A stretch of DNA of 64,000 nucleotides from Lentisphaera marina (GTDB lineage: Bacteria; Verrucomicrobiota; Lentisphaeria; Lentisphaerales; Lentisphaeraceae): the NCBI RefSeq assembly GCF_028745505.1, contig NZ_JAQZZL010000002.1:744001-808000 (forward strand), given 5' to 3'. Below the pieces are notes generated by a model. It did not search any database and was not told the origin of the DNA. It saw only the letters and a program-made list of their open reading frames with translations. Numbering within the stretch: the first letter of the stretch is position 1; each line of letters starts with the position of its first letter. Of this stretch, positions 1 to 64,000 are shown in pieces. The position numbers were made by a program, and so were the translations under genes.

Positions 1-131
1 AGCAAAGTTGTTTTACCTGCACCATTTGGACCTAAAATACAAGTGATAGAATTTTTCTCTAAGTTGAAGTTAATATCTTTAAGTATGTTTTTGTTATCAA
101 TCGAATAGGACAAGTTTTTAACAGTCAGCAT
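1..131 (-). CDS. ABC transporter ATP-binding protein (5' part only)
   Basis: The first 43 codons of a gene running off the left edge. Read on the minus strand the protein begins MLTVKNLSYSIDNKNILKDI and reaches a perfect Walker A motif, GPNGAGKTT, at about residues 34-42, the normal place for an ABC ATPase nucleotide-binding domain. It should hydrolyse ATP at the inner membrane to drive a transporter. The substrate cannot be told because the signature and Walker B motifs and any permease lie outside the window. The ATG lies 3 nt beyond the stop codon of the kinase gene read in the same direction, so the two are probably co-transcribed and translationally coupled. Confidence 0.85.
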   Translation of the reverse strand, partial: MLTVKNLSYSIDNKNILKDINFNLEKNSITCILGPNGAGKTTL

Positions 132-133
132 AC

Positions 134-1648
134 TTATTTGATTTCATTTAAGAGATTGAGTAATTGAGTTTCGTTCGGATAATCTTGGAGAGCACGTTCA
201 ATTTCAGAATGTGCCTTATCGAAATTTGTAGCTAAGATATAAAGTTTAATCAATTTTATATTATTTTCTAAGTTGTCTTCTAAAATAATGAGTTTTTTAC
301 TGAGAAGAATAGCTCGTTCAAACTGGTCCTCTTGAACTAAATATTTGATATGATCATCAATATAGGGAACAATTTCTTTGCTCATACTTAAACGATTGCG
401 TAATTTACGTTGCTGTGCTTTTTGTTTTAAGGTATAGAGGTTTCTTGAATCTGTTTGGATCAAGGCAGCTTCTTGATCTAATTGAGCAATTTTGAGTTTC
501 GTGTTGATCTGAAAAATGAACACAATAATAGAAATCAGTAAAAGAGAAATGACTATGCCTAATCTTTGGTGTCGAATGAAGAGTAATTTAAGCAAGCGTA
601 CTTGGCTAGCGCCTTCAGCATCAGTTGCATAACCATTGATCCAGTTTTCCAAGTCATGTTTTAAATGACTTGCTTTTTGATAACGTTTTTCCGGATTTAC
701 TGCCATGGCTTTTTGAACCACAGATTCAAGAGAGCTAGGAACATTGAGATCTTTTTTCTTACTCAAAGACTTAACGCGTTTTGAGGCCGGAATAATATTG
801 CCTTTGATTTTATCTTGAAAGATCTCTTTGAGCTTGGTGCTTGGGTGGGGGGCTTGAAGAGTTAATAATGCATACAGGATGCCTCCAAGTGCGTAAATAT
901 CAGCACGAGGATCAATCTCATAATCAAGACAAGTTTGTTCTGGAGCCATATAGATGGGGCTGCCAAGGATTTGACCATGAAAGGTAGAAGAGACGTTGAC
1001 TTCACTATAAGCACTTAAGGTACGGATAAAAGAGTCGTCTAGTTCGGTGGGGAGTTTACTTCGCATCAGTTCTTTAGTTTCCATGAGATTGCAAACTTTA
1101 GATATGCCCCAATCCATGACAAAGACTTCACCATATTGCCCAATCATGATATTATCAGGCTTTAAATCCCGGTGCACAACATTTTTGGATGCCGCAAAAC
1201 CGATAGCGTCACAGACTTTGATAAAGATATCAACTAGTCGTAGAAGAGGGTATTTCTTAACATAAGTCGTGTTGCCGTTTCTTAATTCGTTAATAATCTT
1301 TTCAAGGGTTTCCCCCTTGATCATCTTCATTACATAAAAGGGCTGTCCATTAGGAGCACGACTAAATTCGTATATGGGGACTATGGAAGGGTGATCGAGT
1401 TGAGAGGTGATTTGAGCTTCTTCGATAAAGCGACGTACAAGTTCATCTTCTTTATTGTTATCTTCAATCATCATTTTTAAGGCGACTGAACGTTGGCAAT
1501 TGGTGTCAATGGCGTGGAATACATAAGCCATGCCACCTTTAGCAAGCATTTTTACAATTTTATATTTGTAGTCAGATTCGATGAGGCTCTTGGCGTCTAC
1601 CAGAGCTTCTTCATTCGATTTTTCTATTTTTTTAAAATCTTCTTGCAT
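134..1648 (-). CDS. Membrane-bound Ser/Thr protein kinase (Hanks type)
   Basis: A 504-aa eukaryotic-like Ser/Thr kinase. The glycine loop AKGGMAYVF is at about 36-44, the ATP lysine in VALK is K58, the catalytic loop HRDLKPDN is at 159-166, the metal-binding motif is DWG (179-181) rather than DFG, and the activation segment ends GSPIYMAPEQ. All catalytic residues are present, so it should be active. One membrane span (about 362-383, GIVISLLLISIIVFIF) separates the cytosolic kinase from a C-terminal charged helical, TPR-like tail of about 120 residues. Kinases of this shape are common in Planctomycetes and Lentisphaerae. The short gap to the ABC ATPase gene suggests a shared transcript, perhaps signalling tied to a transporter; that link is inference. 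Confidence 0.93.
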   Translation of the reverse strand: MQEDFKKIEKSNEEALVDAKSLIESDYKYKIVKMLAKGGMAYVFHAIDTNCQRSVALKMMIEDNNKEDELVRRFIEEAQITSQLDHPSIVPIYEFSRAPNGQPFYVMKMIKGETLEKIINELRNGNTTYVKKYPLLRLVDIFIKVCDAIGFAASKNVVHRDLKPDNIMIGQYGEVFVMDWGISKVCNLMETKELMRSKLPTELDDSFIRTLSAYSEVNVSSTFHGQILGSPIYMAPEQTCLDYEIDPRADIYALGGILYALLTLQAPHPSTKLKEIFQDKIKGNIIPASKRVKSLSKKKDLNVPSSLESVVQKAMAVNPEKRYQKASHLKHDLENWINGYATDAEGASQVRLLKLLFIRHQRLGIVISLLLISIIVFIFQINTKLKIAQLDQEAALIQTDSRNLYTLKQKAQQRKLRNRLSMSKEIVPYIDDHIKYLVQEDQFERAILLSKKLIILEDNLENNIKLIKLYILATNFDKAHSEIERALQDYPNETQLLNLLNEIK

Positions 1649-2100
1649 TTTATCCCAATTATTATCCTACCCAATTTGTCCCTCAAATTATCGTATATTT
1701 TTTGTATGAAGTCAATCGTCTAAGCTTATTATAGCCATTTTTTTTATGTCTTTAAAAGAATTTTGTTTACTTTTGGTCGGGGTAGGATGCGAATATGGAC
1801 TTGTTACTCCTTAGATTCAATGAGTTTCTAATATGCCAAAAAATGGAATTTACCCCAAAATAGATTACAAAAATGTAAATAATTGAACTGTTGTTTCTTG
1901 CTTTAGTTTTTTTTTGATTTTTTATATCTAGATAAAAATATAATATAAGCCATTGATTTTCAATTACTTAAGTTATATTTATTACACTTTATGTATCTTT
2001 TTATTTATATTTTACGTTTTTAGTGGGTTGTTGATTTTTCAATCTTTTTATGTATCTTCACTTCACCTAAACAAAAAATAACTACTTAGGAATCTAAGCT
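1649..2100. other. AT-rich divergent intergenic region, kinase/amt
   Basis: A 452-nt AT-rich spacer between divergent genes that must hold promoters for both. A 12-nt direct repeat TTTATGTATCTT occurs at 1988-1999 and 2047-2058, upstream of amt, and may be a regulatory site. No sigma-54 type GG-N10-GC promoter was seen, and no coding potential. Confidence 0.5.
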
Positions 2101-3603
2101 ATGAATAAACTAATAATCAGCCTCTTATGTCTTATGACTTTGGGCGTTTTTTCCTCTCAAGCTGGTACGGAACTCGCGGTAAGCGGTGAAGGTATCACGT
2201 TAGAGAGTTTTAAGGGGAGTGTTAAAGCCTCTTGGGATGAACTAGAGACAAAAGAAGAAACTTCTGCATCAGTAGAAGGTAGCAAAACAGTTACCGATGA
2301 TGGCATTAGCGAAACTTACACAGGTGTGATTACTTATACGATCGCAGCTGATGGTGAAGGTAGCTTAAGTTTTGAGTCAGACGACAAGTTCTGGACTTCA
2401 AACGTCTTCATGATGTTTTGTGCGGTTCTCGTATTCATCATGCACTTGGGCTTCTGTTGTTTAGAAGTTGGTTTTTCACGTGCGAAAAACTCGGTTAACA
2501 TTATTTTCAAGAACTTCACAATTGTCGCGATTGCCACATTAATTTACGGAGCGATTGGTTTCAATATCATGTACCCAGGCGATTTTAGCATTGGTTCATT
2601 CTTCGGTTTTGCAGGTCCTGGTCTCGGCGGTACAGCTGGTGAAATGGGCATGACTTATAGCGATGGCTACACTTACTGGACTGACTTCCTTTTCCAAGCG
2701 ATGTTTGCCGCTGCAACAGCTTCAATTGTTTCAGGTGCTGTATGTGAGCGTATCAAAATTAACTCTTTCCTTATTTTCTGCACAATTTTCGCAGGTGTAA
2801 TTTACCCAATCATCGGCTCTTGGGGCTGGGGTGGTGGTTTCCTAGGTGACTGGGGTTTCCATGACCTTGCAGGTTCTGGTTTAGTTCACGCTACTGGTGG
2901 TGCAGGTGCTCTTGCAGGTGCAATTGTTCTCGGTCCACGTATCGGTAAATATGTCAATGGCAAAACTTTTGCTATCATGGGTCACAACATGCCCATCGCT
3001 GCTATTGGTGCTTTCCTTCTCTGGTTCGGATGGTTCGGTTTTAACGGCGGTTCACAACTTAATGGTGATCCAATGGGTACTTCTGGTATCATGGTTATGA
3101 CTCTACTCGCTTCTACTGCAGGTGTTGTTGCAGCAATGATCCTTTCATGGATTCTTTCTGGTAAGCCTGACCTTTCTATGGTTCTCAATGGTGCTCTTGC
3201 AGGTCTAGTAGGTATCACTGCTGGTGCTGATGTTGTTAGTCCTTTATATGCTGTAATCATTGGTGCAGTTGCAGGTCTTCTCGTAGTTGTTGCTGTTATC
3301 GCACTCGACAAGCTTAAAATTGACGATCCCGTTGGTGCAGTCCCAGTTCACTTGGTTTGTGGTTCTTGGGGTGTTGTTGCAACAGGTATTTTTGGTACAG
3401 CTGAAGGTTGCACAGTACTCGGCCAGATTAAATCGATCCTCTGCATAGTAGTTTTCGCTTTTGTTTGTGCTTTTATCATCTTTACAATCATCAAAGTGAC
3501 TATCGGTCTCCGTGTAAGTGAAGAAGAAGAACTCGAAGGTCTTGACCTTGGCGAACATGGTATGGAAGCTTATAGCGGTTTCCAAATCTTTACTAACCAG
3601 TAA
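2101..3603 (+). CDS. amt: Ammonium transporter (Amt family)
   Basis: A 500-aa Amt/MEP/Rh ammonium channel of the inner membrane. Residues 1-21 are a signal peptide (MNKLIISLLCLMTLGVFSSQ). An acidic extracytoplasmic stretch of about 80 residues follows, and then the membrane core begins near residue 100 (SNVFMMFCAVLVFIMHLGF). The pore twin-histidine regions are visible as LVHATGGAGALAGA and VPVHLVCGSWG, with the conserved NGGS and PLYAVIIGAVAG segments. The cytosolic tail is short (RVSEEEELEGLDLGEHG). The glnK-type gene follows after 17 nt, the classic amt-PII pairing, and one terminator closes the unit. The charged N-terminal extension is longer than in E. coli AmtB. Transport of ammonium for nitrogen assimilation is family knowledge. 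Confidence 0.97.
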   Translation: MNKLIISLLCLMTLGVFSSQAGTELAVSGEGITLESFKGSVKASWDELETKEETSASVEGSKTVTDDGISETYTGVITYTIAADGEGSLSFESDDKFWTSNVFMMFCAVLVFIMHLGFCCLEVGFSRAKNSVNIIFKNFTIVAIATLIYGAIGFNIMYPGDFSIGSFFGFAGPGLGGTAGEMGMTYSDGYTYWTDFLFQAMFAAATASIVSGAVCERIKINSFLIFCTIFAGVIYPIIGSWGWGGGFLGDWGFHDLAGSGLVHATGGAGALAGAIVLGPRIGKYVNGKTFAIMGHNMPIAAIGAFLLWFGWFGFNGGSQLNGDPMGTSGIMVMTLLASTAGVVAAMILSWILSGKPDLSMVLNGALAGLVGITAGADVVSPLYAVIIGAVAGLLVVVAVIALDKLKIDDPVGAVPVHLVCGSWGVVATGIFGTAEGCTVLGQIKSILCIVVFAFVCAFIIFTIIKVTIGLRVSEEEELEGLDLGEHGMEAYSGFQIFTNQ

Positions 3604-3620
3604 TTTAGGAGTATATAACA

Positions 3621-3965
3621 ATGAAATTAATCGTAGCATATATTCAGCCACAAAAACTCAATGCAGTTAAACAGGCTTTGTATTCAAAAGAAATTTCTCG
3701 TATGTCAATTACCAATGCTCTTGGCGCTGGACAACAAGGCGGTTATACAGAGAATTACCGTGGAGTTGAAATTGAAGTAAACTTACGCAAGAAAGTAAGA
3801 ATAGAAATTGCCGTTAATGATTCTTTTGTGGATTCCACTGTAGAAACTATTATCGAAGCTGCTCGCAGTGGTAAGATTGGTGACGGTAAAATCTTTATCT
3901 ACCCCATCGAAGAATGCATCCGTATTCGTACCGGTGAGAAAGGTACAGATGCCATAGGCGGCTAA
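3621..3965 (+). CDS. glnK: Nitrogen regulatory protein P-II (GlnK-like)
   Basis: A 114-aa PII signalling protein, full length, starting 17 nt after amt behind a good ribosome site (AGGAG). The C-terminal signature SGKIGDGKIF and the terminal IRIRTGEKG are intact, as is the T-loop segment GGYTENYRGVEIEV. PII proteins bind ATP/ADP and 2-oxoglutarate and plug the cytoplasmic face of Amt. Aligned by eye to E. coli GlnB, the uridylylated Tyr51 is replaced by Ile (RGVEI against RGAEY) and Lys9 by Gln, while Lys58 is kept. It therefore probably is not regulated by GlnD uridylylation at the usual site. Genetic coupling to amt supports a GlnK role rather than a general GlnB. Confidence 0.96.
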   Translation: MKLIVAYIQPQKLNAVKQALYSKEISRMSITNALGAGQQGGYTENYRGVEIEVNLRKKVRIEIAVNDSFVDSTVETIIEAARSGKIGDGKIFIYPIEECIRIRTGEKGTDAIGG

Positions 3966-3985
3966 GTTTTAACTTAGTTTACTTT

Positions 3986-4018
3986 AAAAAGCCCTTAGCT
4001 TATGCTAGGGGCTTTTTT
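3986..4018 (+). terminator. Rho-independent terminator of amt-glnK
   Basis: The stem GCCCTTAGC / GCTAGGGGC (3991-4012, one G-T pair) has a TTAT loop and is followed by six T, 21 nt after the glnK stop codon. Confidence 0.9.
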
Positions 4019-4281
4019 GGCTCTTCACGGAATTGAGTTAAAGGTGCTTTAATCTCTTTCCCCCAGATGCATAGAATAATATTAGCTATCAATATAATTT
4101 TTTAGCATGGTTTTGAGGAATTTGCAAAAATAGAGAGGCTGTTTGAGTAAATAGAAATTTCATAAATAAGTAAAAAATACAATATTTTAGATCTGTTTGA
4201 GGGAAAGATTTCTTCAGTACCACAAAGAATGCTTTGTTTACTTTGTTTGATTTGGAAAGATCAATTTATCCAAGGAAAATA

Positions 4282-5976
4282 ATGAAGACTTTAACAAAAT
4301 CATTCTTAACATTAATGCTCTCGACATCAGCGCTTTTTGGGGCAGCAGGGGATGACCGTCCCGTACACGCCGACCCCGAGGTGGGGTGTCAATTAGATAA
4401 GCAAGAAGCAGCTTACGTCAAAAGTTTTTCAGGTCAGTATAAGATCCCTATGTTTAAGCGTCCTGGTAAAGGCTTTGAAAATGACTGGGCCGAGATTGCT
4501 TCCAAAGAGATTCCAGAATGGATGATTGATGCGAAGTTTGGTATCTATACCCATTGGGGTCTGTACTCTCAGGCTGAGTTTGACGGTAATACTTACATAC
4601 AACACATCTATAATCCGAAAGATCGCAAAGCAATTTCCAAAACAAACAACTTGACTCATTATGATTTTCACCGTCAGAAGTATGGTCCTGCAGAAGAGTT
4701 TGGCTATACAGATTTAGTTAAATCTTTCACTTGCGAAAAATACGATGCCGTAGAATATGTGGATCTAATGATGGAAGCTGGAGCAAAATTTGGTGGCTTA
4801 GGTGTTGTTCACCACGAGGGTTACCTAATGTGGGATTCCGATGTGGGGCGTTGGAATGCAGGGAAGACAGGACCTAAGCGCGATCTTTTCGGTGAGTTTA
4901 TGAAAGCTGCCGATACTAAAGATTTCAAAACTTGTGCAACTTTTCACCATGCGAGGTCATATGATTACGCACTCAAATCACTACGTGTTAAAGGCAAAGA
5001 AGATCAACTCGAAACTATTTTAAATAATGCTGCTTACGATATCAACCAAGATGAATTTAAAGATTTCTTTTTTCCTGCCCACAAATATCCAGTAGAACAA
5101 TTCGCACAAGAATGGCACGACAAGATCATTGAAGTTATGGATAAATATACTCCGGACATGATTTGGTTTGATGGTGTCGCTATTGACAAGCCCAACTCTC
5201 CAGAACATCATGTAGTAGATTTCCTTAAATTCTATTTTAAAAAAGCTGCAGAGCAGGGCAAGCAAGTAACTATTTGCAATAAATTACCTGGCAGTGATAA
5301 GAGTGGGGTTACGCGTTTCAATTTCCCTCAAGGCGTCGGTATTCGCTGTTATGAAAATGGAAGAAATATGCCACCTGATAATGCCGGTTACTGGCTTTGG
5401 GATCGCGCCATTAGCTACCCTTGGTCTTGGGTGAAAGATAAAAACTATAACCTAACTAGTGAATACCATGTACGTAGCTTAGTCGATATTGTCGCTCGTG
5501 GAGGAGTTTTTTTTCTTTCACTTACTCCTAAAGGCAATGGAGAAATTCCCGCTGAAGAAAAGCAGATTTGTCGTGAAATTGGAGCTTGGTTAAAAATTAA
5601 TGGTGAGGCCATCTACTCCACTCGTCGCTGGGCAATTCCTGCCGAGGGCGACGTGAAGCTTAATGCCTATCAATATATTGCTAAGCGTAAAGGCTTTTGG
5701 TACAAGTACATGAAGACCTCTCCACAACAGATTCGCTTTACACAGAGCAAGGATGGCAAAGACCTTTTTGTCATGACCCTAGGATGGCCAAAATCGGGTG
5801 AGATTCTCGTGAAAAACTTAAAAACTAATTCACCACATTTCCCAGAAAAAATTACTTCAGTAAAAATGCTCGGTTCTGATGAAGAAATTCAATTCACACG
5901 CACAAGTGAAGGACTTAAAATTCACTTCCCTTCTCAAAAACCCTGTGACTTTGCCTTCAGTTTTAAAATTAATTAG
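4282..5976 (+). CDS. Secreted GH29 alpha-L-fucosidase-like enzyme, copy 1
   Basis: A 564-aa exported glycoside hydrolase of the GH29 alpha-L-fucosidase type. The start is the ATG at 4282, preceded by AAGGAA; an upstream in-frame ATG at 4234 lacks a ribosome site and would put 16 residues before the signal peptide MKTLTKSFLTLMLSTSALFG. GH29 landmarks are FGIYTHWGLYS, VVHHEGYLMWDS followed by WNAGKTGPKRDLFGEF, FHHARSYDY, and the nucleophile region DMIWFDG with Asp297 as likely nucleophile. A C-terminal beta-sandwich of about 120 residues follows. It should release fucose or fucose-like residues from glycans in the periplasm or outside. A paralogue begins 9 nt downstream. The exact substrate is not known. 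Confidence 0.88.
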   Translation: MKTLTKSFLTLMLSTSALFGAAGDDRPVHADPEVGCQLDKQEAAYVKSFSGQYKIPMFKRPGKGFENDWAEIASKEIPEWMIDAKFGIYTHWGLYSQAEFDGNTYIQHIYNPKDRKAISKTNNLTHYDFHRQKYGPAEEFGYTDLVKSFTCEKYDAVEYVDLMMEAGAKFGGLGVVHHEGYLMWDSDVGRWNAGKTGPKRDLFGEFMKAADTKDFKTCATFHHARSYDYALKSLRVKGKEDQLETILNNAAYDINQDEFKDFFFPAHKYPVEQFAQEWHDKIIEVMDKYTPDMIWFDGVAIDKPNSPEHHVVDFLKFYFKKAAEQGKQVTICNKLPGSDKSGVTRFNFPQGVGIRCYENGRNMPPDNAGYWLWDRAISYPWSWVKDKNYNLTSEYHVRSLVDIVARGGVFFLSLTPKGNGEIPAEEKQICREIGAWLKINGEAIYSTRRWAIPAEGDVKLNAYQYIAKRKGFWYKYMKTSPQQIRFTQSKDGKDLFVMTLGWPKSGEILVKNLKTNSPHFPEKITSVKMLGSDEEIQFTRTSEGLKIHFPSQKPCDFAFSFKIN

Positions 5977-5985
5977 GAAAAAATC

Positions 5986-7740
5986 ATGAAATTCACACAT
6001 AAAATTTGTTTAAACCTCGGTCTTGTCGTGAGCATTTGTGGCGCAGGGAAAAGCGACTTTAAACTTTACCCAGACCTCAATAGAACAGCATTGGGAGAAG
6101 ATGCTCAGAAACGAGTAGCAGAAATGGAAGGGCAAAAATTTAATAAACCTCATTTCCGTATTCCCGATAAAAAATACCGTGAAGCATGGGAGGACTTACG
6201 CCATAAACAGGATCCCGAATGGTTAAAGGACGCCAAATTTGGGATATACACGCATTGGGGTCTATTCTCCATACCAGCTAATCGTGACGCCAGTAACACA
6301 TATGTGCGTTATATGTATAAAGATGAAGTTAGTAACAAGAAAAAAAGTAAAGCGTATAAAAAGGGGGTCAGTTCCTTTCATAAGCAACGTTTTGGCGAAC
6401 CCACCGAATTTGGCTACTCAAATTTTACTGACTTGTTTAAATGCCAAGATTTTAATGGTGCAGAATACGTTGAAATCATGAAAGATGCGGGGGCAAAATT
6501 TGGTGGACTAGGAATTGTTCACCACGATGGTTTCCTCATGTGGGATAGTGAAGTTGTACCTTGGAATGTTGGGAAAATGGGACCCAAACGCGATATCTTT
6601 GGTGAGTTTGTAGAAGCGGCAAAAGAGGAAGATTTCAAGACCTTCGCATCCTTCCATCATGCGCGCAGTTTTGGCTATGCAACTTCCTATTTAGAAGAGT
6701 CCGATTTTACTGAAGAAGAAAAATCTAAACTCGATATCTTTAATCCTAAATATGATTCTTGGTATTTTCCAAAATGGGGAACGGCAAAGGCCGCACAATT
6801 TGATGATTTATGGCTTAAAAAGGTACGAGAAGTTATTGATAAATATCAACCCGACAGTCTTTGGTTCGACGGTTTATCTCCTCAAGAACATTGCACCGAA
6901 GCAAGTCATGTGAACTTCATGAATCATTACTATAAAATGGGCGAAGAGCAGGGCAAGGATTTAGCAGTATTTAACAAACTTCCTGGGAGCGGTTTTTTTA
7001 ATTTCCCTCAAGGGGTGGGTATAAAATGTTATGAGGGTGGTCGCGATATGCCTCCTTATACCACGGGCTCATTTTTAATTGACAAAGCTATCAGTTACCC
7101 TTGGTCTTATATCGAAAATAAAACTTATAAATTTGGTCCTGATTATCATGTGGACGCAATTATCGATGTTACTGCACGTGGTGGTTATTATCTCATGTCA
7201 TTGACCCCTAAAGCATCAGGTGAAATTCCTCAAAAAGAAAAGGAGATTTGTGCAGAAATAGGTAAGTGGATGCGCATCAATGGAGAGGCTATCTATGGTA
7301 CGCGTGAGTGGGTGATTCCTACAGAAGGCCCACTGAATACATTTATGTATAAACCTGAAAAAGGGGTCGTATACTGGGATTACCGTGCACCCAATAAGCA
7401 AGGTGAAATACGCTTCACAAAAAAAGGTGACGATATGTATGCGGTTTTCTTAGATTGGTGTGATGATAAGTTCGATATCCGATCACTGGGGAAACAGATG
7501 ATTCCAAATGCCGAGATCGCAAGTGTAGAACTTCTTGGTCATAAGGGTGAACTCAGTTATGAACAAACTCCCGAAGCCCTAGTGATTCAAAGTCCAAAAG
7601 AAAAACCATGTAAATATGCCTATGCGTTCAAAATAAAACTAAAAGGCGATGTTGGTAATGCCATGGTGGCTAATAAACCAGTGAAGATGGAAGAGAATAC
7701 CATGCTTTATGACGACATAGAGCAGAAATACTCCAAGTAA
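5986..7740 (+). CDS. Secreted GH29 alpha-L-fucosidase-like enzyme, copy 2
   Basis: A 584-aa paralogue of the preceding gene, sharing the whole GH29 layout: KFGIYTHWGLFS, IVHHDGFLMWDS, WNVGKMGPKRDIFGEF, FHHARSFGYA and the nucleophile motif SLWFDG with Asp295. The signal peptide is about 1-20 (MKFTHKICLNLGLVVSICGA). Translation starts 9 nt after the upstream stop with AGGAAAA as ribosome site, so the two form an operon. At the general acid-side motif copy 1 has HHEGY and copy 2 HHDGF; this and many differences across the barrel suggest different linkage or aglycone preference rather than a recent duplication. A basic tail of about 30 residues follows the beta-sandwich. Confidence 0.88.
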   Translation: MKFTHKICLNLGLVVSICGAGKSDFKLYPDLNRTALGEDAQKRVAEMEGQKFNKPHFRIPDKKYREAWEDLRHKQDPEWLKDAKFGIYTHWGLFSIPANRDASNTYVRYMYKDEVSNKKKSKAYKKGVSSFHKQRFGEPTEFGYSNFTDLFKCQDFNGAEYVEIMKDAGAKFGGLGIVHHDGFLMWDSEVVPWNVGKMGPKRDIFGEFVEAAKEEDFKTFASFHHARSFGYATSYLEESDFTEEEKSKLDIFNPKYDSWYFPKWGTAKAAQFDDLWLKKVREVIDKYQPDSLWFDGLSPQEHCTEASHVNFMNHYYKMGEEQGKDLAVFNKLPGSGFFNFPQGVGIKCYEGGRDMPPYTTGSFLIDKAISYPWSYIENKTYKFGPDYHVDAIIDVTARGGYYLMSLTPKASGEIPQKEKEICAEIGKWMRINGEAIYGTREWVIPTEGPLNTFMYKPEKGVVYWDYRAPNKQGEIRFTKKGDDMYAVFLDWCDDKFDIRSLGKQMIPNAEIASVELLGHKGELSYEQTPEALVIQSPKEKPCKYAYAFKIKLKGDVGNAMVANKPVKMEENTMLYDDIEQKYSK

Positions 7741-8126
7741 ACTTCATTTATAATATATGCTTTGACTCATAAAGTGAGACATAGCCCCTAAGCGCTTGTG
7801 GCCACCTACATTTCTTATCCCCTGGGCTCACCAAGCATCAGCTTCGCATTTTTAGTTTCTATGTGATAGTAGGCGTCCCGCCTGCTTATTTAATCCCTAG
7901 CTTTAATTAAAAATTCATCATTCAAAATTATAAGCCAGGCCATTCTGCAGTGAGACCCGCGAACGATCTTTTAGCTGCCACCTGAAACCTAAGCGTCAGC
8001 GCCACCTCAGGAACTCCGTTCCGTTCTGCAGTGAACAAGGTGAACTACGAACTGATTTATCGAGGCTGTTATTTTGTGAAGAGCTTATTGAATTCCCCTT
8101 CAAGTCACCTATAGTAGAGTACTCAT
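7741..8126. repeat. Palindromic repeat mosaic before ssrA
   Basis: Noncoding. It holds several modules found elsewhere in the window: TAGGCGTCCCGCCTGC (7870-7885, also at 32697 and 35740 on the other strand), GGAACTCCGTTCC (8010-8022, also at 17654), and a block around CTGCAGTGAG with CGAACGATC (compare 17670-17760). The modules are separated by AT-rich linkers such as TTAAAAATTCATCATT. The promoter of the tmRNA probably lies in 8040-8126. Confidence 0.6.
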
Positions 8127-8488
<362 letters not shown>

Positions 8489-8493
8489 TTAAA

Positions 8494-8535
8494 GGCGTGA
8501 ATTGCTGATAATCAGTAATTCACGTCTTTTCTTTT
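8494..8535 (+). terminator. Terminator of ssrA
   Basis: A long hairpin, AGGCGTGAATT and AATTCACGTCT around GCTGATAATCAGT (itself partly self-complementary), followed by TTTTCTTTT. It starts 7 nt after the tmRNA 3' end. Confidence 0.88.
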
Positions 8536-8866
8536 ATGAGTGTTCACGTCGCCCTATATCTTTTACTTTGGGAGCGCAGGCCTACCGCCAACTGAATGAG
8601 TTGCTGAGACCGCCAAGCTTCAGCTTGGCTCTTTATGTTCGCCCGTATGGCAATACCCAGTAATTGGCAATTGCGGACAACACTTCATCTACAGCAGGAA
8701 ACAAAGACCTAAGCTATCCACAGATTACAAAGATTAAGTCAGATAATCAACAACTCCGTTTCATTCTTTAGTGAGCCCTACAAATCATCTTTTAGCTGTA
8801 ACATCTTTCCTTAAAATCAGCCATAGGTCTAATAAATATTCTAACTATTGGATTATAAGTCTAAAT
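8536..8866. repeat. Intergenic palindromic repeat mosaic
   Basis: Noncoding. It contains the perfect palindrome GCCAAGCT-TC-AGCTTGGC (8612-8629), found again at 21032-21049. The following block TTCGCCCGTATGGCAATACCC recurs in altered form near 28995, and a decayed copy of the AACTCCGTTTC...GTGAGCCC...ATCTTTTAGCTG block lies at 8750-8805 (compare 7950-8022). Confidence 0.55.
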
Positions 8867-9187
8867 TTAATCTAAATTCACGTAATAATCCCAGTCAATC
8901 CAGGTTTTACATCTAGATTTTAAATTCTTATCTAATTCATTTATGTTCTTTTTGAAATCTTCAGGGTCAGTGGTGTTAGATGAAATATCTATATACCATT
9001 TATAGTATTGACCATCAATATCTTCACCGCCGTAATTTTTGAATATTTCAATTTTCAAATTTTGTAGAAAAAAAATTGTTGGGTAATGAAAAAAAGTAGA
9101 CTTTGTTTGTATACGTAATATTTTTTTTATGGATTGACTTAAATTTCTTTCTGAAATTTTATCACAAAATATAACGGCAGTTTTCAT
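8867..9187 (-). CDS. Hypothetical protein, 106 aa
   Basis: Not recognised. A 106-aa, likely cytosolic protein (MKTAVIFCDKISERNLSQSI...) with a strong ribosome site AAGGAGGAGACG directly before the ATG, which argues that it is real. The C-terminal half is rich in Lys, Asp and aromatic residues (GQYYKWYIDIS; TWIDWDYYVNLD). The opening MKTAVIFCD with a hydrophobic strand followed by a basic helix may be a small alpha/beta fold. It is the last gene of a tight minus-strand cluster, 10 nt after the previous stop. Its AT-rich composition matches the surrounding accessory DNA. Confidence 0.65.
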   Translation of the reverse strand: MKTAVIFCDKISERNLSQSIKKILRIQTKSTFFHYPTIFFLQNLKIEIFKNYGGEDIDGQYYKWYIDISSNTTDPEDFKKNINELDKNLKSRCKTWIDWDYYVNLD

Positions 9188-9197
9188 CGTCTCCTCC

Positions 9198-9527
9198 TTA
9201 GGCTACTTTCGTTTTTAAATGACTATAATTGAAGAGCTTCGATGGGCGATGATGAGCCGCTTTCATATCCTCATTACGCAGCTTACCAATAAAAGACTTT
9301 GTGTTTACATTCATTTCGTCACCAAAATTAATGCCATCGAAATCATAGTGGTAGAGAAATTTAAGAATGTCATGATCAATAACTTCGGGTTCACCTTTGG
9401 GTTTAAAGGAATTTTCATGTGAACCTAATGTAATGAAGATACGTCGTGCTCCAAATGATTTTACTTTTTCTATATCTGTAGATATGAGTTTAGTTCGGAG
9501 ATGATTTTTAAGAAATTCTTGAGACAT
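9198..9527 (-). CDS. Hypothetical protein, 109 aa
   Basis: Not recognised. The 109-aa product (MSQEFLKNHLRTKLISTDIE...) has no signal peptide or membrane span. Visible features are KVKSFGARRIFITLGSHEN near residues 21-39, which could be a beta strand with a turn, and a His-rich segment AAHHRPSKLFNYSH near the end. Its ATG lies 2 nt beyond the stop codon of a 43-codon upstream ORF and has only a weak ribosome site of its own, so translation is probably coupled. A shorter ORF on the opposite strand here has no ribosome site and is judged a shadow. Confidence 0.55.
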   Translation of the reverse strand: MSQEFLKNHLRTKLISTDIEKVKSFGARRIFITLGSHENSFKPKGEPEVIDHDILKFLYHYDFDGINFGDEMNVNTKSFIGKLRNEDMKAAHHRPSKLFNYSHLKTKVA

Positions 9528-9529
9528 AC

Positions 9530-9661
9530 TTACATACCTAAAATGTATATCTGAGTTGAAAAAATTAGAGCATCATAAGCATGTTCGGCCATTTGAGTAA
9601 AATTGCATTTGTGGTGACTCGACTCATTCATGTAACCAGTCATTATAGCGTTATCCATCAT
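9530..9661 (-). CDS. Small ORF, 43 aa, coupled to next gene
   Basis: A 43-codon ORF opening with two ATG codons behind GAGGAGATAG, a strong ribosome site. The product starts MMDNAIMTGYMNESSHHKCN and ends AYDALIFSTQIYILGM. Its stop is followed 2 nt later by the ATG of the 109-aa gene. No family is recognised. The ribosome site and coupling make translation likely; it could be a true small protein or a leader peptide setting translation of the genes below it. Confidence 0.5.
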   Translation of the reverse strand: MMDNAIMTGYMNESSHHKCNFTQMAEHAYDALIFSTQIYILGM

Positions 9662-9763
9662 CTATCTCCTCATAATATTTGGTATCTTCTATCTCCTTAA
9701 TAAGATATTGTTTTTGTCTTTCAGCTACAATAACAGAGATGGTTCAGATAGAGGTCAGTTGTC

Positions 9764-10303
9764 TTAGAGACGGTCAACTTGTTGAAAGTGCAGCTTTTTA
9801 TCTGGGCTTTGCAATAAACTAAGTTTTAGTGGAATAGCCTTATTTCTCATGTTTGTCATAATAGCAACACAAGAAACAGAGAGTTTCAGGCCCTCTCCTT
9901 GTTTATCCAATCTGTAACCAAGAGGAAAGTATTTAACGCAGTTAGTACTTTTAATGAATTTCCTAAAAATACTAAGTGATAGTTTACACAATTCATTACC
10001 GACGGCTAAATCACCGTGAATTTTTAGGGGTTTTGTCGTTAAAACTTGAATGATTCCTCTTATACTTTCGGATATTTCTACGAGGAAGAACTTAATCTTT
10101 TTATTTATATATTTATAACATCTAAATTTTTTTATAGTTGGTTTTTTTATATTTGTCGATTTTGATAGGACTATGTAATCATCCCCTGTTAACTTCTTAA
10201 GTTGTTGATTAAAGAAATATGATGTTTGATTATTAAGAGTTGAAAATTCAGTCCAGCTTACATCTACATTAACAGTTATTTGATTTTTACTTTTTAAATT
10301 CAT
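9764..10303 (-). CDS. Hypothetical protein, 179 aa
   Basis: Not recognised. A 179-aa soluble protein (MNLKSKNQITVNVDVSWTEF...) with no signal peptide. Two basic stretches (KKPTIKKFRCYKYINKKIKFF at about 53-73) alternate with strand-like segments (IIQVLTTKPLKIHGDLAVG), so a beta-rich fold is plausible. I considered a PilZ domain but did not see the RxxxR and DxSxxG motifs. It is upstream of and co-directional with the small genes at 8867-9661, about 100 nt away, so it may head that transcript. TTAAGG precedes the ATG at a loose spacing. Confidence 0.55.
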   Translation of the reverse strand: MNLKSKNQITVNVDVSWTEFSTLNNQTSYFFNQQLKKLTGDDYIVLSKSTNIKKPTIKKFRCYKYINKKIKFFLVEISESIRGIIQVLTTKPLKIHGDLAVGNELCKLSLSIFRKFIKSTNCVKYFPLGYRLDKQGEGLKLSVSCVAIMTNMRNKAIPLKLSLLQSPDKKLHFQQVDRL

Positions 10304-10571
10304 CTTATCAAAACCTTAATTTATTAAAAGTACATTTATAAGATAGGTTTTTATTTATTGATTCTCAAAATATGGAAAGGCTTACTTAGAGCTCAGTTTA
10401 TTAATTACTCGATCTTAAACTGAACTTTAAATGAGCTATTCCTCTTGTTGATAGGGATAATTTTAAAGAGTAATTATTCTAGTTATTCTCTTTTTTCAAC
10501 CAAATAAAAAAAATATGGGCTCTATGAGAATGTTGTAAATGTTGTGCCATTAACAATAAGGAGTAGTAAGA

Positions 10572-11806
10572 ATGAAAGTTGAAAACATGTTCAAAAATAG
10601 TGGCTTTTTGCCAACTATTGAAGATTTATTTCCTGCACCCCAAATTAAAGAAGATTTTGTAGCTTGGCCATTTATTGATAATTTATTTGATTTCACAAAG
10701 CTTATTGGAAAAAAAACTTAGCCAAACATGTATCTCAAAAGTAAAATCTAAAAAAGTTGCAGTGATCGGCGCTGGTGTTGGCGGTATGTGCGCAGCGTAC
10801 GAATTAAAGAAATGCGGAATCGATGTTGAGGTAATAGAAGCGGGAAACAGGATAGGAGGGCGATGCTGGTCCAAACGTTTTACAAACAGAGATGGTTCAC
10901 TGTCAGATGTGTTCGCTGAATTAGGAGCGATGAGAATTCCACTTTCACAAAAAACTTTTTGGTCTTGTGTAAATGATTTGAAGTCTGCTTTAAGTTTCCC
11001 TGATCCTGGAACAGTAAGAACAAAGTTCTTTTAAGATAATAAATCATATGACTGGGAATCTGGGCAAGAAGCCCCCGGTTCATTTGGTGAAATTGCTAAA
11101 GATTTCGGGATATGGCTTAATTATTTAAAGGGAATCTTGTATAAACCTTTTGCTGAATGACTGCAATTGCCAAATAAAAAAGACTTATTAGAACTCACCC
11201 GTGTGTGGCAAGTCGAATTTATTGATAAATATAAAGGTTGTAGTTTTTTTAAAGCTGTTTCCGATGTTATGACTGATTGGGGAACTGAAGATTTTGGAGC
11301 TTTGGGAGTAGGGTTTGGGGACTTTGGTTCGCTCTATCCAGTTAATATGTTAGAATTAGCTCGAATTATCCTAATGCAGTGGGAGGAGAATCAGCAAATG
11401 TTTCCTTCTGGGGTGGAGGTACTTCCTAATGCATTTTATACCCATTCAATTGAAATTAATGGCGAGAATATTAATTCTTTGGAAAAATCTAAAGCTGTAA
11501 AATTTAATACAAGAGTTAAAAACATTTCATATAGAAATAGTTTAACAAGCCCTTGGTAACTTTTGAAAGTGGTGAAAAACGTATGTATGATGCAGTTGTT
11601 GTAGCGACTACGACAAGGGCTATGTCGTATATGGGTTTGATTATGCCTATGAGAGGTGTAAAGCAATCTATTATGCCCGACAGTGTTAAAGTCGCGATTA
11701 GAAATTTACATATTACTAGTTCATCAAAAAAGTTTATAAGAACTCGTTCAAAATTTTGGTTAGCTACTGAAACTAACAAAAACTCATTAGAGTTTAGCTT
11801 GTTCTG
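10572..11806 (+). pseudogene. Decayed flavin amine oxidase (tryptophan monooxygenase-like)
   Basis: Remains of one gene for an FAD-dependent amine oxidase. A good start (AAGGAG, ATG 10572) gives MKVENMFKNSGFLPTIEDLF..., then the frame is lost at a run of eight A near 10711. In the next frame the dinucleotide-binding motif KVAVIGAGVGGMCAAYEL and IEAGNRIGGRCWS are clear. Two in-frame stops follow (TAA 11032, TGA 11158), with homologous-looking sequence continuing through both (WESGQEAPGSFGEIAKDF; LLELTRVWQVEFIDKYKG). A second shift occurs near 11555, after which EKRMYDAVVVATTTRAM continues. The protein stops at 11807, short of the C-terminal FAD-contacting part expected for the family. Two shifts, two stops and a truncation make it non-functional. 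It ends convergently, 3 nt from the regulator gene. Confidence 0.85.
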
Positions 11807-11809
11807 AAA

Positions 11810-14800
11810 TTATATACCCCAGCCTCCATTCCAGCGAGTTTTTGAACTCTCAAGAAACCTAGACCAATCTTCTTTAGATCTAGATAGGGGGTAGGGGGTA
11901 GGGGCAATAGGCTGATCAGAAGACCATAAAATATGAAATAGTCCATCTTTGCCAACTTGAGCAATATGTGAATGTCTCCAAATATGTTGATTGTCTTCAT
12001 CTATATACGCAATGCCGCCTGGACCATAATAAGATAGGCCCTTGATGGCTTCGGCTATTTTATGAGCTTCAAAGGATTGACATTTTTGTATAGCTTTGGC
12101 CCAAAGTTGAACGCCAACATAGGCGGACTCCATATAACCAGCAACTCTTTGCTGTTTGCCATATTTCAGTTTAAATTCTTGTAGAAAATCATTATTACTA
12201 TACTCATCGTTATTTTGGAAATAAGTGAAAATACCATATAAGCCTTCGCAATGTTCTAAGGGGATGTGATTGATCTCATTATCAGATAGAACGAGAGAGA
12301 TAATTATAGTATTATTGTTTTGATTCATGTTTGATTCATGATATTGTTTTAAAAAGGCTTTATTACTTTCTACAGAGGCTAAAGTTAATATGATTACCTC
12401 AGGTTTTTTATCTTGTATTTGTTCAATACATCTATGGAAATCAGTACTGCCAATGGCTAGATAATCTTCGCCTAATAAAACACTATCATGAACTGTAATA
12501 GCTTCTTTTAATATCTCATTAGTTACGACAGGATATATGTAATCGGAGCCCACAAAATAAAATGAATGCGGCTTTATTTTATCAAAGAGCCAATCAATGA
12601 TTGGTAAAGCTTGAAGGTTGGAGGTTGGGCCTGTGTAAATAATGTTTTTTGATGACTCCAAGCCTTCGTAATGAAATGGATAAATAAGAAGCTTGTTACT
12701 TTGTTCAATAATAGGTTTTACTTGTTTACGAGTTGAAGACGTAGAACACCCAAATACAGAAGTGATATTATGATTCTTAACTATGTTTTTCGCTTGCTCT
12801 GCAAAAACATATTCATTTGATTGACCATCAAAGATCTCGTATGTGATTTTATGATCCAGTAAACCACCATTTTTATTAATTTCATCAAAAGCCACGATGT
12901 AAGATTTGATTACACCTTCTTCATGTTCTTTTAAAATACCACTTGCAGAATGTAGAAATGCGACCTTGTGTTGTTTTTCTAATGTGCTCTTTGTGTCCGG
13001 TCTTTTGACTTCATTGAAGTTTTGAATGCTAGTTTTGAAGGCTTTGGATTCTTGGTAGTTGATTTGTTTTGGTACGGTGTTTAAAGAATGAGTACATTGC
13101 TTGAGGTAAAATTGATATTTATCAATACTATTTTTATCCTCCGGGCTTAGTGTATCAGTAACAAGTTCTTTAGCTTTAGTTAGGTAATTGAAAGATAGTT
13201 CGAAGCGTTGATTTACCGCATAAATTTCTGTTAGTTCCATATATATTTGAAGTTTATTTTCAGAAAGCTCAGTTGTGTGTAAAGCTTTTTCTAAATATTG
13301 TGTAGCTTTGGCCGGAAGGTCAAGCATTTTTAATAAGACGCCCTTCATATAGTATAGGGCATACAACTGAGAATTATCTGGAAGAGCTAAAGCAATATCA
13401 ATCTGATTAAGTGCCTCACAGTAGTCCTGTTTTTCATAAAGAATTCTGGCATGTTTTTTGATTTCATGAAGAGCTTTTTGAGTTTGATTAGCTTTTCTCA
13501 AATGTAGGGTGAGTTTAGCTTGGTCTAACTCTTTATAGAATGATGCCGCAGATTCATGAATTTCAATTTTGATTTCTTCTGGTATATTTTGATATATACT
13601 TTGCCTTATTAAGTCATGCTTAAATTCATAATTTGATGAATCTTTAGAGATGAAGAAGTTGTATTGAATGAGCTTAGATAAATCTAAATTGGCTATTTGG
13701 CTTATTTGTTCCACATCACTCAGCTTGAACTCATGCCCCAAGGCGGATGCATAAAATAAAAAATTCACAGCTTGTTCATCTAGTTTAGATAACTGTTGTC
13801 GAACGAGAGATGTTAATGATTGCGGAAGAGAATTATCTTTGTACTTGAATCCCATGTCTAATAAATATCTAAAAAATAGTGGGTTGCCATTAGACAATTT
13901 TATATATTTATCTTGAACCGCACTAGGAACTGAGAGTGTATTACTACCAACTTTGATTAGTTCATGTTTATTTAGTGGAGAGAGGTTAAAAAGCTCCAAA
14001 GGAGTATTTAATACTGTGTTATTCCAGATTTGATACAAGGGACTTTGAATCAAGCGACTCGAAAGTGTGAGTATTAATGGATAAAGTCTGATTTCATGAG
14101 TGAAACTTTGGATTGTGCTTATTATTTCACTAGAGGCCCAGTGTATATCCTCAAGAACAATATTTATAGGTCGATCGATCTGTTTGATTAAGGTGAAAAC
14201 CAACTCAATTTCATTTATTATTGTTTCTTTATATTTTCTAGACTTATCAATGTCTGTATTTTGACCAAAAAGTGTAAAAAGTGTTTTTTTTGTTTTTTTA
14301 TCTAAGCCAGTATTCAATGAAAAATACTCTAAACAGTCTGGATATATCCTCATTGAATTTTGGCTATAATTAAGGTTTGTGCATTGGGGATAGTGTGAGT
14401 TAGCTGCATGCTTGGAATTTATTATTTCAATAAATTCACGAACTAAATCTTGCAGTAATTGTCTCTTGCTAGTAACGCCATCATATATGGGGAGAGTGAA
14501 GTTGATGAAATTATACTTTTCGGCATAGCCAATCAGTTTACTAATAAAGTGAGTTTTTCCTATTCCCGGTTCACCTTGCACGAAAATGACACTCCCTCTT
14601 TTTTCGTCTTTGACACGAAAAATACTTGAACAAGCACGGTGTATTTGTTCATCTCTACTCAAGGGAGGTGTTTTCTTATCTGGGTTGGTGCTGCTTAGTG
14701 AGCTGTTTTTTAGTTCATCTATACTGACTTTTAGGATTGACGCAATATCTTGAGCAGTGCGATAATATATTTTATTACCTGCTTCCGCTCTCTTTAGTGT

Positions 14801-14926
14801 TGATACTGAAAGGTAACACCCCATTTCTTGACTCTTAGAAGAGAACATATCACGACTTAAGCATTGTTTTAAACGGAGTGCTTTTATCGTTTCTCCCTTT
14901 AAAATAACCCTTCCATCAAAATCCAT
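11810..14926 (-). CDS. XRE-HTH/STAND ATPase/TPR/AmiC-like sensor regulator
   Basis: A 1038-aa multidomain protein. Residues about 14-72 form an XRE-like helix-turn-helix (LRLKQCLSRDMF...SVSTLKRAEAG...AQDIASILKVSIDEL). Residues about 90-420 are an AAA_16/STAND ATPase with Walker A GEPGIGKT (118-125) and Walker B IVLEDIHWAS. Residues about 470-620 look like TPR-type helical repeats (YCEALNQIDIALALP; AKATQYLEKALHTTE). From about 650 to the end is a periplasmic-binding-protein fold of the amide/urea type (VFGCSTSSTRKQVKPIIE, LLIYPFHYEGLESS, NIIYTGPTSNLQALPIIDWL, ILWSSDQPIAPTPYP), close in pattern to AmiC and UrtA. There is no signal peptide, so this ligand domain should be cytosolic, as in AmiC. 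I infer a ligand-gated, ATP-dependent transcription regulator. The decayed amine oxidase is its convergent neighbour. Confidence 0.88.
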   Translation of the reverse strand: MDFDGRVILKGETIKALRLKQCLSRDMFSSKSQEMGCYLSVSTLKRAEAGNKIYYRTAQDIASILKVSIDELKNSSLSSTNPDKKTPPLSRDEQIHRACSSIFRVKDEKRGSVIFVQGEPGIGKTHFISKLIGYAEKYNFINFTLPIYDGVTSKRQLLQDLVREFIEIINSKHAANSHYPQCTNLNYSQNSMRIYPDCLEYFSLNTGLDKKTKKTLFTLFGQNTDIDKSRKYKETIINEIELVFTLIKQIDRPINIVLEDIHWASSEIISTIQSFTHEIRLYPLILTLSSRLIQSPLYQIWNNTVLNTPLELFNLSPLNKHELIKVGSNTLSVPSAVQDKYIKLSNGNPLFFRYLLDMGFKYKDNSLPQSLTSLVRQQLSKLDEQAVNFLFYASALGHEFKLSDVEQISQIANLDLSKLIQYNFFISKDSSNYEFKHDLIRQSIYQNIPEEIKIEIHESAASFYKELDQAKLTLHLRKANQTQKALHEIKKHARILYEKQDYCEALNQIDIALALPDNSQLYALYYMKGVLLKMLDLPAKATQYLEKALHTTELSENKLQIYMELTEIYAVNQRFELSFNYLTKAKELVTDTLSPEDKNSIDKYQFYLKQCTHSLNTVPKQINYQESKAFKTSIQNFNEVKRPDTKSTLEKQHKVAFLHSASGILKEHEEGVIKSYIVAFDEINKNGGLLDHKITYEIFDGQSNEYVFAEQAKNIVKNHNITSVFGCSTSSTRKQVKPIIEQSNKLLIYPFHYEGLESSKNIIYTGPTSNLQALPIIDWLFDKIKPHSFYFVGSDYIYPVVTNEILKEAITVHDSVLLGEDYLAIGSTDFHRCIEQIQDKKPEVIILTLASVESNKAFLKQYHESNMNQNNNTIIISLVLSDNEINHIPLEHCEGLYGIFTYFQNNDEYSNNDFLQEFKLKYGKQQRVAGYMESAYVGVQLWAKAIQKCQSFEAHKIAEAIKGLSYYGPGGIAYIDEDNQHIWRHSHIAQVGKDGLFHILWSSDQPIAPTPYPLSRSKEDWSRFLESSKTRWNGGWGI

Positions 14927-15108
14927 ATAAACTAAACCTTAAATAAATAAATAAACAGTCATGACCAAATGTTCTTGTCAAACATTTCTGTATAAAAACT
15001 GTATTAAGTTAATAAGATGTACTCTAAAAGGAATATTTTCCTATTTTTTAAAGATATTTTATGATGTTTTTAGTTGTTTTTTAATATGGACGTTTGAATT
15101 TAGGCTTT

Positions 15109-15795
15109 TTAAGGAGCTTGTGTATAAAATTCCGTTTGTTTAAATGGCTTAGAACTTAATTTAAGCCAACCAGAAGATGAGTATGAAAGATTTCTTTTAC
15201 ACATGATGTTATCAAAAAGATTTTTGTAATGAACCCAATATTTTTTTTGTGTATTTTGCGTGATTTCAATTAGTAAAACATTATGATTTATATCATCAAA
15301 AGCTTCCATCACACAATAAGCATTATTGCTATCTGTGTTGCCATATAAAGAGTTCTTATTGATATTAAATATCATAATTTCATCACTCCTATTATAATTA
15401 TTCAGATTATACCTAAACCTATTTAAAGCTTTAGAATAATTAAGCTCATCATATTGTTTGTATTCAGAAACTAAGAGGTTAATTGAGTCGTTAATTTCAT
15501 TAAAAGAAATTTCTTTGTATGAATTAATTTCGGTACTAATTTTTTTTAATTTAAACTTTGATTTATCATAGATATCAAGAGTGACAGACTCTAAATAGTA
15601 ATTAAGACTATTGCCACGTTTACATCTGTCATTAATTTCATCTTCAAGTATTTTAATTTTTTCGTAGTCCAAGGAATTTAAAAGGTGCCTGTGCTCATTG
15701 TCATTATAGTCGATTACCAAAAGCTCACCTGGCGTATTTTGTGTAACACAACCATTAACCAATATAATTAACAATGCCCCAATAAGATATTTCAT
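15109..15795 (-). CDS. Hypothetical lipoprotein, 228 aa
   Basis: A 228-aa exported lipoprotein of unknown role. The start is the ATG at 15795, which has a strong TGGAGG site; an upstream in-frame ATG at 15843 would place 16 charged residues before the signal sequence. The signal peptide MKYLIGALLIILVNGC ends in a lipobox-like LVNG-C at residue 16. The rest is charged and helical (DNEHRHLLNSLDYEKIKILEDEINDRC), with a strand-rich C-terminal part (YCVMEAFDDINHNVLLIEITQ). No family is recognised. Codon use and AT richness match the accessory neighbourhood. Confidence 0.7.
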   Translation of the reverse strand: MKYLIGALLIILVNGCVTQNTPGELLVIDYNDNEHRHLLNSLDYEKIKILEDEINDRCKRGNSLNYYLESVTLDIYDKSKFKLKKISTEINSYKEISFNEINDSINLLVSEYKQYDELNYSKALNRFRYNLNNYNRSDEIMIFNINKNSLYGNTDSNNAYCVMEAFDDINHNVLLIEITQNTQKKYWVHYKNLFDNIMCKRNLSYSSSGWLKLSSKPFKQTEFYTQAP

Positions 15796-15843
15796 TATAA
15801 ACCTCCATTTATTTGGTTTCACTTTTAGTAGTTTTTCTTTCAT

Positions 15844-16536
15844 AGTTTATCCTCATATATAAAACATATGTTTTAAGTTTTTCAGTCACAAGTGAGTTAT
15901 TGGTTCATTTAAAGTTCAGATGGATCAATGTGAATTTTTAGTTAAGATTTTAATGGGAGATGTAGTTATAAGTCTTTGATAAAAAGTATATTAAGATTTT
16001 GTTAAGTCGTTTTTAATACTCTTTCTTCTATGCAATAGAATAGGCAGTTGTTTTAAAAAATGGTTCAATAATCATTAATGCTTAAAACTCTTTCAAGTTT
16101 TTTGTTAAACGCTAATATTTTCCACCTTGATTAACAAAGACGAGAGTTTTGCCAACCGAGAATTTGTCTCATCTCTTTGATCAGATTATTCAATCTACTC
16201 AAGCACCGGCCCTACAACTAAAAATTCATCGTTACAATTAAAAATACTGGGGAGTCCCAGCAGGCATCACCTTCGACTTGTATCCTGTTAGCTCAGCGCA
16301 GCGTCAAATCAGAAACTCAGTTCCGTCCCTATACTGTTTTCTAGGGGGGAGTGTACCAATACCATACATAAGTTTAGAAATGGTATGGATTCTCACATTT
16401 ATATCTGATTAAGAGAATAAATTCACTCCTACAAAGATCCGTAATATACTTATTATAAATAGTTTGTGAATTTTTTTATGTGGTTTAGCACGCGATCTTC
16501 TTTACTCCTTTCAATTAATAATAAGGAGATAGACAA
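15844..16536. other. Long intergenic region with degraded repeat block
   Basis: About 690 nt without a convincing gene. 15850-16190 is AT-rich with nothing recognisable. 16200-16345 holds a worn copy of the palindromic repeat mosaic (CTCAGCGCAGCGTCAAATCAG; GAAACTCAGTTCCG at 16312-16325, compare 17640-17666). A small hairpin ATACCATACATAAGTTTAG / ATGGTAT lies at about 16350-16385, upstream of the next small genes. Confidence 0.5.
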
Positions 16537-16671
16537 ATGAAATTAAGTGAAACAATGATTGTAAGTTCCAGCTTTGTTATGGATAGCAAAAAACATAAAA
16601 AAAATCCTGTAATGAACAAGATTTCTTATTTAGCTTTCAAGCTTGGCTTACTTCGTTCAAGAACATTCTAA
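16537..16671 (+). CDS. Small protein, 44 aa
   Basis: A 44-codon ORF (MKLSETMIVSSSFVMDSKKH...LAFKLGLLRSRTF) behind an excellent ribosome site AAGGAGATAGACAA. It is followed 12 nt later by a second small gene with its own site, AGGGGGTGAAGTA. No family recognised. It is basic with a short hydrophobic C-terminal stretch (KISYLAFKLGLL), perhaps membrane-associating. The matching architecture of three tightly spaced genes supports it as real. Confidence 0.55.
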   Translation: MKLSETMIVSSSFVMDSKKHKKNPVMNKISYLAFKLGLLRSRTF

Positions 16672-16683
16672 GGGGGTGAAGTA

Positions 16684-16896
16684 ATGAAATTAGATCATAC
16701 AAGCGTAGTGTTTATCAATAATGATGATAGCAAAGTTAAAACTAGGCCTAAAGCGATCTTAGCGAAAGATTGTTCTTTATGTAATGATCAATGGATCTAC
16801 TCTGGCTACCATCCAATTTTAGGCTTTATAAAAAAACTCTTTCACCCATCAAGTAGGTATTGTCAATGTCAGAATAATCGTGTTGATATGTTTTGA
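16684..16896 (+). CDS. Small four-cysteine protein, 70 aa
   Basis: A 70-aa protein with cysteines arranged C30-x2-C33 and C60-x-C62, a pattern compatible with a small zinc-binding knuckle (CSLCNDQW ... RYCQCQNN). The N-terminal 29 residues are polar. The ribosome site AGGGGGTGAAGTA precedes the ATG. Its stop codon overlaps the start of the next gene as TGATG (16894-16898), so the two are translationally coupled. Its function is unknown; pairing with a membrane protein suggests the two act together. Confidence 0.6.
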   Translation: MKLDHTSVVFINNDDSKVKTRPKAILAKDCSLCNDQWIYSGYHPILGFIKKLFHPSSRYCQCQNNRVDMF

Positions 16897-17486
16897 TGGA
16901 GGAGGTGACTTTAACAGCCATAAATTTTAAATGGAGGCTAGATGTAGGTGACCCTGATATGTGGAGCTGGTTAATAACCTTTGCCTACTTCACCTGCTTT
17001 TTTATAACTATTTATAGCTATAAAAATCTTAAAAAGCTATATTCCAAGCAGTCTTTATTTAGCCATAAATTAGCTATTTACTTACTGCTATTTTTAGGAC
17101 TCAACAAACAATTAGATATACAAGTTTTAGTCAATGATTACGCGGGTTATTTACTGAATACTTTTGAATTAAGAAGTTACAAATATCACATTTTAACAGT
17201 GGCCATGATCGTAATGATGACGATGATTATCCTTGTGGTTTATCATTTTTCAAAGAACTCTAAACATCAATTTAATAAGTATTTGATGGTAGCCTACAGT
17301 GTGTTGTTCTTATTTATTTCTCTCAAAATAATTTTTATTTATAAAGGTGATTTTATTGCTAAGCTTAGTTATAATGCACAAAGCAAATTACTGAAATCTT
17401 TAGAGAGCTTCAGCCTTTTATTAATTTTTTATGGTCAAGTTAAGCTCATACGAAGCTTCAATAAAACATTATCGAAAAAAACATAA
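16896..17486 (+). CDS. Conserved-looking inner membrane protein, 196 aa
   Basis: An integral membrane protein with about five spans. The segments DPDMWSWLITFAYFTCFFITIY, KLAIYLLLFLGLNKQLDIQ, ILTVAMIVMMTMIILVVYHF, LMVAYSVLFLFISLKIIFIY and SLLLIFYGQVKLI are visible. The GD(P)..WL..AYF opening and the LGLNKQLD motif resemble an unnamed family of small bacterial membrane proteins that I recall from many proteobacteria; this is recall, not a search. The start is set at ATG 16896, overlapping the upstream stop; a TTG three bases earlier and a GTG at 16905 are alternatives. The role is unknown. Confidence 0.7.
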   Translation: MEEVTLTAINFKWRLDVGDPDMWSWLITFAYFTCFFITIYSYKNLKKLYSKQSLFSHKLAIYLLLFLGLNKQLDIQVLVNDYAGYLLNTFELRSYKYHILTVAMIVMMTMIILVVYHFSKNSKHQFNKYLMVAYSVLFLFISLKIIFIYKGDFIAKLSYNAQSKLLKSLESFSLLLIFYGQVKLIRSFNKTLSKKT

Positions 17487-17790
17487 TCCCAATAATATTA
17501 GTACCTAGACGTACAGACATTTACCTCATTGATTAGTTCTTAGTTCCAATTCAAAATTGAGAATTTAAAAATTGCACCTGCCACCTATTTCCCTTTTCCT
17601 CAGCGCAGCGTCAACTCAGGCATCAGCCCTAAACTAAGCGCAGCGTCAACTCAGGAACTCCGTTCCGTCCTGCCGTGAGCCCGGCGAACGATCTGCCAGC
17701 GAATGTTATGAGCGATCTTTAGGCCGCAGGCCGTCCTGCAGTGAGTTCGCGAACGATACTCCACCTGGCAAATCTATAGTTCAGTATCAG
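17487..17790. repeat. Palindromic repeat mosaic after membrane-protein gene
   Basis: Noncoding. It contains the AT palindrome AATTCAAAATTGAGAATT (17548-17565, also at 32657 and 34332), repeated CAGCGCAGCGTCAACTCAGG units (about 17596 and 17636), GGAACTCCGTTCC (17654-17666), and the CTGCAGTGAG...CGAACGAT block twice in tandem (about 17670-17700 and 17730-17760). It ends just past the convergent photolyase stop codon and may also serve to terminate transcription. Confidence 0.6.
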
Positions 17791-19239
17791 TCAACGCGTG
17801 TGAGTATTCAAAATTCTTTTTCTTTCCTCTTGAACTAAAGGGTTCTTTCGCAGACCCCAGATGCGATCCCTAGCAGCACGATAAGTCAGTTTTAAGTCAA
17901 TTATGGGTTTGGGGTAGGATTGAAAGAGTTTATACCCCTTCATTTGGACTTCCATAGGCTCAATTTTCCAAGGTTCATGAATTTCCTCTTTATTGAGTTC
18001 CACAAGTTCAGGCAGCCATTGACGAATAAAATCACCATCGGGATCATGATCCATCGATTGCTTGACGGGATTATAGATTCTCACCGTATTGATCCCAGTG
18101 GTTCCTGCCTGCATTTGAAATTGAGTGAAATGAATGCCGGGTTCATAATCCAAAAATAGTTTAGCCAAATGGTAGACTCCATCCCGCCAATCTTGTGCTA
18201 AATGATGGCAGAAAAAACTCGTCAGCATGGCTCGCATACGAAAATTGATCCATCCGGTTTTTTCGAGGCATCGCATACAAGCATCAACCAAGGGATAACC
18301 CGTGCGGCCTTTTTTCCAGGCCTGAATAAATTCTGCATTATAATCAGTACGCATTAATTCGTAAGCTTGGTTTAAGCATAAAAATTCATAAGAGCATTCC
18401 ACCTCAAATTTTTGTATGAAATGACTACGCCATTTCACTCGAGTTAAAAAAGCACTATAGGCCCTTTTGTGACACTCATAAGCTTTGGATTCTTTCACCT
18501 TTTGATACACTTGTTTAGAACTAATATTTCCCCATGCCAAGTAGGGCGATATGCGACCACAATACTTTCGGCTCAGGCCCGGTTTAGAAATATGCTTTTG
18601 GTAATTTTTCCCTCGCTCTGACAAGAAATTGCTTAAATAGAGGTGAGCCGCATCTTCTCCGGGGATCTGCATTTCTTTAGGATTTCCCTTTATGCGCTCA
18701 AAAAAATCTTCTATAGGCTTAAATAAACCTTCATCAAATTCAAAATCACTTGAGCTGTAGCTATTTTCAATCAAGCTTTCCTGATGCCAAGAAAACCAAG
18801 CTTTATCCCAGTTATCTCGGTTTTGAATACCCCGTTTTATAGCACTAGTTTCGGCCTCGAGTAAATCAAGGCCTTGGCGTTTGCAAAAATCTAAAATACT
18901 GCGATCACGACGCCAAGTTCTTTGCGTACCATGTTCCTGATAAGCCAGGATATTTTTAATTTTGTATTCTGAAGCAATTCTTTCAAAAGCCTCCAGAGCC
19001 GAGCAATTCACTATGAAAACAGGACGATTGAAAGGCTTCAGTTTGGCTTGCATTTCCAATAGCGAAACTTTGATAAAGTGGAGGTGACGATCAGACAGAT
19101 CTGGGGCTCGTATCAAATCCGGCTCAAAACAGTAGAGCAATAAATAGGGGGCCTGCATCAATTCCGCTGCAGCTAAGCAAGCGTGATCATTTAAGCGCAG
19201 GTCTCTCTTTAGCCAAACTACGTTAATTTCTTTCTTCAA
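17791..19239 (-). CDS. phrB: Deoxyribodipyrimidine photolyase/cryptochrome family protein
   Basis: A 482-aa flavoprotein of the photolyase/cryptochrome family. The N-terminal alpha/beta antenna-binding domain (about 1-150) starts with [18 protein letters not shown]. The helical FAD-binding domain (about 270-460) carries the hallmark segments [30 protein letters not shown], and [25 protein letters not shown] followed by [16 protein letters not shown]. These light-driven enzymes repair UV pyrimidine dimers, and some act as photoreceptors; [13 protein letters not shown] is not the class I standard, so the exact subclass is open. The gene overlaps the upstream gene by 17 nt, so both come from one mRNA. 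Confidence 0.9.
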
Positions 19240-20317
19240 GCAGCTGTCTCTTACATTGTTTCCAGAATTTAAAGAAAGATGAATAATTTCCTTCTAGGGA
19301 GGACAAGCTTTCGCGTTTGTCTTCCACACCAACATAATTGTTTAATGGATGCTGACGATAATAAATCTCACCACGGCATAATTTTTTGAGTTCGGCAAAA
19401 TCACCCACAAAGATAATGAGATCATCAATATTTTTACTCAAGTTCATAAAAAACCTCATCACTCTTTCCGAAACGGGATAAGCTTCAAATACCTTGGGCT
19501 CAATGAGCAAGATCCGATTAGCCACTTGCCCAGAGCGCCACTTGGGATCCAAGTTATAATAGTTATAGATCAAGCTATCATCATGCTTAAGAGCATTAGG
19601 ATTGTCACCAGATATTGGCTTCCACTTCAAATCAACCGTACTCAATTCCTGCAGTTCTTCGACCTCATCATAGCGCGTTAAATCTCTATAAGTTTTATCT
19701 AAAAAGTTATCGCCTTCATCGACTCGACAATACTTATTTATGTTCTCTTGGTTTGCAATATATTTTCTTCCATTTAAGCAAGCGGCTACCCACTGCCAAC
19801 TCAAAGCATTAGAAGCCCAATCACCATCCAATAAATGATAATACATCCATCGAGCAGGCTCATACCAATGATAAGAAGCTATATTACAGATACTCATGGC
19901 TACATACATCCGCATATGATTGTGCATGTATCCTACATTGTACAGATCTTTTATAGCCTCGTTAAAGACTCCAATACTACTGCGAGCCTCCATTAAACTG
20001 GCCGGCATACCATCCTGCTTAGTCGCTTCTTGATTGAAGTTTAAATCCCTATTTATCTTTGTTCCATGATAATTCCATTGGCTCTGCCAATAATCTCGCC
20101 AAGCCAACTCTTGCACAAACTTTTCTACCTTTTCTAAGCTGTAACGCTTCATTAGAGAATCATAAACACTGCGTGTGCTAATAACACCACGAGAAATGTA
20201 GGGGGATAGGTAGGACACATCACCATCTAAAAAATTTCTCGTCCGAGCGTAATTTTTCACATCATATGACTCCAGTAAATCTATAATCTCATCATAAGCA
20301 TATGTAAATTCATTCAT
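19223..20317 (-). CDS. Photolyase-like FAD-binding protein without antenna domain
   Basis: A 364-aa relative of photolyases that starts directly in the helical FAD-binding part ([33 protein letters not shown]), then [71 protein letters not shown] in shortened form. The normal N-terminal antenna domain of about 150 residues is absent and there is no room for it upstream. The C-terminal 90 residues ([24 protein letters not shown]) look like a separate alpha/beta unit. It overlaps the 482-aa photolyase gene by 17 nt, suggesting joint function in light response or repair. Such short FAD-binding-domain proteins exist in other bacteria; their biochemistry is poorly defined. Confidence 0.85.
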
Positions 20318-20341
20318 TTTTTTGTCTCACTAAATTTTTAG

Positions 20342-20368
20342 TTTAAGTATGTTTGACTCATACTTAAA
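20342..20368. promoter_or_regulatory. Inverted repeat upstream of photolyase operon
   Basis: A perfect 10-bp inverted repeat, TTTAAGTATG-N7-CATACTTAAA, 24 nt upstream of the photolyase-like start codon. The position in the leader or promoter and the symmetry suit an operator for a dimeric regulator; light- or B12-dependent MerR regulators control photolyase genes in other bacteria, but that is only an analogy. An mRNA hairpin is the alternative. Confidence 0.4.
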
Positions 20369-20583
20369 AACAAACAAAAAACATTCAAAACGTTCATTTT
20401 GTGAGATTTGTTTTAACTCATACACTCATGAAATAAAAATGGGTCGAATTATAGCGCTCTAAAGAAATTTGATTATCTAATCATGTGGAATATAACATTC
20501 AAATAATTGTAATGGGATTCTTCATATTGGAGGAACACATGACAGGTTAAGCAAAAGCAAATTATTTTAAGAGGACGGAAACC

Positions 20584-20976
20584 ATGGCTAAGACAACTTT
20601 AATTTTTTCTTTGATTTACATAATAATGGGAGTGGGTGGTTACTTTGCTTCTGGTAAAGCGAGTGTTACTGCGCTTATCCCATCTTTTTTTGGTATCTTA
20701 TTCTTTATATTTTCAATAATTGCCATTAAAAAACCAAGTTTGAATAAACACATGTTGCACGGCATCATGTTTCTCGTACTCGTGAGTCTAGGCGGGACTT
20801 TCAAGGGATTTGGTAAAATGCTTGCTTGGCTCAATGGACAAGAGATTGAGCGCTTACTTGCCGTACAAATCCAGGGTACTTTTTTTATTCTTAACTCAAT
20901 TCTTTTGATCTGTGGAATTTATTCATTCATCCAAGCAAGAAAAACAAAAGATTCCGAAGTTCCAAGCCCTAATTAA
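20584..20976 (+). CDS. Small integral membrane protein, 130 aa
   Basis: A 130-aa protein with four predicted membrane spans: LIFSLIYIIMGVGGYFA, ALIPSFFGILFFIFSIIAI, MLHGIMFLVLVSLGGTF, and GTFFILNSILLICGIYSFI. GAGGA lies 8 nt before the ATG. Motifs YIIMGVGGYFASG and TALIPSFFGILF followed by KPSLNKHMLH resemble a family of small bacterial membrane proteins of unknown function, by recall. It stands alone between two minus-strand operons, with its own promoter presumably in 20370-20560. Confidence 0.7.
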   Translation: MAKTTLIFSLIYIIMGVGGYFASGKASVTALIPSFFGILFFIFSIIAIKKPSLNKHMLHGIMFLVLVSLGGTFKGFGKMLAWLNGQEIERLLAVQIQGTFFILNSILLICGIYSFIQARKTKDSEVPSPN

Positions 20977-21173
20977 AAATTAAACATTGCAACTCTGTTG
21001 CGTAATCTCAGCAAAGAGTTCTCCTGGGTACGCCAAGCTACAGCTTGGCATTTCCCGATAAACAACACCTTAATTCTTAGCCCAAATTAAAAATTTAAAA
21101 TTCACCATTAAAAATTAAAAATTGCTGAGATCTATTGCGGGAAAAATATTATTAACATGTATTCGAGTACCTA
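20977..21173. repeat. Palindromic repeat mosaic with intact IS1182 target-like site
   Basis: Noncoding. It holds GCAACTCTGTTGC (20989-21001), the reverse complement of the palindrome in which IS1182 sits at 31042-31056 and 32629-32643, here uninterrupted. It also holds GCCAAGCT-AC-AGCTTGGC (21032-21049), matching 8612-8629. AT-rich linkers with repeated TTAAAAATT follow. Confidence 0.6.
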
Positions 21174-22004
21174 TTAAACTTTAGATAAACGATTCTGATT
21201 ATTAAAATATTTTAAACAGAATAGGCCAACAATGATCATCAATAAAAACTCTTCAGGTTCAGGAACTAAAGCCGATGTTTCTATTAACTCTTGTACATTA
21301 GCCAATCCAATGTCCACTGCAAAAAGAAGGTCGTCATAATCTCGGTCGCCACCACCATAAATATCTTCAAAACCCAAAAATAAATATGCCGAATCTTGTA
21401 CCGCAAAACTGACAACATGCTGTAAACCATCTCCATTTGCATCAGTATCTGTAGAGAAAACATTGGATCCGCCATTGGCACCATTAGCAATTAAAAAGAA
21501 ATCAAGACTGGTCCCAGCACTAAAGGTACCAAGCTCTACAAAATCTCCGGTATTCACTGGGTAGTTTTCACTAGTGGAACCAGAACGTCTACTTGCGTCG
21601 GGAAATATCAATTGTGGGTTGCCATCACTAATTCCAGGCCCCTCAGTGTTGAACCCAAGGGTATTGTGATAACCAGCACCTTCGCCAACAAAATAAACGC
21701 GTAAATCAGAGTCGTAGGCTAAATCTAATTTCGTAGAATCTAGAGCTAAACTCGATACGGTTTCTGTACTCAAGGCAACTCCAGAAGCTAAATTATTTTG
21801 GACAATTTGCTGTATTTCTGGTAGATAATTGTTTTGGAAATCAATTGAGTCATCATCAGATGCTGCTGTGTAGACTTCACCAACAATATCCAAACCAAAG
21901 GGACGGTCAGTCGATTGATATGGGGATAAACTTCCTTCTGCATATAAGAAAGCGTTGAAGCATAGGGATAAACTTAAGATTCCTAGCTTGTGTTTTATTT
22001 TCAT
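21174..22004 (-). CDS. DUF4114 PEP-CTERM surface protein, copy 2
   Basis: A 276-aa exported protein. The start is ATG 22004 behind GGAGAAGG; an in-frame ATG at 22028 is unlikely. The signal peptide is MKIKHKLGILSLSLCFNAFLYAEG. The middle and C-terminal part carry a DUF4114 domain, recognisable from DFFLIANGANGG, LQHVVSFAV and FLGFEDIYGGGDRDYDDLLFAVDIG, whose acidic loop probably binds calcium. The C-terminus is a PEP-CTERM sorting tail: VPEPEE, a hydrophobic span (FLLMIIVGLFCLKYF) and a short polar end. It should be cleaved or transferred by the exosortase encoded upstream in the same operon and end up on the cell surface or in matrix. It is a close paralogue of the gene 16 nt upstream. Confidence 0.9.
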   Translation of the reverse strand: MKIKHKLGILSLSLCFNAFLYAEGSLSPYQSTDRPFGLDIVGEVYTAASDDDSIDFQNNYLPEIQQIVQNNLASGVALSTETVSSLALDSTKLDLAYDSDLRVYFVGEGAGYHNTLGFNTEGPGISDGNPQLIFPDASRRSGSTSENYPVNTGDFVELGTFSAGTSLDFFLIANGANGGSNVFSTDTDANGDGLQHVVSFAVQDSAYLFLGFEDIYGGGDRDYDDLLFAVDIGLANVQELIETSALVPEPEEFLLMIIVGLFCLKYFNNQNRLSKV

Positions 22005-22020
22005 TTTTCCTTCTCCAAAA

Positions 22021-22902
22021 TTACTCAATATTGAGTAGTTTATTATTGTTTATGTGTTGAGAGCCTTTCAAATATTTTAAAAGACAGAGAGCGAATATTA
22101 TTGTCAGCAGGACTTCCTCAGGCTCAGGGACCAAAGCTGAAGTCTCAATTAGTTGATTCACATTCATTGTTCCGATATCTACCGCAAAAAGTAGATCATT
22201 GTAATCCCTGTCACCACCATTATAAAGATCTTCAAAACCCAAAAATAAATAGGAAGAATTTTCTATTGCAAAGCTAACTACATGCTGAATACCATCGGGA
22301 TTTACGCTCTCATCAGTTGAATAAACATAGGAACCGCCATTGGCACCATTAGCAATAAGGAAAAAGTCCAGTTCTGTACCTTCGCTAAAAGTTCCTAGCT
22401 CAACAAAATCACCTTGAGCTAATGGAGTATTGTTATTCCTATTAACCGGATTATCGGGATTAAGGTAATCACTGCTCACGCTAGCGTCGGGAAAAATTAA
22501 TTGTGGGTTTCCAGTTTGAATACCTCCAGCTTCAGTATTAAAACCCAGTGTATTATGATAACCAGCTCCCTCACCAACGAAATACACTCTTAGATCTGCA
22601 TCATAGCTTAAATTTAATTTGTTGGGGTCTAGAGCAATACTATCCAGAGTCTCATTATTTAGACTCATTCTCTCGCCTAGATTATTCTGAACAATTTGAT
22701 TGATTTCTGGGAGATAATTATTTTGAAAATCAACTGAAGCCTCGTCAGATGCAGCGATGTAGACTTCGCCAACAATGTCTAGCCCAAATGGTCGTTCACT
22801 CGCTTGATAAGGGGATAGGCTAGCATCTGCATAGGTGTTTTGTATAAAGTACATCAATACTATACAAAGAGCTTTAGTTAGTGATTTCTTTCCATTTCTC
22901 AT
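22021..22902 (-). CDS. DUF4114 PEP-CTERM surface protein, copy 1
   Basis: A 293-aa paralogue of the following gene: signal peptide about 1-25 (MRNGKKSLTKALCIVLMYFIQNTYA), a shared N-terminal segment LSPYQASERPFGLDIVGEVYIAAS, then the DUF4114 domain (DFFLIANGANGGSYVYSTDE, FLGFEDLYNGGDRDYNDLLFAVDIG), and a PEP-CTERM tail VPEPEE with a hydrophobic span (VLLTIIFALCLLKYL). Compared with copy 2 it carries a short insertion (about 10 residues) before the second DUF4114 strand. Its ATG overlaps the exosortase stop codon by 4 nt (ATGA), which ties substrate to enzyme. Likely an extracellular adhesin or matrix protein. Confidence 0.9.
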   Translation of the reverse strand: MRNGKKSLTKALCIVLMYFIQNTYADASLSPYQASERPFGLDIVGEVYIAASDEASVDFQNNYLPEINQIVQNNLGERMSLNNETLDSIALDPNKLNLSYDADLRVYFVGEGAGYHNTLGFNTEAGGIQTGNPQLIFPDASVSSDYLNPDNPVNRNNNTPLAQGDFVELGTFSEGTELDFFLIANGANGGSYVYSTDESVNPDGIQHVVSFAIENSSYLFLGFEDLYNGGDRDYNDLLFAVDIGTMNVNQLIETSALVPEPEEVLLTIIFALCLLKYLKGSQHINNNKLLNIE

Positions 22903-24545
22903 TGTTGAACTCCTTTATCTATCAGTGTTTTGTTGAGTGCTAATTCATTATTTGATTTTTCTGCCATAAAATATTTTAAGAAGTTGATTATTTGCTCTTT
23001 ATCTTGGGCTTTAACTCGGCTTAATACCCAATGACCCTGTTGGCCACGCAAGCGTAAATTGATATCTTCTTTGAGAACCTTGAGCATATCCGTATAAAAT
23101 TCTCCATTTTGAGAAAACCAATACGCGTAATAATACTTTTCTTTCCCTTTTTCAGCTCTCACCAACTTGACTTGATGTCCTTTTGGGAACTGGCGAATTT
23201 CGGAGTCAACTATATCCCAATTAGCCCCTTTCAGGCAGTACTCTGGGGAATGCATACTATGACGTTCACTACTGTGGACAGAGACCATGAGCTGAACATC
23301 TTTATTACCTGATGTATAATTTCGACAGATAACATTACCATTCTCAAAAAAATTAATTAAATAAGCAGGGACATCACGTTTCTCTCCCGTCCATGGCCCA
23401 ATGACATAGCTGGGGTAAGCTTGTTTGAATTCAGATTTTTCACTTGTTAAAACAAGACTAAAAGCCGCGTAAATGACAATCAATAAGTAAGAATGTTTAA
23501 TTCGACTCAAAGCTTCAAACCTAGGCACATCCACTTTTTCTTTAGGTCGAATAGAATAATAAATAGCAAACATCAATACCGAGATTAATAATTTTATCAC
23601 TAATGGATCAACCTGATAACTAGACCCCAAAGGCATGTAGGTCGCTATTACATAAGTACTCGCAGGAAAAGCACAAGATAAAACAACAAATGCAGGAATG
23701 AATAAGTAAAGGTTCTTTAAGCCTTTGTACTGGATTAAGTACGCGGATAGCAAGAATAAAAATGCCATCATCCACAAGGTGTTCATATCAAAAAATAATG
23801 CCGTAATAATCATGACTTGAACATGGTTAAAAGCAATCAGCCCCCCATTGATGAACGAGGATTTGTAAGTCAAGTTTTTTGACGTAAGCCTTACTAAATA
23901 GAGAGCCAAAATAAAGAATACCCATGAAAATTTATCTAAAGGTGAATCTAACCAAGCATCAAGAGTATCAGAGAAAAAAGGATAAAATAACGTCAAATAG
24001 CACAGTGCAATCACAAGTTCCTTTCTAAAGCCCTGTTTTTTCTCTTGAGTATCATTACTACTAAGCTCTTTGAGACCCATAAAAAAGTGAATGCTCATCA
24101 TGCTAACAAAAAACCAGATCAAGCCCACAACACTATGTAAAGCACCTTCAATGGGCGCATCATTATAAATTCCCAAGATAATTAGAGTAGAAATTCTGAG
24201 GGAATTAAAGCAGAGTGCCATTAATACGAGAGTGAGTAAATAATAGAAGCAATTCTTTAAACAAATTTTACGCGACATAACGCATAAAATTGTACCAAAA
24301 GTTAAGATGTACTTCAAAGTGGAAGAGCCACTGCAAGCAGGGACTACATCAAACTTTATTCCATGTGAGCTAATTATCGTCCCACTAAGGCTTATATCCT
24401 CAATGAATAATTGCAGGAACGCATAAGAAAAATTACTGGAGAATTGACGGAGAGGAAAGTTAAGTATAGGCTCGCATATGCTTAGTAGCAAATACATTAA
24501 GGCACCAGATGACAAGGCACCAACAACTTGTTTCTTCCTAGTCAT
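22899..24545 (-). CDS. Exosortase fused to EpsI domain
   Basis: A 548-aa polytopic membrane enzyme that processes PEP-CTERM proteins. The exosortase part (about 1-160) has the catalytic triad Cys71 (VVPACSGSSTLKYI), Arg117 (CFNSLRISTLII) and His137 (GALHSVVGLIWF). A central membrane block with further spans follows (about 175-375). The C-terminal soluble part (about 385-530) is EpsI/DUF3485-like, with VHSSERHSMHSPEYCLKGANW as its core motif. Exosortase-EpsI fusions are known in other bacteria. It starts immediately after the TPR gene stop codon (TGA-ATG) and overlaps the first substrate gene, forming a dedicated cassette. Confidence 0.92.
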   Translation of the reverse strand: MTRKKQVVGALSSGALMYLLLSICEPILNFPLRQFSSNFSYAFLQLFIEDISLSGTIISSHGIKFDVVPACSGSSTLKYILTFGTILCVMSRKICLKNCFYYLLTLVLMALCFNSLRISTLIILGIYNDAPIEGALHSVVGLIWFFVSMMSIHFFMGLKELSSNDTQEKKQGFRKELVIALCYLTLFYPFFSDTLDAWLDSPLDKFSWVFFILALYLVRLTSKNLTYKSSFINGGLIAFNHVQVMIITALFFDMNTLWMMAFLFLLSAYLIQYKGLKNLYLFIPAFVVLSCAFPASTYVIATYMPLGSSYQVDPLVIKLLISVLMFAIYYSIRPKEKVDVPRFEALSRIKHSYLLIVIYAAFSLVLTSEKSEFKQAYPSYVIGPWTGEKRDVPAYLINFFENGNVICRNYTSGNKDVQLMVSVHSSERHSMHSPEYCLKGANWDIVDSEIRQFPKGHQVKLVRAEKGKEKYYYAYWFSQNGEFYTDMLKVLKEDINLRLRGQQGHWVLSRVKAQDKEQIINFLKYFMAEKSNNELALNKTLIDKGVQQ

Positions 24546-27437
24546 TCAATGCACCCCTTCGATTTGAGCTATATAAGTCTCTATTTTTTGCATCGATTCA
24601 GAACTCACTTGCCCAAAGCCTTCTTGAACACTTTTTAGGCAAGCCCTATAGCTAAATAGTGCTTCCTGATTGCGTTTTAAATGGCGATAACTTTCAGCTA
24701 AGTTGTAAAGTGTTTTTGGATCTTTATTAGCTAAATCAATCGAATTTTTAGGGGCCAAAATCTTTACCGTTTTTTCATACAATTCATTGGCGTTTAAAAT
24801 AGATGTATAAGTATGCAGTATTCTGTAATCATAGGGAGATAGATCATGTGCTTCTTTAGCACTTATCAGAGCAGCTTCATACTGGCCGTCCAGAAATAAA
24901 TTCCATGCAATATTATTGTGTATTTCAGCCTTTTGTTTACTGAATGGTAGGTGGAATTCATATAATTTGGCAGCCTCACTAAATAAATCAGTTGATTCAC
25001 AGAGTAGGGCGAGTCGAAGAATATCGTTGGCATGTTTTTTACTCGTATGAAACTGCTTTTCAAGTAAATCAAAATTCCCCAAGTGTATCTGAGCTTCAGC
25101 CCAATAGTAAAATGCGGAAGCATTGTTTGTTTTGTATTCATCCAAGGATTCGACTACGGAGTCATATTTTTTTTCATATAGTTGAACCGCTACCTCAGCG
25201 AGAACCATTTTTGTGTCTTTAGCTATATCTTGATTCACCAGCAAAAGCTTTTTCGCCTTATTTAGGTCTTGCTTCTTCAAAGCCTCTTTAACTGAAAAAT
25301 AACAGATTAAAGAAGAACTATTTTCGAGCAGGTCATGATCTTGAATATATTCATTAGCGAATTCGTATTGTCCCAAGCCAATATAACACTCGGCTAATAG
25401 TATTTTTTCTCTTCGCATGGAACATAGGTCCGCTTGGTGTTCAAAGAGGATGATTGCTTGCTTCCATTTACCCTCAAGCATTAATGCTTTTATATTTAGC
25501 AGTGTTATTTGTTTATGAGAACGGTAGTGAAGTGGTAGTTGAGCAATTAAAGCTAGTGCCTCTTTGCCTCTTTTATCGATGAGTTCGAAGTTGATTTTTA
25601 AGATCTCAAAATTAACAGAAACAAGCTCTTTATTCAATAATTCTTCATAGTGCTTTCGTGCTAAAGCAAGTTCATTTTTATGTAAATGAATTAGGCAAAT
25701 ACCAAGCTTAGCCTCATCCTCAAAATCTTTATTCTGCTTAAGTTGATCAAATAATTCATAAGCCTCATTAGTATTACCTTCGTACAAATAACGATAGGCC
25801 AGACTCAGACCATTCGTGCCCTGCTTGACCCAGAATTGTTTAGCCTCTTCATTTATATCTTTTAGTTCAATATTTTGCAGCAATAAAAAACTCAGACTTT
25901 CAGTTCTTTTACTACCTAGTTTACCTTCCTTCAAATCCTTTAAAATGACCTCGTGCCTTTGATGAATAAAAGCTTCATATAGACTCATTTCCTGTAGAGT
26001 AAAAAATGGACTCTCATGCAACTTTAATAATTCTTCTGCTTTTTCAAAATCTTTTTTCTGGAGATACAAAGTCATTAAATCATTAACAGATTTCTTATCT
26101 TTGGGAAAATACTTAACTTTAAGTTCCGCAAGTCGAAGTAGGGTATCATTCTTATTATTTAGCGCATATATAGAAGCTAGCTGATCGAAGAAAGCTTTGC
26201 TGTATACTCCCTTTCTAAATTGTCTTTTGATTATTTGTTCCGCAAGGACGTGCTGACTCTCTTTGATTAATGAACTTGCCCAAAGTGACGTTAATAATGG
26301 ACTCGACTTCAGCACGGGATCACTCAAGCCATTGGCTAAGTCAATCAGCTTCTTATCTTCAGCCCTAGAATGATAATATTGAATTAATAACAAGCGACTC
26401 AAGGCTGTCTTAGGTAAAAGACGCTTAATTTTTTCTTCCGTCAAAGCTGAATCCATTTGGGGCTTTGTACAAATCTGATAAAGTAAACTTTCACCTTCCA
26501 ATCTAGGATCATCAGACTTCAACTTGTCAAGCAAACTCGCTAGCTCAATAAAATTCTTTTGGGCAAAATAAATATTGCCCGCAAGTAGGCGACGATTAAT
26601 CATTAAATTATCATCATTCTCTAAATTCAGCGTATCAATTTGACTTAAAATTTTTAAACTTTCGTCATACTGATTCATCAAAAATTTTGCATAGGCACCC
26701 TCAATCAAAACATTTGCTGATTGCGGGTATCGCATTCTAGATTCCACAAGTACAGACTCTGCAGCATCATAACGACCTGCAATCATGTAGAGTCGGCAAT
26801 AACTTACAAGTCCTTTTTCTTCCAGGATTCCATTGCGATAACATTGAGCTAAAAACTCTATGGCGCCCTGGTAGTCATTTTTTATGATATAGCAATTGGC
26901 AATTCTTTGTGCCACTTTTGCATTTGGAAAATCTTTGAAAAAATATTCCCATAAATCCCAAGCTTTGTCAAGTTGTTTAAACTGAATGAGTAAGTCACCG
27001 TGAGTTAAGACTTTTTTCACGGGATCTTCGAGTTCATTGGCCATTTGAATTAGCCTTTCTTGTTCCCCGTAGTTGGATTGAATCTTGAGTTTATTTAGAC
27101 TATAGATTCTCAATAGAACTTCTCTATTCTTCAGGCCGTTTTCCCAGGCCTTTTCTGCATAGGCAACACTATCACTTCTTTTTGATAGGGTTTGTGCAAT
27201 TGAACTCGTTTCCCACAGTAAAGATTTATCTTTGGGTTTCAGTGACACCGCCTTTACAATAGCCTTGTAGGCTTGATGATAATGACCCGATTCTTTAAAA
27301 CGATTAAAATTATTTATGTGATCTTCATAAGTGAGTGAAACCTTAACCTCTTTTGGGCTAAATTTCTTTTGAATAAAATAAAAACTAGCAGAGCTTACTA
27401 CTAGTAATGAGACAAATAACAATAATTTTTTCAGCAT
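24546..27437 (-). CDS. TPR-repeat protein of exosortase cassette
   Basis: A 963-aa protein with an N-terminal membrane anchor or signal (MLKKLLLFVSLLVVSSASFYFIQ) and about 20 TPR-like helical pairs for the rest (YHQAYKAIVKAVSLKPKDKS; YDAAESVLVESRMRYPQSANV; YEAALISAKEAHDLSPYDYR). It should be periplasmic. There is no lipobox Cys, unlike the PrsT-type TPR lipoprotein often found with PEP-CTERM systems, although size and context match that role. It is the first gene of the operon TPR, exosortase-EpsI, DUF4114, DUF4114, with no gap to the exosortase gene. A scaffold for export or polysaccharide assembly is the probable job, by analogy. Confidence 0.85.
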   Translation of the reverse strand: MLKKLLLFVSLLVVSSASFYFIQKKFSPKEVKVSLTYEDHINNFNRFKESGHYHQAYKAIVKAVSLKPKDKSLLWETSSIAQTLSKRSDSVAYAEKAWENGLKNREVLLRIYSLNKLKIQSNYGEQERLIQMANELEDPVKKVLTHGDLLIQFKQLDKAWDLWEYFFKDFPNAKVAQRIANCYIIKNDYQGAIEFLAQCYRNGILEEKGLVSYCRLYMIAGRYDAAESVLVESRMRYPQSANVLIEGAYAKFLMNQYDESLKILSQIDTLNLENDDNLMINRRLLAGNIYFAQKNFIELASLLDKLKSDDPRLEGESLLYQICTKPQMDSALTEEKIKRLLPKTALSRLLLIQYYHSRAEDKKLIDLANGLSDPVLKSSPLLTSLWASSLIKESQHVLAEQIIKRQFRKGVYSKAFFDQLASIYALNNKNDTLLRLAELKVKYFPKDKKSVNDLMTLYLQKKDFEKAEELLKLHESPFFTLQEMSLYEAFIHQRHEVILKDLKEGKLGSKRTESLSFLLLQNIELKDINEEAKQFWVKQGTNGLSLAYRYLYEGNTNEAYELFDQLKQNKDFEDEAKLGICLIHLHKNELALARKHYEELLNKELVSVNFEILKINFELIDKRGKEALALIAQLPLHYRSHKQITLLNIKALMLEGKWKQAIILFEHQADLCSMRREKILLAECYIGLGQYEFANEYIQDHDLLENSSSLICYFSVKEALKKQDLNKAKKLLLVNQDIAKDTKMVLAEVAVQLYEKKYDSVVESLDEYKTNNASAFYYWAEAQIHLGNFDLLEKQFHTSKKHANDILRLALLCESTDLFSEAAKLYEFHLPFSKQKAEIHNNIAWNLFLDGQYEAALISAKEAHDLSPYDYRILHTYTSILNANELYEKTVKILAPKNSIDLANKDPKTLYNLAESYRHLKRNQEALFSYRACLKSVQEGFGQVSSESMQKIETYIAQIEGVH

Positions 27438-27820
27438 AGTTCTAGATCTTTATGATTATAGATGAAAACGATAAAGCATGTCCAATTCTAGAGTTGTCTA
27501 ATGAGGCGTAAGGTGTTAATTTTCTTGGATTTATATAATAAATCATTTTAGTTTATTTGGCTTTGTGTGGGTATGCATATATTATTTGTCTGACTTATGT
27601 AACATAATTCCGACCTTTTAACCTCCTAGATAACACACCCCGCGCATAGAATTAGCCCCTGGGATCTTCAAACTTCAGCTGGGCTCTTTAATCCGCCCGC
27701 GGAGGGCCCCATCACCCCGCCGGTCGATGGCTGACAAGCCTCGCAGGGAAGGGGACAGCGTCCCAAAACTAAAAATCAAAATTATCCCGTATCCCCTATA
27801 AGCATCAAGTACTATCTGTG
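27438..27820. repeat. Intergenic palindromic repeat mosaic left of IS3
   Basis: Noncoding. 27440-27620 is AT-rich and presumably holds the exosortase operon promoter. 27625-27800 is unusually GC-rich for this genome (CCGCCCGCGGAGGGCCCCATCACCCCGCCGG in pieces). It shares CAGCTGGGCTCTTTAATCCG with the sequence right of IS3 (about 28984) and with 8622-8640. Confidence 0.5.
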
Positions 27821-27893
27821 TAATGCCCCCCTTTTTCAAGGGGTAACATTACGTAGTGCGAGTTAAGAGTCGCAACTTGTTGTTTTAAGGTAA

Positions 27894-28637
27894 TCATGCA
27901 ACTAGGCTCGCATTGAACCAAGCTTCATAATCGTATGGGGTCATGTAGCCCAAAGATGAATGAGGGAAGTCCTCATTATAATTTTGAATCCATTTAGTAA
28001 GTTCTTCTTTCAGCTCATAAATGTCCTTCCATTCTCGAGGCCAAACTAAATCCTCCTTAATGGTTCGGATAACTCTTTCAGTATCCGCATTTCCTTTAGG
28101 GTTATTATAGGAAGTGAAAATCTGCTGAATACCTAGAGATTTACACTCTGAAATAAAACGTTTTGAAGTAGGCTGACAACCATTGTCTGAAACCAATTGC
28201 AAATAAGGATTAGCTTCTTTAATCCCATTAGGAAATTGATTGTTTATCCCCATATGGAGAGCACTTAACCAATCATCCGTACGACTTGTTGATTCCAATG
28301 AATGACCAATGATTTTCTTGCTACCCCAGTCAATTAAAACATGAAGGTACACCCAGCCCGAGTTTGGAATTAAAATTTTAGTCATATCCGTACCCCAAAT
28401 CGAATTAGGCTCAATGGTCCTAGGTTTGCTCCGAGTAGGAGTTCTCTTTGATTTAAGCTTAAGGTTGGGCGGAACTAAAAGGTTTTCTAGTTTCATGATT
28501 CTATGAATGCGTTTCTTATTCACATTAATATTTTTACGAAATTTTAGATATGCCCAAACTCTTCTATAACCCCAGGAAGGGTGTTCATTCTTCATCTTTT
28601 TGATCTTCACTAATAAATCCTGATTAGCAGCACTCAA
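27894..28637 (-). CDS. IS3 transposase OrfB (DDE integrase core)
   Basis: The 247-aa catalytic half of an IS3 transposase. An HTH_21-like segment (HPSWGYRRVWAYLKFRK...NKKRIHRIMKLENL) precedes the rve core with the DDE residues in SIWGTDMTKI, LQLVSDNGCQP and GNADTERVIRTIKEDL. It has no good start of its own (TTG at 28637). It should be made as an OrfAB fusion by -1 slippage on the A9 run at 28662-28670, after which the reading continues ILKRKRTLSAANQD directly into this frame. The sequence looks intact, so the element may be active. Confidence 0.93.
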   Translation of the reverse strand: MSAANQDLLVKIKKMKNEHPSWGYRRVWAYLKFRKNINVNKKRIHRIMKLENLLVPPNLKLKSKRTPTRSKPRTIEPNSIWGTDMTKILIPNSGWVYLHVLIDWGSKKIIGHSLESTSRTDDWLSALHMGINNQFPNGIKEANPYLQLVSDNGCQPTSKRFISECKSLGIQQIFTSYNNPKGNADTERVIRTIKEDLVWPREWKDIYELKEELTKWIQNYNEDFPHSSLGYMTPYDYEAWFNASLVA

Positions 28638-28651
28638 AGTTCGTTTCCTTT

Positions 28652-28921
28652 TCAGAATTCGTTTTTTTTTAGTTCCACAGTCAAATCACCAATAATAGTT
28701 TTAAGCTTATTTACTTCACTTTTTAAACGTTCTTCAGTTTTATCTACACCACCATGAGCAAATACCTTTGAACCATCAGACAGAAGCTTGTCTCTCCACT
28801 GGTAGTACTGCGTTTGAGTTATCTGGTGGCGGTTGCAAAGCTCGCTGACAGTGCAGTCAGCTCTAAGCCCTTCCATAACGATTTTAAGTTTCTCTTCTGG
28901 TTTCCATTGGCGTCGTTTCAT
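28652..28921 (-). CDS. IS3 transposase OrfA (helix-turn-helix)
   Basis: An 89-aa DNA-binding subunit (MKRRQWKPEEKLKIVMEGLRADCTVSELCNRH...TQYYQWRDKLLSDG) with the HTH and a C-terminal leucine-zipper-like stretch (TEERLKSEVNKLKTIIGDL). CGGAG precedes the ATG. The last codons cross nine A residues (CTA AAA AAA AAC) before TGA, a typical IS3 frameshift window. A -1 shift there yields the OrfAB transposase. Confidence 0.92.
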   Translation of the reverse strand: MKRRQWKPEEKLKIVMEGLRADCTVSELCNRHQITQTQYYQWRDKLLSDGSKVFAHGGVDKTEERLKSEVNKLKTIIGDLTVELKKNEF

Positions 28922-29063
28922 GTGATACTCCGTGTTTATATACTATCTAATTTACACGACTTCTTAAATGGGAGCACTATATCTGGGCTCTTTTATCCGC
29001 CCGTATTGCGATACCCAGCTTGGAAATTTCGGACTAAACTTCATGGTTAGCAGGACTTTGAAC

Positions 29064-29133
29064 TGTGCTGCTTCAGCGGAAATTAGACAGTTAGGCATTT
29101 TTTCTTAGCTGAGATTTGTTACATTACTGGCTT
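29064..29133. repeat. Left arm of perfect 70-bp inverted repeat
   Basis: Begins TGTGCTGCTTCAGCGG and ends ACATTACTGGCTT. It is the exact reverse complement of 30907-30976 over all 70 positions. The arms are separated by about 115 nt of unique sequence into which IS1380 has inserted. Without the IS the whole would be a hairpin-like unit of about 253 bp, resembling a MITE. Confidence 0.95.
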
Positions 29134-29158
29134 CATTACTCCAAGCGATAAACTTATT

Positions 29159-30813
29159 CCTGAATCCGTGATCAGGTTTTGAGATTCATGAGATAATGGT
29201 TTGGTCGAGTAATTCTTAGATCGTTTTTATCCCAGATTGTGAGATGTCCTTATTTCTTAAGCCTATCGCTCGTGATCAGGTGTCTAAGGATAGTAAATAT
29301 AGCAATTTCTAAGGCAATTCACCCAACTTGGACAGAGTAAAGCACAAAACTCAATAAAAGAGCTTTGCAATAAACTTCTTATTAGTGGATTAAAGGCTAA
29401 ATGATATTTTTTGATACAGCTTAAACCAAGGGCTATGTCGACCAAACTTGAGAGTTTCATCTCCTGCGTGCTTTACGTGTTTACAAGCGGTTAAAATCAA
29501 GTCACGTATCACGCACCGTAGGCGGCGTCGTTGGGCTTTGATTTTAATTGGAGCCAAGGATTTATTATGGATAAGGTGATTACCAATGACTCTGAGCACA
29601 TTAAAAGCGAGCATAGCGCAGTGCAAAAAGAATTGATTCGCTTTAAATTTCCCTGAGGGTAAACGCTCTACATTCATATCGCTCTTCAATTCGCTATGGA
29701 ACTGCTCACTGGTTCCATGATCGTGATAAAGTTCGATCACATCCTCGGCTTCTAAAGGTAAATTCGTCCAATAGGTCTCCACTTCGATTTCTGGCATCAA
29801 AAGTCGATTGCCATCTTGATCTTCGAGTCGTTCCGTAACTTTAAAAATAACAGGAACCACTTTATGTTCTTCATTGTTTCCAGGATGTTTGTGATGGAGT
29901 TCACCGACAAAGACACTCTTACCATCTCGAGATTTAAGCTGTCGCCCTAAACGCCGTGCGTTGGATAGCCACTGTTCTTTAGATTCCTTTCTAAGGTTCC
30001 GTTTAATCAGAAAATATTGATCATCAGGAAGGTGTCCGAAATTAACCTCAGCATCGTGAGCGGAATCTAAACGAAGTAGTACGGGGTGCTTAAGCTTTAA
30101 TTTTTTGATCATAGTAAAGCTGTCATCTAAGAACTCTGGCATCCCTTTTTGTGCATGCTGTGAACCTGGACGCAGCTCATTATTTAGCATAAAGCCCTCA
30201 GTTCCAAGGTAGGCAAACATGGGAGAAAATCCGTCATGATTTTTATATGTCCAACTCACATTTTCTTTATGGCTACCGGAGTTATCCATGGGTGATACAT
30301 CCATATCGAGTGGAATAAAATTCATCCCCCCTTTTGATATATTACCTATACACTGTTTTTTGAGCAGGTTTGTATTCGCTGATTTTAAATGCACTTCATG
30401 CTCAGAAGACATGATTTCTAGTCGTTGACGCAAACGTTCCTCGGATGGAACTTTGTTTAATCCAAGTGATTTCATAAAGACTTCGTTTTCACGAAACTGA
30501 CTAATATCTGTGAAGCGTTCACGCCCCTGAATCAGTAACCCCACCTGTGATTTGAAAATATCTAGATCTTGAAAGATATGATTGGCCTTGTGATCTGTAT
30601 TGAACTCATCGTCAATTTCACTTTGTTGAAGGACTTGGCCACCTAAAAATATTCCGCCAATACTGTGAAGGGAATCATTGCCTGTGTCGAGTTTAAATGC
30701 TTTATTCATGAGAAAACCTGTTGGGTGATTTTGGTGTCGTAACTTAAATTACTATAAACCAACAGGTTTTCTTGTTTTTAAGCTGTTTTTTAAGATCAGC
30801 TCACGGATTCAGG
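29159..30813 (-). mobile_element. IS1380-family insertion sequence
   Basis: A complete 1655-bp element. The inverted ends are CCTGAATCCGTGATCAG (29159) and, inverted, CCTGAATCCGTGAGCTG (30813). It is flanked by a 5-bp target duplication TTATT (29154-29158 and 30814-30818). Length and ends fit IS1380. It interrupts the sequence between the two 70-bp inverted repeats. Confidence 0.93.
29390..30709 (-). CDS. IS1380 family transposase
   Basis: A 439-aa DDE transposase filling the element. Family hallmarks are the Asp in FIPLDMDVSPMDNSG, the LLRLDSAHDAEVN motif, and the C-terminal ELYHDHGTSEQFHSELKSDMNVERLPSGKF containing the catalytic Glu region (IS1380 pattern). It is full length without stops or shifts, so probably functional. 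The start is ATG 30709, about 100 nt inside the right end. Confidence 0.95.
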   Translation of the reverse strand: MNKAFKLDTGNDSLHSIGGIFLGGQVLQQSEIDDEFNTDHKANHIFQDLDIFKSQVGLLIQGRERFTDISQFRENEVFMKSLGLNKVPSEERLRQRLEIMSSEHEVHLKSANTNLLKKQCIGNISKGGMNFIPLDMDVSPMDNSGSHKENVSWTYKNHDGFSPMFAYLGTEGFMLNNELRPGSQHAQKGMPEFLDDSFTMIKKLKLKHPVLLRLDSAHDAEVNFGHLPDDQYFLIKRNLRKESKEQWLSNARRLGRQLKSRDGKSVFVGELHHKHPGNNEEHKVVPVIFKVTERLEDQDGNRLLMPEIEVETYWTNLPLEAEDVIELYHDHGTSEQFHSELKSDMNVERLPSGKFKANQFFLHCAMLAFNVLRVIGNHLIHNKSLAPIKIKAQRRRLRCVIRDLILTACKHVKHAGDETLKFGRHSPWFKLYQKISFSL

Positions 30814-30818
30814 TTATT

Positions 30819-30906
30819 GGTAAAGATGTGAGTATTATTCAAGAAAGAAAAAGAAAACTCGCTGAGGCAAAAATTCGTAGGTTAGAGTTCTTTGCAGAAG
30901 CTTCAT
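30819..30906 (+). other. Remnant between inverted repeats
   Basis: If IS1380 and one TTATT copy are removed, an open frame runs through the left arm and this segment: FFLAEICYITGFITPSDKLI and then GKDVSIIQERKRKLAEAKIRRLEFFAEAS, ended by TAA at about 30904. It might be the C-terminus of a broken gene or just the unique core of a MITE. No family is recognised, and it has no start codon in place. Confidence 0.3.
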
Positions 30907-30976
30907 AAGCCAGTAATGTAACAAATCTCAGCTAAGAAAAAATGCCTAACTGTCTAATTTCCGCTGAAGCAGCACA
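30907..30976. repeat. Right arm of perfect 70-bp inverted repeat
   Basis: The exact reverse complement of 29064-29133 (begins AAGCCAGTAATGTAAC, ends TGAAGCAGCACA). See the left arm for context. Confidence 0.95.
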
Positions 30977-31041
30977 ATTTTGAATTGTTGGATCAGTAGT
31001 TGAGTCATATAAAGCACAGATCGATCAGATGAGAAAGATGA

Positions 31042-31056
31042 AGCAACAGAGTTGCA
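31042..31056. repeat. 15-bp target duplication of IS1182, left copy
   Basis: AGCAACAGAGTTGCA, repeated exactly at 32629-32643. It contains the palindrome GCAAC-AGA-GTTGC, present uninterrupted (inverted) at 20989-21001. Confidence 0.85.
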
Positions 31057-31071
31057 CAGACTGTTGACAAA

Positions 31072-31096
31072 GTCCTCCCGTGTGGAGGACTTTTTT
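31072..31096 (+). terminator. Hairpin terminator inside IS1182 left end
   Basis: GTCCTCC-CGTGT-GGAGGAC followed by TTTTTT, 23 nt before the transposase start. It should stop read-through from flanking promoters into the transposase gene. Confidence 0.75.
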
Positions 31097-31118
31097 ATTG
31101 GTTAAATTATATTGACTA

Positions 31119-32456
31119 ATGATTAAAAAACAGTCAAAACAGTCCGAGTTTGAATTCGTTTGCCTTGAGCAATTAGTTCCGCAAGACCACCTTTTGCGGA
31201 AGATCGACTCCATTGTCGATTTTGAATTCATTCACCACAAGGTGGCACACCTCTATTGCCCAACAAATGGTCGTCCCGGCGTTGATCCAGTCGTTCTTTT
31301 TAAGATGCTTTTTATTGGATATCTATTTGGTATTCGCAGCGAGCGTCAACTCATTCGTGAGATAGAAATGAATATGGCTTATCGCTGGTTTCTTGGTTAT
31401 AACTTACAGGATAAAATTCCGCACCACTCAACCATCAGCCAAAACCGTCGCCGTCGTTTTCAAGAGAGCAATGTTTATCAAGAAATATTCGATGAGATCG
31501 TTCTCTTAGCTATGGAGCGTAAGCTTGTCGATGGAAAGCACCTTTATACCGACTCTACTCACTTAAAGGCTAATGCCAATAAGAATAAATTTGATAAGCA
31601 AGACGTTGAGAAGTCGACTCGAGATTATTTAGATGTTCTCAATAAAGATATCGCGAAAGATCGAGCTCAAAATGATAAGAAGCCTCTCAAAAAAAAAGAT
31701 AGTAGCCCGGTGATTAAAGAAACGAAGATCAGCACCACTGATCCAGACAGTGGTTATATGGTCAGGGATGGTAAACCCAAAGGCTTTTTCTATCTAGATC
31801 ACAGGACTGTCGATGGGAAGTTTAATATTATCACTGACAGTTTTGTCACCGCGGGAAATGTTCACGACAGTATCCCGTATCTCAAGCGCTTGGATCACCA
31901 ACTTGAACGGTTTAATTTTAATGTCGAAGCTGTTGGTTTAGATGCCGGTTATTTCACCGCGGGAATCTGCAAAGGACTTGTGGATCGAGATATTTTCGGT
32001 GTGATAAGCTATCGACGCCCGAACCATATTAAAGGTTATTTCCGGAAAAGTCAGTTCATTTACAACTCTACAGACAATAGCTATACCTGCCCGGCAGAGC
32101 AGGTACTTCCTTATCGAACAACCACTCGCGAAGGCTTCCGCGAATATGCTTCAAACCCTAAAACCTGCACCAACTGCTCATTGCGAAGCCAGTGTACAAA
32201 AAGTGCGAATCACACAAAGATCGTCACACGACATATCTGGGAGGATCAAAAAGAGTGCATCAAGAAAAACCGACTCACACCAGAAGGTAAAATCCTATAT
32301 AAACGAAGGCAGGAAACCGTGGAGAGGAGTTTCGCTGACTCAAAGCAATTACACGGTCACCGTTATGCGAAATTGCGTGGAATTAAAAAGGTTCAAGAGC
32401 AGTGTCTTTTAGCCGCCGCATGCCAAAATATGAAGAAAATTGCTATCGCTTCGTAA
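31119..32456 (+). CDS. IS1182 family transposase
   Basis: A 445-aa DDE transposase: N-terminal DUF772-like segment (FEFVCLEQLVPQDHLLRKIDSIVDFEFI...GRPGVDPVVLFKMLFIGYLFGIRSERQLIREI), the first catalytic Asp in HLYTDSTHLKANAN, the second near AVGLDAGYFTAG, and the C-terminal RRQETVERSFADSKQLHGHRYAKLRG with the catalytic Glu. A zinc-knuckle-like CTNCSLRSQC lies between. The ORF is intact. The start ATG lies inside the left-end region just after the hairpin. Confidence 0.95.
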   Translation: MIKKQSKQSEFEFVCLEQLVPQDHLLRKIDSIVDFEFIHHKVAHLYCPTNGRPGVDPVVLFKMLFIGYLFGIRSERQLIREIEMNMAYRWFLGYNLQDKIPHHSTISQNRRRRFQESNVYQEIFDEIVLLAMERKLVDGKHLYTDSTHLKANANKNKFDKQDVEKSTRDYLDVLNKDIAKDRAQNDKKPLKKKDSSPVIKETKISTTDPDSGYMVRDGKPKGFFYLDHRTVDGKFNIITDSFVTAGNVHDSIPYLKRLDHQLERFNFNVEAVGLDAGYFTAGICKGLVDRDIFGVISYRRPNHIKGYFRKSQFIYNSTDNSYTCPAEQVLPYRTTTREGFREYASNPKTCTNCSLRSQCTKSANHTKIVTRHIWEDQKECIKKNRLTPEGKILYKRRQETVERSFADSKQLHGHRYAKLRGIKKVQEQCLLAAACQNMKKIAIAS

Positions 32457-32643
32457 AGGAGCACTGCATTTCTTGATGAACGCAGAATTTCACTCAAGAA
32501 AACACCAACAAGCTCCTGCAAGACATTTCTACATACTGTAAGAACCTTTTGTTGAAATTATAAAATATTTGCTTTTCTGTACAAAAAGAAAACCCCTGTT
32601 ACAAAAACGGGGGTTTATCAACAGTCTGAGCAACAGAGTTGCA

Positions 32644-32730
32644 ATTTTTAATTTTAAATTCTCAATTTTGAATTTTTAATGTGGGTTAAGAATTAAGCAG
32701 GCGGGACGCCTGCGCTCCTATAGTAGTCCA
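32644..32730. repeat. Repeat mosaic between IS1182 and IS110
   Basis: Contains AATTCTCAATTTTGAATT (32657-32674) and the perfect palindrome GCAGGCG-GGA-CGCCTGC (32697-32713), the same order of modules as 35705-35760, where the group II intron sits. Confidence 0.6.
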
Positions 32731-32734
32731 AGTA

Positions 32735-32960
32735 ATTAAATAGATAAATATAATGAGGGGGTCTGGGGGAGAAATTTTAGAATTAAAAAAGGAACATATA
32801 AATTTAATTATTCTCGGTACGAATTGGCGCTCCTGTCTTTGAAAGACTTTCTGGGCACTTCGACCGGGAATGATTATCAGCAAGACGAATACTCAGAAAG
32901 CTTCCACCACGAATGCTATAGGAATTTCGCACGCTGACTTTTAAATCTATATATTCCTAA
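32735..32960 (+). ncRNA. Candidate bridge RNA/5' noncoding end of IS110
   Basis: About 230 nt of noncoding DNA upstream of the IS110 transposase with patches of strong pairing potential (for example CTTTGAAAGACTTTCTGGGCA). In IS110-group elements the 5' noncoding end is transcribed as a bridge RNA that guides recombination. Position and length fit, but I could not define its fold, loops or ends. Treat as a proposal. Confidence 0.3.
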
Positions 32961-32969
32961 GGAGTAAAA

Positions 32970-34229
32970 ATGTATTATACAAGAACTAAAAAGCCATCTG
33001 AATACTCAGTTATTATTGCGATTGACTGGGCTGATCAAAAGCATGATCTACGAATCCTTCGGGATTGTGAAGAAGAATGTAAAGTTATCAGTAGTGATTT
33101 ACTTACGCTCAAAAAATTCTTTAATGAACTCATACTTGAATCTGTTAATGATCCCATCGCGGTTGTCATCGAAAGCTGCCAATCTGCACTGATGAATTTA
33201 TTGATATCCATTAGTGAATTTGATGTCTATACAGTTCACCCGACCACTTCTTCGAAGTTTGCTAAAACATTCCATCTTAGTGGCGCGAAAAGTGACCGAG
33301 CAGATACCAAATCATTACTTGAACTATACTTAAAACACCCTGATAAAGTTAAAAGAGTAGACGAATCTTTTTCAAAAGGAAAACTGAAGCGACTGAATAC
33401 AAAAAGGCGTGATTTAGTAAATGATAGAACTCGTTTAACTAATCAACTCACTGCATTGTTGAAGATCTATTATCCAAATGCACTCAAAGTCGTGGGGAAT
33501 CATTTATATGCAGACATGTTTCTAGATTTTTTGGATAAATATCCAAGCCCGCAGGATATCATTAATGCTCATCAAATCGGCATTACTAAATTCTTTAACA
33601 AACGCAGTACAAGCCATACAAAAACAAAAGTGAGGGTTCAAATATTACGCGCTTCTGTTATTGTTGTTAATGATGAAGATGAGGTGGATTACTACATATT
33701 TGAGATACAACAATTCTGCCACAGAATCCGGAGTTTAAATAAGGTTATTAAAGCTTATGACGAAAAAATTGAGCAAGCTTATAGGGAAAATGAAGATCAT
33801 GAAATATTCCAATCATTTCCAGGAGCAGGTCCTAGTATCGGACCACGTCTTATGGCCTTCTTTGGAAACGATCGAGAAAAATTTCAGTCTGTAAATGAGG
33901 CTCTTAAAATCAGTGAAATAGCTCCTGTGACAATTCAGAGTGGGAAAATGAATATTGTCCGAAGACGTTTTTTATGCGACAGGTTCACTCAACTTAGTTT
34001 TGTTGAGTTTGCCAATAATTCCATAAGGTCATCAATATGGGCACATGAATTTTATTATCATAAGAAAGCTCTAAACATACCTCACTTCACAATACTTAGA
34101 GCTTTGGCGTACAAATGGATTCGTATCATGTACAGTTGTTGGAAAACGAGAACTCCATATAATGAAAAGACCTATCTAGAAGTATTGGAGCAGAGGCGAC
34201 CAGCATGGTTTCAGAAATTCGTTAATTAA
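32970..34229 (+). CDS. IS110 family transposase (DEDD recombinase)
   Basis: A 419-aa IS110-type recombinase. The N-terminal RuvC-like DEDD domain shows IAIDWADQKHDL (D), VVIESCQSAL (E) and SGAKSDRADTKSLLELYL (two D). A coiled-coil linker (KRRDLVNDRTRLTNQLTALLKIYYP; IRSLNKVIKAYDEKIEQAY) leads to the Transposase_20 domain with FPGAGPSIGPRLMAFFGN and the likely catalytic serine in PVTIQSGKMNIVRRRF. AAGGAG lies 6 nt before the ATG. The ORF is intact. Element ends were not found, which is usual for this group as it has little or no inverted repeat. Confidence 0.95.
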   Translation: MYYTRTKKPSEYSVIIAIDWADQKHDLRILRDCEEECKVISSDLLTLKKFFNELILESVNDPIAVVIESCQSALMNLLISISEFDVYTVHPTTSSKFAKTFHLSGAKSDRADTKSLLELYLKHPDKVKRVDESFSKGKLKRLNTKRRDLVNDRTRLTNQLTALLKIYYPNALKVVGNHLYADMFLDFLDKYPSPQDIINAHQIGITKFFNKRSTSHTKTKVRVQILRASVIVVNDEDEVDYYIFEIQQFCHRIRSLNKVIKAYDEKIEQAYRENEDHEIFQSFPGAGPSIGPRLMAFFGNDREKFQSVNEALKISEIAPVTIQSGKMNIVRRRFLCDRFTQLSFVEFANNSIRSSIWAHEFYYHKKALNIPHFTILRALAYKWIRIMYSCWKTRTPYNEKTYLEVLEQRRPAWFQKFVN

Positions 34230-34546
34230 TCTCGAATTCTAGTTGTAAGTGCACTCAGAAAAGCCCAGGGAAGTGCTTGCGCTGAGGAAGCAGGAAGCAG
34301 GAAGCAGGTGGTAGTGCAATGTTTAATTTTAAATTCTCAATTTTGAATTAAAGACAAGAGCAAGCTTGAAAAGACAAATCAGCTTAAAAAGCAAATCGAT
34401 GACATCGCTCAAAAACATGACTGAGCCACTAAAAGTAGAAGCTAATCAGTCTTAGCCAGATTTTAATTCTTAAATCACACCAATTAGCTGACTAATCTCT
34501 GGGTTCTAAAATATGACTATTAATACCTATTTACTAAAATAAAGCT
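34230..34546. other. Intergenic region with short tandem repeat and gene remnant
   Basis: Noncoding. 34290-34316 has three tandem GGAAGCA units, 34332-34349 is a third copy of AATTCTCAATTTTGAATT, and 34347-34424 is an open stretch reading IKDKSKLEKTNQLKKQ and then IDDIAQKHD before TGA. That looks like the coiled-coil C-terminus of a lost gene. Confidence 0.45.
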
Positions 34547-35461
34547 TCACTTTACGGTACGAAACTTAGCTTTTTCGAGACTAGTTGTAATGACTGATTT
34601 GAGAAGTTCAGGTTTACTGCCTGGCCCAACCGTTAAAAGTTTTGGGCCGGTTAGAGGTTTACTAGTTGAGGGCTTGATATAAACAGTACCATCAGGGCAA
34701 CGCTCAAAATTGATATATTGCTGAGCTATTTTACAACAACCTTTGACGCGGAGAATACTATTCGGCAGGGCATTACAAATATCTTCAACACATTCTTTAT
34801 CAGGAAGGTCTGGAAGATCTGACGAGCATGACGCCCAGTGAGCTTTTTTGTGATCAAGCTTTTGGGCCTCATTATGTGATGGCATAAGTTGAGGCAAAAG
34901 TGAAATATCCAACTCATTTAGTGAAAGAATCTTTGCAGTCGGATTAAGCTTATTGACTTGATTAATAACCTCCTCGCATCTATCCTCAGAAGCTTCATCC
35001 ATGTGTGTAAGTACAATAAGAGAAGAGACCTGTACCTGGTTAGCTTCAAGTTCATTATGTTCTCCTCTAAGCTGCCAGTTTTTGACATCCACCACCGAGA
35101 GTTGAACAGGTGGGAGGAAGCGTTCTGCAATCCCAACTCCAAGAAAACCCATCAAGGCACAGGCATCAGAAGTTCCATTAGCTTCAATAAGTGTAATGCC
35201 TTGGTCGCGAGCTGGAATGCAATTTACAAATTCTCTCAATTCATTAATACCACTGCAGCATACGCAACTACCATTAAGGGCTCGAATCCACTGAGGCTCA
35301 ATTTGACCGCTAAACTGCTGAAGGTCAACAAAGGCATTTTCGTAATCATTTAGAATAATAAATGGATTCCAACCTGCTTTACTATAGCTCATAGTAAGGT
35401 GCTTAAGTAAAGTTGTTTTCCCGGCCCCAAGAAAGCCAACAATAGCTACAATAGATTCCAT
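34547..35461 (-). CDS. CobW/COG0523 family GTPase (metal chaperone-like)
   Basis: A 304-aa G3E GTPase of the CobW/YciC/ZNG1 group. The P-loop GFLGAGKTT is at 9-17, the metal-binding CxCC motif NGSCVCC at 64-69, a Walker B-like LIEANGTSDA near 91-100, and the base-recognition loop reads LTHMDEA where NKxD is usual. The C-terminal CobW_C-like part (ILRVKGCCKIAQQYINFERCPDGTVYI) is present but short. Members insert or deliver metal ions, often Zn or Co, to target enzymes in the cytosol. It stands alone between mobile elements, with no metal enzyme or transporter beside it, so the target is unknown. Three extra Cys near the C-terminus could add metal ligands. Confidence 0.87.
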   Translation of the reverse strand: MESIVAIVGFLGAGKTTLLKHLTMSYSKAGWNPFIILNDYENAFVDLQQFSGQIEPQWIRALNGSCVCCSGINELREFVNCIPARDQGITLIEANGTSDACALMGFLGVGIAERFLPPVQLSVVDVKNWQLRGEHNELEANQVQVSSLIVLTHMDEASEDRCEEVINQVNKLNPTAKILSLNELDISLLPQLMPSHNEAQKLDHKKAHWASCSSDLPDLPDKECVEDICNALPNSILRVKGCCKIAQQYINFERCPDGTVYIKPSTSKPLTGPKLLTVGPGSKPELLKSVITTSLEKAKFRTVK

Positions 35462-35760
35462 TTTCCCAAACTATCTTTAGTTTTATAATCTTAATTTTTC
35501 ACACCGCCCGCATAAAGATGAGCTAGCTTAACTGGCGGACAATTTAAATCAATTTTTTATAAACTAAAATGAATTTCTTGGTAATGTAACAAGTTTTGTG
35601 CTTTGAGTAGAAAAACCATGACGACCTTAATGAGATTCATGCAGGGCTTTCGAGTATTCAAGAAAGTCGGATTCCTATAAAAAGGTAAGCTCGTCTGAGA
35701 TACTAAAATTTTTAATTTTTAATTTGGGCTAAGAATTAAGCAGGCGGGACGCCTGTGCTC
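35462..35760. repeat. Repeat mosaic forming 5' exon of intron
   Basis: Noncoding. 35500-35690 shows nothing definite. 35701-35760 carries TTTTTAATTTTTAATTTGGG followed by GCAGGCG-GGA-CGCCTGT (35740-35756), a copy of the palindrome at 32697 and, inverted, 7870. The intron begins 4 nt after it. Confidence 0.6.
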
Positions 35761-37642
35761 GTGCGCCTGAGAGCGCACACAATCAATGAGGTGAAAGTCC
35801 TCATCAACAAAGGCTGATTATGTTGTAGTCGAACCTAACTGCGTTGTCGTGAGGCGGGGTGGAGAGCAAGGCAAGACGAAACAGCAGTCCGTAGGATGAC
35901 GAACTCGATTCGGCTTTATAGTACTGGCGAGCCTGCGTGCGCTTGGCGAAGCTTGGAACAGAAAGAAAAAAAAAAAGGTAGTTCTGAAAATCCTCTATGC
36001 TGAATATCAGCGAGTAGCAAAGCAGTAGAGGAAGTCTATAGGGTGGTTGGAGACGGAATGCCGTGAAGGTTGTGTGACGTTAATCAGGGAGATCTGCATG
36101 TGCAGTGCAATAAGGCATGCAGAAGTCAGAGCTCTCATAGTAGTAAAGAAGGCGGTGAAAGCCGTCAGAGCGAAGGAGAGTAGGAAGATGAAACTGAGAA
36201 GAAAAGAATGAAGGAATGAAACAATTGTCAGAGACGACTAAACATTCATGGGAGCAGTTAGGGCGCACCGAAGAGATTCGTGCGTGGGCCTCAACTTCAG
36301 TCTGGACAGATCAGATGCTGGGAACTCTTGAAACAAGAGTTGAAGGTAGGAAATGGTATAGCTTAATAGATAAAGTAGCGCGAGAAGTGAACCTTGTAGA
36401 AGCCTGGGAATCTGTTCGTGCAAACGGCGGGAGTCACGGGGTGGATATGGTGAGCTTGGATCGTTATGAATCAGAGTTAGAGCACAATACTGAACAATTG
36501 ATGAAGCAATTACAGGCGGGGACTTACCTTCCGCAATGCGTTCGCAGGGTAGAGATCCCAAAAGCCGACGGTAAAACGCGTGCATTGGGAATACCAACCG
36601 TGCGAGATAGAGTTGTTCAGACTGCGCTCAAGAATGTTATTGAACCGATATATGATGCGGAATTTTCTGCACAGAGTTTTGGTTTTCGTCCGCAACGGGG
36701 ATGTAAAGACGCGCTTAGGCGGGTTCATCATCTACTTACGCAAGGACAGCTCTATGTCGTTGATGCGGACATTCAAAGTTACTTTGATATGATACCGCAC
36801 GACAAACTCATGGCACGAGTCAAAGAGAAAATAAGTGATGGCAAGGTCCTTGACCTTATAGAAGCTTTCCTCAAAGCGGGGATATTCGACGGAATCAAGG
36901 AGTGGGAACCCGAGAAAGGGACTCCGCAAGGAGGCGTAATTAGCCCACTGCTCGCCAATATTTATCTCGATGAATTCGACCATAGGATGAGAGACGCTGG
37001 TTTTGAAATAGTGAGGTATGCGGATGACTTTCTGGTGATGTGCGATAATGCAAAATCGGCTAAACGGGGCTTGCGCAAGATAAAGCGTTGGATGAAGGCC
37101 CATGGTCTGAATCTTCACCCCGATAAAACCCGAATTGCCGACATGAATCAGCAAGATGAGTACTTTGAATTTCTAGGTTATCACTTTGAGCGTTCGAAAA
37201 GGACGGGCAGAATAAATAGGTGGCCCCGAAAACAGAGTATGGCTAAAATTAAGGATACTATACGCAAGCGTACGAGGCGTTGTCATTGGCAATCCATAGA
37301 AGAAATTATTAAAGCCCTCAGGCCTAGTCTCAAAGGTTGGTATGAGTACTTCAAGCATTCCAATCGTTGGACCATGCTCGAAGTTGATGCTTTCTTTCGA
37401 AGAAGGTTGCGCAGTATCATCGCTAAGTACAACCGTAAGAGAGGTACTCATCGGATTATCGATAACAAGAAATATACCAAGAAATACTTTGTAGAACTAG
37501 GGTTCTTTTCACTGGAAGAGGCCTGGTTACTGGAATCTCAGTCTCTTCGGAGTAAGCATTGACCGGAGAGCCGTATGCGGGAGATCCGCACGTACGGTTC
37601 GGAAGGAGGGGAGGCTCCGCAAGGAGCTTTCCCTACCCTTAT
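35761..37642 (+). mobile_element. Group II intron
   Basis: A complete-looking bacterial group II intron of about 1.88 kb. The 5' end is GTGCGCCTGAG. A structured domain I follows over 35761-36200, and an ORF encodes the maturase. Domain V is at about 37568-37600 (GAGCCGTATGCGG...CCGCACGTACGGTTC), and a domain VI stem GGGAGGCTCCGCAAGGAGC leads to a 3' end near 37642 (...CCTTAT). It sits 4 nt after a palindromic repeat, and terminator-like hairpins are the usual targets of class C introns. The 3' border is estimated to within a few bases. Confidence 0.85.
36216..37562 (+). CDS. ltrA: Group II intron reverse transcriptase/maturase
   Basis: A 448-aa intron-encoded protein. The reverse-transcriptase palm has KADGKTRALGIPTVRDRVVQ, AQSFGFRPQRGCKDAL, DADIQSYFDMI, GTPQGGVISPLLANIYLDEFD and the catalytic RYADDF. 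The maturase X domain is about 350-430 (LRPSLKGWYEYFKHSN). There is no HNH endonuclease domain, consistent with insertion at single-stranded hairpin sites. It mediates splicing and retrotransposition of its own intron. The ORF is intact, and AAGGA directly precedes the ATG. Domain V starts right after the stop codon. Confidence 0.96.
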   Translation: MKQLSETTKHSWEQLGRTEEIRAWASTSVWTDQMLGTLETRVEGRKWYSLIDKVAREVNLVEAWESVRANGGSHGVDMVSLDRYESELEHNTEQLMKQLQAGTYLPQCVRRVEIPKADGKTRALGIPTVRDRVVQTALKNVIEPIYDAEFSAQSFGFRPQRGCKDALRRVHHLLTQGQLYVVDADIQSYFDMIPHDKLMARVKEKISDGKVLDLIEAFLKAGIFDGIKEWEPEKGTPQGGVISPLLANIYLDEFDHRMRDAGFEIVRYADDFLVMCDNAKSAKRGLRKIKRWMKAHGLNLHPDKTRIADMNQQDEYFEFLGYHFERSKRTGRINRWPRKQSMAKIKDTIRKRTRRCHWQSIEEIIKALRPSLKGWYEYFKHSNRWTMLEVDAFFRRRLRSIIAKYNRKRGTHRIIDNKKYTKKYFVELGFFSLEEAWLLESQSLRSKH

Positions 37643-37757
37643 CCAGGGACTTTCCACTTTGAGCGAAGCGCCACCTTGAGGACGCAGTCCGATACCTAAG
37701 TGAGCAACGTGAACGCTACCTTGAGCCGCTAGGCGCCACCTTGAGCGGAGTGACACC
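37643..37757. repeat. Repeat block downstream of intron
   Basis: Short, noncoding, with three spaced CCACCTTGAG units (GCGCCACCTTGAG... GCTACCTTGAG... GCGCCACCTTGAG) in about 90 nt, related to the CGCCACCTCAGG block at 8000 and to 17575-17650. It lies just past the convergent sulfatase stop codon. Confidence 0.5.
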
Positions 37758-39254
37758 TTAATCCAAAGGTGGCTGAAGCCCTTCACTTTGGAAGGTTTTG
37801 TAGTGTTTTTTATAGCTTTGGATAACGCGCTCGGGACGGTCGGCATCGGCTACGTTGTAGAGTTTGATACCGGTTTTGATTTGCGGAGCTTCTTTTTTCG
37901 GAAGCCATTTATCGGCAAACTCTTTTTTGAGCGAAGCGTACTCTGGGTTGTCAGCGAGGTTGGTCCATTCATTGCTGTCCTGAGTTTTATTGTAGAGCTC
38001 TTCAGTGCCGTCGAAATAACGAGTGTAGCGCCACTTTTTTGTTCTCAGGGTGTAGTTACCACGGCCCCAGGTAGTCATAGCCGGAGATATTTTTTCCTTG
38101 GATGGATTATCGAGCCAGGGACGAAGGCTAATGCCGTCAACGTAGGATGGTGTGCCGATTCCTGCTAAGTCGCAGAGGGTTTTGTAAACATTGATGAGTC
38201 CTACTGGCTCATGACATTTCTGGCCATTGCCTTTGCGGCGTCTATCCCAAATGATAAAGGGAGTGCGTGTAGCTTCTTCCCAGAGAGAAAATTTACTAAA
38301 AGAGCGCTTTTCACCCAGGTGGAAGCCGTGATCAGACCACAGGATAACGATGGTGTTATCTGCGTACTCACTTTTCTCGAGGGCATTCATGACCATTCCG
38401 ACATTATCGTCAGTAAAGTTAATGCTGGCTAAATAACCGCGTCGAACTTTTTCCCAGGCATTGTCACGAGCCATAGGAATTTCGACATAGAGTTGGGCAT
38501 TACTTTGACCGGCAATGGGGATATCTGTCAGATCATTAGCCTTGATTTTTGGGGGCTGAATGGGGAAGTTAAAGCGGTCGTAGTTTTCTTTTGGAGTGAT
38601 AAAGGGCGTGTGAGGAAGAATAAAACCTACTGAAAGGAAAAAGGGCTTGTAATGCTTTTTCTCAAGGAATTTCTTTGCGTACTTCGCAGTTTTGAAGTCG
38701 CGAAAATCTTCCTTGGGGTTTTCCGCAGGGCAGGCTACAAGACGCTTTTGGTAGGGTTCGGGGTAATAGCCGTAATCCTTGATGAGTTTTAGTTTTGAGT
38801 CACCAAAGGATTTGTAGTCGTCCCATTGAACATCCTGCATGTAGGCGTTGTCAGGGTTGTGGTACACTTTGGTGATACCCACGGTTTCATAGCCATTATT
38901 TTTGAAATGCAGTGGCATGGGAGTGAGACGGTCGAGTTCACCTGTGGTAATTTCAACTATATCGTAGAAAGGGTAGAGACCTGAGTTGTGGGGCTCTATG
39001 CCAAACATGAGGGCATTCCTACTCGGAGAACATCCCGGCGAAGTGCAGTGTGCGTTAGTGAAGTTTACGCCATTAGCAGCTAGCTTGTCCATGTTTGGGG
39101 TGAGTGCCTGGGGGTGACCATCCAGAAATCCCACCCAGTCATTCATATCGTCAACACAAAGCATGAGGATGTTGGGTTTTTCTGCTCCTTCCGCAAAGGA
39201 GTTAAAAGTTATGAATGTAAGTAGTAGGGATGCAAGAAGTTTAAGTTTATGCAT
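37758..39254 (-). CDS. Secreted sulfatase (iduronate-2-sulfatase-like)
   Basis: A 498-aa type I sulfatase. The start is ATG 39254 with AGGATAATT; an upstream in-frame ATG at 39311 would add 19 residues ahead of the signal peptide MHKLKLLASLLLTFITFNSFAEG. The active site GCSPSRNALMFG (Cys75, to be converted to formylglycine) follows the metal-binding VDDMNDW (Asp35-Asp36) and TPNMDKLAANGVNFTNAHC. The C-terminal metal site ILWSDHGFHLGEK is intact. Of the sulfatases I know, iduronate-2-sulfatase is the nearest in pattern, suggesting sulfated uronate or related sugars. It needs a formylglycine-generating enzyme, not encoded here. It follows the prepilin-like gene by about 40 nt, as one operon. 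Confidence 0.92.
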   Translation of the reverse strand: MHKLKLLASLLLTFITFNSFAEGAEKPNILMLCVDDMNDWVGFLDGHPQALTPNMDKLAANGVNFTNAHCTSPGCSPSRNALMFGIEPHNSGLYPFYDIVEITTGELDRLTPMPLHFKNNGYETVGITKVYHNPDNAYMQDVQWDDYKSFGDSKLKLIKDYGYYPEPYQKRLVACPAENPKEDFRDFKTAKYAKKFLEKKHYKPFFLSVGFILPHTPFITPKENYDRFNFPIQPPKIKANDLTDIPIAGQSNAQLYVEIPMARDNAWEKVRRGYLASINFTDDNVGMVMNALEKSEYADNTIVILWSDHGFHLGEKRSFSKFSLWEEATRTPFIIWDRRRKGNGQKCHEPVGLINVYKTLCDLAGIGTPSYVDGISLRPWLDNPSKEKISPAMTTWGRGNYTLRTKKWRYTRYFDGTEELYNKTQDSNEWTNLADNPEYASLKKEFADKWLPKKEAPQIKTGIKLYNVADADRPERVIQSYKKHYKTFQSEGLQPPLD

Positions 39255-39294
39255 AATTATCCTATGTTTTAATTTTAGCTTGTTTGAATGTATC

Positions 39295-40086
39295 TTAGTC
39301 TTGGCAGTCAAAAAGAGTATTCTGAGTGACGCCTGTGCTCCACATGTCTAGTCCGGAGTTCCCGGCGAGGGAAATGAGGTTTCTCAACTCAATGTGGCCA
39401 TCTACAAACAAGTAGTTTGTGGCGTAAGTTTTTGTATGTTTTTTTGGTGTCCCAAGTAAGCTATCTCTAATGTTATCTAAAGTAGCATAATGAAGACTAT
39501 TGAGTCCTACAGTCGAGTTTCCTGTTAAATTGTCAGGGTCGATCTCCACTTTGTAGATAGCTGAGTTAGGGCTATTAACTTCAGAAAACCTCATCGACCA
39601 TGGTGTTTCATTATTATTTTCAACAGCCCAACCATTTAATGTGACTCCGCGCTCCCAAGTATTGTTGCCTAAGGATGGGTCCTTGGCTCTCATAAATGAA
39701 TATGAACGACGAATGTTACTTGTGTTTGCCGCAATACCTTCATAATATTTGTCTTCTTCAGGGCAGTTAAAAAAAGATAAGCGATTTCCAATATCTTCAT
39801 ATCGGTAGGGCGCACTGAGCTGACTATTGCCATAGCTTAGGATTTTTCTATCAGTATTACCTACAGTCGTATCTGTCGCTGCAGGAAAGTGTCCTGTGTT
39901 ATCATCTGCGTAGAGTAGGTACATTGTATTCAATGTTTTGAGATTGTTGATGCAAATAGACGCTCGACTTTTTTGACGAGCTTTACCTAATGTAGGTAGA
40001 AGAAGAGATGCCAGTATGCCAATTATGGCAATAACCACGAGCAACTCGATGAGAGTGAACTTTAAGCGGGTTCTATTTTTTATCAT
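39295..40086 (-). CDS. Prepilin-like secreted protein (FTLIELL N-terminus)
   Basis: A 263-aa protein with the type IV pilin-like N-terminus [25 protein letters not shown]. The conserved Glu at +5 is present, but Lys stands where the prepilin peptidase site usually has Gly. After the hydrophobic helix come [20 protein letters not shown] and [10 protein letters not shown]..., and a C-terminal [12 protein letters not shown] motif typical of the large pseudopilin-like family of Lentisphaerae and Planctomycetes. The start is set at ATG 40086; the ATG at 40101 has no ribosome site. Members occur in dozens to hundreds of copies near sulfatase genes, and the co-directional sulfatase 40 nt downstream fits. 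Surface display or secretion is inferred. Confidence 0.85.
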
Positions 40087-40216
40087 TATGCTCAATTCCA
40101 TTTTTTAAATTAAGTGGCTCTCCTTAAGAAAAACAAATCCAAAGAGTCTGATGCCGAATATTTCTTATTTTTAATATTTATAACACGAAAAAATCACTAT
40201 GTCAACCAATTTTATT

Positions 40217-40233
40217 TAAATGTTTAACATTTA
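40217..40233. promoter_or_regulatory. Candidate operator, site 1 (isomerase promoter)
   Basis: TAAATGTT-T-AACATTTA, a perfect palindrome with 8-bp arms, 61 nt upstream of the isomerase start. It matches two sites before the GH42 gene (consensus AAATGnTTAACATTT). Probably a binding site of a sugar-responsive dimeric repressor or activator. Confidence 0.6.
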
Positions 40234-40293
40234 CTTGTAAGATCGCTATTTGCTTATTATTATGTAATATATTTAATATAATGGAGTCAAAAA

Positions 40294-41088
40294 ATGAGTA
40301 TTATTAAGATATCACTTGCGCAATGGTCTTTGCATAAACGTTTTCAAAGTGGAGCTCTAGAAAATTTAGATTTTCCAGCTTTTACTCGTGATCATTTTGA
40401 TTTATCAGCACTTGAATACGTCAATATCTTTTTTAAACAGACAACAAATTCATATGTAAGAGAACTGAAACAAAGGTGCGATGACAATGGGGTTAAGAGT
40501 CTTTTAATTATGTGTGATGGCCTTGGACGTTTAGGAGATCCAGATAGAATTAAACGTGAAAAAGCGGTGGAAAATCACCTCATATGGTTAGAGCTTGCCA
40601 GTAAATTATCTTGCCATTCTATAAGAGTTAATGCGGAGTCGGAAGGAAGTTTTGAAGAGCAATGTCAATATTCCGTTGATGGTTTGCGGGAGCTAAGTCA
40701 AAAAGCCGACGATTTTGACTTGAATATCTTAGTAGAAAACCATGGGGGACTTTCATCGAATGGTGCTTGGCTAAGTCAGGTAATGCAGGGAGTTCATTTA
40801 GAGAATTGTGGAACTCTACCTGATTTTGGTAATTTTGATGATTATGATAAGTATAAAGGAGTAAAGGAGATGATGCCTTGGGCCAAGAGTGTGAGTGCTA
40901 AGAGTTTTGACTTCGATAATGAAGGAAATGAAATCAATATAGATTATCATAAAATGATGCAAATTGTTCTTTCACAAGGATATTCATCTTACTTTGGTAT
41001 AGAGTATGAAGGCGATAAATATTCTGATATTGAAGGTGTGAATTTAACAATAGATCTTTTAAAAAGTTTTGAAAATACAGAGGTATGA
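40294..41088 (+). CDS. Sugar phosphate isomerase/epimerase-like TIM-barrel protein
   Basis: A 264-aa cytosolic protein of the xylose isomerase-like TIM-barrel superfamily (AP_endonuc_2). It opens SIIKISLAQWSLHKRF, and has a central SCHSIRVNAESEG, the metal-ligand Glu in NILVENHGGLSSN, an Asp in CGTLPDFGNFD, and a last Glu in YFGIEYEGDKYSD. Such proteins isomerise or epimerise free or oxidised sugars with a divalent metal; the substrate is not evident. GGAG precedes the ATG. It overlaps the next gene (ATGATTATG), shares an operator-like palindrome with the GH42 operon, and is therefore probably induced by the same sugar. Confidence 0.85.
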   Translation: MSIIKISLAQWSLHKRFQSGALENLDFPAFTRDHFDLSALEYVNIFFKQTTNSYVRELKQRCDDNGVKSLLIMCDGLGRLGDPDRIKREKAVENHLIWLELASKLSCHSIRVNAESEGSFEEQCQYSVDGLRELSQKADDFDLNILVENHGGLSSNGAWLSQVMQGVHLENCGTLPDFGNFDDYDKYKGVKEMMPWAKSVSAKSFDFDNEGNEINIDYHKMMQIVLSQGYSSYFGIEYEGDKYSDIEGVNLTIDLLKSFENTEV

Positions 41089-41090
41089 TT

Positions 41091-41714
41091 ATGAAAGTTA
41101 TTTGTACAGTAATATTGCTTGTTCTATCACTACAATCAGAAGATAAATGGTTAGTTTTGTTTGATGGGACAGATTTAAATCAATGGCAGAAAAGCACGGG
41201 TAATTGGCAGGTAGATAAAAATGAGACTTTGCTTATCCAACCTAGAAAGGGTGAGAGTGGTTGGGAGCGGTACAGTTCATACCTTTACACGAAGAAGCAG
41301 TTCTCAGACTTCACTATTGAATTTGAATACAGCTATCCCAAAGGAGGAAATAGTGGTCTTTATTTTCGCGTAGCGGACATGAAGGATGCAACAAAAAGTG
41401 GTATGGAAGTGCAAATCCTCGATTCTTTAAATAAGAAGGGTAAACTTTCCCATCACGATCATGGAGGAGTTATAAAAACTGTTGCACCGAGTAAAAACAT
41501 GTCGAAGCCTGCAGGGTATTGGTTTAAGGCACAATTGAGTTTAAAAGGGCGCCATATTCTTTACATACTTGATGGTGAAAAAATTATTGATCATGACTTT
41601 TCTAAAAATCCAAACACAGGGAAGAAGCCACTAAAGGGTTACATTGCTTTGCAAGATCATGGATATGGTAATGACGTGCGCTTTCGGAATATTCGAATAA
41701 AAGAAATCAAATAA
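41091..41714 (+). CDS. Secreted DUF1080 (3-keto-disaccharide hydrolase-like) protein
   Basis: A 207-aa exported protein with one DUF1080 (PF06439) concanavalin-like fold: WLVLFDGTDLNQWQKS at the start, YLYTKKQFSDFTIEFEYSYPKGGNSGLYFRV in the middle, and the final GYIALQDHGYGNDVRFRNIRIKEI. Members bind or cleave glycans, and some hydrolyse 3-keto-glycosides, together with Gfo/Idh oxidoreductases and TIM-barrel isomerases of the kind found beside it. The start is ATG 41091 because AGAGG (41079-41083) is at proper distance; ATG 41085 is too near. The signal peptide is short (MKVICTVILLVLSLQS). Confidence 0.88.
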   Translation: MKVICTVILLVLSLQSEDKWLVLFDGTDLNQWQKSTGNWQVDKNETLLIQPRKGESGWERYSSYLYTKKQFSDFTIEFEYSYPKGGNSGLYFRVADMKDATKSGMEVQILDSLNKKGKLSHHDHGGVIKTVAPSKNMSKPAGYWFKAQLSLKGRHILYILDGEKIIDHDFSKNPNTGKKPLKGYIALQDHGYGNDVRFRNIRIKEIK

Positions 41715-41756
41715 ACGTAACAACAAGGTAAGCAGAGTAAAAGTTTCACGATAATA

Positions 41757-41771
41757 AAATGGTTAACATTT
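41757..41771. promoter_or_regulatory. Candidate operator, site 2
   Basis: AAATGGTTAACATTT, one mismatch from a perfect palindrome, 48 nt before a TTGACA box. A half-site AAATGTTTA follows at 41779. Same consensus as 40217 and 41837. Confidence 0.55.
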
Positions 41772-41804
41772 AATAATAAATGTTTATTTATTTCACCAAT
41801 AAGG

Positions 41805-41833
41805 TTGACAAGTTTGCTCTCTTGCTTTAATTA
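41805..41833 (+). promoter_or_regulatory. Candidate sigma-70 promoter of GH42 operon
   Basis: TTGACA (41805-41810), 17 nt spacer, TAATTA (41828-41833). Operator site 3 begins 3 nt beyond the -10 box and would cover the start of transcription. Confidence 0.5.
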
Positions 41834-41836
41834 AGG

Positions 41837-41851
41837 AAATGATTAACATTT
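41837..41851. promoter_or_regulatory. Candidate operator, site 3
   Basis: AAATGATTAACATTT, 80 bp downstream of site 2 and overlapping the likely transcription start of the GH42 operon. Two sites 80 bp (about 7.5 turns) apart suit cooperative or looping repression. Confidence 0.55.
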
Positions 41852-41866
41852 AAGATGAGGTGCGAT

Positions 41867-43915
41867 ATGAGCTTACCTAGAATAGGATCCCAATTATTTA
41901 TAAATCGTGGAGATAGTCCGGAACAGGCCCGTGAATGGGTTGATCAAATGAACACCGTAGGTTTGCGAGTTATTCGTTTATTCATGTTATGGGATTTAGT
42001 TGAATCCCGCGAAGGGCACTGGACTTGGGATGTGTTTGATGCGGTCTTTGATCAAGCAGCTAAGAATGACATGGGAGTAGTACCGACTCTTTGGGCATTG
42101 ACCTCGCCAGGTTGGATGAGACGAGTTCGTTCCTTGCAAGGGATTGATGATTTAACGGATAAGAAATTCACGGATAGGGCAATGGATTATGTGGATCGCT
42201 GTGTTTTACGTTATGCTAATCACCCGGGTCTTGATTCTTGGATTATATGGAATGAAGCAAGTTTGGAACTGGTTCCAGAAAAGAAATGGCAAACGCAATA
42301 TCGTGATTTTTTGAGTTCTTATCATGGAAGTATTGAAGAGTACAACCGCCTTTCATATCATCAATTTGAGAGTTTTGATGAAGTACAAATTCACGAGGGT
42401 GAGTTAAATGATTTTTGGGCCCCGCACATTGAACAACTGGATTGGGCGCGCTTCAATCGTTCACAGCTCCTGTACTGGATGAAAGTCATTACTGAGCGTA
42501 TACGATCTAATGACCCGAATCATCCGATTCACGTTAACCCGCACGCATTAGTTAGTAATTATACTAAAACGGGACAAGAGGTTTGGGAGGAAGGCAAAGT
42601 TGTGGACTTTCTCGGATGCAGTGCTCACCCGGTTTGGCATTTTACCCGTTTTGAGAGAAAAGCTTGGCCCCAGGCAATTGCCATGTCGACAATTTTAATG
42701 CGCAGTGCCAGTAAAGGTCAGCAGTTCTGGTTGAGTGAACTTCAGGCTGGTCCGGCAATTGATTCGGGTTTGATTTACGATACTCCTACAGGGGATGATT
42801 TTCGAGTCTGGCTGTGGACGGGAATCGGTACAGGTGCAGATGCTTTGGTATTCTGGTGTTTTAATGATCGCAATGATGGCGCGGAAGCAGGTGAATGGCG
42901 TTTGATGGGACCGGCCGGTGGAGAAACAAAGCGCAGTAAAGTTACCACAGAAGTTTGTGAAAAGCTTATTCAACACAATGAATGGTTTGAAAATAGTCAG
43001 GCTAAAACACCATGCGCACACATTTTACATAGTACTCCAAGTAGAACTTTTGCGTACCTCGCAGAAGAAGGCCCCGTTGAAAATCCCCGTTCACAGGATT
43101 CGGCGGATGATGCACTTTGTGGAGCTTGGACTCTATTGGATGATTTGGGGATTGAGGCGGGTTTTGTCAATGAGGCAAAAGTGAAAAGTCTTGATCCAAA
43201 ACAGAGTCCCTTGTTGATTTGTCCCAACGTGACCTGCGTAGAAGATAAGTCACTCATTGCTGAACTGCATCAATATGTTGAGCATGGGGGTACTCTTATT
43301 GTCGATGGCGCTTTCGCCAGTAAAGATCAGAACGGCTGGATGCTTCGTGAACAAGTTTTTGAATTGGAAAAACTCATTGGAGCTAAAAAAACTGATCAGA
43401 CTTGCTTCAGAGAAAAGACTTTAATTCAGGGACAAAATTCCTACTACGAAGCTTTCTTTATGAGAAATGATTTTGTTCCAACTGAAGGTACTCAAGTTTT
43501 TGCGACATGGGAAGATGGTGATCCGGCTGGCTTATGTCATTCTTTTGGTCAGGGGCGCGTTATTACAATAGGAACCTGTTTTTTCCAAAAGTATTTTGTG
43601 AACCAGGATCCAGCCTTACTTAAGGAAATGCTGATCATGCTCGATATGGATGATTTATTACCAAGTTTAAGTTTTGCCAATCAGAACTTAAGATCACTTC
43701 GTCACAGCGTACTTGATTCTAAAAAAGGAGATTTGCATATGTTTATTAATGATTTTAGTCAAAGAGATGTAAAACTTATGGTTCATGTTGACGGAATAGT
43801 GGAATTTATGGATACTGAGGAGTTAAAGTCAGTAGCTAAAGGTGAAGTTTTTAATGTAAGTTTACCGTCAAAAGGTGTCCTTTTGCTCGGCTTTAAGGAG
43901 AATGAGTTAGTATGA
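41867..43915 (+). CDS. GH42 beta-galactosidase
   Basis: A 682-aa glycoside hydrolase of clan GH-A. It opens with a TIM barrel (PRIGSQLFINRGDSPEQAREWVDQMNTVGLRVIRLFMLWDLVE), with acid/base Glu130 in WIIWNEASLE and nucleophile Glu291 in QFWLSELQAG, followed by a trimerisation-type domain (HILHSTPSRTFAYLAEEG..., GGTLIVDGAF) and a small beta domain. There is no signal peptide, so it acts in the cytosol on imported galactosides. The start is ATG 41867 behind GAGGTG; ATG 41855 is possible. It overlaps the symporter gene by 4 nt (ATGA), so import and cleavage are coupled. Family activity is beta-galactosidase or alpha-L-arabinopyranosidase. Confidence 0.92.
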   Translation: MSLPRIGSQLFINRGDSPEQAREWVDQMNTVGLRVIRLFMLWDLVESREGHWTWDVFDAVFDQAAKNDMGVVPTLWALTSPGWMRRVRSLQGIDDLTDKKFTDRAMDYVDRCVLRYANHPGLDSWIIWNEASLELVPEKKWQTQYRDFLSSYHGSIEEYNRLSYHQFESFDEVQIHEGELNDFWAPHIEQLDWARFNRSQLLYWMKVITERIRSNDPNHPIHVNPHALVSNYTKTGQEVWEEGKVVDFLGCSAHPVWHFTRFERKAWPQAIAMSTILMRSASKGQQFWLSELQAGPAIDSGLIYDTPTGDDFRVWLWTGIGTGADALVFWCFNDRNDGAEAGEWRLMGPAGGETKRSKVTTEVCEKLIQHNEWFENSQAKTPCAHILHSTPSRTFAYLAEEGPVENPRSQDSADDALCGAWTLLDDLGIEAGFVNEAKVKSLDPKQSPLLICPNVTCVEDKSLIAELHQYVEHGGTLIVDGAFASKDQNGWMLREQVFELEKLIGAKKTDQTCFREKTLIQGQNSYYEAFFMRNDFVPTEGTQVFATWEDGDPAGLCHSFGQGRVITIGTCFFQKYFVNQDPALLKEMLIMLDMDDLLPSLSFANQNLRSLRHSVLDSKKGDLHMFINDFSQRDVKLMVHVDGIVEFMDTEELKSVAKGEVFNVSLPSKGVLLLGFKENELV

Positions 43916-45318
43916 GTGATTCACATATAACAGATCCTAAGGACATTGTTCCTTTAAAGCAAAAGCTCGCAGTGGGTGCCGGTGGTTTTCCCATCCAGAA
44001 CGGTGGCCTAGTGGTTCAGTATATGGCGCAACCAATTTTCCAGATTTTCCTCGGTTTAAACCCCGCCTTGTTTGGATTAGCCATGACTATTCCGCGTATT
44101 TGGGATGCATTTACAGACCCTATTATGGGGCGTGTATCAGATCGCTATAAATCTAAATATGGTCGCCGTCGTCCCTTTGTCTTTGTGGGAGCAATAGCCG
44201 TTGCCTTATGCTTTTTGTCTATTTGGATGGTACCCGAAAGCATGGGAGAAACAGGTACTTTTTGGTGGTTAACTATTGGCAGTGTGCTCTTTTTTACTGC
44301 GTTCACAGTTTATTCGGTCCCTTATAATGCTTTAGTGTATGAACAAACACCAGATTATCATGAGAGAACTAGATTGATGTTCTATTTGGCCTTGTTTTAT
44401 AATATTGGGAATTTATGCGTGAATTGGTATGTTCCTGCAACTAATTGGAGTGGCTTTGAAAACCCCTTAGTTGGAGCTCGATGGATTGCTGTGGGCCTAA
44501 GTGTTTTTGTCTTTTTAGGCTTGGGATTACTTCCTGCTATCTATGGTAAAGAACGTTTTTATGAAGTGGCACAAAAAGAAAATAATGAAATAGGCTTTTT
44601 TAAAGCAATTGGTCAAGCAGCATCATCCAAACCTATGATGGGCTTAGTAGGGATAGTTTTTGCACTGAATTTTTGTGGGACGATTGCAGGGAGTATTGCC
44701 ATGTACATTGTAATTTATCACGTAAAGTCTGGCGATGTAGCCGGTGGTTTAGTACTCAATGCCTGGAATGGTACAGGTTTTGCGATTGTCGGTTTTGCAG
44801 GTATTTTTATTTTGCGCTGGTTGGCAATTAAATTTGGTAAGCGTAAAGCAATGTTTTATGTCTTGCTATTAACGGCTTTGGGAGGTGTTTCAAAATGGTT
44901 TATCTTTACGCCAGAGCATCCTTACCTACTTCTTTTAGATGCCGTTCTAAATGGTCCAGTGTGGGTTTCATTGGGAGTCATCGTTCCTTCTATGATTGCC
45001 GACCTCTGTGATTGGGATGAGCACAAATTTGGCGAACGTCGTGAAGGCATCATCAGTTCAGTATTTACCTGGATTACAAAGTTTGGTACATCATTCACTT
45101 TTTTGGTTTCGGGTATAGCACTTCATTTCAGCGGATTTGATGAGGCCTTAGGGGCAGATCAACCAGAGGGGACAATGACAACTCTACGCATATTTTTTGT
45201 AGGCGCTTCAGTTGCCGCACCAGTCTTAGCAATGTTTTGCTTAAAACTTTACAATATTAGCGAAGAAAGTGCCTACCAAGTTCGCAAGGAATTGGAAGAG
45301 CGTCGCGGTACAGTTTAA
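43912..45318 (+). CDS. GPH-type sugar:cation symporter (MFS)
   Basis: A 468-aa, 12-span transporter of the glycoside-pentoside-hexuronide:cation symporter family (MelB type). Hallmarks are AMTIPRIWDAFTDPIMGRVSDRYKSKYGRRRPFVFVGA (helix 2, loop 2-3) and SVPYNALVYEQTPDYHERTRL (helix 4 and loop). ADLCDWDEHKFGERREGIISSVFTWITKFGTS is the conserved helix 10-11 loop. It should import a disaccharide or small galactoside with Na+ or H+. The ATG overlaps the GH42 stop codon, so substrate and enzyme are matched. Confidence 0.93.
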   Translation: MSDSHITDPKDIVPLKQKLAVGAGGFPIQNGGLVVQYMAQPIFQIFLGLNPALFGLAMTIPRIWDAFTDPIMGRVSDRYKSKYGRRRPFVFVGAIAVALCFLSIWMVPESMGETGTFWWLTIGSVLFFTAFTVYSVPYNALVYEQTPDYHERTRLMFYLALFYNIGNLCVNWYVPATNWSGFENPLVGARWIAVGLSVFVFLGLGLLPAIYGKERFYEVAQKENNEIGFFKAIGQAASSKPMMGLVGIVFALNFCGTIAGSIAMYIVIYHVKSGDVAGGLVLNAWNGTGFAIVGFAGIFILRWLAIKFGKRKAMFYVLLLTALGGVSKWFIFTPEHPYLLLLDAVLNGPVWVSLGVIVPSMIADLCDWDEHKFGERREGIISSVFTWITKFGTSFTFLVSGIALHFSGFDEALGADQPEGTMTTLRIFFVGASVAAPVLAMFCLKLYNISEESAYQVRKELEERRGTV

Positions 45319-45343
45319 CTTCAGTGTATTTGGAAAATATTAT

Positions 45344-47053
45344 ATGAAATATCTTTTTACTTTATTGTTTGTTCTTAACTTCTCACTTATTGCAGGATTG
45401 CAGCCGATTACGGCAAAAGACGGCGTACTCTATTATGCCGATGGCAAAGAGGTTAATCTATGGGGAGTAAATTTTCAGCCAAGTTTAAGTTTTGAGCATG
45501 CCGCTCGAATGGAGAACCAAAACTTGCTTATGCCCTTACGTGTGGAAGACTTAAAAAGTGTTACAGATGAAAGTTTTGATGAAGTGCAACTCATTGGTTC
45601 TGAACTTATTCGTATTCATCTCGATCCGGCGGATTATTCTGATGAAAAAGGTAACTTAGTCGAGACGATTTGGCTAGATATTCTTGATTATACAATGGCT
45701 GAATCTGAAAAGCGCGGCGTTTATGTCTATCTTACTTTTCTCAATCACTTAGCTCACGAAGGCAGTCAGCACCTAGGGCCTAAGGACTCTTACATCAAAG
45801 CGCCTCGCGAAGACTGGATGTTTGAAGATCATTTGATTAATGCGGGGAAAAATAATGTGCGTCAGCTACTGAATCGCCGCAATCCATATAATGGGCTCTT
45901 GTATAAGGAGCACACATCCCTAGGCCTGGTTGAGCCGATTAATGAGCCTGCCTTTGTTTGGTATGAAAAATGGCTACAAAAGAACCCAGGGCAAAGCAAA
46001 AAAAACTTCAGTGATTACAGGTACAAAGCAACCTTAAAGTATCTCAATGAAATGGTGGAGCTCTTTCGAGAGGAAGGGCTGAAAATTCCTGTTATCTGGA
46101 ATAGCAATTGGCCTAAAATGATTCGCAACCATAAAGATGTCTTCCAGGCTATTGCCGATTCAAAAGTGGATGGCGTTTCCTTTTGTAATTACCCCGGGCA
46201 GGATGATTTAAAGGCACCTTTTTGGAAATACCCTAAATGTCTCGATGAAAATAATTATCTTCCCTACCTTCAGCAGTGTTTTGATGAATGGGACTATCTT
46301 GGTTGGGTTAAAGATGAGCGATTCAAAAAAAAGGCAAAAGTCGTTTATGAATATGAGACAATGTTTAATCAGACGGGCTATATGTATCCTGCCATGGCAA
46401 AGGTGTTTCGCGCACTTGGAGTTCAGGTTGCAGCTCAGTGGACCTATGGTTTGACTTCCTACATCACTCATCAGGGTGGCTCGCACGTGTTTAATCTCAA
46501 ATCTATGCCATCCAAAACAGCATCATTTATGGTGGCTGGTGAAGTCTTTAAACAGGAAGTACGAGGTGGTGTATACAAAACTGATAGCAATAAAGGGCAC
46601 AAAGAGGCTAATGTACTTTTTTCCTTTAGTGATAAGCTTTCAGCCTCGTATAAAGATGGTGTACTAACTTATAGCAATAATCTAGAATCCGCACTCGTAC
46701 CGAAAGATGAATGGCCAACAAAAATATTTGGTTTAGGGAATTCAGAATTCGTTAACTACAGTGGGAATGGATTATACATACTCGAAGAGCAGGGGAATAT
46801 AATTCGTTTAACTGTTTATCCAGATCGCGAATATGTAAATCCTCATTGGAAAGAGCTCCATACCGGTGAAGAAGTGATGAAACTCCATTCAAACCGCATG
46901 AATCAAATGAGTTTAAAGTTAAGGAATCCGGAAGCGCAGTATCGTGTTTTTAAGAAAGTAGCTTATCGCTGGGAAACGATGACTTTCGCCAAAACAGTTA
47001 ATTCTCTTAATCTTCGTCTTAATGCAGGTGAATACCTTATAGAAAAGCTTTAG
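45344..47053 (+). CDS. Secreted clan GH-A (GH5-like) glycoside hydrolase
   Basis: A 569-aa exported hydrolase. The signal peptide is MKYLFTLLFVLNFSLIAG. The upstream in-frame ATG at 45269 lies inside the symporter gene and is rejected; the frame was read from ATG 45344 near TTTGGAAAA. It shows a cellulase-type opening (YYADGKEVNLWGVNFQPSLSFE), the acid/base motif LVEPINEPAFVW (Glu201), and a nucleophile region KVVYEYETMF (Glu336 or Glu338), with a C-terminal beta domain. The fold is that of GH5 or a relative; the substrate is unknown. It should trim the polysaccharide outside so that the GPH symporter and GH42 can take the product. Confidence 0.82.
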   Translation: MKYLFTLLFVLNFSLIAGLQPITAKDGVLYYADGKEVNLWGVNFQPSLSFEHAARMENQNLLMPLRVEDLKSVTDESFDEVQLIGSELIRIHLDPADYSDEKGNLVETIWLDILDYTMAESEKRGVYVYLTFLNHLAHEGSQHLGPKDSYIKAPREDWMFEDHLINAGKNNVRQLLNRRNPYNGLLYKEHTSLGLVEPINEPAFVWYEKWLQKNPGQSKKNFSDYRYKATLKYLNEMVELFREEGLKIPVIWNSNWPKMIRNHKDVFQAIADSKVDGVSFCNYPGQDDLKAPFWKYPKCLDENNYLPYLQQCFDEWDYLGWVKDERFKKKAKVVYEYETMFNQTGYMYPAMAKVFRALGVQVAAQWTYGLTSYITHQGGSHVFNLKSMPSKTASFMVAGEVFKQEVRGGVYKTDSNKGHKEANVLFSFSDKLSASYKDGVLTYSNNLESALVPKDEWPTKIFGLGNSEFVNYSGNGLYILEEQGNIIRLTVYPDREYVNPHWKELHTGEEVMKLHSNRMNQMSLKLRNPEAQYRVFKKVAYRWETMTFAKTVNSLNLRLNAGEYLIEKL

Positions 47054-47272
47054 TGTGTTTAGGAAAATTATGGTTTCCCCCTAGGCCATGTTTTATGCGC
47101 TACAGGAATATGTCAATGACACCACATACATATTTCTGTAGCTCGATTTTTTTTGTTCATTAAGATGTATTTTTTATTTAGTTTTCAAAATATTTATACA
47201 TGAAAACTTGTAAGTTTTAGTTTTTCTTATATTGTTTAATTCATTAAATGAACTAAATAGAGGTTTTTTACT

Positions 47273-48682
47273 GTGTCGACATTCATTAATAGAAGAGAAT
47301 TTGTTAAGTTATCTGCTTTTGCAAGCGGGAGTCAATTACTGAATTCATGCTCTACACAAGCTACAAGTATGAGTCCTCATAATATGTGTGACTTTGCAGC
47401 TCCGAAAATAGAAAAAGTTAGAGTCGCCGTAGTGGGGCTAGGAAATCGCGGATATGGCGCGGTACAGAGGTTAATGAAGATTGCCGATCTAGAAATAGTG
47501 GCCTTTAGCGATTTGGAAGAAGCTAAAGTAAAAAAAGCCAATACGCTTTTAAGAAATGCAGGTCTAAAAGAAGCCAAAGAATTTTTCAGTGGGCCCGAAG
47601 ACTATAAGAGCATTTGCGACATGGGAATAGATTTGATGTATTGTGTCACATCTTGGGATTATCACACACCAATTTCAGTTTACGCAATGGAGAGTGGTGT
47701 TCATGCCGCAACTGAAGTCCCGGCAGGTAAAACAATTGATGAGATGTGGGAATTGGTGGAAACATCGGAGAAAACACAGAAACACTGCATGATGCTGGAA
47801 AATTGCTGTTATGACTTTTTTGAACTGACGTCATTAAATATGGTGCGGCAGGGAGTTTTTGGTGAGCTCACTCATGCAGAGGGAGCTTATATTCATTGTT
47901 TGAGCGAGTCAATGATGGGCTCCAGTAGTGAAAATAGTGGAGGCTGGCGTACTAAAGAAAATGTTGGTATCCATGGTAACCTCTATCCAACACATGGTTT
48001 GGGGCCTGTAGCACAATGCTTGGATATCAATCGTGGTAATCGCTTTGAATATCTCGTGTCAATGTCGTCTCAGGAAGCGGCTTTTAGTTCCTTTGCTCGT
48101 AAGAAAGGTAGAAAGGATATGCTGAACATAAATTTTAGAGGAGACATGAATACCTCTGTGTTGAAAACAGTCAAAGGTCAAACAGTGATGATTCAGCACG
48201 ATGTCAGTAGTCCACGTCCTTACAGTCGAATACACATGCTGCAGGGGAATCGTGGTATGGTGAGAAAATATCCACGAGAAGAGTACGCTTTACTTGACTA
48301 TCATAAAGCGCATGAATTCTTGGATAAAGAAGAAAAAAAGGAGTTGGAGGCAAAATACCGTCACCCACTTATCAAAACTTTAGGCGATGTAGCTAAAAAA
48401 GTAGGTGGACATGGTGGCATGGACTTCATGATGGATTACCGCTTGATTTACTGTTTGAAAAATGGCTTGCCTTTGGATCAAAATGTCTATGATGCGGCGA
48501 CATGGACGAGCCTGTACCCCTTGAGTATTGAATCAGTTAAACGGCGCTCAACTTCAGTTGATGTACCTGATTTCACTAGAGGAAAATGGAAGAACAATAA
48601 ACAACTTCCCATCGTTGATGTGAACCCTAAAAAATTGAAGCTCTACAATACGGATACAGCAAGTGGGCAGTTGAGTGTTTAG
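47273..48682 (+). CDS. GH109-like Gfo/Idh/MocA family enzyme (Tat-exported)
   Basis: A 469-aa NAD-dependent protein. The start is GTG 47273 with AGAGG 9 nt before it. The N-terminus NRREFVKLSAFASGSQLLNSC is a twin-arginine signal with a lipobox-like end. The NAD-binding GLGNRGYG motif is in RVAVVGLGNRGYGAVQ, and EVPAGKTIDEMWELVE follows. GH109 hallmarks are MLENCCYDFFELTSLNMVRQGVFGELTHAEGAYIH, NLYPTHGLGPVAQCL, MIQHDVSSPRPYSRIHMLQG and GHGGMDFMMDYRLIYCLKNGLPLD. GH109 enzymes remove alpha-N-acetylgalactosamine using a tightly bound NAD+. NagA, encoded next, handles the amino sugar released; the pair suggests an N-acetylhexosamine-bearing glycan. Confidence 0.9.
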   Translation: MSTFINRREFVKLSAFASGSQLLNSCSTQATSMSPHNMCDFAAPKIEKVRVAVVGLGNRGYGAVQRLMKIADLEIVAFSDLEEAKVKKANTLLRNAGLKEAKEFFSGPEDYKSICDMGIDLMYCVTSWDYHTPISVYAMESGVHAATEVPAGKTIDEMWELVETSEKTQKHCMMLENCCYDFFELTSLNMVRQGVFGELTHAEGAYIHCLSESMMGSSSENSGGWRTKENVGIHGNLYPTHGLGPVAQCLDINRGNRFEYLVSMSSQEAAFSSFARKKGRKDMLNINFRGDMNTSVLKTVKGQTVMIQHDVSSPRPYSRIHMLQGNRGMVRKYPREEYALLDYHKAHEFLDKEEKKELEAKYRHPLIKTLGDVAKKVGGHGGMDFMMDYRLIYCLKNGLPLDQNVYDAATWTSLYPLSIESVKRRSTSVDVPDFTRGKWKNNKQLPIVDVNPKKLKLYNTDTASGQLSV

Positions 48683-48706
48683 TCTCATTAAGAAAAGGGT
48701 AGATTT

Positions 48707-49831
48707 GTGGAAACCATATTTGTAGAAAACTTCTTTGATGGAGATGAAATGCATAAGAATATGCATGTCTCTATTGAAAATGGCCTTATCAAAAAGTTAG
48801 AAAAGAAGCCTAGTCATGGTGCTGATATAATTAAAGGCTTTTTGGTTCCTGGCTTTGTGGACTTACAAGTCAATGGCGGAGGAGGAGTTCTCTTTAATCA
48901 CAGTCCCAATTTGGCAAGCCTTAAAACAATGGTGAAAACTCATGCATCTTATGGTAGTACCTCGATCTTGCCGACAATTGTGAGTGATAGTAGCGAGGTG
49001 ATGCTAAAAGCTGCTGATGCAGTGGCCGAAGCTATATCAGAAAAACTCTTAGGGATTGCAGGAATTCACTTTGAAGGTCCACAGATATCGAAAGCTAAAA
49101 AGGGAGCCCACTCTGAAGAACACATTCGTTCTATTTCAGATGAAGAATGGAAGATTTACGAGAGAAAAGATCTAGGAGCTATCTTGTTAACTGTTGCACC
49201 GGAAACTGTCACTCTAGATGATGTTCGACGTTTGGTGAAAATGGGCCTTAAAGTTAATATTGGTCATAGTGCAGCTAATTATGAACAAGTCGAGGAACTT
49301 TTAGATGCAGGAGCCGATGGTTTTACTCATTTATACAATGCGATGTCCCCACTAAATTCTCGGGATCCTGGTCTGGTGGGATCGGCCTTATTAAGTGAAA
49401 AAGCTGCCTGTGGTATTATCATGGATGGTATCCATGTGCATTATAAGTCCTTTGAGCTTGCGGCAAAAATTAAAGCTCCTGGAAAACTTTATTTAGTCAC
49501 AGACTGCATGTCATTTTTAGGCTCAGAAGAAACTGAATTAAACTTTTTTAATAAGAAGATTTTTAGGCAGGGTAATGAATTACGCTCATCAACGGGTGAG
49601 CTTGCAGGCTCTAATTTAGACATGTGTTCGGCTGTGAGAAATTGTTTTAATAATACTGAGATGGAGCTCAGTGAACTGCTGCGCATGAGTTCCCTGTACC
49701 CAGCGCGACACATGGGTTTGGAGAAAGGCTGTTTAAAAAAGGGCATGGCGGCAGATATGCTTCTTCTATCTCATGATTTAAGAGTGGAAAATACCTGGCT
49801 CAATGGAATCCAGGTCAGCGAGATTTTTTAG
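48707..49831 (+). CDS. nagA: N-acetylglucosamine-6-phosphate deacetylase
   Basis: A 374-aa cytosolic amidohydrolase. The start is GTG 48707 with AAGGG upstream. Conserved blocks are VPGFVDLQVNGGGGVLFN (N-terminal, as in NagA), HFEGPQISKAKKGAH (metal Glu), VNIGHSAANYEQ (metal His), FTHLYNAMSPLNSRDPGLVG (metal His), and the catalytic Asp in LVTDCMSFLG, with SSTGELAGSNLDM near the C-terminus. It converts N-acetylglucosamine-6-P (or the galactosamine analogue) to the amine and acetate. It follows GH109 by 24 nt, so it is probably co-transcribed. NagB and a kinase are not nearby. Confidence 0.95.
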   Translation: METIFVENFFDGDEMHKNMHVSIENGLIKKLEKKPSHGADIIKGFLVPGFVDLQVNGGGGVLFNHSPNLASLKTMVKTHASYGSTSILPTIVSDSSEVMLKAADAVAEAISEKLLGIAGIHFEGPQISKAKKGAHSEEHIRSISDEEWKIYERKDLGAILLTVAPETVTLDDVRRLVKMGLKVNIGHSAANYEQVEELLDAGADGFTHLYNAMSPLNSRDPGLVGSALLSEKAACGIIMDGIHVHYKSFELAAKIKAPGKLYLVTDCMSFLGSEETELNFFNKKIFRQGNELRSSTGELAGSNLDMCSAVRNCFNNTEMELSELLRMSSLYPARHMGLEKGCLKKGMAADMLLLSHDLRVENTWLNGIQVSEIF

Positions 49832-50016
49832 ATATAGTTGTTTTATACGAAATCAATCTCAGTATGTTTGATCGTGAATCAATCAATAAAATATTATATT
49901 CCCATCTTAAATAATTATTTATATTGTAAAATAATACAATTTATTAGTTTGGTGACTTGATTTAATTCTTTTTGTGAATAAAAGTAGGGTAAAGAAATAA
50001 TATAAGGTGATTTATT

Positions 50017-51816
50017 ATGATAAAGGCAAGTAAAAAACACGCCATCTTCCTTGTGACTTGGCTTGTGATTTGTTTAAATGTAGGGGCATGGGAGATTGTG
50101 GAATCAACTGAGTACCTCAACAAAAATACAGAGTATTCAAGTCTTGAAATAAAGAGTGGTGCTAGCCTCACAGTATCTAGTGGCGTGCAGCTGACTTTAA
50201 AGTCTTCGTCTAAGCTTCATGGAGAATTGATATTAGAACAGGGAGCCCAGCTAGAATTGGATTTTGCCAGTGCGGGAACTTTAGATATTTATTCATCAGG
50301 GGTTTTAAGAGTGAATGGAAGTATAGATTCTCGTTGTCGCGTTTTTGTCAAAGAAGGGTCGGCGTCGGCATATATAAGTGATGGTAAAAGTAATGGTGGA
50401 GGAAGTATTGTTGCTGCTTATTGTGATTTTGTCAGTTTAGGAGCTCAGCCGAATTACAAGGCGATTGAAACTTGGGTGAGTGCTGACTCAGAAGGCTTGA
50501 TATTTACGGATTGCACTTTTGATAAATGTGCACAAATCAAACATCGTTATGGATTGCCCAAGGGAGCTAAACAAGAATTTTTACGTTGTAAATGGACGAA
50601 CTCAGTTGAAAAACCTAAGTCAGAACGCAAGCAGTATGAGCTGTGGCACATTCTCGAAGTCCCCTCGGCGTTCGGTAGTGAGGGGAGTATAATTAATTGT
50701 GATTTTGATAAAAAAATTGGTTTTTTTAATGCGGCCGACTTTGTCCTAGAGGGAAATGTCTTTCGCGAGGGCATTCAAACCTACTCTCATTGGTGCCCCA
50801 AGTGGAAGTCCTTTAAGGGGAATTTTATTCAATCCATGGTGGATGGCATTGAGATGTCGATTTCTTATGGCAATAAGATAGAAGATTGTGTGTTTGTCAA
50901 AAACTCTAATAGTTGGAACCCTCATTTTATTGGCGTGGGTTTAGGTAGTGGAAAGGGTAGTGTGTCGGGATCGGTTTTTTGGTTTATTGCCCCTAAAAGT
51001 AGTTCAAAAACTCTTGAAGGCGATGGCTTAATGGTGGGAGCTGCTAAAGAAGGCACGCGTGAAGAAAATGTATTCACAATTAAAAATAATATTGTGCTGC
51101 CCAATACTAATGGTTTGGATCATAAAAATAATCTCTCATGTACCTTGTTGACAGTTTTATCAAAATCATCTAACTCAAGTATAGAAGTTTTAAATAATAC
51201 GATTTTTAATGGCAATACGGGAGGGATTAATTTAGGAGAGACAAATCCTTGTGAAGTCGGACGCATAAAACAAATTCGCAATAATATTTTTGTAGGAAGA
51301 AATGGCGATGGCTATAAGATTAAAAATTTAGGTCATACTGAAGTCGATGTGATTACATATGAAAATACTTCCCATAATGCATCTTGGGATATAGCTCAGG
51401 GTGATTTGAGTTCAGCCAAAGGCTATGTAAACTTGAAGTTTTCAGGCACTCCTACACTTGGAGAGTATGATATAGATGATGTGAACCCGGATTTTGCGAA
51501 TATGACTCGCACCCCTTACACTTGGGCTTTGAGCCAAGGAGATCAGGCCAATATTAATTCCGTTATGGATCAACTGTCTTGTACCAACAAAATAACCGAT
51601 CTATTAGCGCATATTCGCGAAGGTTGGAGACCGCAGAATCTAAATTTTAAAGCCTCGGGAAACTATAATGGAGAATTAAAAGACTTGGGAGCCGTAAATC
51701 TATCTGGAGTAAGATCTGTCAAGAGTGAAGCAGTAGAAGTTTCAAAGAATAAGTCAGTCGAAAAAATTAATCAAGGACATAAGAAGCCAAAGAAAAGAGC
51801 TGTGATTTCTATTTAG
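50017..51816 (+). CDS. Secreted right-handed beta-helix protein, paralogue 1
   Basis: A 599-aa exported protein with a signal peptide (about 1-24, ...FLVTWLVICLNVGAW) and a repetitive beta-strand sequence typical of right-handed parallel beta-helices (SLEIKSGASLTVSSGVQLTLKSSSKLHGELILEQGAQLELD). The last third (ASWDIAQG..., GEYDIDDVNPDF, TRTPYTWALSQGDQ, HIREGWRPQNLNF, DLGAVNL) is shared with the paralogue at 55994, which defines a common family. A basic C-terminal tail (KKPKKRAVISI) is unlike that paralogue. Beta-helix proteins in this setting often bind or cleave acidic polysaccharides, but no catalytic motif is clear. A ribosome site is not obvious (ATAAGGTGATTTATT, spacing 9). Confidence 0.75.
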   Translation: MIKASKKHAIFLVTWLVICLNVGAWEIVESTEYLNKNTEYSSLEIKSGASLTVSSGVQLTLKSSSKLHGELILEQGAQLELDFASAGTLDIYSSGVLRVNGSIDSRCRVFVKEGSASAYISDGKSNGGGSIVAAYCDFVSLGAQPNYKAIETWVSADSEGLIFTDCTFDKCAQIKHRYGLPKGAKQEFLRCKWTNSVEKPKSERKQYELWHILEVPSAFGSEGSIINCDFDKKIGFFNAADFVLEGNVFREGIQTYSHWCPKWKSFKGNFIQSMVDGIEMSISYGNKIEDCVFVKNSNSWNPHFIGVGLGSGKGSVSGSVFWFIAPKSSSKTLEGDGLMVGAAKEGTREENVFTIKNNIVLPNTNGLDHKNNLSCTLLTVLSKSSNSSIEVLNNTIFNGNTGGINLGETNPCEVGRIKQIRNNIFVGRNGDGYKIKNLGHTEVDVITYENTSHNASWDIAQGDLSSAKGYVNLKFSGTPTLGEYDIDDVNPDFANMTRTPYTWALSQGDQANINSVMDQLSCTNKITDLLAHIREGWRPQNLNFKASGNYNGELKDLGAVNLSGVRSVKSEAVEVSKNKSVEKINQGHKKPKKRAVISI

Positions 51817-51885
51817 GGAGCTCAGTCAAGTCCCTTGTTTGTACTTTTTACATGAACTATGAATTTTAAAAATATAAAGGAAAAA

Positions 51886-52578
51886 ATGAAGAAAATACTC
51901 ATGATATTAATTTTGCTTAGTATGAGCAATTTAGCTTTTGCTGAACTAGCAGAATATCCCTCTCCATTAAGATTCGAGGAGAGCATTAAAGCTTTTGGAA
52001 AATTAGAAAAAGAAAGTAATCCTCCTAAGGGAGCTATTGTGGTTACAGGTAGTTCCACCATCCGCATGTGGAACACAATTCATGCAGATCTCAAGCCACT
52101 TAAGCTTATTCATCGAGGTTTCGGTGGGAGTAACATGAATGACCTCTATCATTATTCAGATGAGCTAATTATAAAGCACAAAGCTAGAGCTGTTGTTATT
52201 TATGAAGGTGATAATGATTTAGCTGCGGGGGTTTCTCCAGAGCAAATTCATAATAAGTTTCTGGAATTGAAAAATAAACTCTTGAAATCGGATGAAAACT
52301 TAAGGATTTATCTCCTTTCTGTAAAGCCTAGTATTGCCCGTAAGTCTTTTTTAGATAAAACTAGAGAAGTTAATGACTTATTTAAAAAGACTTGTGCTTC
52401 GAACGAGCAGTTATTTTTTATTGATACCTTTAGTCAAATGATGGAAGACGATGAGATAAAGAGTGATGTTTTTATAAAGGATAAACTTCATTACAATAAA
52501 AGGGGTTATGAGATTTGGTCGAAAACTATTCGTCTAATTTTACTCAAGCATGAACTGAAATACGAACAAATACAATGA
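51886..52578 (+). CDS. Secreted SGNH/GDSL-type hydrolase
   Basis: A 230-aa exported esterase-like protein. The start is ATG 51886 with AAGGAAAAA; an upstream ATG at 51859 is in frame but has no ribosome site. The signal peptide is MKKILMILILLSMSNLAFAE. SGNH blocks are visible: block I VVTGSSTIRMW (nucleophile Ser), block II RGFGGS (Gly), block III YEGDNDLAAG (Asn) and block V DKLHYNKRGYEIW (Asp-x-x-His). It probably removes acetyl groups from the polysaccharide handled by neighbouring enzymes. It follows the beta-helix gene by about 70 nt and could be in the same transcript. Confidence 0.9.
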   Translation: MKKILMILILLSMSNLAFAELAEYPSPLRFEESIKAFGKLEKESNPPKGAIVVTGSSTIRMWNTIHADLKPLKLIHRGFGGSNMNDLYHYSDELIIKHKARAVVIYEGDNDLAAGVSPEQIHNKFLELKNKLLKSDENLRIYLLSVKPSIARKSFLDKTREVNDLFKKTCASNEQLFFIDTFSQMMEDDEIKSDVFIKDKLHYNKRGYEIWSKTIRLILLKHELKYEQIQ

Positions 52579-52929
52579 GAAGATAATCACGATTAGCGAC
52601 TTAACGATGTATATACATTTACAGTATATATAAATTATGGTGAAACCATTAAACTTTAAATAGCTTAGGGCAAAGCCCTAAGGCAAACGAAGGGAGAAAT
52701 ATACACTATGCCTTCTCATAGAAGGCACACAATTTTTTGGCCCTCGCACTACCCCCCACATTACATGTGGGGCTATTTAAAGTGACATCGCTCTGCGATG
52801 ATGATACTTGGTTTTCATTGTTAACTGGGCAACTGTAAAGATAGGAGCAGTAGTCATCTTTTATTTGATGATTGGCGTCGTTTTTAAAGCTTTAAGATAG
52901 ATAGATTTAATAAATTTAAGGATTGAATT
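52579..52929. other. Intergenic region with four successive hairpins
   Basis: Noncoding. Four perfect stem-loops lie in 137 nt: CTTAGGGC-AAA-GCCCTAAG (52664-52682), TGCCTTCT-CAT-AGAAGGCA (52709-52727), CCCCACA-TTACA-TGTGGGG (52754-52772) and CATCGC-TCT-GCGATG (52786-52800). None is followed by a long T run except the second (AATTTTTTGG). Nothing else is recognised here. A promoter for the next gene probably lies in 52800-52929. Confidence 0.6.
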
Positions 52930-54360
52930 ATGACTAAAAAAATTTACAGCATCATTTTGGCTTGCTTATGGCTGAGCTTATCTAGTACAGCAAGTAATGT
53001 TCCCGATTTGCGAACTTGGCATATTGATGAGGGCAAAGCTAGTCATAAATTTATGATTGAAGCGCAAGGAGAATTTCGTCTAGGATTTGTACGTTCCATG
53101 AATTATGGCTTGTCCGAGTGGTACGACCTACATCTTGACCCTGAGGCCAAAAGTAACCTAACTCGCAGAGATTTGGGTGAAGCAGCCAATGGTTTTCAAG
53201 GGGCTTTATTTAATCAGGTCATTAATCCCCATGATGTTATTGCCCATATTGGTTTGGCAGGTACGCGCTTTAAAGATGAACCGCGCAATTTTAAAATCAT
53301 CGAGAATAATGCACGACGAGTGATTGTTGAAGCGACTTATTTTACCATGTTATCTTCAACCGTGACTAAGGATTTTAAATTAAAAACCCGTTACGTGATT
53401 TATCCTACGGGCCGCATTTATATACATAATACGATGATCTTTTTAAATGATTATACATTAACTACCTGGCGTCACGCAACAATTAGTTTGGGCGATCCCC
53501 AGCATTATGCGTACGGCTCGAAAGAGAAAGGAACTGTAGAAGTCAGTGGGAAGAATAAACTTCGTAATTCAGAGGCTAATTGGAAACCAGGAAGTTTAAA
53601 AAATATGGTCTTACAGCAACCTAAATGGAATAGCTGGTTGATCTTGGACAATACCGAGACTGAATTGACTATTGGCCAGCAAATTGGTGGTAGAGATCCT
53701 CTAAAATCAGGAACCTATGATATAGGTTCTCATGAAACGATTTATGGTTGGCTGCGAGGGGATAATAATACTAACCCTACTTCTTGGAGCAAGGATGAAT
53801 CGAAATTTTGTTTTACTTACTGGGATAAAACGACTCCCGAACCCTACAGGGATTATTCGCGAGCAAGTATTTTGTTGGCTCCTTCGCCAGAGAACGAAAT
53901 CAAGGGTACATCGCGACTTCATAGTTGGATAGGTTTTAAGCGTCAGTATTTTGGTGGAGACTTTAAGATTAGTCGAAAAAAGGGTGAAGAAATTCACCAG
54001 CATTATTTAATGCAACTTGGTGCTGAAAATAGTAAATTATTACCCAATATACGCAAGAAAGAAGTGGGCGCAATTTATGCGAATCCTTACCTAAATCCAC
54101 AAGAAGATTTATCTTTTGATCGCAAAGACGGCGTCTATCTCGTGAACTTGCAGCAAGGTGCGGAATTTTCAGTACAGCGTCAAGACAGCAAGCCAGTATT
54201 ACTCTGTACAGGTGCTGGGGGCGAGCCAAAAATAAGTTTGAACGAGAAGATACTCCTTGCCGGTAAGGACTATTTGTCAATGAAAACAGATAAAGGCTAC
54301 TTGATTCAATTTCTAAGTGACTGGAAAGAGAGCGAGCTTTATAAGCTTCGACTTAAGTAA
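52930..54360 (+). CDS. Secreted hypothetical protein, 476 aa
   Basis: Not recognised with certainty. The signal peptide is about 1-21 (MTKKIYSIILACLWLSLSSTA). The body is rich in Trp, Tyr and Arg with alternating strands (EFRLGFVRSMNYGLSEWYDL; TRYVIYPTGRIYIHNTMIFLNDYTLTTW), consistent with a large beta-sandwich such as occurs in polysaccharide lyases or glycan-binding proteins. No known catalytic motif was seen. Several His/Tyr/Arg pairs (RLHSWIGFKRQYFGG) could form a glycan site. It heads a run of co-directional secreted genes ending at the heparinase II/III-like gene. It starts 129 nt beyond the hairpin cluster. Confidence 0.7.
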   Translation: MTKKIYSIILACLWLSLSSTASNVPDLRTWHIDEGKASHKFMIEAQGEFRLGFVRSMNYGLSEWYDLHLDPEAKSNLTRRDLGEAANGFQGALFNQVINPHDVIAHIGLAGTRFKDEPRNFKIIENNARRVIVEATYFTMLSSTVTKDFKLKTRYVIYPTGRIYIHNTMIFLNDYTLTTWRHATISLGDPQHYAYGSKEKGTVEVSGKNKLRNSEANWKPGSLKNMVLQQPKWNSWLILDNTETELTIGQQIGGRDPLKSGTYDIGSHETIYGWLRGDNNTNPTSWSKDESKFCFTYWDKTTPEPYRDYSRASILLAPSPENEIKGTSRLHSWIGFKRQYFGGDFKISRKKGEEIHQHYLMQLGAENSKLLPNIRKKEVGAIYANPYLNPQEDLSFDRKDGVYLVNLQQGAEFSVQRQDSKPVLLCTGAGGEPKISLNEKILLAGKDYLSMKTDKGYLIQFLSDWKESELYKLRLK

Positions 54361-54385
54361 TTGACCTTCATTAATCCACAGTGCC

Positions 54386-55942
54386 ATGAATAAGCTGATC
54401 TTGATGATAAAAGAATTACATGATAGTGCGTTTGTAAGTCAATACAGTGCGAATGGATTTAGTCATGATTTTTCTGATATAGAGAAGAAACGGCAGGGGT
54501 CGGCCTCCTCACTCTTAGCTAGGCTTTCCTACTTATTCTTGCTTTGCATGGGCAGCACCTCATTACATTCAGGTGAAATCATTGATCTAGCACATTCAGA
54601 GATCCTATTTGACTTTGAGAGTGATATTAGTCATTCTTGGTTGAATCAAAATTTGAAAGGATATAGTGAAGGGAAAGTCACAATCGAGACCTCTGATCAA
54701 CATCTAACAAGTGGATCAAAAAGTTTAAAATTGACTTTCCCTGAAGGACACTTGCCTAGTGTTTACACGGAAAAGATTGCGATTGCAGATTGGAGTCAGT
54801 ACAAAACACTCTGTGCCGATGTCTTTTTAGAAAGGGATTCCCTAGTGGTCTTCAGGGCACTTCAGGAGAAAAGTACCCGGGATAATGGCTGGGATGGATA
54901 CATGGGGCGCTTTGAAAGAGCCGCCCTTATGAAAAAAGGACATCATACTATGGTGGCTCTTTTAAACCACAAGCGTGATCATCAGTTTCGTCCTAAATAC
55001 GGCGCAGTCATTCGTTTTGAAATCGCTTTATATGATGCGCAGCAAGGGGAATCCATTTTTATTGATAATATTCGCCTCTCAAAAGACCTTCCAAAGGCCA
55101 AGGATATTCCCTTATCTCAGCTCAATGAATACATCCCCACACGAGGAGAATTATTTGAGCTTATGGGAATGAATAGCAAAGTAAAAGATTTTGCGGACTT
55201 AGCAGAGCGCGTCAAAGGCAAGTGGGAAAAACCATATGAGCGTTCAGTTGAAGAAGTGGAAGCCTCATTTATTGAGAAATATAATGAAATTGTAAAAGAA
55301 TACCCCAAGGCGAAATTAGCCATTCTGAGAAATGGGCAAAAGGCTTTTGATCGTGCGGACATGAACAAAAGCTACGAGGGTTGGGATGATACCTATATTA
55401 CCTGCCATGAGCCCGAGAGTATGCTGATGTACTCAGGCTTGGTGAATCATGGCAAAGCTCCCATGTATGAAATGTTTATGAGACATAGGTCGGCATTAAT
55501 GAGGGTCGATTTATCTCATCTCCCCAAGGAAAGTAAAATTCATCATGCTTCTTTGTTGGTGTGTAGAACGTCTCGATTTGAGCCCTCACGTTCTCACTTA
55601 AACCCCAATCTTTGGGTTGTGGAACTCTGTAACCGTCCATGGGTGGAAGATGAAGCCAATGCTTTTCAGTTCGCGAAACATAAGTATTGGAATAACTACA
55701 GTGGTAGAAATTGGGATGGCGAAAACCCTGACTCATTGCCCATTTATGCGGCTCATGGTCCAGGGCAGGGCCAGACCAATGTTTGGGATATGACTGAAGT
55801 GACAAGGAAATGGCTTAAGGGTGATATTGCTAATCACGGATTTTGGTTATATGGCGACTCGAAAGACTGGTTGCTGAGTGCTCACTATAGCGAAAGTAAT
55901 GAACTTAATAAAAGGCCCACATTATATGTCATTTATGAATAA
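54386..55942 (+). CDS. Exported protein with CBM-like and DNRLRE-like domains
   Basis: A 518-aa protein. The first 47 residues are an unusual hydrophilic extension ahead of a hydrophobic span (about 46-62, RLSYLFLLCMGSTSLHSG), so the true start may lie further in, but no better codon with a ribosome site is visible. Residues about 70-230 (ILFDFESDISHSWL... FIDNIRLSKDLP) look like a carbohydrate-binding jelly roll. Residues about 380-518 (ALMRVDLSHLPKESKIHHASLLV...VWDMTEVTRKWLKGDIANHGFWLYG) resemble a DNRLRE-type domain of surface proteins. A helical stretch lies between (SVEEVEASFIEKYNEIVKEYPKAKL). The probable role is binding the substrate outside the cell; the catalytic part, if any, is unknown. 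Confidence 0.65.
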   Translation: MNKLILMIKELHDSAFVSQYSANGFSHDFSDIEKKRQGSASSLLARLSYLFLLCMGSTSLHSGEIIDLAHSEILFDFESDISHSWLNQNLKGYSEGKVTIETSDQHLTSGSKSLKLTFPEGHLPSVYTEKIAIADWSQYKTLCADVFLERDSLVVFRALQEKSTRDNGWDGYMGRFERAALMKKGHHTMVALLNHKRDHQFRPKYGAVIRFEIALYDAQQGESIFIDNIRLSKDLPKAKDIPLSQLNEYIPTRGELFELMGMNSKVKDFADLAERVKGKWEKPYERSVEEVEASFIEKYNEIVKEYPKAKLAILRNGQKAFDRADMNKSYEGWDDTYITCHEPESMLMYSGLVNHGKAPMYEMFMRHRSALMRVDLSHLPKESKIHHASLLVCRTSRFEPSRSHLNPNLWVVELCNRPWVEDEANAFQFAKHKYWNNYSGRNWDGENPDSLPIYAAHGPGQGQTNVWDMTEVTRKWLKGDIANHGFWLYGDSKDWLLSAHYSESNELNKRPTLYVIYE

Positions 55943-55993
55943 AAAGAATCAGCTCTTTCGCAAACAAGTCAAATCATATATACTGGAATTATT

Positions 55994-57883
55994 ATGAGAT
56001 ACTTCGGCATAAAACAAAAAATTCTTGGCTTCTTCTTGCCCGCACTCGGGTTCATTAGCTTGAACCTACAGGCTGAGCTCATCACCAGCCAAAGTGATGG
56101 GAAGTGGGGGGATAAATCAACTTGGGATTCGAGTTCCATACCGAAGCTTGGTGACCAAATTATTATCAATCATCATGTGGAAGTTCACGGCAAAAAGGAA
56201 ATCGGGCATTCTCCTAAGACGGTAGATGCGGAAGCCGCTATAATTATCCAAGATACAGGGAAACTCGAGCTTAAAAAAAGCTCAACTTTGCTTTCCAGAG
56301 GTGGCGTATTTGTCCATGGATCTTTAGTTTTAGCCGAAAATACGGATTTTCAAATAAATGCTGAGGGGGCAGGTGATGAAATTTCTTACCCCTTATGTCT
56401 TTCACCGACAAAAGAAGGTTTAGGCAAACTTATTCTTCGTGGCAGAAAAAATCAATTAGCCAAAATTTCTAGCGTTCCCCTCAATCGAGCTTTCATTACA
56501 GATGGCCATCGTGTGAAAAAACAGCAGGGTGGCTCATTTTATCGCTTTCCAGTAAAAGGGGGCAGTATTGATGCGGAATACGCGCATTTTTATGGGCTGG
56601 GTAATGATAAAGAACCTGCATGGCAATACTCCCAGAAAGATGGTATGGTCCTTAGAATCTTGCATTCTCTTTTCGAAAAATCGGGAAGGATTGAACCACG
56701 AGCACTGGCAAAAATTAAATTGAATATCGAGTACACAAAATGGCAGGACTCACTTCCCCTCAGTGAAAAAGATGTCGGTCGAGCGAAAGCTTTATTCAGG
56801 ACCTCTGCCAAAGCGGGATCCGATTGTACCATCCGATTTTGTGATTTCGATGAATTAGTTTCCTTGTCAATGTGCTTCGGCTACAGTATAGAAGACTCTA
56901 TTTTCAGGAAGGGTATCGTCCGTTATCAAGGGAAATGGCATGAGGGTGACCTCAAGAGTTTTGAACGGAATTTAGTTCGTTGGCCCGAGAAATATAGCAA
57001 GGGTGGTATCAGGTTAGCTTATGGCGAGACCTTCAAAGACTGTATCTTTATTCAAGATTATCAAAGCCACAATAATCCCCACTTTATGCATGTTGCGGGA
57101 AAAACGGGCATTGCCAAACTCAGTGGATGTATTTTCTGGTTTACGGGTCCCAATGACTTTAGTTTTGGTCCAGAAGGAGATGGCCCCATGACCGGGAGCG
57201 CTGACTACGGAAGTGTTGAAGATAATAAATTCATCATTGAGAAATGTATCATGATGCCCAATAGTTTGGGGCCGAATAAGGCTAGAAATTTATCTGCAAA
57301 TCTGACAAGTGGAATTTTTGGGACGACCAATAGCACTGTCATCCTTAAAAGAAACACCGCTTTTTCCAGTGGATCGGGGGGCGTCTGTATCGGAGAGACG
57401 AATCCCACAGTGAAAGGAGCACTAACTTATGTAAAATCTAATCTTTTTGTCGGTAGTGAAAAGTATGATGGCATCAAAGTTCACGATTTTCACTTGGGGG
57501 TCAAGGGGGCAGTTCGAGCTCAAGATTGTGATTATAATGTCGGCTATCGCCTTAGAAAAGGCAGTAATTATGTTCAGGGCAAAACGGGCAAAGGTTATAA
57601 TGACCTAAAACTCGTGGGAGATCTCGATATTGGGAAACATGATATCGATGATATTGACCCCGTCTTTGTCGACCCCTTTAGGACCCCATATACTTGGTCA
57701 AGTTCCCTTAAAGGAGATGGCACTATGGTTGATGCGATGAATCAAATGATGCCTACTGGGACTCGCAAGGTTCAGGATTTGTTAAACTATCTTCGCGAAG
57801 GCTTTCGCCCACAAAACCAGAAATTGAAAAATGCTGGTGATCCCGAGGACGGAAGTCCAGATGTCGGCGCAGTGGATTTATAA
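55994..57883 (+). CDS. Secreted G8/beta-helix protein, paralogue 2
   Basis: A 629-aa exported protein. The signal peptide is about 1-26. It then has a G8-like beta-domain (SDGKWGDKSTWDSSSIPKLGDQIIINHHVEV) and the right-handed beta-helix shared with the gene at 50017: GETNP repeats (GGVCIGETNPTVKGA), GKHDIDDIDPVF, FRTPYTWSSSLKGDG, LREGFRPQNQKL and DVGAVDL. Length and order match paralogue 1, but the N-terminal 100 residues are replaced by the G8 domain. It may be a glycan-binding or glycan-cleaving surface protein. It is encoded 22 nt before the heparinase-like gene. Confidence 0.75.
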   Translation: MRYFGIKQKILGFFLPALGFISLNLQAELITSQSDGKWGDKSTWDSSSIPKLGDQIIINHHVEVHGKKEIGHSPKTVDAEAAIIIQDTGKLELKKSSTLLSRGGVFVHGSLVLAENTDFQINAEGAGDEISYPLCLSPTKEGLGKLILRGRKNQLAKISSVPLNRAFITDGHRVKKQQGGSFYRFPVKGGSIDAEYAHFYGLGNDKEPAWQYSQKDGMVLRILHSLFEKSGRIEPRALAKIKLNIEYTKWQDSLPLSEKDVGRAKALFRTSAKAGSDCTIRFCDFDELVSLSMCFGYSIEDSIFRKGIVRYQGKWHEGDLKSFERNLVRWPEKYSKGGIRLAYGETFKDCIFIQDYQSHNNPHFMHVAGKTGIAKLSGCIFWFTGPNDFSFGPEGDGPMTGSADYGSVEDNKFIIEKCIMMPNSLGPNKARNLSANLTSGIFGTTNSTVILKRNTAFSSGSGGVCIGETNPTVKGALTYVKSNLFVGSEKYDGIKVHDFHLGVKGAVRAQDCDYNVGYRLRKGSNYVQGKTGKGYNDLKLVGDLDIGKHDIDDIDPVFVDPFRTPYTWSSSLKGDGTMVDAMNQMMPTGTRKVQDLLNYLREGFRPQNQKLKNAGDPEDGSPDVGAVDL

Positions 57884-57904
57884 TAGTAAAATGGATTTAG
57901 GAAA

Positions 57905-60217
57905 GTGAAAAAAATACTATTCCTAGTGTGTGGCTTGCTGATGTCGACCTTAGCGGCAGAAACGAAAATTCATCCTCAACACCCACGATTGTTGTTTAGG
58001 GAAGCAGATTTGGAGTGGATTCGGGAAAAGTGTAAAAAAGAACCTTATGCAAGTGTATACCAAGCGATGAAGTCCTGGGCAGATAGACATGTGGGCTCAA
58101 AGTCATCTAAAGAAGATATGACCATATATGGCTTCTTGTATCAAATTGAAAATGATAAGTCTTACTTAGAAGAAGCGAAGCGCCGTTTGATGGAGGCCTC
58201 CAATCATGAACTTCAGTTTCTTAAGCCCACCTATGAAATGAAGTACACCTATGACTTAATTTATAATGGTCTGGATAAGAAAGATCAGGCTTTTTTAGCG
58301 CAAAAATTATTAGCCATGCATGTGAGTAACCCCTATAAGCCAGATGTCATGGGGATTCACCAGATCTGTAATGAAGGCTCATCGACCCTAGCGGTCTGGG
58401 GGGATGAAGGTGTGGATATGGAGATGCTTAAAAAACGTTTTCAAAAGGAACGAGATGCTTACCTAGACAGGAATTTTAGAGTGGGGAACACAATTGCTCA
58501 GCGTTGGGGTGGTTGGCATAGAAGTTTCGAGTGCCGTTGCTGGAGAAAATATATTCCACGTTTTGCTGAGATGTGGTTAAATGCAACTGGGGAAGATACT
58601 TTTGACAATCCCTTGATTCGATCCCAAGGGGCTTGGTATTTATATCACACACTTCCAGGCTTTAAAGATCACAAAAATTTTCGCATTATTCCAGATAGTT
58701 ATACAGCATTTGGTCAAGGCAATGATTACAACGATTGGGATAATCCTTTGATTTTGGCCAAACGTTTGAATGAAGGTCTTTCTCAGTGGTGGTGGCAGCA
58801 ACCCTTGTCGAGAAATCAGATTTGGGGATATGGCGCGTATAGGATTTTTTTTGTGAATTTGAGTTTAGAGAATTTACGCGAAAAGGATATCGATCGTTTG
58901 GCGCAGACGGGGATTTTTTGGCGTATTATTTTATATCATGAACAAGAAGTGGAGACAGTATCTCCAGAGAAGTTTCCAGAAGATGCCTATCACGAGGGGA
59001 TGGGCTTAGTAAGTATGAGATCGAGTTGGCAAGATGATGCCGCATTTGGCTTTTTTCACTGCGGTAGAATTGCTTCCGGGAAACCCGATGATTTAGATAA
59101 TAATAATTTCTTCATCTATCGCAATGGCTACTTAGCTACGGATGGCTGGCCAAGGGGTAAAACGGCGCATTACGGTTATGAATGGGATAATTATCGACGT
59201 CGTACCATTGCGCATAATTTGATTACAGTTTATGACCCCGACGAACCCTTAGAAAACTTTTATAGTCAATATGCACGAGTTAACGTGCCTACGCATACGG
59301 CGGGTAAAGTAGAATCAAATGATGGAGGCCAGCTTGGTCAGCACGTTCTTGAGCTAGACCCCAATTTACACCCTTGGAAAGAAGAGAAAGCCACTAATAT
59401 TTATAAGCAGAATGGCTTTATTCGAGCTTTTCGTTCTAGCCCTGAATACACCTACACTCTAGGAGATGCGACTGAGTCCTATTCAGCTCATAAACTCGAA
59501 GCTTTCACCCGTGAATTTGTCTTTTTAAAACCGGGGATATTCGTGGTCTTTGATCGTGTCGTCAGTAATAAGAAGGAATTTAAAAAGACCTGGCATATTC
59601 ACCCCATGGAAAAGCCTGAGATTAATGGCAAAGATTTTAAATGGAAGGCATTCCGACCCAAAGCAGCTTATAGTAATAAATCCCCCTTAGGTTGGCTTGC
59701 AGGGACAACTTTATTGCCGAAAGAGTCAAGTACAGAACTTATTGGCGGCAAAGGCAAAGAATGTTGGGTTGATGGTAAGAATTATCATACCGTTCGCGGT
59801 GAGGATATCAGTCGGGGACACTTCACGAAACAAGATGAGGAAGAATGGAAAAATTCTTGGCGTATAGATATACGCGATAAAAATGAGGAAAAAGAAACTT
59901 TCTTCCTCCATGTTTTACAGACTTTTCCAGATGAGCCTGAAAAACTTGCTCAAGTCAAATTACTTGAAGAAAGTAATTCTTACGGGGTCCGCATCGAAGA
60001 TGAAGGGAAAGTTTGGGAACTCACTTTTAATAAAGATGGTGGGGGTAAGGGAAAAATTTCACTCAAACAAGACGGCAAAAGCATTATCTCTGAGCACTTA
60101 CCAAGTAAAGTAGAAGATACTTATAAGGCTTGGGAAAAAGATCCGCGATATGAGAACTGGATTCGTGACAAGCGTTACCGCTTGGTAATCCCCCAAGAAG
60201 ATTTCATCAAAGAATAA
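57905..60217 (+). CDS. Secreted heparinase II/III-like polysaccharide lyase
   Basis: A 770-aa exported protein starting at GTG 57905 behind AGGA. The signal peptide is about 1-18 (MKKILFLVCGLLMSTLAA). The N-terminal half is an alpha-helical (alpha/alpha)-toroid (HPRLLFREADLEWIREKCKKEPY; ICNEGSSTLAVWG; RWGGWHRSFECRCW). The C-terminal half is the Hepar_II_III beta-sandwich with AYHEGMGLVSMRSSWQDDAAFGFFHCG and RRRTIAHNLITVYDPDE. Tyr, His, Arg and Asn typical of the active site are present. It should cleave a uronic-acid polysaccharide by beta-elimination; the substrate is not known. It ends at a bidirectional terminator. Confidence 0.85.
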   Translation: MKKILFLVCGLLMSTLAAETKIHPQHPRLLFREADLEWIREKCKKEPYASVYQAMKSWADRHVGSKSSKEDMTIYGFLYQIENDKSYLEEAKRRLMEASNHELQFLKPTYEMKYTYDLIYNGLDKKDQAFLAQKLLAMHVSNPYKPDVMGIHQICNEGSSTLAVWGDEGVDMEMLKKRFQKERDAYLDRNFRVGNTIAQRWGGWHRSFECRCWRKYIPRFAEMWLNATGEDTFDNPLIRSQGAWYLYHTLPGFKDHKNFRIIPDSYTAFGQGNDYNDWDNPLILAKRLNEGLSQWWWQQPLSRNQIWGYGAYRIFFVNLSLENLREKDIDRLAQTGIFWRIILYHEQEVETVSPEKFPEDAYHEGMGLVSMRSSWQDDAAFGFFHCGRIASGKPDDLDNNNFFIYRNGYLATDGWPRGKTAHYGYEWDNYRRRTIAHNLITVYDPDEPLENFYSQYARVNVPTHTAGKVESNDGGQLGQHVLELDPNLHPWKEEKATNIYKQNGFIRAFRSSPEYTYTLGDATESYSAHKLEAFTREFVFLKPGIFVVFDRVVSNKKEFKKTWHIHPMEKPEINGKDFKWKAFRPKAAYSNKSPLGWLAGTTLLPKESSTELIGGKGKECWVDGKNYHTVRGEDISRGHFTKQDEEEWKNSWRIDIRDKNEEKETFFLHVLQTFPDEPEKLAQVKLLEESNSYGVRIEDEGKVWELTFNKDGGGKGKISLKQDGKSIISEHLPSKVEDTYKAWEKDPRYENWIRDKRYRLVIPQEDFIKE

Positions 60218-60247
60218 AAAAAGCCCGTGAAGGTTCACGGGCTTTTT
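60216..60247. terminator. Bidirectional terminator between convergent genes
   Basis: GCCCGTGA-AGGT-TCACGGGC (60223-60242) flanked by an A run (60216-60222) and TTTTT (60243-60247). It serves both the lyase and the opposite-strand sulfatase, whose stop codons lie 5 and 25 nt away. Confidence 0.92.
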
Positions 60248-60272
60248 GATGTGTGCTATTTCTTGCGAAAAA

Positions 60273-61652
60273 TTATTTCTTTGAAAAGAGGGGGAATTCA
60301 GTTGAGGGAGTACGACTGGCATCCATTTCTTTTTCGAGCTTCTGAACGATCTCGGGGTACTGTTGAGCGAGGTTGTTTTGCTCTGCAGGATCTTTTTTGA
60401 GGTTGAAGAGTAGAGTTTTCTTCTTATCGGGATTATTGATGAAGAGTTTGATGAGCTTCCAGTCACCCATGCGCAGCGCACGCTTACTTTCGTGAAGGTC
60501 GATTTCCCAATAGAGGCTACGGTGAGCCGGCTGAGAACCTTTGGCGAAAAGTGTTGGTGTCATTGAAATGCCATTGATATCAGCAGGTGCTTTGGCATCT
60601 GCGATGTCCGCAAAAGTAGGAAGGATATCCCAGAAAGCTGAGATATGATTGGATTCAGTGCCAGCTTTAATTTTTCCGGGCCAGCGCACGATAAATGGTG
60701 TGCGAATACCCCCTTCATAAAAATCGCGTTTGTGACCTGTGAAAACCCCATTAGAACCAAAGAACTCGGGATCAGCACCGCCTTCGATATGTGAACCATT
60801 ATCGGAAGAAAACATAACAATTGTATTATCATCAATACCAAGTTCTTTGAGTAAATCCATAAGAACACCAATGTCTTTGTCCATGCGAGTCACCATGCCT
60901 GCAAACGCCGTTCTTGGCTTTTCTTGAGGGTAGTAGAATTTGTTACCTTTAAAAGTTTTTGTTTCTTTGATTTTACCATCATACTGAGCCATGGAATCCG
61001 CGGGGACATCGAGGTCAGCGTGGGGAATGATTTCCGCTAGGTAAAGGAAGAAAGGTTGCTTGTTTTTAGCGTGCTTACGGACAAAATCTTCGGCTTCGCG
61101 ATGAATAATGTCATGAGCATAAACTTTGCCTTTGAGCATTACTTTTTTATCATTTTTCCAAAGGAAGTCGGGGTAGTAGTGATGCGCGTGCTTTTGGCAT
61201 TTGAAGCCGTAGAATTCATCGACGCCATGGAGCGCGGGATTACCACTATTATGTGTGTAACCAAGCCCCCATTTACCAAATACACCTGTTGCGTAACCCG
61301 CATTTTTAAGCATGGTAGGAATACTCTGAGTTCCGGCAGCTAAAGGCGTTTGACCAAACTCGTATTTGCCGTTGGGAGAATTGGCACGAATTTGTGCGTA
61401 ACCTGATGTTTTGCCTGTAAGTAGAACAGATCTAGAGGGCGCGCAAACTGTCGAACCCGAGTAGTGTTGATGAAACTTCATGCCCTCGGCAGCCATTTGA
61501 TCTAGGTGAGGGGTTTTGATGATCTTTTGGCCATAAGTTCCTAGATCACCAATCCCAAGATCATCTGCAAGGATGTAGATGATGTTTGGCTTCTCAGAGG
61601 CCATGGTGCAAAAGCCCAGCATGAGAAGAAAACTGAAGAAGTAGTTAATCAT
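60273..61652 (-). CDS. Secreted arylsulfatase-type sulfatase
   Basis: A 459-aa type I sulfatase. The signal peptide is MINYFFSFLLMLGFCTMA. Metal and active-site motifs are ADDLGIGDLG (Asp30-Asp31), TPHLDQMAAEGMKFHQHYSGSTVCAPSRSVLLTG (Cys70, for formylglycine), ATGVFGKWGLG, and the C-terminal MFSSDNGSHIEGG. The CAPSR motif and layout suit the arylsulfatase A family. It should remove sulfate from glycan ends in the periplasm. It overlaps the GH27 gene by 4 nt (ATGA), so the two are co-translated and may act on a sulfated galactose. Confidence 0.94.
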   Translation of the reverse strand: MINYFFSFLLMLGFCTMASEKPNIIYILADDLGIGDLGTYGQKIIKTPHLDQMAAEGMKFHQHYSGSTVCAPSRSVLLTGKTSGYAQIRANSPNGKYEFGQTPLAAGTQSIPTMLKNAGYATGVFGKWGLGYTHNSGNPALHGVDEFYGFKCQKHAHHYYPDFLWKNDKKVMLKGKVYAHDIIHREAEDFVRKHAKNKQPFFLYLAEIIPHADLDVPADSMAQYDGKIKETKTFKGNKFYYPQEKPRTAFAGMVTRMDKDIGVLMDLLKELGIDDNTIVMFSSDNGSHIEGGADPEFFGSNGVFTGHKRDFYEGGIRTPFIVRWPGKIKAGTESNHISAFWDILPTFADIADAKAPADINGISMTPTLFAKGSQPAHRSLYWEIDLHESKRALRMGDWKLIKLFINNPDKKKTLLFNLKKDPAEQNNLAQQYPEIVQKLEKEMDASRTPSTEFPLFSKK

Positions 61653-63043
61653 TTTTGCTTACCATAAGCTACGAAGAGGCAAGCATTAGCAGGAATAGTT
61701 ACCCAGTCGCCTTCCTTTAGCATTTTCTCGCCCCAAATATCGCGGAGGCTAAGGCCATCAAGACTATCTAAGCCTAAGTAATGCTTACTGAGCTTGATTT
61801 TACGCGTTTTTTCACCGCGATTAAAAATGCCAACCCAGCCTTTGCTCTCGTCAGATTTGTTTGGAGTGACCCATGTTTCCATCTCGCTACCTTCGAATTC
61901 AAGTGTGCCTTGAACACCATTTTGGTTACAAGCAAGCATGTCTTTATTAGTGATGAGTTTGAGAGAAAATTCATCGAGAGTTGGTAGATCACCACCCATC
62001 ATCAAGGGAGATGCCGAAAGGGCACGCATGGTCATGAAAGTGTACATTTGTTCAGAAGTGAACTGAGACCAACGCTTGTAGCCGTGACCCGCAAGACGAA
62101 CAGCTTTTTGATTCTTTTCTTTTACTTTGGGTTCGGGAGACATTAATTGAAGTTGACCGAAAGGAATCATGTCCATATCAATCCAGAAACCAGGTTCAGA
62201 GTACCCAGACCATTTACGCCAGGCTTCGAAGCATTGATCAAGACCTTTTTGTTCATCCCAGATATCCGCAGTTACGCGCAGCATATTACCCATTTTGAAG
62301 GATTTTACGGCTTCTTCGTTTTGCGGTGCATTATTACCCGGTGAGAGGGAGAGAAGCATTGGGCGACCTGTTTTCTTAATAGCTTTTGCGACGGCCGCAA
62401 CTTCGTCCGGGTGAGGAACAATATCGTCGTACTTAATCATATCTACGCCCATATCAGCCATGTGTTGCATGAGTCCGTCGTACCATTCCTGAGCACCAGG
62501 TTTGGACATGTCAACTGCGTAATTATACTTACACCAAGTACAATTTTCTTTGGGGTCGGTATTGGCTATATCGCGAGCGGTGTAATTGGTTCCTTTGATT
62601 GGAAGATTGAGGTCGTAGGCTTTTCTTGGAATACCACGCATGAGGTGAATGCCAAATTTAATTCCGAGTTCATGACAGCGGTCGATAACTGGCTTGAGGC
62701 CATCTTTGAAATAAGTTTCAGAAGGTAGGAAGTGACCATATTCGTTGATCGCTATGTCGTGAGCATGTTTTTCGTTAGGTAAGTTGGTGCCTGGCTTTAA
62801 TTTGTATTCGCCAAACCAGCCATTGTCGATAACGAAGTATTCGTAGCCATGTGGCTTAAGTTTTTTGGCAAAGTCTTCAAGGTTAGCCATGGCGGCTTCT
62901 TGAGGGATATATACACCATAACTATCAAAGCTATTCCACCCCATCGGTGGAGTTTGAGCGAGCTCTTGCTGTTTAGAGCTTTGGCAGGATGCAAGGAGTA
63001 GAGCCCCTGCCGTTAAAATAAATTTTTTTGTGATTAGTTTCAT
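61649..63043 (-). CDS. GH27 alpha-galactosidase (lipoprotein)
   Basis: A 464-aa retaining alpha-galactosidase. It has a lipoprotein signal with cleavage before Cys20 (MKLITKKFILTAGALLLASC). It opens with TPPMGWNSFDSYGV and YFVIDNGWFGEY. The nucleophile is Asp206 in VDMIKYDDI and the acid/base Asp260 in RVTADIWDEQKGL. The C-terminal beta domain follows (MRALSASPLMMGGDLPTLDEF, WVGIFNRGEKTRKI). It cleaves terminal alpha-galactose or, in some members, alpha-GalNAc. Coupled by 4 nt overlap to the sulfatase gene downstream, it suggests attack on sulfated galactans or related glycans. Confidence 0.93.
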   Translation of the reverse strand: MKLITKKFILTAGALLLASCQSSKQQELAQTPPMGWNSFDSYGVYIPQEAAMANLEDFAKKLKPHGYEYFVIDNGWFGEYKLKPGTNLPNEKHAHDIAINEYGHFLPSETYFKDGLKPVIDRCHELGIKFGIHLMRGIPRKAYDLNLPIKGTNYTARDIANTDPKENCTWCKYNYAVDMSKPGAQEWYDGLMQHMADMGVDMIKYDDIVPHPDEVAAVAKAIKKTGRPMLLSLSPGNNAPQNEEAVKSFKMGNMLRVTADIWDEQKGLDQCFEAWRKWSGYSEPGFWIDMDMIPFGQLQLMSPEPKVKEKNQKAVRLAGHGYKRWSQFTSEQMYTFMTMRALSASPLMMGGDLPTLDEFSLKLITNKDMLACNQNGVQGTLEFEGSEMETWVTPNKSDESKGWVGIFNRGEKTRKIKLSKHYLGLDSLDGLSLRDIWGEKMLKEGDWVTIPANACLFVAYGKQK

Positions 63044-63197
63044 AAAATTCCCTTAGTGCTATTTGTTTTTAATAGTTTCACTAACAAACGTCTGGAAATT
63101 GGACTTCTATACACTCAAAAGTGATTATTTTTATTAAATCATCCGCAAGATTAGCTTTAAGACTTCGTATATTATAGATGAAACTAAATGAGAGCCT
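63044..63197. other. Short divergent intergenic region
   Basis: 154 nt between the divergent GH27 and kinase genes, AT-rich, with no clear operator or terminator. It presumably holds both promoters. Confidence 0.4.
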
Positions 63198-64000
63198 ATG
63201 CCCAAAAATATACAGACTTTAGTAGATGATTTAGATCATGATTTATCTTCCTTGTATGATGCAGATGATAGTGAGATTGATGAAGCCGTGGTTTTTCCTC
63301 TTTGCTCATCTCTGAAAAATAATTTGAACTACTTGGATGAAGTCGAAATTGATCGAGGCGGGGAAAAGAGAATTTTTAAAGCCTATGACCCTCGTTCCGA
63401 TCGCCATATTGCCTTGGCGCGGCCACTCAAAGATTCTAAAGAAAATGAAGAACGCTTTTTGCGAGAAGCGCGCATATGTGCAGGGTTGGAACACCCAAAC
63501 ATCATCCCTGTGTATGATATTGAATTAGATGACGACGAAAAGCCTTTTTTCACTATGGAACTCTTGAAGGGTCAGACCCTTAAGGACTTATTAAAAGACC
63601 ATCATAGATCAGTTGAGTGCAAATCTGGCTTGGCACAATTACTAGATATTTTCGTCAAGGTATGTGATGCAGTAGCTTTCGCCCATTCTAAAAATGTCCT
63701 GCATTTAGATGTTAAACCGGAGAATATTAATGTAGGTGAATATGGGCAGGTCCTTTTAATTGACTGGGGCTTAGCCAAAATTCTCAATGATTCCTTGAGT
63801 GAGGATTTATTCTCTGATGATAACAGTCTAGATATGGATTTACTCAATGATATGACTCAAGTCGGGACTCTAAAAGGAAGTCCAGGCTTTATGGCGCCCG
63901 AACAAGCTGAAACTAAAGGAGTCAAAACCTCAGCCACAGATATTTATTCTTTAGGTGCTTTACTTTACTCTATATTAACCGCGGAAATGCATGTCCAAGG
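63198..64000 (+). CDS. Ser/Thr kinase-like protein, N-terminal part (lysine missing)
   Basis: The first 267 residues of a kinase-like protein running off the right edge. ATG 63198 opens MPKNIQTLVDDLDHDLSS, an acidic N-terminal stretch of about 45 residues. The glycine loop is weak (DRGGEKRIFKAYD). The strand that should carry the ATP lysine reads IALARPL, so the usual VALK Lys is Ala74 followed by Arg75. The catalytic loop reads HLDVKPEN (HRD Arg replaced by Leu; Asp161, Lys163 and Asn166 kept), and DWG (179-181) and GFMAPEQAE are present. It may be a degenerate or atypical kinase, unless Arg75 substitutes. It resembles the kinase at 134-1648 in type, not closely in sequence. Confidence 0.85.
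   Translation, partial: MPKNIQTLVDDLDHDLSSLYDADDSEIDEAVVFPLCSSLKNNLNYLDEVEIDRGGEKRIFKAYDPRSDRHIALARPLKDSKENEERFLREARICAGLEHPNIIPVYDIELDDDEKPFFTMELLKGQTLKDLLKDHHRSVECKSGLAQLLDIFVKVCDAVAFAHSKNVLHLDVKPENINVGEYGQVLLIDWGLAKILNDSLSEDLFSDDNSLDMDLLNDMTQVGTLKGSPGFMAPEQAETKGVKTSATDIYSLGALLYSILTAEMHVQ

Follow-up and report, generated by a model that had tools for sequence, protein, structure and literature searches.

The locus described here raises the question of what is done by a protein that carries a helix-turn-helix (HTH) head, a STAND ATPase core, TPR-like helices, and a periplasmic-binding-protein (PBP) domain in one chain, and to which kind of ligand it responds. The gene lies in the window, that is, the whole 64,000-nucleotide stretch of Lentisphaera marina DNA that was analysed (Table 1). 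An earlier note, made from the sequence alone, had proposed this domain order without knowing a family name for it; all four parts proved to be present in that order, and a literature search likewise found no description of it in a single chain, which is not proof of absence. Each of the parts is already known, and it is their combination for which no precedent was found. On the evidence set out below, we consider it likely that the protein is a cytosolic one-protein STAND transcription factor, in which the PBP domain serves as the sensor of a ligand other than urea.

Table 1 Features of the regulator gene and its surroundings (positions are those of the window).
Feature	Position	Strand	Basis
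HTH-STAND-TPR-PBP regulator, 1038 aa	11810..14926	(-)	intact ORF; full-length orthologues in G001 and G002; purifying selection
XRE-type HTH, residues 11-72, effector end	14711..14896	(-)	sub-threshold HTH_3, 5 proteins in register; AlphaFold helices
STAND NOD core, residues 90-465	13532..14659	(-)	AAA_16; fold 6mfv/8bob/1z6t; motifs invariant versus cyclase-type STANDs
TPR-like helical repeats, residues 469-616	13079..13522	(-)	helix pairs in models; Pfam TPR very weak
Flexible linker, about residues 617-650	12977..13078	(-)	pLDDT below 50 for 614-648
UrtA/AmiC-type PBP (type I) domain, residues 651-1015, proposed sensor	11882..12976	(-)	Peripla_BP_5; PDB; Foldseek
C-terminal tail W..FL..K..W.G.W, residues 1016-1038	11813..11881	(-)	common to chemoreceptor-linked binding proteins, partly AmiC
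Lipoprotein resembling phytochelatin synthase without catalytic Cys	15109..15843	(-)	upstream neighbour; adjacent or near in 4/4 regulator loci
13-base element ACAACTAAAAACA	15065..15077	(-)	between lipoprotein and regulator; in 3/3 orthologous intergenic regions
Remnant of tryptophan-2-monooxygenase-like FAD oxidase	10572..11831	(+)	convergent with regulator; intact in G001

At the N-terminus, the Pfam HTH_3 profile matched residues 14–72 with 20.4 bits against a curated cut-off of 23. The two orthologues and a paralogue show the match over the same residues, each of these proteins singly remaining below the cut-off, and it also falls on the matching stretch of a fifth, independent protein; moreover, two AlphaFold models display the five-helix pattern of the HTH_3/Cro-C1 fold characteristic of XRE-type regulators, bearing out the HTH that had been placed near these residues. 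Elsewhere in the same genome (C2, about 2.136 Mb; L002:450–1716), the gene after that of an H-NOX (haem-NO-binding) protein encodes an HNOBA-like protein, which ends in the same XRE-type HTH and is possibly an NO-responsive transcription factor. The HTH type of the regulator thus recurs at the C-terminus of a protein encoded next to an H-NOX NO sensor, which marks it as a reused output module. Further related HTH matches were seen at L011 and L013.

The following core has the hallmarks of a STAND protein. The Walker A (GEPGIGKT, residues 118–125) and Walker B (IVLEDIHWA, within residues 254–264, with the ED pair at 259–260) sequences recognised in the earlier note are present in a P-loop nucleotide-binding domain, where the Pfam AAA_16 match spans residues 90–284, and are accompanied by the STAND motifs SSR (289–291) and GNPLF (347–351). 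The latter, a GxP motif, together with the fold matches, reveals a NOD with its helical and winged-helix parts, and all nucleotide-binding and STAND residues are invariant in comparison with cyclase-type STANDs. When the N-terminal 640 residues were searched with Foldseek, PH0952 (6mfv) was the closest STAND protein, with MalT (8bob) and APAF1 within the top four. The helical repeats noticed earlier appear in the AlphaFold models as TPR-like helix pairs, accompanied by very weak Pfam TPR matches (E 0.3–2). The PBP domain is joined to this part through a disordered linker, and the model, whose interdomain arrangement is of low confidence (pTM 0.47), gives no evident coupling of the PBP domain to the NOD. 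Neither a signal peptide nor a transmembrane segment was found in the protein, in agreement with the cytosolic placement first proposed.

The assignment of the C-terminal domain is supported by profile, sequence, and fold. Peripla_BP_5 matched residues 654–1015 with an E value of 2.7e-103 (346 bits against a gathering threshold of 27), this being its sole match in the genome; comparison with PDB sequences retrieved 8tg1, 7s6f, 8hic, and AmiC (E 3e-83 to 4e-43); and Foldseek gave TMt values of 0.95 to the urea-binding protein 8tg1 and 0.91 to AmiC, all consistent with a type I PBP fold. The AmiC/UrtA likeness reported in the earlier note is therefore upheld, and the three sequence blocks quoted there are genuine pocket and tail motifs of the family. 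Two details need correction: the domain begins at about residue 651 rather than at 640, and it had been called the effector end, whereas in STAND terms the role of effector falls to the HTH and that of sensor to the PBP domain.

A tail of the same pattern was also found in stand-alone binding proteins (L029, L032–L035), and some tail-bearing stand-alone proteins have dCache-HAMP-MCP chemoreceptors as neighbours (L059, L060); at L034, the partial neighbour is a dCache-HAMP protein, and L029 lies near a dCache-HAMP-GAF protein. The tail-bearing protein at L006, which comes from a genome of the same family as that of the window, adjoins an uncharacterised membrane protein. Because the nearest stand-alone proteins with this tail adjoin chemoreceptors, the sensor domain probably derives from a lineage of signalling proteins and not of transport proteins. 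In the phylogenetic tree, the fused PBP domains form a clade of their own on a long stem, the sister group of which is not resolved. At another locus, in a sister genus (G004; L057:5283–8738), an UrtA-like stand-alone gene directly follows that of a 673-aa multi-pass membrane protein, which has no Pfam match and whose C-terminal half resembles, by eye, a pentameric ligand-gated channel.

The regulator gene is intact and conserved. Its ORF starts with ATG and contains no internal stop, and the complete domain order is found at full length in two congeners with 69% (G001) and 60% (G002) identity; the architecture is kept across species and looks functional. One of the two congeners also encodes a full-length, diverged paralogue (35% identity), and a genome of a sister genus carries a decayed copy interrupted by stops. 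Apart from the same genus, the full-length architecture was absent from 198 genomes of the class and 388 genomes of the phylum, the order of the window being represented by six genomes; it was also absent from the plasmids and viral contigs searched and from one GTDB species scan, which may omit close relatives of the window. The absence beyond the phylum is based on the GTDB scan and the plasmids. What the class and phylum genomes, the plasmids, and the GTDB scan yielded was confined to binding proteins standing alone, proteins with the STAND part only, or matches to the HTH only. Within the regulator, the HTH (88% and 73% identity to G001 and G002, respectively) and the PBP domain (76% and 71%) are the best conserved parts, the STAND core being less so (63% and 50%). 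The dN/dS of the PBP domain is 0.07–0.09, with dS near saturation; its low value indicates purifying selection on the gene and a sensor that is not decaying.

In Prochlorococcus UrtA, eight strictly conserved residues are located near urea, four of which form hydrogen bonds with it; the W120A mutation abolishes urea binding, and mutations of Q144 and N246 greatly reduce or abolish it (PMC10392092). When these eight site residues (W120, S122, Y141, Q144, E146, Y190, N246, and S274) were mapped through the 8hic alignment, S122, Y141, E146, and Y190 were found to be kept as S730, Y749, E754, and Y796, whereas W120, Q144, N246, and S274 are replaced by S728, H752, S851 (A850 in the 8tg1 alignment), and V879. 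The replaced positions are identical in all three orthologues. Among the 21 stand-alone relatives examined, W120 and S274 are kept without exception, and Q144 and N246 in 18. The pocket of the paralogue has lost more residues, including Y796, which is changed to D. As judged from these substitutions, the site retains some of the polar base seen in the family's pocket, and the change of W to S should enlarge it.

The absence of half of the canonical pocket residues might also mean that the PBP domain has lost ligand binding and persists for a structural role or for interaction with proteins; the inducer, be it a protein or a small molecule, would then act on the TPR or arm in the manner of MalT-type STANDs. 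STANDs with a TPR sensor bind their inducers through the sensor or arm (PMC6468293), and the further degradation of the paralogue pocket is in line with such a loss; however, the PBP domain is better conserved than the STAND core, and its new pocket residues are fixed in three species, which makes this explanation unlikely.

The neighbouring genes bear on what the regulator may sense and control. In the window, G001, and G002, a lipoprotein gene lies immediately upstream of the regulator gene and is read in the same direction; at the paralogue locus, two copies are found downstream, likewise on the strand of the regulator. The lipoprotein is diverged and lacks the catalytic Cys segment present in the one canonical phytochelatin-synthase copy of the genome (L073); besides that of the window, the Cys-less lipoproteins at regulator loci are encoded at L053:7446–8132, L054:11996–12775, and L055:3883–4539 and 6652–7476. 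The 13-base element between the lipoprotein and regulator genes is not enriched in the window when two mismatches are allowed, and it is a weakly suggestive candidate operator.

On the other side, the oxidase intact in G001 gave as its best match tryptophan 2-monooxygenase (4iv9, E 8e-89), an amide-forming enzyme. Conceivably, the regulator senses the amide product of this adjacent amino-acid monooxygenase, e.g. indole-3-acetamide or another amino-acid-derived amide, and controls the oxidase gene, all the more as amides are bound by the AmiC family and the W120-to-S change could accommodate a side chain. Yet the oxidase is decayed in the window and was not found in G002, which keeps the regulator; it is convergent with the regulator and not co-transcribed. 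Since the oxidase is broken in one species and missing in another, the lipoprotein, not the oxidase, is the consistent partner; a functional dependence on the oxidase is weakened, and its product appears a quite improbable ligand.

Several other features were seen in the window. Two small ORFs at 8867–9527 have intact counterparts in G001 (L053:14209–15502), and the 109-aa ORF at 9198–9527 seems to be a truncated relic of a gene of 320 aa that is, by eye, possibly glycoside-hydrolase-like. A group II intron with a reverse transcriptase/maturase occupies 36216–37642 (Rfam RF00029 at 37566–37642), an exosortase gene adjoins that of a TPR protein at 22899–27437, and two alpha-L-fucosidase genes lie side by side at 4234–7740.

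Urea, one of the ligands suggested in the earlier note, would make the regulator a cytosolic urea sensor. The nearest solved relatives of the PBP domain are urea-binding proteins, but its NCBIfam UrtA score is 335 against a cut-off of 492.75, and of the eight residues that are invariant in UrtA, four are replaced, including the three whose mutation impairs or abolishes urea binding (PMC10392092); we therefore reject urea on the pocket residues and hold this role to be very improbable. Our best guess is that the ligand is probably a larger amide, ureide, or amino-acid-like molecule. As for a STAND immune sensor (Avs-like) instead of a metabolic regulator, the shared ATPase superfamily and the Avs structures among the fold matches are outweighed by the DNA-binding head as effector, the lack of a convincing PADLOC match (mad8, E 0.008 over 29 P-loop residues), the lack of defence neighbours at the locus, and the lack of relatives in viral contigs, with distant matches at most in the viral structure library, so that a defence function is rejected as scarcely credible.

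For the preferred cytosolic transcription factor, a course of events may be proposed by analogy with the STAND mechanism model (PMC6468293). In the resting state, the arm, TPR, and sensor would contact the NOD core and keep it closed, presumably ADP-bound. Binding of a small polar metabolite in the cleft of the UrtA/AmiC-type domain at the C-terminus would cause this domain to close; this closure would relieve autoinhibition, allowing the NOD to bind ATP and multimerise, and the multimer would gather several XRE-type HTH heads on DNA, altering transcription. The simplest target would be the regulator's own locus, comprising the phytochelatin-synthase-like lipoprotein gene and the regulator itself. 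More tentatively, and with some doubt, the protein may represent an undescribed class of bacterial STAND transcription factors, in which an entire type I PBP (Venus flytrap) domain from a chemoreceptor-linked binding protein has become cytosolic, acquired a new ligand specificity, drives an NLR-like switch, and works with a pseudoenzyme lipoprotein.

The opening of STAND switches by inducers is so far understood only in part. A STAND equipped with a textbook domain for binding small molecules, the relatives of which crystallise well, would be tractable to study, with ligand, switch, and DNA output all contained in one polypeptide; it would also be a case of an extracellular nutrient-binding protein turning into an intracellular sensor with altered specificity. 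The distribution of the regulator is narrow in the collections searched, and there are precedents both for cytosolic sensors of the binding-protein kind (AmiC, NasS) and for TPR-STAND regulators (MalT).

The regulator can be compared with these and with further known systems. STAND guanylate cyclases and SARP-STAND regulators (Paraburkholderia, Rhizobium, and Skermanella) have a homologous AAA_16-TPR core (20–24% identity) but their head is a SAM-cyclase or BTAD domain, and they lack a binding-protein domain. MalT and PH0952, STANDs with a TPR sensor, resemble the regulator in the NOD core and TPR, and MalT also binds DNA; MalT has a C-terminal LuxR HTH, whereas the HTH of the regulator is N-terminal and of the XRE type, and a binding-protein sensor is present in addition to what MalT and PH0952 possess. 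UrtA (8hic, 7s6e, and 8tg1) belongs to the same family and fold as the PBP domain (36–37% identity); unlike UrtA, the regulator is not secreted, is not linked to urea transporter genes or any transporter genes alongside, and differs at half of the urea site. NasS, too, has a PBP fold. In NasS/NasT, a soluble binding-protein-type sensor controls a cytosolic regulator (PMC3795266), but the system consists of two proteins, with an RNA-binding antiterminator and nitrate/nitrite as the ligand. AmiC/AmiR of Pseudomonas aeruginosa (1pea and 1qo0) is likewise a case of a cytosolic binding-protein-type sensor, of amide, controlling expression; AmiC shares 25–26% identity, the fold, and a DWS tail with the PBP domain and has Y at the position of UrtA W120, where the regulator has S. 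No AmiR/ANTAR antiterminator partner was recognised among the ORFs beside the regulator gene. AmiC works on a separate RNA-binding antiterminator, whereas in the regulator one chain unites the sensor with a STAND switch driven by ATP and with a head that binds DNA.
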